This document shows, piece by piece, positions 1 to 42,847 of a stretch of 42,847 nucleotides of DNA. Source of the DNA: Roseomonas sp. Its GTDB lineage: Bacteria > Pseudomonadota > Alphaproteobacteria > Acetobacterales > Acetobacteraceae. The position numbers and the translations under genes were made by a program. Where the stretch lies: the NCBI GenBank assembly GCA_020249865.1, contig JADCEV010000052.1:1-42847 (forward strand). The letters are read 5' to 3'. The notes beneath the pieces are model-generated. The model did no database searches and was not told the DNA's origin. It saw nothing but the letters and a program-made list of their open reading frames with translations. Within the stretch, counting starts at the first letter, position 1. Each line of letters begins with the position of its first letter.

Positions 1-240
1 ACGATTTTTGGCGAAATCACTGCGGCCCTGGCGCGTGGTGATCGCGTGGAATTGCGCGGCTTTGGCGCCTTTTCAACAAAATCGCGTGAAGGCCGCACCG
101 GGCGCAATCCGCGCACCGGGGAATCCGTGCCGGTGGAGCCGAAATCCGTGCCCTATTTCAAACCTGGCAAGGAATTGCGCGAACGCATCAATGCGAAGAA
201 GGCGCCAGCCCCCGCTAAGCGCGCGGCGCGCAAGGCGTGA
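1..240 (+). CDS. ihfB: Integration host factor subunit beta (3' part)
   Basis: The reading frame is open from base 1, so the start lies outside the window. It encodes the C-terminal ~79 residues of a HU/IHF-family DNA-bending protein. The beta-arm region [22 protein letters not shown] is followed by a [14 protein letters not shown] segment, the typical end of IHF beta. A short Lys/Ala/Pro-rich tail ([14 protein letters not shown]) follows. IHF acts as an alpha-beta heterodimer that bends DNA sharply in nucleoid organisation, recombination and sigma-54 promoter control. The order ihfB - lapA-like - pyrF/trpF is common in alphaproteobacteria and supports IHF beta over HU, although HU cannot be fully excluded without the N-terminus. 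Confidence 0.9.
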
Positions 241-392
241 TGCGCTAAGGATGTCTGCCGTTTTCTGATTACCAACCGCAGTAGATTTTTCGTTTGCTGC
301 TCTGGGCCCATGGCGCGCCTTGCGCGATTATGCCTTGACGCGAAGGCGCCAGCGGGGATTGTGTGACCAAGCTTATCCCCAAAGGCCCCGCA

Positions 393-698
393 ATGCGCTG
401 GTTCATCTTTCTGCCCCTCGCCATTCTCGTGGTGCTCTTCATGCTCTCGAACCCGCAGAGCATCGAATTGCGTCTCTGGCCCTTTGATGTTGCCTGGACG
501 GCCTCGGCCTCCATCGCCGTGCTTTCCATTGCCGCTGTCGCCTTCCTGCTGGGTGCGCTGATCGCTTGGGCGGCTGGCCTGCCGGCGCGGCACCGGGGCC
601 GCGCTGCCGAACGCCGCGTCACTGCCCTGGAAGCGGAGCTGAAGGCGCTCAACGCCGCCAAGCAAGCCAGCGAAGAAAAGGCCCTGACCAAAGCATGA
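393..698 (+). CDS. LapA-domain (DUF1049) inner-membrane protein
   Basis: This is a 101-residue protein with two hydrophobic segments, roughly residues 3-20 and 37-62. Between them is the [13 protein letters not shown] stretch typical of the lipopolysaccharide-assembly LapA/DUF1049 family. A charged helical tail follows ([20 protein letters not shown]), probably a coiled coil on the cytoplasmic side. E. coli LapA works with LapB in controlling LPS synthesis; here only the LapA-like domain is seen. The ATG at 393 is chosen because AAAGG sits 7 bases upstream and the protein then opens directly with the membrane helix. An in-frame GTG at 363 is the alternative. The stop overlaps the pyrF start as ATGA (695-698), implying translational coupling. 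Confidence 0.8.
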
Positions 699-1402
699 TC
701 GCCCGCCCCCAAAGCGGCACCGCCCGCATCATCCCAGCGCTTGATTCTGGCGATGCGGCGCGTGCCCAAACCCTTGCCGAAACCCTGGCACCCCATTGCG
801 GTGTGCTGAAGGTGGGGTTGGAGCTTTTCACCTCAGCCGGCCCGGCCATTGTCAGCGCCATGGCGCGGCATCGCCCGGTGTTTCTTGATTTGAAGCTGCA
901 CGACATCCCAAACACCGTCGCCGGCGCCGTGCGGTCTTTGCTGCCGCTCCGCCCCGCCATGATGACGCTGCATGCCGCGGGCGGTGCCGCCATGATCGCC
1001 GCCGCGCGCGCCGAGGCCGAGAAGGCCGGCGCCGAGCGCCCGATGCTACTGGCGGTGACCGTGCTCACCAGCATTGACGCCGAAACCCTGGCGAGCACGG
1101 GTGTCGCCGCCAGCCCCGCCGACCAGGTGCTGCGCTTGGCGCGGCTTGCGCTCAATGCCGGGGCGGATGGCCTGGTATGCAGCCCGCAGGAAGCCGGGGT
1201 GCTCCGCGCCGCGCTTGGCCCTGCCCCCTTCCTGGTGGTGCCGGGCGTGCGGCCCGCCGGCAGCGCGACGGGAGATCAGGCACGCACCGCCACACCGGCC
1301 GAGGCCGTTACCGCCGGGGCAGATTGGATTGTGGTGGGCCGCCCCATCACCGGCGCTGCGGACCCGGCAGCAGCAGCGGCAGCCATCGCGGCAGGGCTTT
1401 AG
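695..1402 (+). CDS. pyrF: Orotidine 5'-phosphate decarboxylase
   Basis: PyrF converts OMP to UMP, the last step of de novo pyrimidine synthesis, in the cytoplasm. The 235-residue protein has the family signature [13 protein letters not shown] at residues 63-75, which contains the Asp-Lys-Asp catalytic array (D65, K67, D70). It also has the C-terminal phosphate-binding segments VVPGVRPAG and [13 protein letters not shown] of a TIM barrel. Length is normal for the short bacterial class. The ATG overlaps the stop of the upstream lapA-like gene, and trpF starts two bases after its stop, so the three are very likely one transcript. A longer in-frame opening to 566 is out-of-frame overlap with lapA and not a real start. 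Confidence 0.96.
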
Positions 1403-1404
1403 GC

Positions 1405-2046
1405 GTGCTGGTCAAGATTTGCGGCATCAAGGATACGGCCGCGCTGGACGCGGCCCGGCAGGCAGGCGCGGATATGGTGGGGTTTGTCTTCTTCCCGCCC
1501 TCTCCGCGCGCCGTGACGGCCAATCAGGCTGGTCTGCTCGCGCGGTCCTACGCGGATGGCCCGAAACGCGTCGGGCTGTTTGTGGACCCGGATGACGCCA
1601 TGCTCGCCGCGATACTTGCCGAAGTGCCGCTCGATATTCTGCAATTGCAAGGGGAGGAAACCCCGGCGCGGGCGGGCGAAATCCGTGCCCGTTTCGGCAA
1701 GCCGGTGATGAAGGCGCTCGGCATTGGCAGCAAGGCCGATCTGGCGCGCCTGCCCTATTATGCCGATCAGGTGGATTACTTCCTGCTCGATGCCCCCCCG
1801 CCGGCCGGCAGTGCCCTGCCCGGTGGCAATGCGCAGGCTTTCGATTGGGCGCTGATGAAGGGCGAACGCCCGCCGCGCCCCTGGCTGCTCGCGGGCGGCT
1901 TGACGCCTGCCAATGTGGTTGAGGCCATCGCGGCCTCCGGCGCGCCGGGGGTGGATGTGTCCTCAGGCGTTGAGCGGGCGCGTGGCATCAAGGACCCCGC
2001 CGCCATTACGGCCTTTATCGCCGCCGCCAAATCTGTGCGCGCGTGA
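1405..2046 (+). CDS. trpF: Phosphoribosylanthranilate isomerase
   Basis: TrpF catalyses the Amadori rearrangement of N-(5'-phosphoribosyl)anthranilate to CdRP in tryptophan synthesis. The protein is 213 residues, normal for monofunctional TrpF. It starts at GTG 1405 with the hallmark VKICGIKD, which carries the catalytic cysteine. GFVFFPPSPRAV, the LQLQGEE strand and the C-terminal LAGGLTPANV...GVDVSSGVE phosphate-binding region with its catalytic Asp are all present. It begins 2 bp after pyrF. In many alphaproteobacteria trpF is followed by trpB and trpA; here the next gene is an MFS transporter overlapping by 4 bp. Confidence 0.96.
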   Translation: MLVKICGIKDTAALDAARQAGADMVGFVFFPPSPRAVTANQAGLLARSYADGPKRVGLFVDPDDAMLAAILAEVPLDILQLQGEETPARAGEIRARFGKPVMKALGIGSKADLARLPYYADQVDYFLLDAPPPAGSALPGGNAQAFDWALMKGERPPRPWLLAGGLTPANVVEAIAASGAPGVDVSSGVERARGIKDPAAITAFIAAAKSVRA

Positions 2047-3224
2047 CTGCGCCAGGGGAAGACGAGGCCGCCGAAAAGGCAAAGATGCGGCGCGTGCTGG
2101 CGATTTTCGGCCCGGCGGTCTTTGCCGGCGCCTTTGCCACCCGCGTCACAGACCCAACGGTGGCCGAAATCGCCGGCGAATTCAGCGTGACGGCGGCCGA
2201 GGCCGCCTTGCTCGGCACCGCCTATACCCTGCCCTTCGCCCTGGTGCAGCCAATCCTGGGGCCGGTTGCGGATTCCATCGGCAAGCGTCGGATTGTCATG
2301 ATCTGTGTTGCGCTACTTGGCATCATGCTGCTGGCCGCCGCGGTTTCGGCGAGCTTTGGCTGGCTGATGGCGTTTCGTGCGGCTTCCGGCATGGCGGCGG
2401 GGGGCATGATGCCGCTCACCCTCGCCATCATGGGCGATGCGGTATCGCTGAAATACCGGCAGGTGGCGCTATCGCGCATTCTGGTCTTCGGCATTAGCGG
2501 GCAGATCGCGGGCGGCGTGGTGGCCGGCCCCATCGCCGCCATTGCCGGCTGGCGCGGCGTGCTGGTGGTTTGCGCCATCGCTGCCTTCATTGGCCTTATC
2601 GCCCTGATCCTGGCCGCCCGCGGCGCCGCGCGAGAGGTCATGACGCGCTATGACCCCATGGTCGCGCTGCAACGCTATCGCGGCATCATCGCCAACCCCG
2701 CCGCGCTGCCGTTATTCGCCGCCGTTGCGGTGGAAGGCGGCCTGGTTTTTGGCGTTTTCCCCTTCATCGCGCCGCTGCTGATCGAACGCGCCATTGGCAG
2801 CACCATGGAAGCGGGTTTTGCCATTGGCGCCTTTGGCCTGGGCGGGCTGTTGTTTGCCGCCCTGGTCGCGCCGCTGCTGGCCCGCTTTGGCCAGGCCGGC
2901 GTGATCCGCATTGGTGGCGCCACCGCTGCCCTGGCGCTGATTGGCTTTGCGCTGGCGCCATCCCTGGTGGTGGCGACGCTGGCGGGCCTCGGGCTCGGGC
3001 TTGGCTTTTACATGATCCATAACGCCATCCAGACCCGCGCGACCGAGCTTGCCCCCCAGGCCCGCGGCAGTGCGATGTCCCTGCATGCCTTCGCCTTTTT
3101 CGGCGGCCAATCGCTTGGCCCGATCTTTTATGGGCTGGGGGCGATGGTCTTTGGCCTGCCCATCACCCTGGCGCTGGCGGGCGCCGCGATCATGGTGCTG
3201 GCGCTGCTTTTGGCGCGGCGCTGA
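2043..3224 (+). CDS. MFS transporter (DHA1-type)
   Basis: This is a 393-residue major facilitator with about twelve hydrophobic segments. The MFS loop 2-3 motif appears as GPVADSIGKRRIVM (about residues 73-86), and a second-half GALFARFG-like loop is present (LVAPLLARFGQAGVIRIGG). The N-terminal 18 residues are charged and cytoplasmic. Such proteins in the inner membrane are usually proton-driven drug or metabolite exporters; the substrate cannot be read from sequence. The GTG start overlaps the trpF stop as GTGA (2043-2046), so it is translationally coupled to the pyrF-trpF operon. Whether the location reflects function (for instance export of an aromatic metabolite) is speculation. Confidence 0.88.
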   Translation: MTAPGEDEAAEKAKMRRVLAIFGPAVFAGAFATRVTDPTVAEIAGEFSVTAAEAALLGTAYTLPFALVQPILGPVADSIGKRRIVMICVALLGIMLLAAAVSASFGWLMAFRAASGMAAGGMMPLTLAIMGDAVSLKYRQVALSRILVFGISGQIAGGVVAGPIAAIAGWRGVLVVCAIAAFIGLIALILAARGAAREVMTRYDPMVALQRYRGIIANPAALPLFAAVAVEGGLVFGVFPFIAPLLIERAIGSTMEAGFAIGAFGLGGLLFAALVAPLLARFGQAGVIRIGGATAALALIGFALAPSLVVATLAGLGLGLGFYMIHNAIQTRATELAPQARGSAMSLHAFAFFGGQSLGPIFYGLGAMVFGLPITLALAGAAIMVLALLLARR

Positions 3225-3546
3225 AGCGGCTTCGGGGCGCCCGATTCGCAGCCCGCGAAAGCCCCCCATTCAGGCCAAGTGAACAAAGTGGCAACTATTA
3301 ACAAAAAGCATTAAGTATTTTATCCATATTTTTCAATGGTATAAATCACCACAAAAGAACAAAACCACAACGCGCGACTCGGCTCAACCTACGCCACTGT
3401 TATCCCAAGATATTGTGGCAGGGCCTGAACCCCTACCACAAGCGCGTTCGCGTCCCGTGCCGGGCGGAACCTTGGGGCGCCGGCATTGATGTGGCCCTGG
3501 CGATATGGCCCAATGGCGCCTGAACCCATCCACACAGGAAACACCC
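3225..3546. other. AT-rich intergenic spacer
   Basis: No convincing gene is seen in these 322 bases. From about 3281 to 3372 the sequence is strikingly AT-rich for this genome (runs such as AACTATTAACAAAAAGCATT and TATTTTATCCATATTTTTCA). It contains TATAAA at 3340-3345 that could serve as a -10 element, but no good TTGACA lies at 16-18 bp spacing. The rest to 3546 is GC-rich and ends with an AGGAAA ribosome-binding site for the next gene. Possible roles are a promoter region for 3547, a binding site for a nucleoid or MucR-like silencer, or a scar of a lost gene. Confidence 0.5.
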
Positions 3547-3870
3547 ATGTCCAAGGCCTTCTTCATGGTGCGCGCCGTGGTCGCCGACCCCGCCGACCGC
3601 CCCGCTTTCGACACCTGGTATGAAAAGGAACACCTGCCCGATGCGCTGGCGGCCTTTGGCGTCGCCCATGCCTGGCGCTGCTGGAGCAAGACGGACCCCT
3701 CGCTCCATTTCGCCTTCTATGAGTTCCCGAGCCTGGCCGCGGCCGAGGCGCTGCCGGGTTCCCCCGCGCTGGCCAGCATGATCAAGGAGTTTGACCGCGT
3801 TTGGGGCAGCCGGGTCACACGGTCCCGCGAAATCCTGGAATTCGCCGGGGAGGCGCGGCGCCCCGGCTGA
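3547..3870 (+). CDS. Small dimeric alpha/beta-barrel-type protein, unknown function
   Basis: A 107-residue protein begins MSKAFFMVRAVV and carries FDTWYEKEHLPDAL at about residues 21-34. This W-Y-x-x-E-H-L-P pattern is typical of ferredoxin-like dimeric barrel proteins (EthD/ABM-like folds), which include small monooxygenases and stress proteins. An aromatic-rich strand (LHFAFYEF) follows. The ATG at 3547 has AGGAAA just upstream; an in-frame ATG at 3505 gives a poorer N-terminus. It is a single gene. Its stop abuts the stop of the convergent aminotransferase (TGA|TCA at 3868-3873) with no space for a separate terminator. The enzymatic role is unknown. Confidence 0.7.
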   Translation: MSKAFFMVRAVVADPADRPAFDTWYEKEHLPDALAAFGVAHAWRCWSKTDPSLHFAFYEFPSLAAAEALPGSPALASMIKEFDRVWGSRVTRSREILEFAGEARRPG

Positions 3871-5034
3871 TCAGCGCTTGGACAAGGCTTCAGCCAGACG
3901 CCCGCTGGCTTCGCGGATGCGAGCCTCACTTTGCGCGAAACACAGGCGCAAATGACCTTCCCCGCCCGCGCCAAAGGCGGCCCCCGGTGCTATACCAACC
4001 CGCGCCGAATGCAGCAGGGATTTCGCCAGCGCCAGGCTATCCGTGCAGCCTTCCACCTTCAGAAACAGGTACATCGCCCCATCCGGGCGCGGTGCGGTGA
4101 CACCCGGCACGGCGGAAAGCGCCGCATGGGCAATATCACGCGCCTTCAGATAGCGCGCGCGGGTTTCCGCGATGAAGGCATCCCCCTGATCGAGTGCCAC
4201 CACGCCCGCATGCTGGATGAAGGTGGGCGCGGATGACATGTTGAATTCATTGAGCTTGCCGATGGCCTCCATCAAGGCCGGGGGTGCCACAATCCAGCCA
4301 AGGCGCCAGCCCGTCATGGCCCAGGATTTGGAAAAGGAATTGACCGAAACAACACGATCCTGCTCATCCGCAATTTCCAGAAAGGACGGCGCGGCATCGC
4401 CGGCGAAATAGAGCCTTTCATAGACATCATCGGCAAGAATCCAGGTGCCGGTCTGGCGGCATTTGGCAAGGATGGCGCGCTGTTCATCGGCGGTCAGCGT
4501 CCAGCCGGTGGGATTGCCGGGGCTGTTCAGGAAAAGCAGCTTGGTCTCGGGCGTGATGGCCGCCAGCACCTCATCCAAATCCGCGCGCCAGATACCGTTC
4601 ATGAGGCGAAGCGGCAAATCCGCCACTTCCGCGCCCATCACGCGCGCAATGCCATCCATATTGGGCCAGGCGGGGGTGGGGATGACCACGCGATCACCCG
4701 GCGAAAGGAGTGCTTGCGCCACCAGCATGAGCGCATTGACGCCCGATGCGGTGACGGCGACCCGCGCTGTGCCGACGTTGCGATGATTGCGCTGAAGGTA
4801 GGATGCGATGGCTTCACGCAGCGGTGGGATACCAGGATTGGGCGCGTAGAAGGTTTTGCCCTCATCCAGCGCCAGCTTCGCCGCTTCCCGCACGAAATCC
4901 GGTGTGACCGTATCCGGCTCCCCGAACCAAAGTGGAATGACATCGGGCATGTAGCGCCCGACTTCGGAGACTTCCCGGATCAGCGAGCCGGGGATTTCAG
5001 CAAGGGCGGGGCGGGGGGTGGGTTCGAAGCGCAT
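3871..5034 (-). CDS. Class I/II pyridoxal-phosphate aminotransferase
   Basis: This is a 387-residue fold-type I PLP enzyme. Visible features are the substrate-loop region YAPNPGIPPLREAIA (63-77), SGVN (98-101), the NSPGNPTG motif with N174, ADDVY with D202 and Y205, and the Schiff-base lysine K236 in SFSKSWAMTGWRLGW. The C-terminal Arg in HLRLCFA would bind the substrate carboxylate. Length and motifs match AspC/AlaT-like aminotransferases that move amino groups to 2-oxoglutarate or pyruvate; the substrate is not predictable. The ATG at 5034 gives a normal N-terminus. It lies 44 bp downstream of the TPR lipoprotein gene on the same strand and may share its transcript. Confidence 0.93.
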   Translation of the reverse strand: MRFEPTPRPALAEIPGSLIREVSEVGRYMPDVIPLWFGEPDTVTPDFVREAAKLALDEGKTFYAPNPGIPPLREAIASYLQRNHRNVGTARVAVTASGVNALMLVAQALLSPGDRVVIPTPAWPNMDGIARVMGAEVADLPLRLMNGIWRADLDEVLAAITPETKLLFLNSPGNPTGWTLTADEQRAILAKCRQTGTWILADDVYERLYFAGDAAPSFLEIADEQDRVVSVNSFSKSWAMTGWRLGWIVAPPALMEAIGKLNEFNMSSAPTFIQHAGVVALDQGDAFIAETRARYLKARDIAHAALSAVPGVTAPRPDGAMYLFLKVEGCTDSLALAKSLLHSARVGIAPGAAFGAGGEGHLRLCFAQSEARIREASGRLAEALSKR

Positions 5035-5078
5035 CGGGCGGCTTTAGCCTGAGGCGCCTGGCTTGGACAGGGTGGGGT

Positions 5079-5894
5079 TCAGGTTCGTCGCCCTAGCGAC
5101 ACGGCCTTGTCTAAATCCGCGACCGCATTCGCCTGGTCTCCCCGCAAAGCATGGGCACGCCCACGATTTTGATAGGCTTCAGCATTACTGGGATCAAGCT
5201 GAATGGCCTTAGTGAAATCGTCAATGGCGGCGGCGCTATTGCCTTGCGCGAGGCGAAGGGAACCACGATTGACGTAGAAGGAAGCGACATCCGGCTTGAG
5301 TTGTATGGCGCGGTTGGAATCCGCCATGGCGCCCGCATTGTCATTCAAAAGACGCTTGACCATTCCCCTGAGATCATAGGCATTGGCATTATTGGGCTCA
5401 AGGCGGATGACCGCATTCGCGTCATCGAGCGCGCCTGTGAAATCACGTTGCGTGATTCGGATGGCCGCCCTTAGAGAACGTGCATTTGCGCGATCTGGGG
5501 CAAGGCGAATGATCTCGTTCAGGTCCTCCTGGGCACCGACCATATTGCCCTGCCGCATCCGAAGTTCGGCGCGGGCGGCATAGCCCCCGACAAAGCGTGG
5601 GTTTATGCGTAGGGCAGCATCACAATCGGCAGCGGCACTTTCGGATGCATTCATGCGACCTTTCACAATGCATCTTTCGGACAAAACCTCGGGAAATTCG
5701 GGCCGCAAGTTGAGCGCCGCATCAAAATCCGCCAAGGCAGCAGTAAGGTTACCGGTTTGCCGATGGATAGAACCGCGCATCGCAAGCACGGCAGCCATCT
5801 GGGCATTATTGCCTGTAGCTGTTGTGGTCGGTAAGGAATGCTGCTGAGCGCAACCCGCCAAGGATAGTGCCAGCACGACGATCAAGACCCGCAT
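5079..5894 (-). CDS. TPR-repeat lipoprotein
   Basis: The protein (271 residues from the ATG at 5894) opens with MRVLIVVLALSLAGC, a short lipoprotein signal with an L-S-L-A-G-C lipobox. The mature protein would therefore be anchored through Cys15. About seven 34-residue tetratricopeptide repeats follow, each with the alternating pattern RG...G...AA..D...AI.L.P. They run almost to the C-terminus, forming a superhelical protein-binding scaffold. In-frame ATGs at 5915 and 5948 would add basic residues before the signal; 5894 is preferred because GGA lies about 9 bases upstream. The partner is unknown. The neighbouring aminotransferase gives no clear functional link. Confidence 0.85.
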   Translation of the reverse strand: MRVLIVVLALSLAGCAQQHSLPTTTATGNNAQMAAVLAMRGSIHRQTGNLTAALADFDAALNLRPEFPEVLSERCIVKGRMNASESAAADCDAALRINPRFVGGYAARAELRMRQGNMVGAQEDLNEIIRLAPDRANARSLRAAIRITQRDFTGALDDANAVIRLEPNNANAYDLRGMVKRLLNDNAGAMADSNRAIQLKPDVASFYVNRGSLRLAQGNSAAAIDDFTKAIQLDPSNAEAYQNRGRAHALRGDQANAVADLDKAVSLGRRT

Positions 5895-6073
5895 GTCAAG
5901 CTTCCGCTCTCTCATTCTTCTGTAAAGTCTCCCATTCCCATATCGCACATGTCAATTATTCCGAAACCGAGCGATCCTTGGGTTCCAAGGGCCTTTCGGC
6001 CCTTGGCGGGTGGGTGCGGGAGAGCAGAGCCCTCCCGCTTCTGTTATCATGATTCTTTATCAGGAGTGTGCCC

Positions 6074-6823
6074 ATGTCGCGCGATATCCTCGGCTGGCGG
6101 AAGCTTTTTGGCGTGATGGGGCCTTCAACCAATACGGTGGTGCAGCCTGATTATGACATGCTGCGCCCGGCGGGTGTCACCAATCACTATAGCCGCATTT
6201 TCACGCCTGATTCCGATGCGGTTTCCAATGAAAGTTTTCGGGCCGGTATTGCCGTGATCAGTGGCAATACGATGGATGCGGTGCGCAGTGTCATGACCTG
6301 CCATCCGGATTACCTGGTGATGGGCATGTCGGCGATCACGTTTTTCGGTGGGCGGAAGGGCGCCGATGATTTTGTGGCGCAGGTCAGGGATGTTTCCGGC
6401 CTTGGGATCAGCATTGGCAGGCATTCCTGCACGGCCGCCTTGAATGCCTTTGGTGGCATCAGGCGCATTGCGGTGCTGACGCCGTATTGGCCGGTGATGA
6501 ATGCGGAAGTGGCGCGCTATTTCGGCGATATGGGTTTCAGCGTGGTGCGCGATATCGCGCTGCAATGCCGGAGTTGGACTGGTATTGCGCAGGTGACGCC
6601 AGCGGAATGCGTGGCGGCGTTGAAGCGGCTTGATGGCGATGATGTGGATGCAATTGTGCAGGTGGGCACCAATCTTTCCATGATCCGTGTGGCAGCAGCG
6701 GCCGAGCTTTGGTTGGGCAAGCCGGTGCTCGCGATCAATACTGCGACTTATTGGCATGCGCTGCGTGCCAATGGGATTGCGGAAAAGCGCGAAGGTTGTG
6801 GCCGGATTTTTGAGGAGCATTGA
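6074..6823 (+). CDS. Maleate isomerase / arylmalonate decarboxylase-like protein
   Basis: A 249-residue cytoplasmic protein of the Asp/Glu-racemase superfamily, closest in pattern to maleate cis-trans isomerases and arylmalonate decarboxylases. It shows LFGVMGPSTNTVVQPDYDML (11-30), VMGMSAITFFGG (82-93), RIAVLTPYWPVMN (131-143) and a final VLAINTATYWHALRANGI (218-235). The ATG at 6074 has AGGAG 7 bases upstream. In the characterised families catalysis uses a Cys in each half (maleate isomerase), or only the second (arylmalonate decarboxylase). At the corresponding positions here I read MSA (85-87) and GTNLS (198-202), without Cys. Substrate and reaction therefore remain open. It is coupled to the next gene with a 3 bp gap. 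Confidence 0.75.
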   Translation: MSRDILGWRKLFGVMGPSTNTVVQPDYDMLRPAGVTNHYSRIFTPDSDAVSNESFRAGIAVISGNTMDAVRSVMTCHPDYLVMGMSAITFFGGRKGADDFVAQVRDVSGLGISIGRHSCTAALNAFGGIRRIAVLTPYWPVMNAEVARYFGDMGFSVVRDIALQCRSWTGIAQVTPAECVAALKRLDGDDVDAIVQVGTNLSMIRVAAAAELWLGKPVLAINTATYWHALRANGIAEKREGCGRIFEEH

Positions 6824-6826
6824 TCC

Positions 6827-7615
6827 ATGTCTGGTGCTGCGCTTGCCGAAATCCGCGAAACTGAAGCGCCCCCCGCGATTGCCGCGATTTATGCGGCGCT
6901 GAATGAGGGGATTGGCATTGGCCAGGTGAACCTCATCTGGCGCCATGCGGCGACGCTGCCTGGGGTCTTGGATTGGCTTTGGGCGCAGGCCGCGCCGGCA
7001 CTTGGCTGCGGTGCGGCGGCGGCAGCGCGGGATGAAATTGCGGCCGCCATCACGCTTCCCATGCCTGCCGCATTACAGAAGCCGCAGGAGCACGCGGCAA
7101 TCACGGCGGTGGTGGAGATCTATAATCGCGGCAATCTGACAAATCTCGCTTTGCTTTCGGCCATTTTGCTGCGCGCGCAAGGCATGGCGCCAGGCGCACC
7201 ACTGCCCGCCGCAACGCGTGGCGCGATGTTGCCGGCGCCGCCGCCCCTGCCGCGCTTGGCCGGTTTGCCGCCCGCGCAACAGGCGCAGATACGCGCGCTG
7301 ACCGCCGCGCATGGGCTTTCCGATGCGGCGGTGGTGCCAAGCCTTTATCTGCATCTGGCGTTATGGCCGGAATATCTGGCGCGCCTGCCCGAATTGCTGG
7401 CACCGCTGCATGCCGAACAGCGCCTGCACGGCGCGCGCGATGCCGCCGTGGCAGCGGCACGCCGGGCCGCGCCGGGGCTGATCGCAGATCTTGGCGCAGC
7501 GCCGGCACCCCCTGCTGCCTTGCCCGTATTCCTGACGCGGCTTGAGGTTTTTGTGCATGAGGTCATCCCCGGCATGGTGCCGGTTGGGCTATTCCTGCGC
7601 CGCGCCCTGGCGTGA
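6827..7615 (+). CDS. DehI-like (haloacid dehalogenase type) protein, tentative
   Basis: This is a 262-residue, all-helical, Ala/Leu/Pro-rich protein. Segments VNLIWRHAATLPGVLDWLWAQ (about 34-54) and VVEIYNRGNLTNLALLSAILL (about 95-115) recall the two pseudo-repeats of the DehI/2-haloacid dehalogenase family, related in helical fold to AhpD proteins. The match is from memory of the pattern and is not strong. The start codon follows the stop of the maleate-isomerase-like gene by 3 bp, with its GAGGAG site inside the end of that gene, so the pair is an operon. An organic-acid breakdown role for the pair is inference. No catalytic residue can be assigned with confidence. Confidence 0.5.
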   Translation: MSGAALAEIRETEAPPAIAAIYAALNEGIGIGQVNLIWRHAATLPGVLDWLWAQAAPALGCGAAAAARDEIAAAITLPMPAALQKPQEHAAITAVVEIYNRGNLTNLALLSAILLRAQGMAPGAPLPAATRGAMLPAPPPLPRLAGLPPAQQAQIRALTAAHGLSDAAVVPSLYLHLALWPEYLARLPELLAPLHAEQRLHGARDAAVAAARRAAPGLIADLGAAPAPPAALPVFLTRLEVFVHEVIPGMVPVGLFLRRALA

Positions 7616-7670
7616 AGGTAAGCAGACCAAACCGCGGGCGGATCAGCCGGACGAAGTAGCCCCTTTCAGC

Positions 7671-10487
7671 TCAGGTCAGCGCAAACAACGCCATGATGTC
7701 GGCAAGACTGGTATTGCCGACCAGAATAACGTCATCCCCCGCGCCACCATCAAGGCTCGCCACGCCAAGGCCAGCGATCAGAAGATCATTGCCCAGGCCG
7801 CCAAACATCTGATCGCCCTCTCCGAAGCCATTCAGGGTATCATTTCCCGCATCACCCGACAGGGTATTTGCGCCTTGATTGCCCATGATCATGTCATCGG
7901 CCGCACTGCCAGTGATGCTGATACGCGCCACACCTTGGGCGATCACGGCAAACTCTACATTCGTTGGAAGGAAAAGGCTTGCTGTGGCAATCAGCGTGTC
8001 CGCGCCGCCATTGGCGTCTTCATTGATCTGATCGGCGCCGGTAACGTTCAGGTAAAGATCATTGCCCGCGCCGCCTTCCAGCACATCGCTGCCCGCACCA
8101 CCGTCAAGCGAATCGGCCCCGGCATTGCCACGCAGCAGATTGGCAGCGGCAGAACCCATGATGCTGTCGGCACCTGAGCCACCATAAGCATCTTCAATCG
8201 TCACATCACGGGCAATGGAGACATTGTTGCGCAATCCACCGACTGAGGAGAAGGCTTCTTCATTCAGGTTGATCCATTGCGTCTCATCATAGCCGGAAAA
8301 ATCAAGCACATCACGGCCGCCGGCATCCCATATCGAGAAATTGACCTGATGATCAGCGCCGGTAATGGAAAAAGCCTGCCCTGCATTTGCGTTGAAGCCA
8401 TAGATGTTATCGCCTGTACGTGTACTCATATTGGCCCCGTAAAGGCGCTGGATGGCCGCGATATCGTAAAGCAGGGGCGTGGCTGAGCTGGCAGAGCCCA
8501 AAAATGCGTGAGTTGCATTTCCGTTGAAATAGCTCATTGCCGTGTATTGTTCGGAATCTTCGAAGAAAATCGCATTGCGCGCATAGGCAGTATAGCCAGT
8601 ACCGCTAATATTGTAGTTTCCTGGATGTTCGAGACCGAGCGCGTGCCCAACTTCATGGATGTAAAGCTCAAATCCACCATTGGCATCGGTAGGCGCAATG
8701 GCAGCTTGCTGCTGCGCATTGAAATAGACGTAGTTTCGCCATGGCCCTGTGGCATTGCTCCAACCTCCATAGCCAGAAGCATTGGCCGGGCCGGTGCCTG
8801 AAGTCGCGCTTGTATAATTCCAAAGGGTGAATTGCGCGTCGTTGCTGTATTGGCTGCCAGGATTCTGAACGCGGGTCAAAGTTATATTGGCCACATCCTG
8901 CCATTGCTGCATGGCGTAAAGCGCGGCGGTAATTTGCGCCTCATTCAACCGGTCAAAGCCGGATGCACCGGTGACCATGGTCGTCGGCAAATTCGCATTC
9001 GAGTCGCGAAATGCAAAAGTGATTTCAAGCGGATTGCCAAGACCATTGGTAAAGCGCGCGTTAGTGCTCGTGATATTGCGTGAAATCTGCGCGGCAGCCG
9101 TCGCCCAATCATATTCCGGCAGCGGATCATCGAAGGGGCTTCCCAATACCGGCGGCAGGCCGAGTTCACTCGGCGTACCAGGGGAGGGGAAAAGCGGCGT
9201 ACCAAGACTGGTGACACGCGTCGCCTGTATGCCAGAACCGCTGCCATCCGAAGCATCCGTGCCGCCGTAAACCGCTATGACACTTTGGTCCGCCAATAGC
9301 GCCAGGGTAAAGCCGGGGACCGAAGTATCCGGCAAGGTCGTGATGACGAAATCACTGGCCCCGAGCGCGCCATTATGGTCCACCCAGCGACCGCGGATGG
9401 TATCGGTCGTGCCATTTTCAAAGGAATGCCACCAGACAAGGCGCCGCCCGTCATTGAAACCAAGAATACTCGGGGAGCGCTGATCGTCTTCTGTCGTGGT
9501 ATTGAGGACGAAATCCGAACCCGAGGGGGTTCCATCGGAAGCCATCAACCGGGCGCGTATCGTTCTGCCTGACCCGTCGCCGGTGTCGGTAGATTGCCAA
9601 ACCTCCAGTATCCGGCTGTCGGCAAGCCGGCTGCTTCGAACACCGGTCTGGTCCCCGGCAGTCGTCGTATTGACCAGATAATCATTACTCGATCCACCGA
9701 TGCTGACCGCATTAAAATTGCCGCTGCTGTCAACCGAAAACACCCGATTGCGGATTTCAGTACCGTTTGTGCCGCCTTCCGGCGATTCAAAGCGTAGCAA
9801 AACATTGTTGTTGGAAAGATTCTGAAACCCGATTGAGGCTGGCGTGCCGGGAAGAGTTGTATTGAGCAGCGCTTCATTGTTCTGCGCGGCGAGTGTGGCC
9901 GAATTGAAGCTCCGGCCTTGAATCTCGCCATCATTCTCATAGGCGAAAATCAGACGTCCGGTACTCCCACTGCGCTGAATGAAGGTATAGGACCCATCCG
10001 CACCACTGGCGCTGAGTTGTACCTCTCCGGTCAGGGCCACACCATCGGCGCTGAAGCGGCGGCCAAAGAGATGCGAATTGCTTGGATTGGACTGATCAGG
10101 TGAGCGCCAGGTGATCAGAACAGACCCATCATTGAGCGCGAGTGAACTGATGCCGGTCTGCGTGCCTGCGGTTGTCTCATTGACCCTGATGTCAGGCCCT
10201 ATCGCTGACCCATCCAGACGAAAGAAGCGCGCCCTGATGTCCTGCCCATCATCGGCACTGCCGCTTGATAGGAAGGAAATGACGAAATTGCCGTTTGATA
10301 GGCTCTGGAAACTCGCGGAGCCTTGATTGCCATTGGTAGTGCTTGGCACACCAAAGCCATTCGTCTCAGCTTCCAGCGGCTCTATTGGGGGCGGGGGGTG
10401 GACGTGGTCATGATCATCTTCATGGTCGTGGTCGTCATCCAGGGGCATACCGGCACCAAATGCTGCTCTTTGAAATGATACCATCAT
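7671..10487 (-). CDS. Serralysin-like RTX metalloprotease with N-terminal repeat domain
   Basis: This 938-residue protein appears to be secreted and calcium-dependent. Residues 17-30 form a His/Asp cluster (DDDHDHEDDHDHVH) followed by prolines. Residues ~50-435 hold about six or seven repeats of ~60 residues with the pattern L.NG..V..W...DG....I..R.....G........N, probably beta-blades. The M10 peptidase core has the zinc site HEVGHALGLEH (611-621) and the Met-turn YTAMSY (648-653). RTX nonapeptide repeats (GGxGxDxLxGGxGND-like) occupy ~768-810 and ~859-925. There is no Sec signal; an uncleaved C-terminal type I secretion signal (ending IMALFALT) is expected. The ABC exporter gene 38 bp upstream on the same strand may be its transporter, but no membrane-fusion or TolC gene is nearby. 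Confidence 0.92.
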   Translation of the reverse strand: MMVSFQRAAFGAGMPLDDDHDHEDDHDHVHPPPPIEPLEAETNGFGVPSTTNGNQGSASFQSLSNGNFVISFLSSGSADDGQDIRARFFRLDGSAIGPDIRVNETTAGTQTGISSLALNDGSVLITWRSPDQSNPSNSHLFGRRFSADGVALTGEVQLSASGADGSYTFIQRSGSTGRLIFAYENDGEIQGRSFNSATLAAQNNEALLNTTLPGTPASIGFQNLSNNNVLLRFESPEGGTNGTEIRNRVFSVDSSGNFNAVSIGGSSNDYLVNTTTAGDQTGVRSSRLADSRILEVWQSTDTGDGSGRTIRARLMASDGTPSGSDFVLNTTTEDDQRSPSILGFNDGRRLVWWHSFENGTTDTIRGRWVDHNGALGASDFVITTLPDTSVPGFTLALLADQSVIAVYGGTDASDGSGSGIQATRVTSLGTPLFPSPGTPSELGLPPVLGSPFDDPLPEYDWATAAAQISRNITSTNARFTNGLGNPLEITFAFRDSNANLPTTMVTGASGFDRLNEAQITAALYAMQQWQDVANITLTRVQNPGSQYSNDAQFTLWNYTSATSGTGPANASGYGGWSNATGPWRNYVYFNAQQQAAIAPTDANGGFELYIHEVGHALGLEHPGNYNISGTGYTAYARNAIFFEDSEQYTAMSYFNGNATHAFLGSASSATPLLYDIAAIQRLYGANMSTRTGDNIYGFNANAGQAFSITGADHQVNFSIWDAGGRDVLDFSGYDETQWINLNEEAFSSVGGLRNNVSIARDVTIEDAYGGSGADSIMGSAAANLLRGNAGADSLDGGAGSDVLEGGAGNDLYLNVTGADQINEDANGGADTLIATASLFLPTNVEFAVIAQGVARISITGSAADDMIMGNQGANTLSGDAGNDTLNGFGEGDQMFGGLGNDLLIAGLGVASLDGGAGDDVILVGNTSLADIMALFALT

Positions 10488-10525
10488 GAAAGATATTCTC
10501 TGGAAAAATGAATTTTACGTAATCT

Positions 10526-12337
10526 TCAATTGTCGTGCCTTGCCCCTTGCGTCAGGAATGACAAAACTGGCGCAGAACCCCACCCTTCCCCATCCGTGAA
10601 TTGCAGCGCCGCCAAGCGCGCATAAAGCCCGCCTTCCGCGAGCAGCGCCTCATGCGTGCCGGTCGCAACGATGCGGCCCTGATCCATCACCACAATGCGG
10701 TCCGCGCGCCGCACCGTCGCCAACCGATGCGCAACCGTAATGCTCGTGCGCCCCTCACATAGCCGCGCCAATGCTTGCTGCACGGCGAATTCGCTTTCGG
10801 CGTCGAGCGCGCTGGTCGCCTCATCCAACAGCAATACCGCCGGGTCGCGCAGGATGGCGCGCGCAATGGCAATGCGTTGGCGCTGGCCGCCGGAAAGTGT
10901 CACGCCCCGCGTGCCAAGCTCGGTCGCGTAACCCTGCGGCAGGGCGGCGATGAATTCCGCAGCCGCTGCGGCCTCGGCGGCTGCCGCCACTTCCGCATCA
11001 GTGGCGTCGGGCCGGCCGAGGCGAATATTTTCAGCAATGCTGGCGCTGAAAATCACCGGCTCCTGCGGCACCAAACCAAGCCGGGAACGCAGCGCGCGCG
11101 GGTCAAGCCGCGTGATCTCAACCCCATCCAGCAGAATGCGCCCCGCGCTTGGGTCATAGAAGCGCAGCAGCAGGGACAGCACCGATGTCTTGCCGGCGCC
11201 CGAGGGACCAACCAGCGCAATCGCCTCCCCAGGTTCCACCGCCAGGCTGAAATCCATCAGTGCCGGGCTATCGGGCCGCGTTGGGTAGCGCAGCGTGACG
11301 GCTTCAAACACCACGCGGCCTTGCGCGGGCGGCAGGGGCAAAGGCTTTGCCGGGGCTGCGATGGCGGGCGGGATGGCCAGCACTTCGCCAAGCCTGTCAG
11401 CCGCCGCTGCGGCGCGCTGGATCTCGCCCCATAATTCGCTGACCGTGGCGCCGGAGGAGGCCATGAGTACGGCATAAAAGACAAAGGCGGTCAGCTCCCC
11501 GCCCGAAATCCGCCCCTCGATCACGTCGCGCCCACCGACCCAAAGGCTGAAGGTGATGGCGCCGAAGCCGAGCAGGATCACCGCCAGGATCAGCAAACTG
11601 CGGGAGAAAACGCGCCTGAGTGCGGCGCGCACGGCAGCTTCAGACCCGGCAGCAAAACGCGCGCGTGCGCGATCTTCCTGGGTGAAGGCCTGAATGGCGC
11701 GAATGCCGCCCAGCGTTTCCTCTGCTTGTGCAGCAAGATCACCAATCCGCTCCTGCGCGGCCTTGGAAAGTCGCCTTTCGCGCCGGCCAAAAAATATCAG
11801 CGGCAGCACCACCACGGGCAGGATCAGCGCAATCAGCGCCGCAAGCTTCGGGCTGGTCAGCACCAGCATTACAAAGGCACCAATGCCCGTAATGGCTTGG
11901 CGCACGCCCATGGAAATCGCCGAACCAATGAGCGATTGCAACAGCCCGACATCCGCCGTCAGCCGCGACATGACATCGCCGATGCGCGCGGTTTCAAAGT
12001 AGCTCGGCGAAAGCCCGGTGACATGATCGAAAAAGCGCTGGCGCAAATCGGCAGCGACGCGTTCGCCCAACCAGGACACCAGATAAAACCGCGTGGTGGT
12101 GGTGATGGCCAAGGCACTGACCAAGGCACCCATCACCAGCGCCGCGCGATCCAGGGCGCCTGGCCCGCCGGCAAAGCCGTCATCAATCAGATGCTTGAGA
12201 CCCTGGCCAAGCGCCAGCGTCAGCCCCGCCGCCAGCAACAACGCCGCAATCGCCGCAATCACGCGCGGCCAATAGGGCTTCAGCAGCGGCAGCAGCAGGC
12301 CAAGGGCCGCGAGGCTGGCGCGCGGTGCAGTCGTCAC
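10526..12337 (-). CDS. ABC exporter, fused permease and ATPase (MsbA/BmrA-like)
   Basis: A 603-residue half-transporter. The N-terminal ~300 residues contain about six membrane helices of the type I exporter fold. The nucleotide-binding domain has Walker A GPSGAGKTS, Q-loop LVPQEP, signature LSGGQRQR, Walker B VLLLDEATSALD and the switch His in VAHRL. It is a full-length exporter working as a homodimer in the inner membrane. Lipid, drug or peptide are possible substrates. It starts with GTG 13 bp after the SDR gene and is followed 38 bp later by the RTX protease, so the three may be cotranscribed. Its sequence is MsbA-like and lacks obvious PrtD features; an export link to the protease is only positional. 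Confidence 0.92.
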   Translation of the reverse strand: MTTAPRASLAALGLLLPLLKPYWPRVIAAIAALLLAAGLTLALGQGLKHLIDDGFAGGPGALDRAALVMGALVSALAITTTTRFYLVSWLGERVAADLRQRFFDHVTGLSPSYFETARIGDVMSRLTADVGLLQSLIGSAISMGVRQAITGIGAFVMLVLTSPKLAALIALILPVVVLPLIFFGRRERRLSKAAQERIGDLAAQAEETLGGIRAIQAFTQEDRARARFAAGSEAAVRAALRRVFSRSLLILAVILLGFGAITFSLWVGGRDVIEGRISGGELTAFVFYAVLMASSGATVSELWGEIQRAAAAADRLGEVLAIPPAIAAPAKPLPLPPAQGRVVFEAVTLRYPTRPDSPALMDFSLAVEPGEAIALVGPSGAGKTSVLSLLLRFYDPSAGRILLDGVEITRLDPRALRSRLGLVPQEPVIFSASIAENIRLGRPDATDAEVAAAAEAAAAAEFIAALPQGYATELGTRGVTLSGGQRQRIAIARAILRDPAVLLLDEATSALDAESEFAVQQALARLCEGRTSITVAHRLATVRRADRIVVMDQGRIVATGTHEALLAEGGLYARLAALQFTDGEGWGSAPVLSFLTQGARHDN

Positions 12338-12350
12338 GCGTCAATGCACC

Positions 12351-13118
12351 CTAGACGTGCTGCCCGCCATTGATATGGATTTCCGCGCCATTCACATAGG
12401 AAGACGCCTCGGTGCAGAGGAAATAGATCGCCTGCGCCACTTCCTCGGGCCGGCCCAACCGCCGCATCGGGATTTGTTCCTGCACGATCTTCTCCGTGCC
12501 TGGGGACAGGATGGAGGTATCAATCTCACCGGGCGAAATCGCATTCACCCGCACACCGCGCGGGGCGAAATCCGCCGCCATTTCGCGCGTGAGTGCGGCG
12601 AGCGCTGCCTTGGAAGTGGAATAGGCCGCGCCGGCGAAGGGATGCACCCGCCCGCCGGCGATGGAGGTGACATTCACCACTGACCCGTTGGCGCGCGCCA
12701 GTTCATCCACCAGGCCGCGCGCGAGCAGGATGGGGGCGAAGAAATTCACCTGAAAAACGCGCAGCCACCCATCCGCCGGCATGGTGAGCGTGCCGAGCCG
12801 CGCGCCACCCTCGCCCTTTGGCGAAATCGCGGCGTTATTCACCAGCGCATGCAGCATGCCGCCATCTGGCGCCAAACGCGCGCGGATTTCGGGGATCATT
12901 GCCTCCGTCGCCACTGGATCGCCCAGATCGAGCTGAATGTGATCCTCAGGCCCCATTTCCCAGGGGCATTGTTCCGGAAAAGGTTGGCGGGACACGGTAA
13001 TCACGCGCCAGCCTGCCGCCGAAAAGCGCTTCACCGTGGCGTGGCCAATCCCGCGGGAGGCGCCAGTCAGCAGCAGCACCCGGCGCGGTCCATTGGGCTT
13101 GTTTCGTTTTTCCATCAT
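12351..13118 (-). CDS. Short-chain dehydrogenase/reductase
   Basis: This is a 255-residue classical SDR, an NAD(P)-dependent oxidoreductase. It shows the Rossmann motif TGASRGIG (18-25), NNAA (94-97), catalytic Ser in VTSIAGG (about 152) and YSTSK with Y166 and K170. SPGEIDT follows the active site, and the C-terminus YVNGAEIHINGGQHV is the usual SDR end. The start at 13118 is the first of two adjacent ATGs and has GGAG about 10 bases upstream. The longer in-frame opening to 13199 lacks such a site. Substrate is unknown. It heads a minus-strand run followed by the ABC exporter and RTX protease. Confidence 0.92.
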   Translation of the reverse strand: MMEKRNKPNGPRRVLLLTGASRGIGHATVKRFSAAGWRVITVSRQPFPEQCPWEMGPEDHIQLDLGDPVATEAMIPEIRARLAPDGGMLHALVNNAAISPKGEGGARLGTLTMPADGWLRVFQVNFFAPILLARGLVDELARANGSVVNVTSIAGGRVHPFAGAAYSTSKAALAALTREMAADFAPRGVRVNAISPGEIDTSILSPGTEKIVQEQIPMRRLGRPEEVAQAIYFLCTEASSYVNGAEIHINGGQHV

Positions 13119-13189
13119 GGCACTGCAACTCCGGCCATTGGCCAAGGAGGAAGGGTTATAGGCGAGCGCGGGCTTTTGGGAAACCGACC

Positions 13190-13230
13190 CCAAACGCAAA
13201 CGGCCCGGCTACCGAAGGGCAGCCGGGCCG
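13190..13230 (-). terminator. Rho-independent terminator candidate
   Basis: A perfect 10-bp inverted repeat, CGGCCCGGCT at 13201-13210 and AGCCGGGCCG at 13221-13230, has a 10-base loop. It lies 21 bp past the stop of the gene at 13252-13581 (-). Read on the minus strand the stem is followed by TTTGCGTTTGG, an interrupted U-tract. It should end that small gene's transcript before the SDR gene. Confidence 0.7.
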
Positions 13231-13251
13231 CAAAATGGGAATGGTATTGGA

Positions 13252-13581
13252 TCAGGCCGCGTGCCGATCGGGCTTGGTGAGCGCGCGGCTGGCCGCGGCA
13301 GCCCAAGCGGGCGCCGCGCGCAGCAGGCGGTCCAAAGCGGCTTCAGGCAAGGCTTCGGCATATTCCAGGGCCGTAACAGCCTCAGTATCCCAATGGCGCA
13401 GGATTTCAGCCACCGCGCGAGTCGCCTCGGATGAGGGCACATGCAGCCCGGTGGCGCGGCGCGCGGCATTCAGGATGCGTGCAGCCGCTTCAAGCCGCGC
13501 ACGTTCGACCGGGCAGGAATCGGCCAGTTCCGCGAGAATACGCTCAAGCCCTTGGGCAGTAGCATTACTGGAAATGGTCAT
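13252..13581 (-). CDS. Hypothetical 109-residue protein
   Basis: I do not recognise the family. The ATG at 13581 has a good AAGGGG site 3-8 bases upstream and the protein is MTISSNATAQGLERILAELA... It is predicted almost wholly helical, with an amphipathic N-terminal helix, a basic middle (RARLEAAARILNAARRATG) and an Ala-rich C-terminus ending DRHAA. There is no signal peptide or membrane segment. The gene stands alone with its own strong hairpin terminator downstream and a 230-bp upstream region rich in inverted repeats, suggesting separate regulation. Confidence 0.7.
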   Translation of the reverse strand: MTISSNATAQGLERILAELADSCPVERARLEAAARILNAARRATGLHVPSSEATRAVAEILRHWDTEAVTALEYAEALPEAALDRLLRAAPAWAAAASRALTKPDRHAA

Positions 13582-13752
13582 GATGATCCCCTTCTTGAAT
13601 CGCTTTGCGCTGCCCTCCCCGGAGCGCTTGGTGCTTAAATGGTAAGCAAAGGTGGCGATATCAAGGCTTGCGCTGCCGCAAATGGCCAAAATTTGACCCC
13701 GCAGCACATCAGTGCCCTCAAAGTGCCAGCAGTGGGCGGCGCGGCGCTTCCC

Positions 13753-13812
13753 CAAGCTGTTGCTTGATCGCATTTTCCGAGCCGCCAAGTGGTACCACTT
13801 GGCTTGAAAATG
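13753..13812. repeat. 20-bp perfect palindrome within a larger inverted repeat
   Basis: GCCAAGTGGT/ACCACTTGGC at 13784-13803 is a perfect 20-bp palindrome. It is flanked by CATTTTC (13771-13777) and GAAAATG (13806-13812), which extend the symmetry to ~42 bp. A second small hairpin, CAAGC-tgtt-GCTTG, sits at 13753-13766. The block begins 2 bp beyond the stop of the Bug gene (-) and lies 170-230 bp upstream of the small gene starting at 13581. The TGGTACCA core resembles operators of GntR-type repressors. Equally it could be the folded 3' end of the Bug mRNA, although no U-tract follows. Confidence 0.6.
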
Positions 13813-13813
13813 C

Positions 13814-14797
13814 TCACTCCGGCTCGATCCCCGCCGCCTTGATCTGCCGTGCCCAGGTTTCGATCTGGCTCCGGATGAAGGCGCCGAATTCCTCAGGCGT
13901 GGAGGTGACACGCTCAATGCCGAGCGTCGCCAGCCTTTCGGCCGTTTCCGGCCTTTCCCAAACCTTGCGCAGCGCTGCATTCCAGCCTGTTACGACCTCT
14001 GCCGGCAGGCGCGCGGGGCCGACTGCCCCCATCCAGGAAAGCAGCTCAAACCCGGGCAGCCCGGCCTCGGCCAGGGTCGGTTCATTTGGCAAAAGCGGGG
14101 TGCGCGTGGCCGAGGTGATGCCAAGCGAGCGCAGCCTGCCTTCCTGCAAAAACCCGCGTGATGCCGCGACATCCACGATAATCGCGGTGACACGCCCGGA
14201 AATCACATCCGTCATGGCCGGCGGCGTGGAGCGATAGGGCACATGTTCCATCTGGATATTGCCGAGTGCGGTCAGCATCGCGCCGCCCACAACGCCTGTC
14301 GTATTGCCCGAAGCATAGGTCAGCTTGCCGGGTTGGGCGCGCGCCAGGGCAAGGAATTCCTGCAGATTGCGCGCCGGCACCTGGTCATTAACGGCAAGCA
14401 CAAAGATGTAAGTGCCCATGCGCCCGATCGGCGTGAAATCATTGATGGCGTCATAGGTTGGGCGCTTCATCAGGGCCGGTGTCGCGCCATGCGGGCTATT
14501 GGTGGTGATCATCACCGTGTGCCCATCCGGCGTGGCGCGTGCGGTCGCGACTGCGGCAATCGCGCCATTGGCGCCCGGGCGGTTATCCACCACCACTTGC
14601 GATCCCCATTCCTGTTCCAACAGCGTGGCCAACAGGCGGGAAACGGAATCAGTCCCCGACCCGGCAGCGAAGGGGACAATCAGCGTCACGGGGCGCGATG
14701 GCTTCCAGGCAGCCTGGCCACTGGCGGCGAAAGGCAGCGCGGCAGCGGCACCAATCAGGGCGCGGCGGGACATCGGCAGGGTGCTGTTCATCGGCAT
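13814..14797 (-). CDS. Bug/TctC-family periplasmic solute-binding protein
   Basis: A 327-residue protein begins with a twin-arginine-like or Sec signal (SRRALIGAAAALPFAASGQA), followed by the family start WKPSRPVTLIVPFAAGSGTD. VVVDNRPGANG, the second-lobe LTYASGNTTG and the RVTSTPEEFGAFIRSQIETWARQIKAAGI ending are all diagnostic. Bug proteins bind carboxylates such as citrate or nicotinate and serve tripartite tricarboxylate transporters (TctAB) or sensing. No tctA/tctB is in the window, as is common in this lineage, where Bug genes are numerous orphans. The ATG at 14797 is favoured by an AAGGAAA site about 9 bases upstream; the ATG at 14791 is the alternative. Confidence 0.93.
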   Translation of the reverse strand: MPMNSTLPMSRRALIGAAAALPFAASGQAAWKPSRPVTLIVPFAAGSGTDSVSRLLATLLEQEWGSQVVVDNRPGANGAIAAVATARATPDGHTVMITTNSPHGATPALMKRPTYDAINDFTPIGRMGTYIFVLAVNDQVPARNLQEFLALARAQPGKLTYASGNTTGVVGGAMLTALGNIQMEHVPYRSTPPAMTDVISGRVTAIIVDVAASRGFLQEGRLRSLGITSATRTPLLPNEPTLAEAGLPGFELLSWMGAVGPARLPAEVVTGWNAALRKVWERPETAERLATLGIERVTSTPEEFGAFIRSQIETWARQIKAAGIEPE

Positions 14798-14895
14798 GGC
14801 GTATTTCCTTTGTCGTTGGGCGCCTCATAAGCGGCGGGGCGGGGCGCTGTCCATGGGTTTTGCGCCTCTCGTCTTTCCGGATTTTCCGGCGCAGC

Positions 14896-16071
14896 ATGGC
14901 CGACATGACACAGCGCGTCGTGATCCATTGGGGGCTTTCATCCCTGCATGGCTGGGGGGTTTATGGGCTGAACCTAGCTTTGGCCTGGGCCGGCGATGAG
15001 GCGCTGGAAGCGGTGACAGATTATGAGGTGAACCGGCAGCACATCACGCTTGATCCGCTACAATGGCATGCGCTGGCCAGGTTTCGGACGCGTTCGGCCA
15101 ATCTGCGCGCGCAATTGCTGCGCCAAAAGGCAGAGCCCATCACGGTGAATGCTGTGCTGCTTGCGGCACTCGGCAATGATCTGCAGCCTCAGCCCGGGCC
15201 GCATGGCGGCGAATTACGGGGCCGCCCAGGCTTCGGCACCATCTTCTTCGAACGCGAAGCGCTTGGCCCCAAGGCACGCGAAACCTTGGCGCCTCATGCG
15301 GTGATCATCGCCGGGTCAAGCTGGAATGCTGAAGTGCTCAAGGCACATGGCGTACCCGCAGTGGAACTGGTGCTGCAAGGGATTGATCCCGCGCTGTTTC
15401 ACCCCGCACCGCGGCGCGGGCTTTTTCCGGGACGCTTTGTGGTGTTCAGCGGTGGCAAGCTGGAAGCGCGCAAGGGGCAGGATAATGTGATCGCGGCCTG
15501 GCGGATTTTTGCCGCACGCCATCCTGATGCGCTGCTGATATCCGCCTGGCATAATCACTGGCCCGAAGGCGCGCGCAGTATTGATGCTTCTCGCCGTGCC
15601 GCGCCGCTTCCTTTTCGCGCGGATGGCGCGCCGGATATCGCGGCTTGGGTTGCGGCCAATGGCATCAGGGCCGAGCAATTCCTCGATCTTGGTATCGTAC
15701 CGAATGCCTTGCTGCCGGCGATATTGCGTGAAGCCGATGCTGCACTGTTTCCCAATCGCTGCGAAGGCGGCACCAATCTTGTCGCGATGGAAGCCATGGC
15801 CTGCGGTGTGCCAACCATCCTGAGCGCCAATACCGGCCATTTTGATCTGCTCAAGCATGACGCCGCACTCGCGCTGACCGATCAACGCCCGATCCCAAGC
15901 GTGCCCGGTTGGCGTGAAAGCAATATCGAGGAAATCGTCGCCGCGCTGGAAACACTCTACACGGATCGCGCACGCGCTGCGGCGTTGGGGGCGGCGGGGG
16001 CGGAGTTATTATCGGGTCTGACCTGGGCGAAAACAGCGGCTGAAATGAAGCGCATCATCAGCGCGGCGTGA
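14896..16071 (+). CDS. Family 4-type glycosyltransferase
   Basis: This is a 391-residue GT-B glycosyltransferase. The N-terminal half opens RVVIHWGLSSLHGWGVYGLNLALA, a glycine-rich acceptor-site loop. The C-terminal half has FSGGKLEARKGQDNVIAAW (184-202) and FPNRCEGGTNLVAMEAMACGVPTI (285-308). The latter is the nucleotide-sugar-binding E...E motif of GT4 enzymes, with E290 and E299 separated by eight residues instead of the usual seven. The donor and acceptor are unknown; capsule, exopolysaccharide or LPS decoration are possibilities. It is a single gene, divergent from the Bug gene. An in-frame ATG at 14905 is a second start option. Its stop and that of dgoK are one base apart, convergent. 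Confidence 0.88.
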   Translation: MADMTQRVVIHWGLSSLHGWGVYGLNLALAWAGDEALEAVTDYEVNRQHITLDPLQWHALARFRTRSANLRAQLLRQKAEPITVNAVLLAALGNDLQPQPGPHGGELRGRPGFGTIFFEREALGPKARETLAPHAVIIAGSSWNAEVLKAHGVPAVELVLQGIDPALFHPAPRRGLFPGRFVVFSGGKLEARKGQDNVIAAWRIFAARHPDALLISAWHNHWPEGARSIDASRRAAPLPFRADGAPDIAAWVAANGIRAEQFLDLGIVPNALLPAILREADAALFPNRCEGGTNLVAMEAMACGVPTILSANTGHFDLLKHDAALALTDQRPIPSVPGWRESNIEEIVAALETLYTDRARAAALGAAGAELLSGLTWAKTAAEMKRIISAA

Positions 16072-16072
16072 A

Positions 16073-16963
16073 TCACGCAGCTTCAATCGCCACACCTATG
16101 CGAAACAACCCTGCCGCTGCCGCGTCTTCTTCTTCCGCAACACTTGGTATGCCAAAAGTCGCGAGGGCCGCGCTATAGCGCAACGTCAGTGCAGCGGCAC
16201 CGATGATATGCACCGGCGGCGCAACACCGGCTTCGAGCGCAGCCGCCACTTCGTGGCCGATCAGCAGGCCGGAGAGATAGGAAGCCGCTTCCATCTGCGG
16301 CATGGCATCAAATAGCGAAAGGCTGCGCAGGCCGAAAAGCTGATGCAGCAAGCCGCCGCCCTGTCGCGCCCGATCCAGGCCCCGCGCGAAGGCGCCCGGA
16401 TGATGCGCCGCACCGCGATGCAGGCTGCGCGCCAAGATCGTATGGGCGGAAAGTGCGGCGAAGACCTCACCGGTCATATGCGTGGAGAAATCGAGGATTT
16501 GCCCAGCGCGCACCCGCACCCATTTGGAATGGCTGCCGGGCAGGCAAAGCGTTGTTTCCTGTTCGGGCAGGCGGTCCAGGATGCCGAGGATTTGCGTTTC
16601 CTCACCGCGCATCACTTCCGGCACGCCATCCGCATCACGCGCCTTCAGCCCCGGCACCAGGCGCACCCGTGTGGCCGGGAAAGGCACGGGCAGTGTCGCG
16701 CGGGCAATATCGGTCACTGTTGCGGGGCAGGCCAGATAGGGCGCTTCCGCCCAGCCCTGCTTGCTGCCCGCCATGCCAGCAATCACCACCAGCTTTTCGC
16801 CGGCGTCCAGCCAATCCCCGGCGATTTTGCTGAGCTCATCGGCAAAGCCGCCCGGCTTCACGGACAGGATGCCCGATTTGCTTTCGCGCTTTTCCAGCAC
16901 GGCCCCGGCCTGATCCAGCCGATAGGCGCGCAGAGATGTGGTGCCCCAATCCAGCCCGATCAT
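16073..16963 (-). CDS. dgoK: 2-dehydro-3-deoxygalactonokinase
   Basis: This 296-residue sugar kinase of the DgoK family phosphorylates 2-keto-3-deoxygalactonate in the De Ley-Doudoroff galactose pathway. The N-terminal MIGLDWGTTSLRAY carries the ASKHA phosphate-1 loop. GMAGSKQGWAEAPYLACPA, VRLVPGLKARD, MRGEETQILG, LPGSHSKWV and FSTHMTGEVFAAL are characteristic of the family. The ATG has a strong AAGGGGG site upstream. It follows trpS by 83 bp on the same strand. Its usual partner, KDPGal aldolase (dgoA), is not in the window. Confidence 0.93.
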   Translation of the reverse strand: MIGLDWGTTSLRAYRLDQAGAVLEKRESKSGILSVKPGGFADELSKIAGDWLDAGEKLVVIAGMAGSKQGWAEAPYLACPATVTDIARATLPVPFPATRVRLVPGLKARDADGVPEVMRGEETQILGILDRLPEQETTLCLPGSHSKWVRVRAGQILDFSTHMTGEVFAALSAHTILARSLHRGAAHHPGAFARGLDRARQGGGLLHQLFGLRSLSLFDAMPQMEAASYLSGLLIGHEVAAALEAGVAPPVHIIGAAALTLRYSAALATFGIPSVAEEEDAAAAGLFRIGVAIEAA

Positions 16964-17046
16964 GCCGGCTGCCCCCTTTCCATGGCGCAGTCATGCCAAG
17001 AAAAGTTTAACGAGTGGTCAGGACGCCCTGCAAGGCATTCCCAACA

Positions 17047-18057
17047 TCAGCGCGCCGGGAGCAACCCGATGATCTCCCGCGCCTGCTTCATGATGGGCTC
17101 AGAAACGGCATGCGCGCGCGCGGCGCCCAGATGCAGCGCGGCGTCAAGCGCGGCGGGATCGGTCAGCAGGCGGCGCATTTCAGCGGCGATGGGCGAAAGA
17201 TGCGCAACCAGCGCTTCCGTCAGCGTGCCCTTGAAGGCGCCAAAGCCCTGGCCCGAATGTTCGCGCAGCACATTTTCCGGCAGCGTGTCCGTAATCGCCG
17301 CCATGATGCCCACCAGGTTGCGCGCTTCCGGCCTGCCTTCCAGCCCCGCCATGTGGTCGGGGATCGGTTCCGCATCCGTCTTGGCGCGGCGGATTTTCAA
17401 CGCAATCGCATCCGCGTCATCCGTCAGGTTGATGCGTGACTGATCGGAAGGATCCGACTTCGACATCTTCTTGGTGCCATCGCGGAGCGACATGACGCGC
17501 GCAGCCACGCCTTGGATCAGCGGTTCGATATTGGGGAAGAATTCCACGCCATAATCATGGTTGAATTTCTGCGCGATATCATTGGCCAATTCCAGATGCT
17601 GCTTCTGGTCATCACCCACCGGTACCTTGGTTGCGTGATAGGCCAGAATATCCGCCGCCATCAGATTGGGATAAACATAAAGCCCGGCCGAGGCCGCTTC
17701 GCGATCCTTCCCCGCCTTGTCCTTGAATTGCGTCATGCGATTGAGCCAACCGATGCGCGCAACGCAATTGAAGATCCAGCCAAGCTCCGCATGCGCCGGC
17801 ACATGGGATTGCACGAACAAGGTGCAGCGCTTCGGATCAAGCCCGCAGGCAATCAGTGCTGCCGCCATTTCACGGGTTTGGCGCGACAGCTCCTTCGTGT
17901 CTTGCCAGACGGTGATGGCGTGCAAATCCACAATGCAGAAGATGCTTTCATGGGCATCCTGCATCGGCACCCAATTGCGAATGGCGCCGAGATAATTGCC
18001 AAGGGTTGGCACACCGGAGGGCTGAATGCCGGAAAAGACGCGCGTCATGGGCTTCAT
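17047..18057 (-). CDS. trpS: Tryptophanyl-tRNA synthetase
   Basis: TrpRS charges tRNA-Trp in the cytoplasm. The 336-residue class Ic synthetase has the HIGH-equivalent PTLGNYLGA (17-25), [20 protein letters not shown] and the KMSKS loop at 197-201. An unusual-looking but family-typical FKDKAGKD segment is near 111-118. Length is normal for bacterial TrpRS. The ATG at 18057 ([10 protein letters not shown]...) is chosen; 18048 is possible and 18099 would add a Gly-rich stretch not seen in the family. It lies 73 bp after yggS on the same strand. Confidence 0.96.
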
Positions 18058-18130
18058 CACCGTTGAAAAAACACCGCCGCCTGATCCCGCGCCATGCAAG
18101 CCGCGTCAAGCGGCGCCCCCAAAGCCTAGA

Positions 18131-18805
18131 TCAGCCGCGCGCCCCGAAAATGGCGCTGCCGATGCGCACATGGGTCGCCCCTTCCGCAATCGCGGCCTCA
18201 AAATCCCCGCTCATGCCCATGGAAAGGATCGGCAGGCCGTGTTTGGCCGCGAGATTGGCGAGGTAGGCGAAATGCGGCCTGGGGTCGCCCTCTACCGGAG
18301 GGATGCACATCAGGCCCTTCACGGGCAGGCCGAAATCATCCCGCGCGGCGCGAATGAAGGCATCGGCTTCCGCCCGAGGGCAGCCGGATTTCTGCGCCTC
18401 ATCCCCCGTATTCACCTGTATCAGCAGATCAGGCCGGCGGGCTTCCTTCACCATGGCTTCCGCAATGGCTTGGGCCAGTTTGGGCCTATCCAGCGTTTCG
18501 ATCACATCGGCGATCCGCACGGCATCCCGCGCCTTATTGGTCTGCAAGCCGCCGATGATATGAAGCCTGAGGCCAGGATGGGCGGCGCGCAGCGCCGGAA
18601 ATTTCTGCGCCGCTTCCTGGACCCGGTTTTCGCCGAATACCATCTGGCCGGCGGCAAGGGCGGCTTCCACTGCCTCCACCGGGTTGGTCTTGGAAACCGC
18701 GACCAGGGTCACGGCATTTGCCGGGCGGCCGGCGCGGGCGCAGGCTTCCCCGATCAGCACCCGAATGCGGGAAAGGTTTTGGGCAATGGCAAGGGCATCG
18801 GTCAT
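18131..18805 (-). CDS. YggS-family PLP-homeostasis protein
   Basis: This is a 224-residue single-domain fold-type III PLP protein (YggS/PROSC/PLPBP). The PLP lysine is K39 in LVAVSKTNP. GENRVQEA, HIIGGLQTNKAR, LIQVNTGDEAQKSGC, GLMCIPP and the final SMGMSGDFEAAIAEGATHVRIGSAIFG complete the diagnostic pattern. The normal third motif reads HxIGxLQxNK and is intact. The family keeps free PLP in balance and influences amino-acid and keto-acid pools. The start ATG at 18805-18803 shares two bases with the start ATG of the divergent ThiE-like gene. A longer in-frame opening to 19438 runs antisense through that gene and is not coding. Confidence 0.95.
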   Translation of the reverse strand: MTDALAIAQNLSRIRVLIGEACARAGRPANAVTLVAVSKTNPVEAVEAALAAGQMVFGENRVQEAAQKFPALRAAHPGLRLHIIGGLQTNKARDAVRIADVIETLDRPKLAQAIAEAMVKEARRPDLLIQVNTGDEAQKSGCPRAEADAFIRAARDDFGLPVKGLMCIPPVEGDPRPHFAYLANLAAKHGLPILSMGMSGDFEAAIAEGATHVRIGSAIFGARG

Positions 18806-19460
18806 GGCAAGGCCAAATGGCAGGGAATCGGTCCCGGTTCCAGGGCCGCGCGCCACATGGGGCCGATTCGCGCGCCCAGCGCCGGGTGGCCTGCCCCGGC
18901 TTTGGCTGTTCAGCGACCCCGCCCGGCTGCCGGACCCGCGCGCGGCCATGCAGCGCCTGCCACGGGGGGCGGGGGTGGTGGCGCGGGGGCTGACGCCCGT
19001 GCTTTTGGGGGAGGTGGCGCGACTCGCAAGGCAGCGCGGCCTGACTTTAATGGTCGCCGGCGATGGCCGGGCGGCTTTGGCCTTGCGGGCGGGGCTGCAT
19101 GCGCCGGATCGGCGGGAAAGCGCGGGCTTGCTGCCCTTTCTGCTGGCGCGCCGCGCAGCACCGGGCCGCCTTGCCTTATCCATGGCCGCCCATGGCGGCC
19201 AGCGCGGCGCGGCGCGGGCCAAGCGCCTTAAGCCCGATTGCCTGTTCCTTTCGCCCCTTTTCCCGACCAGGAGCCACCCCGGCGCGCCGGTCTTGGGCGC
19301 TTTGCGCTGGGCCAGGCTGGCGCGTGGACTGCCGGCGCCCTGCATGGCGCTTGGGGGTATTACCCTGGCGCGGCTTGGCGCCGTGCCACGCGGCGCAGCG
19401 GGCGTGGCGGCGATTGGCGGTTTGGCCCTTGAGGGCATTGTGGCATTCGCGCCACAGTGA
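18804..19460 (+). CDS. Thiamine-phosphate-synthase-like TIM-barrel protein
   Basis: A 218-residue protein resembles ThiE/TenI but is divergent. It keeps a strand LFLSPLFPTRSHPGAPVLG (147-165) aligning with the ThiE vGPvFpT segment, and MALGGIT (181-187) aligning with the phosphate-binding vAIGGI. GLHAPDR (97-103) sits where ThiE has GvHlGQxD, so the pyrimidine and metal ligands are altered. The S-H-P-G signature recalls the ThiE-like domain found fused to Nudix (MutT) hydrolases. A role in thiamine synthesis is therefore doubtful. ATG 18804 is the only usable start before the conserved region. That leaves about 30 unconserved leading residues and places the start inside the yggS start codon. 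Confidence 0.7.
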   Translation: MARPNGRESVPVPGPRATWGRFARPAPGGLPRLWLFSDPARLPDPRAAMQRLPRGAGVVARGLTPVLLGEVARLARQRGLTLMVAGDGRAALALRAGLHAPDRRESAGLLPFLLARRAAPGRLALSMAAHGGQRGAARAKRLKPDCLFLSPLFPTRSHPGAPVLGALRWARLARGLPAPCMALGGITLARLGAVPRGAAGVAAIGGLALEGIVAFAPQ

Positions 19461-19493
19461 TGTGGCCAAGTCGCGTCATGGCTTGATCAGAGG

Positions 19494-19522
19494 TTGCGAC
19501 AGCCGCGTTGAAATGATCATAG
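19494..19522 (+). promoter_or_regulatory. Weak sigma-70-type promoter candidate for the porin
   Basis: TTGCGA (19494-19499) and TCATAG (19517-19522) are separated by 17 bp, 115 bases before the porin ATG. Each matches its consensus at only four of six positions. No better pair is seen in 19461-19636. Confidence 0.2.
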
Positions 19523-19636
19523 TCAGGGAAGGCCTGGAGGCTTTGGGCGCCCTTATTGGGTGTTTCGGGTTTCCGTCCTGCCGGGGGCAGGGGCTGAGGA
19601 TCAACGCCGGATGTTCCGGCAATGAGGAGGACTTGA

Positions 19637-21169
19637 ATGCGTAAAATTCTTCTGGGGACAACGGCTGTTGTCGGCCTCGCGCTGCTCGCGCCGGTTGCCA
19701 ACGCCCAGCAGGCCCGCCCGGCTGCCCGCCCGGCTGCTGCTCCGGCTGCCCCGCCGCCGCTGCCCGCCACTTCCGTGGCGCCCGCCGGCACCGCCGCCGC
19801 CATCTTCCAGACCCCGGTCGGCATTACCGGCGCGGGTCCGCATGGCGCGGATGGCGTGCCGAACCGTCCCGAGACCCCGATGACCAGCGGTATCGTGGTG
19901 CGTCTGGGTGGTTTCTTTGACTTCTCCGTTGGCAATGTCTCTGACAGCGCTGATTCTGCGGTTGCGAGTTCTCGTGGGGCTGCGGCGGGAGTCAACAATC
20001 GGCTCGGTCGTCAGCGTAACGACTTCCGCACGGAAGCTGAACTCAACGTGTATGTTGACGGCGTGGCCGCCAACGGCATGCGGTACGGCGCCATGATGGA
20101 ATTCCAAATGGATAACATGGGCGGCATGGATACCGGCACAGCACCGGTCGGTAGTCCCGCGACCCAGTACAACCCCCGCGGGTCCAATGGTTCGGGCACT
20201 GGGGTGGACCTGGATGAGCTTTATGGCTTCGTGAAGGGTTCGTGGGGTGAACTGCGTTTCGGTCAGGAAGACAACGCCCAAGGCCTCATGCGCGTTGCCC
20301 CGCCTGGAACGCTGTGGCTTGGCGTCAGCTCCGGCTGGGATGAGTTCGTCGCGCAGCCGCAGTCTGGCCTTGGTGGTACCGCCCCGTACCTGATGACTGA
20401 GTTCCAGGACGGCGGTGACGCGACCAAGATTATCTACCTGTCGCCTCAATTCTTCGGCTTTGATGTCGGCTTCTCGTATGCGCCTAACGCCGGCGAGGGT
20501 GAACGCACTGACGTTCCGACGTCCAATGCGGTTTTCCAGCGTGACCGCACTGGCGTGATGAACGCCATGGCGGGCATCATCCGCTATCGCGGCACCTTCG
20601 GTGATTTTGGTGTGCGCGCGAGCTTTGGTGCATTGCAAGCTGACTCTGCCCAGACTTCGGTTGGCGCAACTGCTACCGTGCCAGAGCGCTCGGCGGTTCG
20701 TACCCAGAACCTGACCATGTATAGCGCTGGCTTGCTGGTGGCTGCTTACGGCTTCCAGGTTGGCGGCGAATACGCCTGGGGTAATTATCGCGACCAAATG
20801 ACCTCCACCATCAACCCGAAGCTTGATGGCAGTGATCATTGGATCCTGGGCGCTACCTACACCTTTGGTGCTTGGCAATTCGGCGGCCAGTACGGCGTTG
20901 CCAAGCAGGATAACGGCACCAATTCGGCTGGTATCGACTTCAAGGATCGTGAACAGACCTATTGGGGCCTTGGCCTGCAATACACCATGGCGCCGGGTTT
21001 GGTGCTGTTTGCCAACTACAACCAGATCAAGGATGACAACATTCTCACTGCTGCTCCCGCAGTTGCTGGTACGGGTGTGACGTCCTTTGGTTCGCTGGCG
21101 ACCTTCAAGAATGGCAGCTTCACACGCGATATTGACGTGCTGATGGCCGGCGTGCGCGTCGCCTTCTGA
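19637..21169 (+). CDS. Gram-negative outer-membrane porin
   Basis: A 510-residue protein has a clean signal peptide (MRKILLGTTAVVGLALLAPVANAQ, cleavage about residue 23). An Ala/Pro-rich linker of ~28 residues follows, then alternating beta strands. Examples are VVRLGGFFDFSVG, GELRFGQEDN and ILGATYTFGAWQFGGQYGVA, with the C-terminal strand ending in Phe (MAGVRVAF) as recognised by BAM. It fits the general porin family: ~16 strands, trimeric, diffusion of small polar solutes. The ribosome-binding site AGGAGG (19625-19630) is perfect and 6 bases from the ATG. A strong terminator follows, and codon choice is noticeably different from neighbours (more GGT, GCT, CGT, TTC), as in highly expressed genes. 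Monocistronic. Confidence 0.92.
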   Translation: MRKILLGTTAVVGLALLAPVANAQQARPAARPAAAPAAPPPLPATSVAPAGTAAAIFQTPVGITGAGPHGADGVPNRPETPMTSGIVVRLGGFFDFSVGNVSDSADSAVASSRGAAAGVNNRLGRQRNDFRTEAELNVYVDGVAANGMRYGAMMEFQMDNMGGMDTGTAPVGSPATQYNPRGSNGSGTGVDLDELYGFVKGSWGELRFGQEDNAQGLMRVAPPGTLWLGVSSGWDEFVAQPQSGLGGTAPYLMTEFQDGGDATKIIYLSPQFFGFDVGFSYAPNAGEGERTDVPTSNAVFQRDRTGVMNAMAGIIRYRGTFGDFGVRASFGALQADSAQTSVGATATVPERSAVRTQNLTMYSAGLLVAAYGFQVGGEYAWGNYRDQMTSTINPKLDGSDHWILGATYTFGAWQFGGQYGVAKQDNGTNSAGIDFKDREQTYWGLGLQYTMAPGLVLFANYNQIKDDNILTAAPAVAGTGVTSFGSLATFKNGSFTRDIDVLMAGVRVAF

Positions 21170-21192
21170 TCTTCGGATCAGTCGGCAAAAGG

Positions 21193-21221
21193 GCGGCAGG
21201 GGAAACCCTGCCGCTTTTTTT
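21193..21221 (+). terminator. Strong Rho-independent terminator of the porin gene
   Basis: A perfect 9-bp stem GCGGCAGGG/CCCTGCCGC (21193-21201 and 21206-21214) with a GAAA tetraloop is followed directly by seven T residues (21215-21221), 24 bp after the porin stop codon. This is the best terminator in the window. Confidence 0.95.
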
Positions 21222-21310
21222 GTGCCTATCGCTTGGCCCCGTGCCTTGCGCGATTGGCGCGGAACGCATCGCCATGGCTATGATGCATCAAGCCACTAAG
21301 GAGATGCCCC

Positions 21311-22417
21311 ATGCTGCAAAACCCGCCCGCCGAACCCGGCATGCGCGAAGAAGATATTGATACCCCCGCGCTGGTGATTGATCTGGACGCTTTCGAACAT
21401 AACCTTGACACCATGGCGGCGCTGCTGGCGCCGACGGGTGCGAAGCTTCGCGCGCATGCCAAAACCCATAAATCCAGCGTCATCGCCAAGCTGCAAATGG
21501 CGCGCGGCGCGGTGGGCCAATGCGTGCAAAAAGTCGCGGAAGCCGAGGCACTCGCCTGGGGCGGCATTCCCGATATTCTGGTGAGCAACCAGGTGGTGAG
21601 CCCGCGCAAATTGGCCCGCCTTGCGGCACTGGCGCGCATCGCCGAAGTCGCGGTTTGTGTGGATGACGCGGCGCAAATCGCGCTGATCGAAGCCGCCGCT
21701 GAAGCGGCCGGGGTGCGCCTGCCGGTGCTGGTGGAAATTAATGTCGGCATGGCGCGCGGCGGCGTCGAACACGGCCCGCCGGCGGTGGCACTCGCGGAAC
21801 GCATCGCTGCCAGCCGGCATCTGCGGTTCGGCGGCCTGCAAGCCTATCACGGTTCAGCGCAGCACAAGCGCGCCCCTGAGGAACGCGCCGCTGCGATTGG
21901 GGAGGCTGTCGCGCGTTCGCGCCGCACGGTGGAACAATTGCGCCAGCGCGGCCTCGCCTGCCCGATTGTGGGCGGCGCGGGCACCGGCACCTTCCGGCAT
22001 GAGGCCGCGAGCGGCGTCTATACCGAAATCCAGGCCGGATCCTATTGCTTCATGGATGCCGATTATGCCGCGAATGAGGATGCGCCGCCCTTCCGCCAAT
22101 CGCTTTTTGTGCTCTCACAGGTCATGAGCACGGCGGGGCCTGGCATTGCCGTGCTGGATTGCGGGCATAAGGGCGTTTCGGTGGATTCCGGCATGCCACA
22201 AGTCTGGCAACGCCCGGGGCTGCGCTATGCCGGCGCATCGGATGAGCATGGCAAGCTGGTGATCGAAGATGGCAGCGCGCCCGCGCTTGGTGAAAAGCTG
22301 CGCCTGGTGCCAGGCCACTGCGACCCGACAGTGGATCGCTATGATTGGTATGTCGGCGTGCGCAAAGGGCGCGTGGAATGCCTGTGGCCGGTCTCCGCGC
22401 GCGGTGGGATGGCGTGA
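21311..22417 (+). CDS. DSD1-family PLP enzyme (D-threonine aldolase-like)
   Basis: This is a 368-residue fold-type III (alanine-racemase-like) enzyme with an N-terminal TIM barrel and C-terminal beta domain. The PLP lysine is K51 in RAHAKTHKS. The metal-site pair H336 and D338 lies in GHCDPTVDRYD, typical of D-threonine aldolase and D-3-hydroxyaspartate aldolase/dehydratase. DTPALVIDLDAFEHNL and VGGAGTGTFRHEA are family hallmarks. It probably splits or dehydrates D-beta-hydroxy amino acids; the exact substrate is open. AAGGAG stands 7 bases before the ATG. It is preceded by the porin terminator and converges with gyrB (18 bp between stops). Confidence 0.9.
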   Translation: MLQNPPAEPGMREEDIDTPALVIDLDAFEHNLDTMAALLAPTGAKLRAHAKTHKSSVIAKLQMARGAVGQCVQKVAEAEALAWGGIPDILVSNQVVSPRKLARLAALARIAEVAVCVDDAAQIALIEAAAEAAGVRLPVLVEINVGMARGGVEHGPPAVALAERIAASRHLRFGGLQAYHGSAQHKRAPEERAAAIGEAVARSRRTVEQLRQRGLACPIVGGAGTGTFRHEAASGVYTEIQAGSYCFMDADYAANEDAPPFRQSLFVLSQVMSTAGPGIAVLDCGHKGVSVDSGMPQVWQRPGLRYAGASDEHGKLVIEDGSAPALGEKLRLVPGHCDPTVDRYDWYVGVRKGRVECLWPVSARGGMA

Positions 22418-22435
22418 ACCGCGCGAGGGTTCCGA

Positions 22436-24904
<2,469 letters not shown>

Positions 24905-24923
24905 TTATAGCTTTTTTTGCCGC

Positions 24924-24949
24924 AAAACGCGACCCCGAGGGGGCGTTTT
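24924..24949 (-). terminator. Hairpin in the recF-gyrB gap, attenuator or weak terminator
   Basis: AAAACG (24924-24929) pairs with CGTTTT (24944-24949), and CCCC pairs with GGGG inside, giving a stem with a small internal bulge. It lies ~80 bp after the recF stop. The T-run is only four long on the minus strand and forms part of the stem, so partial termination before gyrB is the most one can claim. Confidence 0.4.
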
Positions 24950-25027
24950 TCCGCCCAGGCGCGCGCCGCAAAAACCCTTTATTTTCAAGCGACTTCTGGC
25001 GGTGCCCCAAAGTCAAAAAGACCCACC

Positions 25028-26170
25028 TCAGCCAAACGCAAAAAGCCGGCCCTCACCCGCGCCGAACAATTGCCCAATCCCGGCCAGCGGGGCGAAAACC
25101 TCGGCATCCGTGCCGGTCATGAAAACCTGCGCCGGCAGCGCGGCAAGGGCAGCGAAAAGCGCCTCCCGCCGCGTTGGATCAAGATGCGCGGCCACTTCAT
25201 CCAGCAGGAGCAAGGGCGCGAAGCCGCGGGCCTCGGCGATCAGCGTTGCATGGGCCAGCACCACGGAAACCAGCAGCGCCTTTTGCTCTCCGGTTGAACA
25301 GAATTCGGCGCTGATGCCCTTTGGCATATGGATCAAGCTCAAATCCGCCTTATGCGCCCCGCGCGCCGCACCGCCAGCTGCCGCATCGCGTCGCCGATCG
25401 GCGGCCAGGCCCTGGCGCAGAGCATCTTCCGCGGCCAGCGCCGGGGTTTCTGCCAAAGCCGCCGTGATGGGGCAGGTGATATCCAGCCGCGCGGCGGGAA
25501 AGGCGCCAGTGGCTCGGCCCGCGGCAAGCTCGGCATTCAGGCGCAGCATCAGGGCGCGCCTTGCCGCCGCCACCGCCACCGCGTGCCGCGCCATGGCATC
25601 TTCCAGCCCAGCCAGCCAGGCAGGATCAGCGCGGCCTTCCGCCAGCAGACGGTTACGCTCGGCCATCGCATTGTCATGGGCGGCCACTTCGCGCGCATGG
25701 CCAGGCTCCAAGGCCCAAACCAGCCGATCCAGAAAGCGCCGCCGCCCGCTTGCCCCTTCCTGAAACAGCCGGTCCATTTGCGGCGTGATCCAAACGGCGG
25801 CCATGCGTTCGGCCAGCATCGCCTGGCTGCGCAATGCCTGCCCATCGAGCCGATAGATGCGCCGTTCCGTTGCCCCTTCCGGGTCCGTGCCGGTGCCGAT
25901 TTCCATGGGGCCGGCGCGGGTTTCAAACCGCCCCGCCGCCGCCCAGGGCAGGCCCGCCCCGGCTTCCTGCCGTCCAACTTCACCCATGCGCGCGCCGCGC
26001 AGGCCGCGGCCGGGGGCGAGCAGCGATATGGCTTCCAACAGATTGGTCTTGCCCGCGCCGTTTTCGCCCGCGATGCAAATCAGGGATGCGTCAAAACGCG
26101 CATCCAAAACCCGCCAGGATCGGAAATCCGTGAGCCTGAGGCGCGCAAGGAAAAGCCCTGGTGCCGTCAC
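25028..26170 (-). CDS. recF: DNA replication and repair protein RecF
   Basis: This 380-residue SMC-like ATPase loads RecA at single-strand gaps with RecOR. The N-terminal LRLTDFRSW strand, Walker A GENGAGKT (35-42), LLEAISLLAPGRGLR, the DRLVWALEP region, the signature CSTGEQKALL and Walker B LLLLDEVAAHLD are all present. The start is GTG and overlaps the dnaN stop as GTGA (26167-26170), a standard translational coupling. Slightly longer than E. coli RecF, which is normal for the class. Confidence 0.95.
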   Translation of the reverse strand: MTAPGLFLARLRLTDFRSWRVLDARFDASLICIAGENGAGKTNLLEAISLLAPGRGLRGARMGEVGRQEAGAGLPWAAAGRFETRAGPMEIGTGTDPEGATERRIYRLDGQALRSQAMLAERMAAVWITPQMDRLFQEGASGRRRFLDRLVWALEPGHAREVAAHDNAMAERNRLLAEGRADPAWLAGLEDAMARHAVAVAAARRALMLRLNAELAAGRATGAFPAARLDITCPITAALAETPALAAEDALRQGLAADRRRDAAAGGAARGAHKADLSLIHMPKGISAEFCSTGEQKALLVSVVLAHATLIAEARGFAPLLLLDEVAAHLDPTRREALFAALAALPAQVFMTGTDAEVFAPLAGIGQLFGAGEGRLFAFG

Positions 26171-27297
26171 ACCCGCATCGGCATCAGGACAAACAGCGCT
26201 TCCGGCCGGGATGCGTCACGCACAATGGTGGGCGCCGCACCATCGGCGAACATGAATTCCAGCTTGTCTTCGACCAGGTCGGTGATGTCGGACAGATACC
26301 GCGCCTGAAACCCAATCTCCAACGCGCCGCTGGTATAGGCGACATCATCACCTTCCAGATCCTCCTGCGCTTCGCCCTGTTCGGGGCTGGCCGCCGACAC
26401 CCGCAAATGATTGGTACCAAGGCTAAGCTTGACCGGGCGCGATCTTTCGTTGCTGATCGCAGCGACGCGCTTCACCGCATCGGCGAAATCCTTGCGTGGC
26501 ACGACAAGCTTCTTGTCATTGCCGCGCGGGATCACGCGTTCATATTCCGGGAAGGTGCCATCAATCAGCTTGCTGGTGAGCGTCACGGTTCCAAGCGCGA
26601 ATTGCACCTTGGTATCCGAAAGCCGCACCACGATCTCATCCTGGGTTTCTTCGGCAAGCTTGCGGATTTCATTCACGGTCTTGCGCGGGATGATCACGCC
26701 CGGCATGGCCTTCGCCCCTTCCGGCAGCGGTTCTTCCACGCGCGCCAGACGATGCCCATCGGTCGCAACCGCACGCAGCACCGGCTGACCTTCGCTTTCG
26801 GTCGCGTGGATATAAATGCCGTTCAGGTAGTAGCGCGTTTCTTCGGTGGAAATCGCAAAACGCGTCCGGTCAATCAAATCCCGCAGCACTCCAGCCTTGA
26901 TGCTGAATTGCACCGGCATGCGCCCTTCGGTCATGGAAGGGAAATCATCCACGGCCAGCACGGCCAGGCTGGTATTGAAGCGGCCCGAACGCAGCGCAAG
27001 CGGCCCATCACCACCGCCATGGTCGAATTCAACGCGCGCCCCTTCGGGCAGGTTGCGAATGATTTCATAAAGCGTTGCCGCCGGCGCCGTGGTGCGTCCC
27101 GCGCGTGCCACCGTGACCCCCGCGATATCTTCCACCACCGCGATTTCCATATCCGTCGCGGTCAGTTTCAGCGCGCCGCCGGAACTCGCTTCGATCATGA
27201 CATTGGCAAGGATGGGGATGGTGTTGCGCCGTTCCACCACGCTTTGCACATGGGTCAGCGCCTTGAGCAATACCGCCCTGTCAACCGAGAATTTCAT
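26167..27297 (-). CDS. dnaN: DNA polymerase III sliding clamp (beta subunit)
   Basis: A 376-residue ring-forming processivity factor that holds Pol III on DNA. It begins MKFSVDRAVLLKALTHVQSVVERRNTIPIL and contains three related domains, with family landmarks LAVDDFPSM, LNGIYIH, RAVATDGHRLA and DGTFPEYERVIP. The C-terminus ALFVLMPMRV includes the M-P-M-R ending that forms the partner-binding pocket. The ATG at 27297 is the canonical start; the longer opening to 27558 is spurious. It follows dnaA after a 208-bp gap in which I see no gene or clear site. Confidence 0.97.
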   Translation of the reverse strand: MKFSVDRAVLLKALTHVQSVVERRNTIPILANVMIEASSGGALKLTATDMEIAVVEDIAGVTVARAGRTTAPAATLYEIIRNLPEGARVEFDHGGGDGPLALRSGRFNTSLAVLAVDDFPSMTEGRMPVQFSIKAGVLRDLIDRTRFAISTEETRYYLNGIYIHATESEGQPVLRAVATDGHRLARVEEPLPEGAKAMPGVIIPRKTVNEIRKLAEETQDEIVVRLSDTKVQFALGTVTLTSKLIDGTFPEYERVIPRGNDKKLVVPRKDFADAVKRVAAISNERSRPVKLSLGTNHLRVSAASPEQGEAQEDLEGDDVAYTSGALEIGFQARYLSDITDLVEDKLEFMFADGAAPTIVRDASRPEALFVLMPMRV

Positions 27298-27505
27298 CGT
27301 TCCGACGCCCCGATCCTGTTGTGGCGATCTCATCCGCGGCCAGATAGGCCACGGGGATGAACCGCCAGTGAAATCCTGCCCGGGCGACAAAACTGCCGAA
27401 TCGGCGCGATGCAACGCCCAGGTTCGTACCCCATACCAGCCTGTAGGGAGCCAGAAAAGCGGGCTAGTCCCTGGAAAAGCGCCTTGGCGGGCCGGACCCA
27501 GCCCC

Positions 27506-28924
27506 TCAGGTTTCCAGCATGCGCCGGAGCAGCTCCACATCCTCCGCGAAGGACCCATCGCCCTTCATCAGCTCCGCCACACGAGAGACGGCATGCATGA
27601 CCGTCGTATGGTCCCGATTGCCAAAGCGCCGCCCGATTTCGGGGAGTGAACGCGATGTCAGCTGCTTCGCCAGATACATCGCCACCTGCCGGGGCCGCGC
27701 GACATTGCGGGCACGCCGGGCAGAGGACATGTCGGTCAGGCGGATATTATAATGCTCGGCAACCTTGCGCTGGATTTCCTCAATCGTGACGCGCCGGTCA
27801 TGGGCGCGGAGGATATCATGCAAAACCTCCTGCGCGCCTTCCAGCGTGATGGGCCGGCCAAACAGATTGGCCCAGGCGATCAGGCGATTAAGCGCGCCTT
27901 CCAATTCCCGCACATTGGACGTGATCTTGTGCGCGAGGAATTCCATGACGCGCGCCGGCACCGCAACGCCGGATGACGCTGCCTTGGCTTCCAGGATGGA
28001 GATGCGGAGTTCATAGGTGGTCGCGTGCAGATCAGCCACCATGCCGCAGCCAAGCCGCGTGCGCAGCCGGTCTTCAATGCCGGACAGGTCGGATGGGGAT
28101 TTATCCGCGGAAATCACAATCTGCTTGCCGGCATCCACCAGCGCATTGAAGGTGTGGAAGAATTCTTCCTGCGTATTGTCCTTGCCGATCAGGAATTGCA
28201 GGTCATCCACCATCAGCACATCAACCGAACGCAGCGTTTCCTTGAATTCCATGGTGGATTGGCTGCGCAGCGCGGCGATAAAGCGATACATGAATTTCTC
28301 GGCGCTCATGTAAGCAACATGGCGTTCGGGATGTTGTTCGCGAATGGCCCAGGCAATGGCGTGCATCAAATGCGTCTTGCCAAGCCCAACGCCGCCATAA
28401 AGGAACAGTGGATTGAAGCCAGGTGTTGCAGGCTTTTCTGCCACGCGGCGCGCGCAGGCATGGGCGAATTCATTCGGCTTGCCGACGATGAAGCTATCGA
28501 AGGTGAAGCGCGGATCAAGCGGCGCGGACCAATCGCCGCGCGGATCAGCGACGCGGGGCGCGACACTTGTCAGGCTTTCGGCCAAGGGCTTCGGGCCATT
28601 CGCCGAAGCCTCTCCCGCAGCCGCGCGGCTGCCGGCTGCGACGCGCAGATCAACCCGGCGAATGGCAGGATTTTCCAGCTGCCATAAGGAACGAAGCCGG
28701 TCACCGTAATGGCTGCTGACCCAATCGCGCAGGAAACGTGTGGGGAGTGTGATCGTGGCTTCATCGCCATCAACGGCCGCAAGGGTCATTTGGCGAAGCC
28801 AGCTGCGAAATTCGACATCGCCCACTTCTTCGCGCAGCTTGGCGCGGATACGGGCCCATGCTTCGGCCCAGGCAGCGGGACCTTGTGGAGACATGCTATC
28901 GCTTAGCTTTTCCGTGCTTCGCAA
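27506..28924 (-). CDS. dnaA: Chromosomal replication initiator DnaA
   Basis: DnaA binds DnaA boxes and melts oriC. The protein has domain I ([24 protein letters not shown]), a short linker and the AAA+ core. The core carries Walker [10 protein letters not shown] (177-185) and Walker [13 protein letters not shown]. The C-terminal DNA-binding domain carries [27 protein letters not shown] and the signature [10 protein letters not shown]. Two starts are possible. TTG at 28924 (472 residues) has an excellent GAAGGGGG site 7 bases upstream. ATG at 28894 (462 residues) has none. I give the TTG, which as a weak start codon could also limit DnaA synthesis. Confidence 0.96.
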
Positions 28925-29200
28925 GGCGCTGCCCCCTTCAAACGCTTATATCACCAACCCCGTTGCCATCATCATGCTTCGGAGCGCGACCAAAATTCAA
29001 TAGCAAAAGAAGCTGACCAAAAAATTTTCGCAGAACCGAAAAGCCGCGTCATCATAGCTTGACATATGCAGTGAAATCCTCGCGCACCATCAGTGATAAC
29101 GCGCGCATTACGAGCAGGGCATTTGAGCCGCGCAGACAAAGCTACGCGGCGTAAAATGCGGAATATTCCCGGAAGATCGCGAAGAAAAAAGATAACGCCG
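28925..29200. other. rpsT-dnaA spacer, AT-rich, no recognisable oriC
   Basis: These 276 bases separate rpsT from dnaA, both on the minus strand. An AT-rich stretch lies at ~28985-29045 (AAAATTCAATAGCAAAAGAA, CCAAAAAATTTTCG). A TATGAT read on the minus strand (29056-29051) is a possible dnaA -10, without a good -35. I searched for TTATCCACA-type boxes and found only poor matches (TTATATCAC, TTATCACTG), and no GANTC sites. In alphaproteobacteria the origin is often away from dnaA, so this is probably a promoter region only. Confidence 0.4.
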
Positions 29201-29467
29201 TCAGGCGCCGACGGATTTCACCCGCGCGGAAAGTCGCGACAATTTGCGCGCGACAGTATTGGCATGCACCACACCCTTGGTCGCAGCGCGCTGCATTTCA
29301 GGCTGGGCCGCGCGAAACGCTTCCTGGGCCGCAGCCTTGTCGCCAGACTTCACCGCTTCTTCGACCTTGCGCAAAAAGCTCCGCACACGCGACTTGCGCG
29401 CCTTGTTGCGCGCGGTGCGCTTTTCAGTCTGACGAATGCGCTTGCGCGCGGAAGCGTTATTGGCCAT
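29201..29467 (-). CDS. rpsT: 30S ribosomal protein S20
   Basis: A small, very basic 88-residue protein begins [39 protein letters not shown] and ends [16 protein letters not shown]. This is the characteristic S20 three-helix sequence that binds 16S rRNA in the 30S body. The ATG at 29467 is the conserved start; the frame is open to 29584 but that part is not conserved. rpsT next to dnaA is a common alphaproteobacterial arrangement. A weak stem (CCGTC/GACGG) spanning its stop, followed by TTATCTTTTTTC on the minus strand, might help termination. Confidence 0.96.
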
Positions 29468-29630
29468 GGGCTGTCTGTTCAAACCTGGAAAGGAAGCGGC
29501 GCTTGGCCGCCTGGGAGGGCGGGTAACTAGCGCCGGAGCCTGGGCTGCGTCAAGCCGGGCCGTTTGGGTTACCTCCAAGGCCATGGCGTACGGCTTTTCT
29601 TATCCGATTGACGCGTTAAATTGCCAATCC

Positions 29631-30338
29631 ATGAAGCGTTTCTGGGAAGCGGCCCTGGCCGTACCAAGGCTTGAAGGCGGCTACGGCGTCGTGCTGGATG
29701 GTCGCCCCTTGCGCCTGCCCGGCGGCAGTATCCTTGCCACCGAAAAGCGCCGCCTGGCTGAGGCCATTGCCGATGAATGGCACAGGGCTGGCGGAACCAA
29801 GGGCGGTGAGATGACCCAGGAAGATGTGCCCCTCACCCGGATTGTGGCTTCTGCCCAAGAACGCATCGCGCCAGACCCGAAACCCGTTGTGGAGGGCATC
29901 ACGAAATATGGAGAAACGGACCTGCTCTGCTACCGGGCTGAGGATCATCGCCTCGCTGCGCGGCAGGCAGAAGCCTGGCAGCCCATGATTGAATGGGCGG
30001 CGCTGGCGCTGGATGCGCCGCTCAACATCACGCAGGGGCTCATGCCCGTGCCCCAGGCCCCCGAAAGCCTGGCTGCGCTGCAGGCCGCCGTCGCGCGGCA
30101 TGATGCCGGCGGCCTCGCCGCGCTTGGCGTGGCGGTGCCGGCCTTGGGCAGCCTGGTGCTTGGCCTTGCCATCAGCCTTGGGCGGCTCAATGCCGAAGAA
30201 GCGCATCGGCTGGCGATAGTTGATGAGGTATTTCAGGAAGAATTCTGGGGCACGGATGCAGAAGCCGCTACGCGGCGCCAGAGCCGCCTTGATGATCTGA
30301 AACTGGCCGAGCGTTTCCTGGCACTGATGGCCGACTGA
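29631..30338 (+). CDS. ATP12-family F1-ATPase assembly chaperone
   Basis: A 235-residue protein is homologous to mitochondrial ATP12, which binds the F1 alpha subunit before assembly. It opens MKRFWEAALAVPRLEGGYGVVLDGRPLRLPGG, followed by LAEAIADEWHRAGG, a TRIVASAQERI helix and the ETDLLCYRAE...LAARQAEAWQPMIEW block, all family hallmarks. ALSLGRLNAEEA-like and VDEVFQEEFWGTDAEA segments close it. The ATG at 29631 is chosen because family members begin at MKRFW; ATG 29583 would add 16 residues. It is divergent from rpsT. Confidence 0.92.
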   Translation: MKRFWEAALAVPRLEGGYGVVLDGRPLRLPGGSILATEKRRLAEAIADEWHRAGGTKGGEMTQEDVPLTRIVASAQERIAPDPKPVVEGITKYGETDLLCYRAEDHRLAARQAEAWQPMIEWAALALDAPLNITQGLMPVPQAPESLAALQAAVARHDAGGLAALGVAVPALGSLVLGLAISLGRLNAEEAHRLAIVDEVFQEEFWGTDAEAATRRQSRLDDLKLAERFLALMAD

Positions 30339-30418
30339 TTCTTTTGCGCTAACCTGCATGGATTGTTTCGGAGTCGGCCACTCATGGGTCAACCGTATCT
30401 TCCAGTGGAATCCTGCGC

Positions 30419-31234
30419 ATGAAGCTTCCCCCGTGTCGCAAGCTATACAAGGCGCTGATCCTTTTCATGCTCGCTCTGCCGATCCTGCCGGCGCGCGGGG
30501 AGGCCGAAGCGCTGATGGAAGACCCCTTTGGCATCATCGGCGTCGCACCGACCGCCGCGGGCGGCCAAACCTTGAGCCTCGGCCTTGGGTATTCGCGCGC
30601 GCGGGATGGCGCGAACCGCAATCTTTACGGCGGCGCGCTGGAAGCTGAAGCGGGGCTGGTGCGCGGGCTTGATCTGCGCCTTGCCCAGGCGATCGAATTC
30701 GGTCCCGCAGCGCCCTACCCCGCGGATGATGCAAAGCGCGTATGGGGCGGGCTGTCCCAGCTTGGGTTGCGTTGGCAATTCCTGGAAGAAGATGGCTGGC
30801 GCCCGGCGCTTGGTGTTTTTGGTGCTGTGCGCACCGCCTATGGGGAGACGAGCGTGCCATCGCAAAGCGGGCAGATTGTTGGCCTGCTGAGCAAGACCCT
30901 GATTGAAGGCCCGCGCCCGCTGGCGTTTTCATTCAATGCCGGCTGGTCCGAATTGTTCAATGCGGAACCTGGGGAAAGGGCGGGGCGCTATGAATTCGCC
31001 GCTGGCCTCACGCAGAACCTTGCCCAAAATACGTCACTTGGCGTCAGCTATTTGCGCCATCAGCAGGATCGCGGCGAAAAGGATCAGAACATCATCGCGG
31101 CCGGGCTTTGGCATCGGCTTGGGCGCGCCGGCCCCATCATGGCCGCGGGCGCGGGCGCGGGGATTGGCGATGATTCACCGCGCTTTCTGGTTTTCGCCTC
31201 GCTCAAATGGCTTTTCGGGGCAGCGGCGCCGTGA
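30419..31234 (+). CDS. Exported beta-barrel-like protein, unknown function
   Basis: A 271-residue protein has a signal peptide (basic MKLPPCRKLYK, hydrophobic ALILFMLALPILPA, cleavage near residue 28). Alternating amphipathic strands follow: QTLSLGLGYSRAR, LRLAQAIEFG, LRWQFLEEDGW, LGVFGAVRTAYG and TSLGVSYLRHQQDRG. The final strand is FLVFASLKWLFG. The pattern suggests a small outer-membrane barrel or a lipid-binding periplasmic barrel. I do not recognise a named family. It starts 81 bp after the ATP12-like gene on the same strand and converges with the serine hydrolase (12 bp between stops). Confidence 0.7.
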   Translation: MKLPPCRKLYKALILFMLALPILPARGEAEALMEDPFGIIGVAPTAAGGQTLSLGLGYSRARDGANRNLYGGALEAEAGLVRGLDLRLAQAIEFGPAAPYPADDAKRVWGGLSQLGLRWQFLEEDGWRPALGVFGAVRTAYGETSVPSQSGQIVGLLSKTLIEGPRPLAFSFNAGWSELFNAEPGERAGRYEFAAGLTQNLAQNTSLGVSYLRHQQDRGEKDQNIIAAGLWHRLGRAGPIMAAGAGAGIGDDSPRFLVFASLKWLFGAAAP

Positions 31235-31246
31235 TGCTTTGGCGCG

Positions 31247-32485
31247 CTATGCCTCAATCGCCTGATAGGTCAGCATATTGATCAGGCGGCGATAGCGCTG
31301 GCGCAATTCGCCCGGCGCATGGGCCATGAAGACAACACTCAGCCGCTCCGCCGGATCGGCCCAGAAATACGTGCCCCAAACGCCGGACCAGCCAAAGGCA
31401 CCGGGCGCACCCATGAGGCCAGAGCCACCACGCGCCAGCCGCACCGCAACAGTCAGGCCGAAGCCATAACCAGCCAAGGCCGGGTCCATGGAAGCCACGC
31501 GATTATCGATGCCCTGCAAATGATCCGATGCCATCCAGGCAACCGTTTGCGGCGCCAATACGCGCACGCCATTCAGCACGCCACCGGCGCGCAGCATTTC
31601 AACAAAGCGCAGATAATCCGCCGCGGTGGAAACCAAACCCGCGCCGCCGGTTTCCATCTTCGGCGCGCGCAGCGGCGCTTCCACGGATTGCGGCGCACCC
31701 GTGATCGAGTCCTTCGCAAAAGGCCGGGCAAAGCGCGCCAGTTTTTCTTGGGGCAGCACATAGCCGGTTTCTTCCATGCCAAGCGGCGCAAAAACACGCT
31801 CCCGCATCAGCGCGCCAAGCGAGGCACCACCCGCGCGTTCCGCAACCCCGCCCAGCACATCCGTCGAAAGCCCATATTCCCAAACCGTGCCGGGATGGTG
31901 GCGGAGCGGCAGGCCAGAAAGGGTCTGCGCAAAGCCCTCCGTATCCATATTCTCGGCAACCCAGAAGGAACCGGGAGGTGCCACGGCATGCACGGCCGTG
32001 CCATCGCGCCCGCCATAAACCAGGCCCGTTGTGTGGCGCATGGCATCCTGCACCGTCATGGGGCGGATCGCCGCTTCGCTTTCAATCGGGCCTTTCCCAG
32101 AAAGCATTTCAGGCGTTGGCTTCGCCACCTGCATCTGCATCAGCGGCGGCAACCAGGCACCAACCGGGTCAGTCACCAGCAGGCGGCCTTCCTCGATCAG
32201 CGAAAGCGCCACCACGCCGGTGACGGGTTTCGTCATGGAGGCAATGGAGAAAATCGCATCCGCCTGCATCGGCGCGTGGCTTTCGGGATCACGATGGCCA
32301 ATCGCTTCCAGATGCACCAGCTTGCCATCGCGTGCGATGGCGACAACGCAGCCCGGCAGCCTGCCGGCGGCCATTTCGCGTTCCATCGCCGGGCGAATAC
32401 GCGCGAGCCTCGCGGGTGACATGCCAACCATTTCCGGCCGCGTGACCGGCAAAGGCGGCGCATCGGTTTCAATCACCGGGCTCAT
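31247..32485 (-). CDS. Serine hydrolase, class C beta-lactamase-like
   Basis: A 412-residue penicillin-binding-protein-fold hydrolase. The nucleophile motif is SMTK (S83-K86), followed by GVVALSLIEEGRLLVTDPV. WEYGLSTDVLG holds the Tyr of the second motif, and the region AFGWSGVWGTYFWADP takes the place of the KTG box. No signal peptide is seen, so the enzyme is probably cytoplasmic and an esterase or EstB-like hydrolase rather than a resistance enzyme. The start ATG at 32485 overlaps the stop of the metallo-beta-lactamase-fold gene as ATGA, so the two are coupled. Confidence 0.9.
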   Translation of the reverse strand: MSPVIETDAPPLPVTRPEMVGMSPARLARIRPAMEREMAAGRLPGCVVAIARDGKLVHLEAIGHRDPESHAPMQADAIFSIASMTKPVTGVVALSLIEEGRLLVTDPVGAWLPPLMQMQVAKPTPEMLSGKGPIESEAAIRPMTVQDAMRHTTGLVYGGRDGTAVHAVAPPGSFWVAENMDTEGFAQTLSGLPLRHHPGTVWEYGLSTDVLGGVAERAGGASLGALMRERVFAPLGMEETGYVLPQEKLARFARPFAKDSITGAPQSVEAPLRAPKMETGGAGLVSTAADYLRFVEMLRAGGVLNGVRVLAPQTVAWMASDHLQGIDNRVASMDPALAGYGFGLTVAVRLARGGSGLMGAPGAFGWSGVWGTYFWADPAERLSVVFMAHAPGELRQRYRRLINMLTYQAIEA

Positions 32486-33129
32486 GGGGCGTTCTCTCCG
32501 ACGAAGGGATTGCTGCGGCGTTCCGCGCCAAAGCTGGAAGCCGGGCCATGGCCGCAAAGGAATTGGATATGATCACCCAGCGGAAAAAGCTTTGTGCGAA
32601 TGGCATGCAGCAGGGCCGCCGTATCGCCATAGGGAAAATCAGTGCGCCCGATGGAACCCTGAAACAGCACATCGCCCACAATGGCGATACCCATCTCCGC
32701 ATTCACGAAAACCACATGCCCTGGCGTATGGCCCGGGCAGTGCAGTACAGCAAAAGCGATGCCGGCGATCTCCACCGTCTCACCTTCGTCAAGCCAACGA
32801 TTGGGCGTAACGGCGCGGCATTGCAGCCCGTATTTGGCGCCCTGTTCCACCAGGCCTTCCAGCAGGAAGGCATCGGCGCGATGCGGGCCTTCAATGGGGA
32901 TATTGCCGAGCACCTCGGCCAATTCTGCAGCGCCACCGGCATGATCCATATGGCCATGCGTCAGCAGTATGCGGTCAATGGTGATGCCGGCTTCGGTAAT
33001 CGCGCCTTCGATCTGCGCGACATCGCCGCCCGGGTCTATCACCACGCCGCGCTTGGTATCCTGATCCCAGATCAGGGCGCAGTTTTGCTGAAAGGGCGTC
33101 ACGGGGATGATGGCGGCGGCAAGGGTCAT
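32482..33129 (-). CDS. MBL-fold metallo-hydrolase (glyoxalase II-like)
   Basis: This 215-residue protein starts MTLAAAIIPVTPFQQNCALIWD and carries the zinc motif THGHMDHAGG (57-66), the His in CPGHTPGHVVF, the bridging Asp in IVGDVLFQGSIGRTDFP and a final CGHGPASSFGAER His. The sequence fits the short glyoxalase II/YcbL-type thioesterases that hydrolyse S-acylglutathione or related thioesters. It lies 66 bp after the DUF2783 gene and overlaps the serine hydrolase by 4 bp, forming a three-gene minus-strand unit. Confidence 0.92.
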   Translation of the reverse strand: MTLAAAIIPVTPFQQNCALIWDQDTKRGVVIDPGGDVAQIEGAITEAGITIDRILLTHGHMDHAGGAAELAEVLGNIPIEGPHRADAFLLEGLVEQGAKYGLQCRAVTPNRWLDEGETVEIAGIAFAVLHCPGHTPGHVVFVNAEMGIAIVGDVLFQGSIGRTDFPYGDTAALLHAIRTKLFPLGDHIQFLCGHGPASSFGAERRSNPFVGENAP

Positions 33130-33195
33130 GGGCCAAGGCTGGCCTGAATGGCCCGAAAGGTAAAGAAGCAAGCGCGGTCTTTCCAGCGCGGCGCC

Positions 33196-33408
33196 TTATG
33201 CCTTTGGGCTTTGGGAAATTGTCGCGCGTGCCAGCGCCAGGGCTTCGCGCAATACGGGCATATCACCAATTTGATTGGCGAGAATCAGCACCAAGGCCGC
33301 GTTCAGATCAGCACTTTCGTTTTCCGTCAGGCCGCGATGCGCTTCAATAATGGCGCGATAGGCCGCATCGGGATCGGCGAAGCGCGCGCTGGTATCAAGC
33401 CCTGTCAT
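33196..33408 (-). CDS. DUF2783-type small protein
   Basis: A 70-residue protein: MTGLDTSARFADPDAAYRAIIEAHRG..., then ESADLNAALVLILANQIGD and a final short helix. The pattern ADPDAxYRAIxEAHxGLxxxxSxxLNAxLVLxLANxxGD is what I remember of DUF2783. Members usually sit beside a metallo-beta-lactamase-fold hydrolase and an oxidoreductase, as here with the hydrolase. Function unknown. ATG 33408 has an AGG about 9 bases upstream; the in-frame extension to 33507 is unconserved. Confidence 0.8.
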   Translation of the reverse strand: MTGLDTSARFADPDAAYRAIIEAHRGLTENESADLNAALVLILANQIGDMPVLREALALARATISQSPKA

Positions 33409-33827
33409 GGCGCACCTGTCTTTCTGAACCATGGCCTTGGCGCAGATCGGCCACCTGCTGAAACCGGGTCGCCATATAGCCATCCGAAGCCATGAATTAG
33501 CCCGCAAGAGATGTCAGTACAAAGCATGCGTCAGCCACTCGTCATTGTCTGCGGCATCACCGCGTGGACACTTTTCTCCCCAAGCCTTAGTACCGTTTCG
33601 CTAATGTCGCAACGGCAGAAGCGAAGCACACTTTGCATTGAAGGTGTATCCAGACAAAGAGTATCCTCGAGCATTTCCGAGAAAGCGATAAGACAGGATT
33701 TTGGTACTTGCCGCGCAAGGGAATGATAGCGGGAAATACGCTCCCGCACGGGCAGGCTACTCTGGACGTGCTCTCAAAATCCGTCATTATAACCGATTTG
33801 ATTTTCGGGTTACAGCACCAGCGCGTC
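33409..33827. other. Island-flanking spacer without a convincing gene
   Basis: This 419-bp stretch marks the junction between GC-rich core DNA (up to ~33500) and the more AT-rich acquired-looking DNA beyond. Two short open frames on the minus strand (33531-33749 and 33587-33874) encode nothing I recognise and have no ribosome-binding site worth noting. It contains an inverted repeat GCGGG/CCCGC (33729-33747) and a hairpin just after the Abi-type gene. I looked for a copy of the tRNA-Arg 3' end, as expected of an attachment-site repeat, and did not find one. Confidence 0.45.
33790..33812 (-). terminator. Hairpin after the Abi-type gene, weak terminator candidate
   Basis: TAACCGA (33790-33796) pairs with TCGGGTTA (33805-33812), with one bulged G and an 8-base AT-rich loop. 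It starts 16 bp past the stop of the gene at 33828-34664. Only TAAT follows on the minus strand, so termination is doubtful. Confidence 0.3.
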
Positions 33828-34664
33828 CTAACTTCCGCTGTCCTTTTGCCCTTCGCGGTCCTTCCACGTGGCAACTAAGAACGCGGCCATGGTGCCCGCG
33901 AGGTTGACCGCAAGCTCCGCGTGTCGTGTCTTCGGGCGCACTGGCCTTCGTCCCTGCCCGTGCGAATCGCTGATCTTGTTCCGCAGCGTGCCGAGCCGGT
34001 TCACAATTTGCTGGCAGCTTCCGAGGATGGCCTTGAAGCTCTCTTCGTGATGTTGGCTTGGCGCGAGGTTCAACCGTTCTGACGCCATACTCCAAAGCTT
34101 GGGAAGATCGGCGTCTTCCGGGTATGCTGCGCTCGCATCGTCAAGGACGTGCTTACACACAGTTTCGAGCAAAGTGCGTGCGGCCGTGATGGCGCCTTCG
34201 GGATCGGCGGCACGGCGATCGAGCGCCTTCTGCCACGCGGCGTGCACGTTATCAGCGTCGAAGGCTTCCAAGGCCTCCGTGATCGGCGTGACGCCCGGCG
34301 TGCGGTCAAGGCCTTCCAGGTAATCCAACAGTGGCCGGAACCCGCCCCATATGAGTTGCCTGCGTTCTGCGTAGGTTGGCTTCTCGTATTTGACCCAACC
34401 CCAGAACTGCGCGAGATCGCTGCATCGTTTGATGAATTCCGGCAGTTTGGTCTTTGTGTCGGCACGCTGCGCAAAATAGCGGCGAAGTTCCTTGTAGACT
34501 TTATCGCCGCCGTCGAAAGAGCACCCTGTCGCTTCCGCGATAAGCCCTTCCTGCAACCGCATTGCGCGGTCTAAATCTGTCTTGCCAAATAGCGTATCGT
34601 CCGGGTCCACGTCGCGCCTATGCACGCTTGTTAGTGGTGTCGCAGGGGGTGGGCGAAGCGTCAT
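33828..34664 (-). CDS. Abortive-infection family protein (Abi_C-like domain)
   Basis: A 278-residue soluble protein. The N-terminal ~150 residues are helical (DLDRAMRLQEGLIAEATG, ELRRYFAQ, RRQLIWGGFRPLLDYLEG). Residues ~156-270 match my memory of the Abi_C domain: GAITAARTLLETVCKHVLDD, a middle LPKLWSMASERLNL, and LGTLRNKISDSHGQG (224-238). The last contains R228-x6-H235, the Rx4-6H pattern of HEPN ribonucleases. Proteins of this class are tied to phage abortive infection. The ATG at 34664 overlaps the upstream gene by 47 bp; a TTG at 34772 or GTG at 34625 are other starts. The overlap implies coupled expression. RNase activity is inference. Confidence 0.8.
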   Translation of the reverse strand: MTLRPPPATPLTSVHRRDVDPDDTLFGKTDLDRAMRLQEGLIAEATGCSFDGGDKVYKELRRYFAQRADTKTKLPEFIKRCSDLAQFWGWVKYEKPTYAERRQLIWGGFRPLLDYLEGLDRTPGVTPITEALEAFDADNVHAAWQKALDRRAADPEGAITAARTLLETVCKHVLDDASAAYPEDADLPKLWSMASERLNLAPSQHHEESFKAILGSCQQIVNRLGTLRNKISDSHGQGRRPVRPKTRHAELAVNLAGTMAAFLVATWKDREGQKDSGS

Positions 34665-35409
34665 GATGGAGGGGCGGCCCTTCGCCGCGTCGGCGTCGTG
34701 CACGATCTTCCACGATACGAAGAAGATGACTGGTGAGAATGAGCATCTCGCCTGCCTCTGACGCGTCGGCAATCGTCACTGTGCGATGGCTGGTCGGGTT
34801 CTTGTAGGAGCCGATAGCTCCCGCAAAAAGGTGTCCCAATGCTTCACGTTCGGCCCTCAGCAACGTGTAATCTGAAAGCGGCCCTGTGTCAGGATGGAAC
34901 GCTGTCCGCATAAGCTCTGCGCCGATCATGCGTGCATCGGCGCCAGCGGCCTCGCGCACCGCAACCTCAACTTGCTTAAAGGCCGCGAATACCGCGAGGT
35001 CATGTGCGCCGCGTAGGAAATTTGCCCAGGCATCGGACGCGATCTTGGGATGCAGCAAGTTGCGCGGAAGCAGTGCGGCCTTTGCAAAATCATTGAACGC
35101 TTCGTCGGTCTCAATCTTCTCGCCCGCACGTGAAATGGCGTACCAAGCGCCCATATCCCGCGGCTTTGGCACTATCAATCCCTGTACGGCGAGCCATGTC
35201 CAAGCCTCTGAAATTGCGAGTCCAATGGCTTCAGAAAATTGGCGCGGATAAACTTCCTGCATCTGATGGAGGTGATTGACGATGTTGAATAGATGGATCT
35301 CGCCACGATGTCGCTTGAAAATCGGAAGTAGCACGCGGGCAAGTTCCTGAGGTGCGAGCGAAAGAAGAACTTTGGCATCGGGAAGGGCGGTCTTTATGTC
35401 CTGGATCAT
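34618..35409 (-). CDS. TIGR02391 family (HEPN_Ymh-like) protein
   Basis: A 263-residue soluble protein. The N-terminal ~115 residues look like a winged-helix-type region (EIHLFNIVNHLHQ..., ISEAWTWLAVQGLIVPKPRD). Residues ~118-240 carry the TIGR02391 pattern: LHPKIASDAWANFLRGAHDLAVFAAFKQVEVAVREAAG, IGAELMRTAF, LFAGAIGSYKNPTSHR (194-209) and a final helical bundle. In relatives the KNPxxH segment is the HEPN active-site motif. Here K203-N204...H208 is kept, but the Arg of the strict Rx4-6H form is not. First gene of a two-gene unit with the Abi_C-like gene, 175 bp from the tRNA-Arg 3' end. Base composition is visibly lower in GC than neighbours. Confidence 0.82.
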   Translation of the reverse strand: MIQDIKTALPDAKVLLSLAPQELARVLLPIFKRHRGEIHLFNIVNHLHQMQEVYPRQFSEAIGLAISEAWTWLAVQGLIVPKPRDMGAWYAISRAGEKIETDEAFNDFAKAALLPRNLLHPKIASDAWANFLRGAHDLAVFAAFKQVEVAVREAAGADARMIGAELMRTAFHPDTGPLSDYTLLRAEREALGHLFAGAIGSYKNPTSHRTVTIADASEAGEMLILTSHLLRIVEDRARRRRGEGPPLHHDASPTPCDTTNKRA

Positions 35410-35583
35410 GCTGCAAGCTCACACCGATTCTTTAGCTGCGTAACATAGGAAAACCATTACGGCCGCGCCTCACAAGTTGGCGACCCTTCCCCAAACGCGC
35501 CGGAGGTATAATGAGAATTGTTAGGACGCCGCAAAGCAACATCTCTATTTTTCGCATGAAATCAGATAGTAAAGCAGAAAATC

Positions 35584-35660
35584 TGGCGGACCCGATACGA
35601 TTCGAACGTACGACCTTTGCCTTCGGAGGGCAACGCTCTATCCAGCTGAGCTACGGGTCC
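35584..35660 (-). tRNA. tRNA-Arg, anticodon CCG
   Basis: Read on the minus strand the sequence folds into a full cloverleaf. The 7-bp acceptor stem GGACCCG/CGGGTCC is closed by a G discriminator and an encoded CCA (35586-35584). The D-arm contains AGCTCAGCTGGATAGAGC. The anticodon stem TTGCC/GGCAA has the loop CTCCGAA, so the anticodon is CCG, reading CGG. The T-loop is TTCGAAT. Its 3' end faces the two defence-type genes, a typical integration-site geometry. Confidence 0.97.
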
Positions 35661-35721
35661 CCAACAACGCTTCTAGCCCGGCCAAGGCCCCGGGGGAAGG
35701 GCTTTCGCAAGGCAGCCACCC

Positions 35722-36579
35722 TCATTCCGCCGGAATGGATTGCTCCAGCCGATAGGGATGCGCGCGATAGGCGCCCAGGATTTTCATGGAGGAGGAGAAA
35801 AATGCCAACTCCTCAAAAGCGCGGCGCAGGCCCGGTTGATCCGGATGCCCATCCACATCACACAGGAATTGTGTCGCGGCGAAGCGCCCGCCGACCATAT
35901 AGCTTTCCAGCTTGGTCATATTGATCCCATTGGTGGCAAAGCCCCCCAGCGCCTTATAGAGCGCGGCCGGGATGGAGCGCACCTGAAAGACAAAGGTGGT
36001 CACCACATTGGGCGCATCCACCGGCGCATCGGCCCTGTCGCGGGACATGACATAAAAGCGCGTGGTGTTATGCGCCTCATCCTCCACATTCCGCTTCAGC
36101 ACTTCCAGCCCGTAGATTTCGGCGGCCAATTCGCTGGCAATCGCGGCATCTTCCACGCCGCCGCGTTCGGCGATCAGCGCCGCCGCACCCGCCGTATCGG
36201 CCTCAATCACCGGGGTCAGCTTCATGTCCTTCAGCAGGCGCAGCACCTGGCCAAGCGCAACCGGGTGGCTATGGGCGCGCTTCAGCGTGGCAAGGCTCGC
36301 GCCCTTGGGCGCCAGCAGGCAATGTTCCACGCGCTGGAAATGCTCGCCCACCACGAAAAGCCCGGAATCGGGCAACATGCGATGAATATCCGGCACGCGG
36401 CCAGCCAGGGAGTTCTCACACGGCAGCATGGCCAGATCGCATTGCCCATCGCGCAAAGCCGCCATGGCGGCTTCAAAGGATGGGCAGGGCAGGGTTTGCG
36501 CGCCCGGATAGGCAGCGCGGCAGGCAAGATCGGAATAGGCGCCAAGGACGCCCTGGAAGGCGATGCGAATCTTTGACAT
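35722..36579 (-). CDS. pheA: Prephenate dehydratase
   Basis: A 285-residue monofunctional enzyme converts prephenate to phenylpyruvate in phenylalanine synthesis. The catalytic domain runs 1-180 with AFQGVLGAYSDLA (7-19), LPCENSLAG (52-60) and NTTRF (171-175), whose Thr is catalytic. An ACT regulatory domain follows (about 190-275). Its GINMTKLESYMVGG (218-231) has ESY in place of the enterobacterial ESRP phenylalanine-sensing motif, as in other alphaproteobacteria. No chorismate-mutase domain is fused. It lies 11 bp downstream of kdsB on the same strand. Confidence 0.95.
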   Translation of the reverse strand: MSKIRIAFQGVLGAYSDLACRAAYPGAQTLPCPSFEAAMAALRDGQCDLAMLPCENSLAGRVPDIHRMLPDSGLFVVGEHFQRVEHCLLAPKGASLATLKRAHSHPVALGQVLRLLKDMKLTPVIEADTAGAAALIAERGGVEDAAIASELAAEIYGLEVLKRNVEDEAHNTTRFYVMSRDRADAPVDAPNVVTTFVFQVRSIPAALYKALGGFATNGINMTKLESYMVGGRFAATQFLCDVDGHPDQPGLRRAFEELAFFSSSMKILGAYRAHPYRLEQSIPAE

Positions 36580-36590
36580 GGGGTGTTCCT

Positions 36591-37322
36591 TCAGGGGGCC
36601 AAAAGGGCGCGGGCGCGTTCAAGGTCTTCGGGCGTATCCACGCCAAAGGGGCCGTGTTCCACCCGTGCGGCGCTGATTTTCATGCCCGCTTCCAGGGCGC
36701 GGAGCTGTTCCAGCTTTTCGCGCAGCTCCAAGGGGCTGGCCGGCAGGGTCACGAAGCGGTCGAGCGCAGCGCGGCGATAGGCATAGACACCAATATGATG
36801 CCAGCGCGGCCCCTCCCCCCAGGGGATCGGCAGGCGGGAGAAATAGAGCGCCGGCGCCACCATGGCATCGCCGGTGAAGGCGCAGGCGCATTTCACGAAG
36901 GAATCGGTGCGCGCTTCAACCTCATCCGCGATGGGGCAAACCAGCGTGCCGATATCCACCGAAGGGTCTTCGAGTGGTGCCAGCACGGCGCGCAGCGTCT
37001 CAGGCCGGATGGTCGGGAAATCGCCTTGAAGATTGACCACCACGTCAAACTCGCCGGCGGGGTCCAAAGCCTTCATGGCGCGCTGCACCCGATCCGTGCC
37101 GGAAGGCACATCATCGGCCACCACCACGGCGCGCGCCCCGGCAGCGCGGGCGGCTTCGGCGATTTCCGCCTCAGCACAGGCAACGGCCAGGGGGCCGATC
37201 CCGGCTTCCCGGGCGCGGTCCAGCACATGGGCGATCATGGGGCGGCCATGAATATCGGCCAGCGGCTTGCCGGGCAGGCGGGTCGCGGCCATGCGGGCAG
37301 GGATGACAAGGATAGGACGCAA
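36591..37322 (-). CDS. kdsB: 3-deoxy-manno-octulosonate cytidylyltransferase
   Basis: KdsB makes CMP-KDO for the LPS inner core. The 243-residue protein reads MRPILVIPARMAATRLPGKPLADIHGRPMI (nucleotide-binding loop), then DDVPSGTDRV, VVNLQGDFPTI, ALYFSRLPIPWG and HIGVYAYRRAALDRFV, all family signatures. The start is a TTG at 37322 with GGAG about 10 bases upstream. It is preferred to the internal ATG, which would cut off the first beta strand, and to the long open frame reaching 37643. It is followed by pheA at 11 bp. Confidence 0.95.
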   Translation of the reverse strand: MRPILVIPARMAATRLPGKPLADIHGRPMIAHVLDRAREAGIGPLAVACAEAEIAEAARAAGARAVVVADDVPSGTDRVQRAMKALDPAGEFDVVVNLQGDFPTIRPETLRAVLAPLEDPSVDIGTLVCPIADEVEARTDSFVKCACAFTGDAMVAPALYFSRLPIPWGEGPRWHHIGVYAYRRAALDRFVTLPASPLELREKLEQLRALEAGMKISAARVEHGPFGVDTPEDLERARALLAP

Positions 37323-37444
37323 GGAAAAGGGCTCCGGCCGCCTTGTCGGCGGGGTGGGTGATCTATATGTTCCCGGCGTTCTAAAGAAGCGTGACCCTGG
37401 GTGCAAACCGGCGGGCAGCGCCCGGTGTGAGGAAGAGCTTGGCC

Positions 37445-37984
37445 ATGAGTAACAGTCTTGAACTGAACAAGATTTTCGCTGCCATCCTGACGGCAGGTGT
37501 GACCTTCGGCATGGCGGGCCTTGTTGGCCGCCTGGTCGTGCACCCGACAACGCCGAAGCAAGCCGCCATTCAAATCGGTGAGCCTGCCGCCGCCCCGGTG
37601 GCCGCGGCCCCGGCCGCCCCGGCTCTTGATCCCATCTCACCACTGCTTGCGGCCGCCAATGTGCAGTCCGGACAGCAAATCGCGCAGCGCCAATGCGCTT
37701 CCTGCCATAGCTTCAATGAAGGCGGGCGTTCCGGCGTTGGCCCGAACCTCTATGGCATTATTGGCGCCAAGCACGCGCATATTGATGGCTTCAACTACTC
37801 CGCAGCGCTCCGCGCCATGGCCAATAAGGTCTGGACCTATGAGGATATGAACGCCTGGCTCGCCAATCCGCGCGCCTATGCGCCGGGCAATCGCATGTCC
37901 TATGCCGGGCTTGCCAGCGTGCAGAACCGTGCGGATTTGATCGCCTATCTGCGTTCGATTTCGCCGAACGCGCCTGCGCCCTGA
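37445..37984 (+). CDS. Membrane-anchored c-type cytochrome (CycM-like)
   Basis: A 179-residue protein has an uncleaved N-terminal anchor (IFAAILTAGVTFGMAGLVGRLVV, about 10-32) and an Ala/Pro-rich tether (41-62). The class I cytochrome c domain has the haem motif CASCH (84-88) and the distal ligand M151 in NRMSYAG. It matches the CycM/cytochrome c552 type that carries electrons from the bc1 complex to a terminal oxidase. The ATG at 37445 has AGGAAG about 10 bases upstream. Divergent from kdsB; the hisN-like gene begins 20 bp downstream. Confidence 0.92.
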   Translation: MSNSLELNKIFAAILTAGVTFGMAGLVGRLVVHPTTPKQAAIQIGEPAAAPVAAAPAAPALDPISPLLAAANVQSGQQIAQRQCASCHSFNEGGRSGVGPNLYGIIGAKHAHIDGFNYSAALRAMANKVWTYEDMNAWLANPRAYAPGNRMSYAGLASVQNRADLIAYLRSISPNAPAP

Positions 37985-38004
37985 TCCCGCAAGACTTCAT
38001 CGCG

Positions 38005-38760
38005 GTGGCGGAAGCCGCCGCTGATCGGGCAGCGACCGTGATCCGGCCGCTGTTTCGTTCCGCCCTGCTGGTGGAAGCCAAGGGCGATGCCAGCCCCGTG
38101 ACCCGCGCGGACCGTGAGGCCGAGGAAGCGATTCGTGCCCTTTTGGCCGAAACCCTGCCCGATCATGGCGTTATCGGCGAAGAACATGGCGAAGAACGCC
38201 CGGATGCCGAATGGGTTTGGGTGCTGGACCCGATTGATGGCACCCGCGCCTTTGTCACCGGCAGGCCAATTTTTGGCAGCCTGCTTGGGCTACTGCATCG
38301 CGGCAAGCCGGTGCTTGGCCTGATTGATCAGCCCATCACCGGCGAACGCTGGTTGGGCGTGGCGGGCCAGCCCACGCGGTTTTCCGGCCCCTTTGCCGGC
38401 ACGGCCCGCTGCCGCCCCTGCCCCACCCTGGCCGAGGCCGAGCTTTCCTGCACCAGCCCCGATATGTTCTCCGCCACCAATCGCCCAGGGTTTGACCGGC
38501 TGCGCCAGGGCGCGCGGCGCGTGACCTGGGGCGGCGATTGCTACGCCTATGGCCTGGTGGCGCTTGGCCTGATTGATGTGGTGGCGGAAAGCGATCTGAA
38601 AATCTGGGATTGGGCCGCCCTGGTGCCGGTGATTGAAGGGGCGGGCGGCCGCGTGACCGATTGGGCAGGCCAGGCGCTGCATCCGGGCAGCGATGGCCGC
38701 GTCATGGCACTGGGTGACCCCAGGCTGCTGCCAGAAGCGGTTCAGCTTTTGCAAAGCTGA
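38005..38760 (+). CDS. hisN: Histidinol-phosphatase of the inositol-monophosphatase family
   Basis: A 251-residue magnesium-dependent phosphatase. Metal ligands appear in GEEHGEE (about 58-64) and WVLDPIDGTRAFVTGRPIFGSLLGL. The second signature is LKIWDWAALVPVIEGAGGRVTDW. The RAFVTGRP...GSLLGL wording is typical of histidinol-phosphatase HisN rather than CysQ or SuhB, so histidine synthesis is the likely role. The start is a GTG at 38005 without a clear ribosome-binding site, and the true start could lie slightly upstream. It follows the cytochrome gene by 20 bp and may be cotranscribed. Confidence 0.85.
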   Translation: MAEAAADRAATVIRPLFRSALLVEAKGDASPVTRADREAEEAIRALLAETLPDHGVIGEEHGEERPDAEWVWVLDPIDGTRAFVTGRPIFGSLLGLLHRGKPVLGLIDQPITGERWLGVAGQPTRFSGPFAGTARCRPCPTLAEAELSCTSPDMFSATNRPGFDRLRQGARRVTWGGDCYAYGLVALGLIDVVAESDLKIWDWAALVPVIEGAGGRVTDWAGQALHPGSDGRVMALGDPRLLPEAVQLLQS

Positions 38761-38808
38761 AACGCTGCGCCATTGCCGCGGGCGCCGCGAAACCCCATCC
38801 TGAAGCCC

Positions 38809-40665
38809 ATGCAACGTCGTGACCTTCTGGCGCTTGGCGCCGCCCTTGCCAGCCTGCCCCAAGCGGCCCGCGCCGCCATGCCTGCCGGGGGTGATCGGCC
38901 TGGCGAGGTGGTGCGCACCCATGCCATGGCGCTGCTGGGTGAACCCGCTTTGCCCGCGGATTTCACCCATTGGCCCTGGGTGAACCCGAATGCGCCCAAG
39001 GGCGGTGAGATCACGCTCACCGCCATCGGGTCCTTTGACAGTTTCAACCCCTTCATCCTGCGTGGCACACCGGCCGTTGGCAGCAACCTGATTTATGACA
39101 CGCTGCTGGCGCGCAATCTGGATGAGCCCTTGTCGCAATACGGCCATCTGGCGCGCATCATCGAATTGCCGGCGGATCGCCGCGGTGTGACGTTTGAATT
39201 GCGCGAAGGGGCGCGCTGGCATGATGGCAGGCCGATCACCGCCGAAGATGTGGTCTTCACCTTCAATACACTCCGCGCCAATGGCCGGCCCTTCTTCCGT
39301 TCCTATTGGGCGGATGTGACGGAAGTGGTGGCGGAAGATGCGCGCCGCGTGACCTATCGTTTCCGCACCAATGAAAATCGCGAATTGCCGATGATCATGG
39401 GTGAAATGTCCATCCTGCCGCGGCATTTCTGGGAAGGGCGCGATTTCACGCGGCCGAGCCTTGATCTGCCGCTGGGGTCTGGCGCCTATCGCATTGACCG
39501 TTTTGAGCCGAACCGCACCGTGGTGCTGCGCCGCGTTGCCGATTACTGGGGGCGCGATCTGCCGACCACGCGCGGCATGTCAAATTTCGATGCCATTCGC
39601 TACGAATATTTCCGCGATACGACGGTCGCCTTTGAAGCCTTCAAGGCCGGGCAGATCGATTTCCGCACGGAAAATGTCGCGCGCGATTGGGCCACGGGTT
39701 ATGACTTCCCCGCCGCGCGCCGTGGTCTTGCGACCAAGCGCGAGATTCGCCACGAAATCCCAACCGGCATGCAGGCCTTTGCCGTCAATCTACGCCGGCC
39801 CCTGTTTCAGGATGCGCGGGTGCGGCGCGCCTTGATTGAAGTATTCGACTATGAATGGATGAACATCAACCTGTTCTATGGCGCCTATACGCGGACGGAG
39901 AGCTATTTCTCCAATTCTGATTTTGCCTCACGCGGGCTGCCGGAAGGGCGCGAATTGGAAATCCTGAGCCAATATCGCGGCCGCGTGCCGGAGGCTGTGT
40001 TTACCGAAGAATATCGTCTGCCGCGGACCGATGGTTCCGGCAATAATCGCGAAGGGCTGCGCCGCGCGCTGGCGCTGCTGCGTGAAGCGGGTTGGATTGT
40101 GCGCGACCGTCGCCTGGTGAATGCCGAAGGCCGGCGCTTTGAATTCGAAATCCTGCTGCAAGGGGCGACATTTGAACGCGTGGCCCTGCCCTATGTGCAA
40201 TGGCTGGAACGGCTTGGCATTTCAGCGCGTGTGCGCACCGTGGACCCGGCGCAATATCAGGTGCGCGTGGATGCCTTTGATTATGACATGACGATTGACA
40301 GCATCGGCCAGGGCTTTCACCCCGGCAATGAGCAGCGCGATTACTGGACCTGCGCCAAGGCGCGCGAAAATGGCAGCCAGAACGTCGCCGGCATTTGCGA
40401 CCCGGTGATTGACGAACTCGTGGAAATGGTGATCGCCGCACCCAATCAGGCGGAGCTTATCGCGCGCACCCGCGCCTTGGATCGCGTGCTGCTGCACCAT
40501 AATTACATGATCCCGCATTGGCATAGCCGCAGCTTCCGCATCGCCTTCTGGGAACGCTTCGGCCTACCGCCGAGCATGCCGCGCTTTGGCTTGGGCTTCC
40601 CCGGCGGCTGGTGGATAGACCCGGCGCGGGACGCTGCGCTGGCGGAAGCCCGGCGCAACCTGTAG
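38809..40665 (+). CDS. yejA: Peptide ABC transporter substrate-binding protein (YejA-like)
   Basis: This 618-residue periplasmic binding protein (SBP family 5) begins with a twin-arginine-like signal [22 protein letters not shown]. Family segments are [67 protein letters not shown] and a C-terminal [18 protein letters not shown]. YejA-type proteins are ~600 residues and deliver oligopeptides, including microcin C-like compounds, to YejBEF. ATG 38809 lacks a strong ribosome-binding site; a TTG at 38773 is in frame. The yejB start follows after 2 bp. Confidence 0.92.
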
Positions 40666-40667
40666 CG

Positions 40668-41789
40668 ATGGCAGCTTACCTTCTTCGCCGCTTGTTGCTG
40701 GTGATTCCGACCCTGTTCGGGATCATCCTGATCAATTTTGCCGTGGTGCAATTCGCCCCCGGCGGGCCGGTTGAACAAATGCTGGCGGAGCTGCGCGGCG
40801 AAGGCCAGACCATGGGGCGCATCACCGGCGAAGGCGGCGGTGAAATCCGCACGCCCAATGCCCTGGAACAGCGCAGCCTGGGTGGTGGTGGCGGCGAAGG
40901 CCCGGTTGGCACTTATCGTGGGGCGCGCGGCCTTGATCCCGCGATTGTGGCTGAAATCGAACGCGCCTTCGGCTTCGACAAGCCGGCCACCACGCGCTTC
41001 AAGGAAATGATCCTGGGCTACCTGACTTTCGATTTCGGACGTTCACTATTTCGCGATAGGCCAGTGGTTGATCTGATTATCGAAAAAATGCCGGTCTCCA
41101 TTTCGCTGGGTCTTTGGTCAACGCTGCTGATTTACCTGATCTCCATCCCGCTTGGCATCCGGAAGGCAGTGCGCGATGGGTCGCGCTTTGATGTCGCGAC
41201 ATCGGCGGTGGTGCTGATTGGCTATGCCATACCGGGCTTCCTGTTCGCCATTGTGCTGGTGGTGTTCTTCGCCGGTGGTTCATTCTTCCAGTGGTTTCCG
41301 CTGCGCGGGCTGAATAGCCCAGGGTCGGAGACCTGGTCACTTGGCGCGCGCATCATTGATTATGCCTGGCACATGGTACTGCCCACCATTGCGCTGGTGA
41401 TTGGCGGCTTTGCCACGCTGACCATGCTCACGAAAAACGCCTTTCTGGATGAGATCGGCAAGCAATATGTGCTGACCGCGCGCGCCAAGGGCGGGTCCGA
41501 AAGCCGCGTGCTTTATGGCCATATCTTCCGCAATGCCATGATGCTGATCATCGCGGGCTTCCCGGCAGCCTTCATCGGCATTCTGTTCACCGGCGCGTTG
41601 TTGGTGGAGATTGTGTTCTCACTCGATGGGCTTGGCCTGCTTGGCTTTGAAAGCGCCATTCGCCGCGACTATCCGGTGATGTTCGCAACCCTTTACATCT
41701 TCACCCTGATGGGGCTGGTGATGCAGATCATCGGTGATTTCACCTATACGCTGGTGGACCCGCGCATTGATTTTGAGGCGCGGCGATGA
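40668..41789 (+). CDS. yejB: Peptide ABC transporter permease YejB
   Basis: A 373-residue inner-membrane permease. It begins [34 protein letters not shown], then has a Gly-rich periplasmic insert (about 43-85) ending [24 protein letters not shown]. The insert is also a feature of E. coli YejB. Membrane helices follow, with [30 protein letters not shown] and the EAA-type loop [23 protein letters not shown] that contacts the ATPase. The end [13 protein letters not shown] is the family's. It overlaps yejE by ATGA (41786-41789). Confidence 0.95.
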
Positions 41790-42826
41790 CGCTTTCGCCG
41801 CTGACGCAGCGCCGACTAGCGAATTTCCGCGCCAATAAGCGCGGCTATTGGTCGCTGATCATTTTCGGTGTGCTGTTTTTCATCACACTTTTTGCTGAAT
41901 TCCTGGCCAATGACCGGCCCATCGTGGCGCGCATTGATGGGCGCTGGTATGCGCCGGTGCTGGTGGATTACGCGGAAAGCGACATTATTGAAGATGGGCT
42001 GCCGACACTCGCCGATTGGCATGATCGCGGCTTTCGCGAAGAAATTGAGGCCAAGGGTGCTACGCTGATCTGGCCGCTGATCCCCTATTCCTACCGCACC
42101 GTGGTGCGTGATTTGGGCCGGCCGGCGCCGGCACCTCCTTCGGCGCGCAATTGGCTCGGCACGGATGATCAGGCGCGGGATGTGCTCGCACGGGTGATTT
42201 ATGGCTTTCGCATTTCCGTGCTTTTCGGTTTTGCGCTGACCATCATCAGCTCCGTCATTGGGATCGCCGCCGGCGCGGTGCAGGGATTCTATGGTGGCAC
42301 CACGGATTTGCTGTTCCAGCGCTTCATCGAAATCTGGTCCGGCATGCCGCAGCTTTTCCTGCTGATCATCCTGGCGAGTGTGATTGAACCGAGCTTCTGG
42401 GTGCTGCTGATTTTCCTGTTGCTGTTTTCCTGGATGAATCTGACTGGCGTGGTGCGCGCCGAATTCCTCCGCGGGCGGAATTTCGATTATGTGCGCGCCG
42501 CCAAAGCCTTGGGCGTTTCCGATGCGCGCATCATGCAACGCCATATCCTGCCGAATGCCATGGTTGCGACGCTCACCTTTTTGCCCTTCATCCTCTCGGG
42601 CAGCGTGACGGTACTGGCCTCGCTCGATTTTCTGGGGTTTGGTCTGCCGCCGGGTTCGCCCTCACTTGGGGAATTGGTCAATCAGGGGAAGAATAACCTG
42701 ACCGCGCCCTGGCTGGCGCTCACCAGCTTCTTTGTGCTGGGCGGCATGCTGACGCTGCTGATTTTTGTCGGTGAAGCCGTGCGTGATGCCTTTGATCCGC
42801 GCAAACTCCCCGGGGGGCAGAGCTGA
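41786..42826 (+). CDS. yejE: Peptide ABC transporter permease YejE
   Basis: A 346-residue partner permease. It opens with a cytoplasmic tail [22 protein letters not shown], one helix, and a large periplasmic domain ([21 protein letters not shown]...[10 protein letters not shown]). The transporter core has [24 protein letters not shown] and the EAA loop [26 protein letters not shown]. It ends [12 protein letters not shown]. YejB and YejE form the heterodimeric channel. Start and stop overlap the neighbouring genes (ATGA with yejB, TGATG with the next). Confidence 0.95.
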
Positions 42827-42847
42827 TGGCGCTGCTTTCGGTGCGCG
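42826..42847 (+). CDS. yejF: YejF-like ABC ATPase, first codons only
   Basis: An ATG overlapping the yejE stop (TGATG, 42824-42828) begins MALLSVR and runs off the window. The position after yejE and the start of a typical ATPase first strand point to YejF, the tandem ATP-binding protein of the transporter. Too short for proof. Confidence 0.6.

Follow-up and report, generated by a model that had tools for sequence, protein, structure and literature searches.

Two adjacent genes in a Roseomonas sp. genome, which we call A and B, encode proteins of two different HEPN-type phage-defence families and lie together in a foreign insert directly beside a tRNA-Arg gene. Both are on the minus strand of the window, by which we mean the whole stretch of 42,847 nt analyzed here (GCA_020249865.1, contig JADCEV010000052.1); A runs from 35409 to 34618 and B ends at 33828, as a preliminary description of this DNA had placed them. 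We consider it fairly probable that A and B are two stand-alone abortive-infection RNases that were brought together. Since the two are usually found apart in other genomes, their pairing is probably a local assembly and not a fixed two-part system.

Gene A (34618 to 35409, minus strand) encodes 263 aa with a predicted winged-helix-like N-domain and a HEPN domain. It scored over the cut-offs of both PF09509 Hypoth_Ymh (E 4.1e-23; 81.9 bits, cut-off 25) and TIGR02391 (E 9.9e-16; 58 bits, cut-off 39.45), in agreement with the family first proposed for it. Its HEPN motif, K203-N-P-T-S-H208 (34786 to 34803, minus strand), has the form K203-x4-H208, with Lys at the Arg place of the HEPN R-x4-6-H, and K203, N204, S207, and H208 were invariant across 63 aligned sequences, A included (alignment A1, with 59 of 80 genome loci and three of four viral loci). 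The predicted structure of A found its best matches among solved HEPN folds, which would place it in the HEPN superfamily, and the N-domain, winged-helix-like by model, matched the MepR and PadR regulators. A plain Foldseek search of A against the PDB gave nothing at E 0.001, and a weak match to the PD-Lambda-3 B subunit was seen for A only (E 3.1e-4, aa 106 to 229). A differs from its closest full-length relative 48, 33, and 152 times at the three codon positions over 250 codons, which indicates constraint at the protein level. This pattern, the profile matches, and the motif conservation rule out chance ORFs. The HEPN_Ymh proteins treated in the relevant part of PMC3710099, which occur solo or fused and also in restriction-modification (R-M) operons, resemble A in family and HEPN fold and in the R-M company that A keeps in one relative (G301, below). 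On the other hand, A differs from them by the Lys for the motif Arg, by the modeled winged-helix-like N-domain, and by having an Abi_C gene as its neighbor in place of an R-M system.

Gene B (33828 to 34625, minus strand, taking the earlier of two likely starts) matched PF14355 Abi_C (E 2.7e-21; 75.9 bits, cut-off 24), the PADLOC AbiJ model over its C-terminal part (E 1.4e-21, aa 151 to 265), and PHROG 23253 over aa 28 to 269 (E 6.1e-74), so that its assignment to Abi_C also stands. The residues of its motif, R228-x6-H235 (33960 to 33983, minus strand), were invariant across 26 sequences, B included, and conserved at 90% or more, not invariantly, in another set of 26; alignment A2 comprised 25 chosen relatives, and alignment A3 drew on 25 of the 34 viral loci after five near-duplicates and four loci with stops were omitted. 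Both HEPN signatures read from the two proteins at the outset, KNPTSH at 203 to 208 and R228-x6-H235, are therefore present and conserved in relatives. The structure comparison proposed with them gave, for the single model of B as for that of A, solved HEPN folds as the best matches, those of B including toxins of MNT-HEPN loci; fold and R-x4-6-H motif together point to a HEPN superfamily protein. Plain Foldseek of B against BFVD returned nothing at E 0.001, and a viral scan with B (P0002) alone no relative; nothing useful came from searching the PDB by sequence. B shares with the AbiJ/Abi_C proteins of PMC3710099, where the portion consulted treats AbiJ as a HEPN family alongside Ymh, the C-terminal HEPN domain with R-x6-H and the PADLOC AbiJ match, and its relatives lie in plasmid- or phage-like contexts. 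It differs from them in its N-domain, for which no Pfam match to AbiJ_NTD was found at E up to 1, and in the Ymh gene that precedes it. PF14355 is counted among Abi proteins in a section of PMC10121019, an AbiJ is listed under no activity in a section of PMC12322248, and HEPN is mentioned in Dnd neighborhoods in a section of PMC10853773. The parts consulted of these three papers and of PMC3710099 contained no worked-out mechanism for the Ymh or the Abi_C family.

The two genes had been described as overlapping by 47 bp. This overlap requires that B begin at ATG 34664, giving a 278-aa form, and we rejected it as a biological feature on the start codons of B relatives: among 18 full-length relatives, 12 lack any in-frame start codon upstream of the site corresponding to P0002 residue 17. 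Residues 1 to 20 of the 278-aa form also had a pLDDT below 50. Judged from the relatives, GTG 34625, which would make the start of B overlap the stop of A by 8 nt (GTGCATAG, 34618 to 34625, minus strand), or GTG 34610, 7 nt after the A stop, is likelier than ATG 34664, so that the two genes would share 8 nt or lie almost end to end.

In comparisons with the window, the backbone match of two genus relatives (G319 and G318) stops at 33443 and restarts at 35584, with 68 bp between. The segment from 33444 to 35583 (2140 bp, not assigned to a strand) is therefore a strain-specific insert that immediately adjoins the 3' end of tRNA-Arg (CCG; 35584 to 35660, minus strand), which is the insertion site and the tRNA previously noted as adjoining the pair. 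The GC content is about 53 to 60% in the insert versus 60 to 68% around it. A and B thus sit in foreign DNA, probably a small horizontally acquired cassette whose cargo varies. A larger island around the pair was ruled out, because the immediate sides, 28002 to 33443 and 35584 to 36580, match the genus backbone. The left end of the insert showed no direct repeat of the tRNA end. The search for sigma-70-like promoters gave none (mean 0.9 in shuffles), and that for terminator-like sites gave one, at 33683 to 33664, fewer than in shuffles (mean 2.7).

The same site was followed in genus relatives. The tRNA end and pheA were present in all 35 genus genomes searched, and in 19 of them the match includes or nears the tRNA, at 89 to 95% identity. 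When the DNA beside tRNA-Arg from 18 relatives was compared with the window, the left flank was unmatched in nine, including G301, and G324 was ambiguous. The site is also nearly empty in G267 and G313, and other DNA lies between the two flanks in G320, G315, G302, and G203, the last with a second tRNA copy on the far side of the cargo. Four cargo proteins were scanned against Pfam, with a defence gene only in G301. In this genome (L196, G301:C46, about 5214 to 7707), a DNA methylase gene (PF01555) next to the same tRNA-Arg is followed by an MTaX1-HNH endonuclease gene (PF20296, PF13391) and then by a remnant of A, consisting of the first 50 codons, with a protein 88% identical to A and an ATG that overlaps the endonuclease stop as ATGA (4 nt). 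A partial duplicate of the pheA/tRNA stretch then breaks off the remnant; with a completeness of 78% and about 400 contigs, this genome may have an assembly fault at the cut. G301 links A at this tRNA-Arg to an R-M operon, in line with the link between Ymh and R-M systems drawn in the part of PMC3710099 cited above. The site thus shows swapping of accessory genes, in one relative beside a restriction system. Much of the G315 cargo looks metabolic by eye. Related 347-aa proteins are encoded at this tRNA-Arg in G203 (L184 10699-12001) and G320 (L172 7982-9439), and a Pfam scan of the G320 copy gave no clear family.

One scan of genome contigs found 102 close relatives of A, and the best 80 were examined, most with 1.5-kb flanks and some with flanks that stop at contig ends. 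At none of these 80 loci did the fetched flanks, several of them short downstream of A, contain a B-like frame (tblastn, E 1e-3), and none contained an Abi_C-profile match near A; several loci stop shortly past A (e.g., L038, L060, and L070), so that B could lie beyond. Conversely, a Ymh gene was the immediate neighbor of B at 0 of 49 distinct B loci (E 1e-30; 91 of 98 possible neighbors). Among 299 family genomes, B relatives occurred in 28 and A relatives in nine, together only in the window genome (G000) and in G108, where they are on separate contigs. The 35 genus genomes gave a similar picture, with A in three, B in five, and both in G000 and G313, on different contigs in G313. Relatives of A and of B found alone keep full HEPN motifs. 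Of the 64 listed close neighbors of A, 42 were scanned together and showed no repeated Pfam family; ten and one others were scanned separately. Neighbor clustering left out ten unframed loci (L005, L027, L033, L038, L039, L042, L070, L074, L080, and L128), nine of which entered the tblastn test for B and all ten the Abi_C-profile scan. The largest cluster was a tyrosine recombinase, at four loci and a fifth by annotation, all with a 4-nt overlap; smaller clusters of two or three came partly from near-identical relatives. The neighborhood survey suggested in the preliminary description thus did not find A and B recurring as a conserved two-gene Ymh/Abi_C system. What holds of the proposed HEPN pair is the HEPN type, the phage-defence families, and the tight same-strand adjacency in a foreign tRNA insert; a fixed toxin/partner or sensor/effector system is not supported.

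Stand-alone abortive infection by each gene is the simplest account. In A, the Ymh-type HEPN domain would be coupled to a winged-helix-like domain for sensing or binding; in B, the HEPN domain is of the AbiJ/Abi_C type and the N-domain would be helical. Each protein may be kept inactive by its own N-domain until a phage cue frees it to cut cellular or phage RNA, which would halt the infected cell before phage production. We infer that A and B act as RNases, independently of each other and in response to phage, and that they share a transcript; they are probably cotranscribed and translationally coupled, and their side-by-side placement would reflect a local stacking of two independent genes.

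It is rather unlikely that A and B form one unit, either a mixed HEPN dimer whose active site is composite or a switch in which winged-helix sensing by A turns B on. Their tight adjacency and probable coupling would fit such a unit, and the order Ymh then Abi_C does recur elsewhere, which leaves such a mixed unit with some weight. Pfam models run on 250 order genomes detected PF14355 in 39 and PF09509 in 13 (one below its cut-off), and both in four, where about two would be expected if they were independent. The genes are adjacent in three of these four, G000, G067, and G386 (the G386 Ymh match being below the Pfam cut-off), and on separate contigs in G329. In G067, the Ymh gene and an AbiJ_NTD3-Abi_C gene overlap by 4 nt. 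The Roseomonas mucosa plasmid pTT14-3 (CP099474) carries this pair as well, 82% and 78% identical and with a 1-nt overlap as annotated, and G386 has a decayed copy in which the Ymh gene is reduced to its end and shares a single reading frame with the Abi_C gene. This pair resembles A and B in gene order, tight junction, and HEPN families, but it belongs to distant subfamilies, with about 28% identity where aligned and AbiJ_NTD3 in its second protein, and rough domain trees (121 Ymh and 77 Abi_C sequences) set the pairs of G067, pTT14-3, and G386 across the midpoint root from A and B. The recurrence asked about at the start was thus not found for A and B themselves in the loci examined and is seen, as a gene order, in one other lineage of unrelated subfamilies. 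Both families also lie about 1 kb apart on two pTi plasmids, with a truncated TIGR02391 gene upstream of the Abi_C gene: pTiCG920 (L085, one of the 49 B loci) has a recombinase frame between the two, and NZ_CP124966 places them much as pTiCG920 does. At least two plasmid records have both genes, among 40 listed of the 196 records with B.

Against a single unit stand the absence of B at the 80 A loci (best of 102, fetched flanks), the lack of immediate Ymh neighbors at the 49 B loci, and the full motifs of solo relatives. Moreover, Abi_C lay within the fetched flanks of only 3 of 39 PF09509 loci in the order, class, and phylum samples, in two lineages with the window included, or of 2 of 38, in one lineage, without it. 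Around these 38 other Ymh loci, Abi_C was matched by 2 of 74 frames, integrase by three, and type I specificity by two, among the first 25 families listed; the 74 were hand-picked from 138, with Ymh frames and mostly short frames omitted. Ymh genes thus have several kinds of defence or mobile neighbors, among which Abi_C does not dominate. That there is a recurrent bicistronic Ymh/Abi_C class, put together on two or more occasions from separate subfamilies, in which a mixed HEPN dimer would be needed for RNA cleavage and the winged helix of A would read the phage cue, seems to us distinctly unlikely. The open-access literature, as far as the sources extended, contained no description of a Ymh/Abi_C pair, as the preliminary description had supposed. 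Whether HEPN effectors combine could be put to a simple test with the two independent Ymh/Abi_C pairs.

We regard it as very unlikely that A and B are regulators of host or mobile-element genes, with A acting via its winged helix, and have no RNase or defence role. The matches of the A N-domain to MepR and PadR and the five A relatives that overlap a recombinase gene would fit this role, but the conserved HEPN motif of A, the R-M neighbor in G301, and the known defence setting of both families in the relevant part of PMC3710099 argue against it. Finally, a toxin-antitoxin pair, with one gene the toxin and the other its antitoxin, is highly improbable: the genes are small, tightly linked, and of HEPN type, and B shares the toxin HEPN fold of MNT-HEPN (MntA-HepT) loci, but neither protein matches a nucleotidyltransferase family, the partner in those loci, and both motifs are intact and conserved in relatives that lack the other gene, with no antitoxin-like loss.

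Several minor observations concern the neighbors of TIGR02391 genes. At L010, L072, L121, L085, and L083, the TIGR02391 gene is followed by the tyrosine recombinase gene with the 4-nt overlap, possibly as a mobile unit. On pTT14-3 (L300 4976-8803), the Ymh/Abi_C pair is flanked on one side by a weakly Abi_2-like ORF (E 0.0013) and on the other by an ORF with a reverse transcriptase domain annotation. A viral scan with the G067 Ymh protein found no relative, and the AbiJ_NTD3-like N-domain of the G067 pair also matches Streptomyces plasmid proteins annotated as Shedu SduA (H165-H168, H170). At L029 (6001-7340), a TIGR02391 gene and a 207-aa gene overlap by 4 nt; the latter matches HEPN_AbiU2 weakly, below the cut-off (E 0.034), and the two may form a further double-HEPN pair. 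In Burkholderia phage KS9 (L082 332-1457), a TIGR02391 gene overlaps the small upstream gene gp30 by 8 nt, as annotated.
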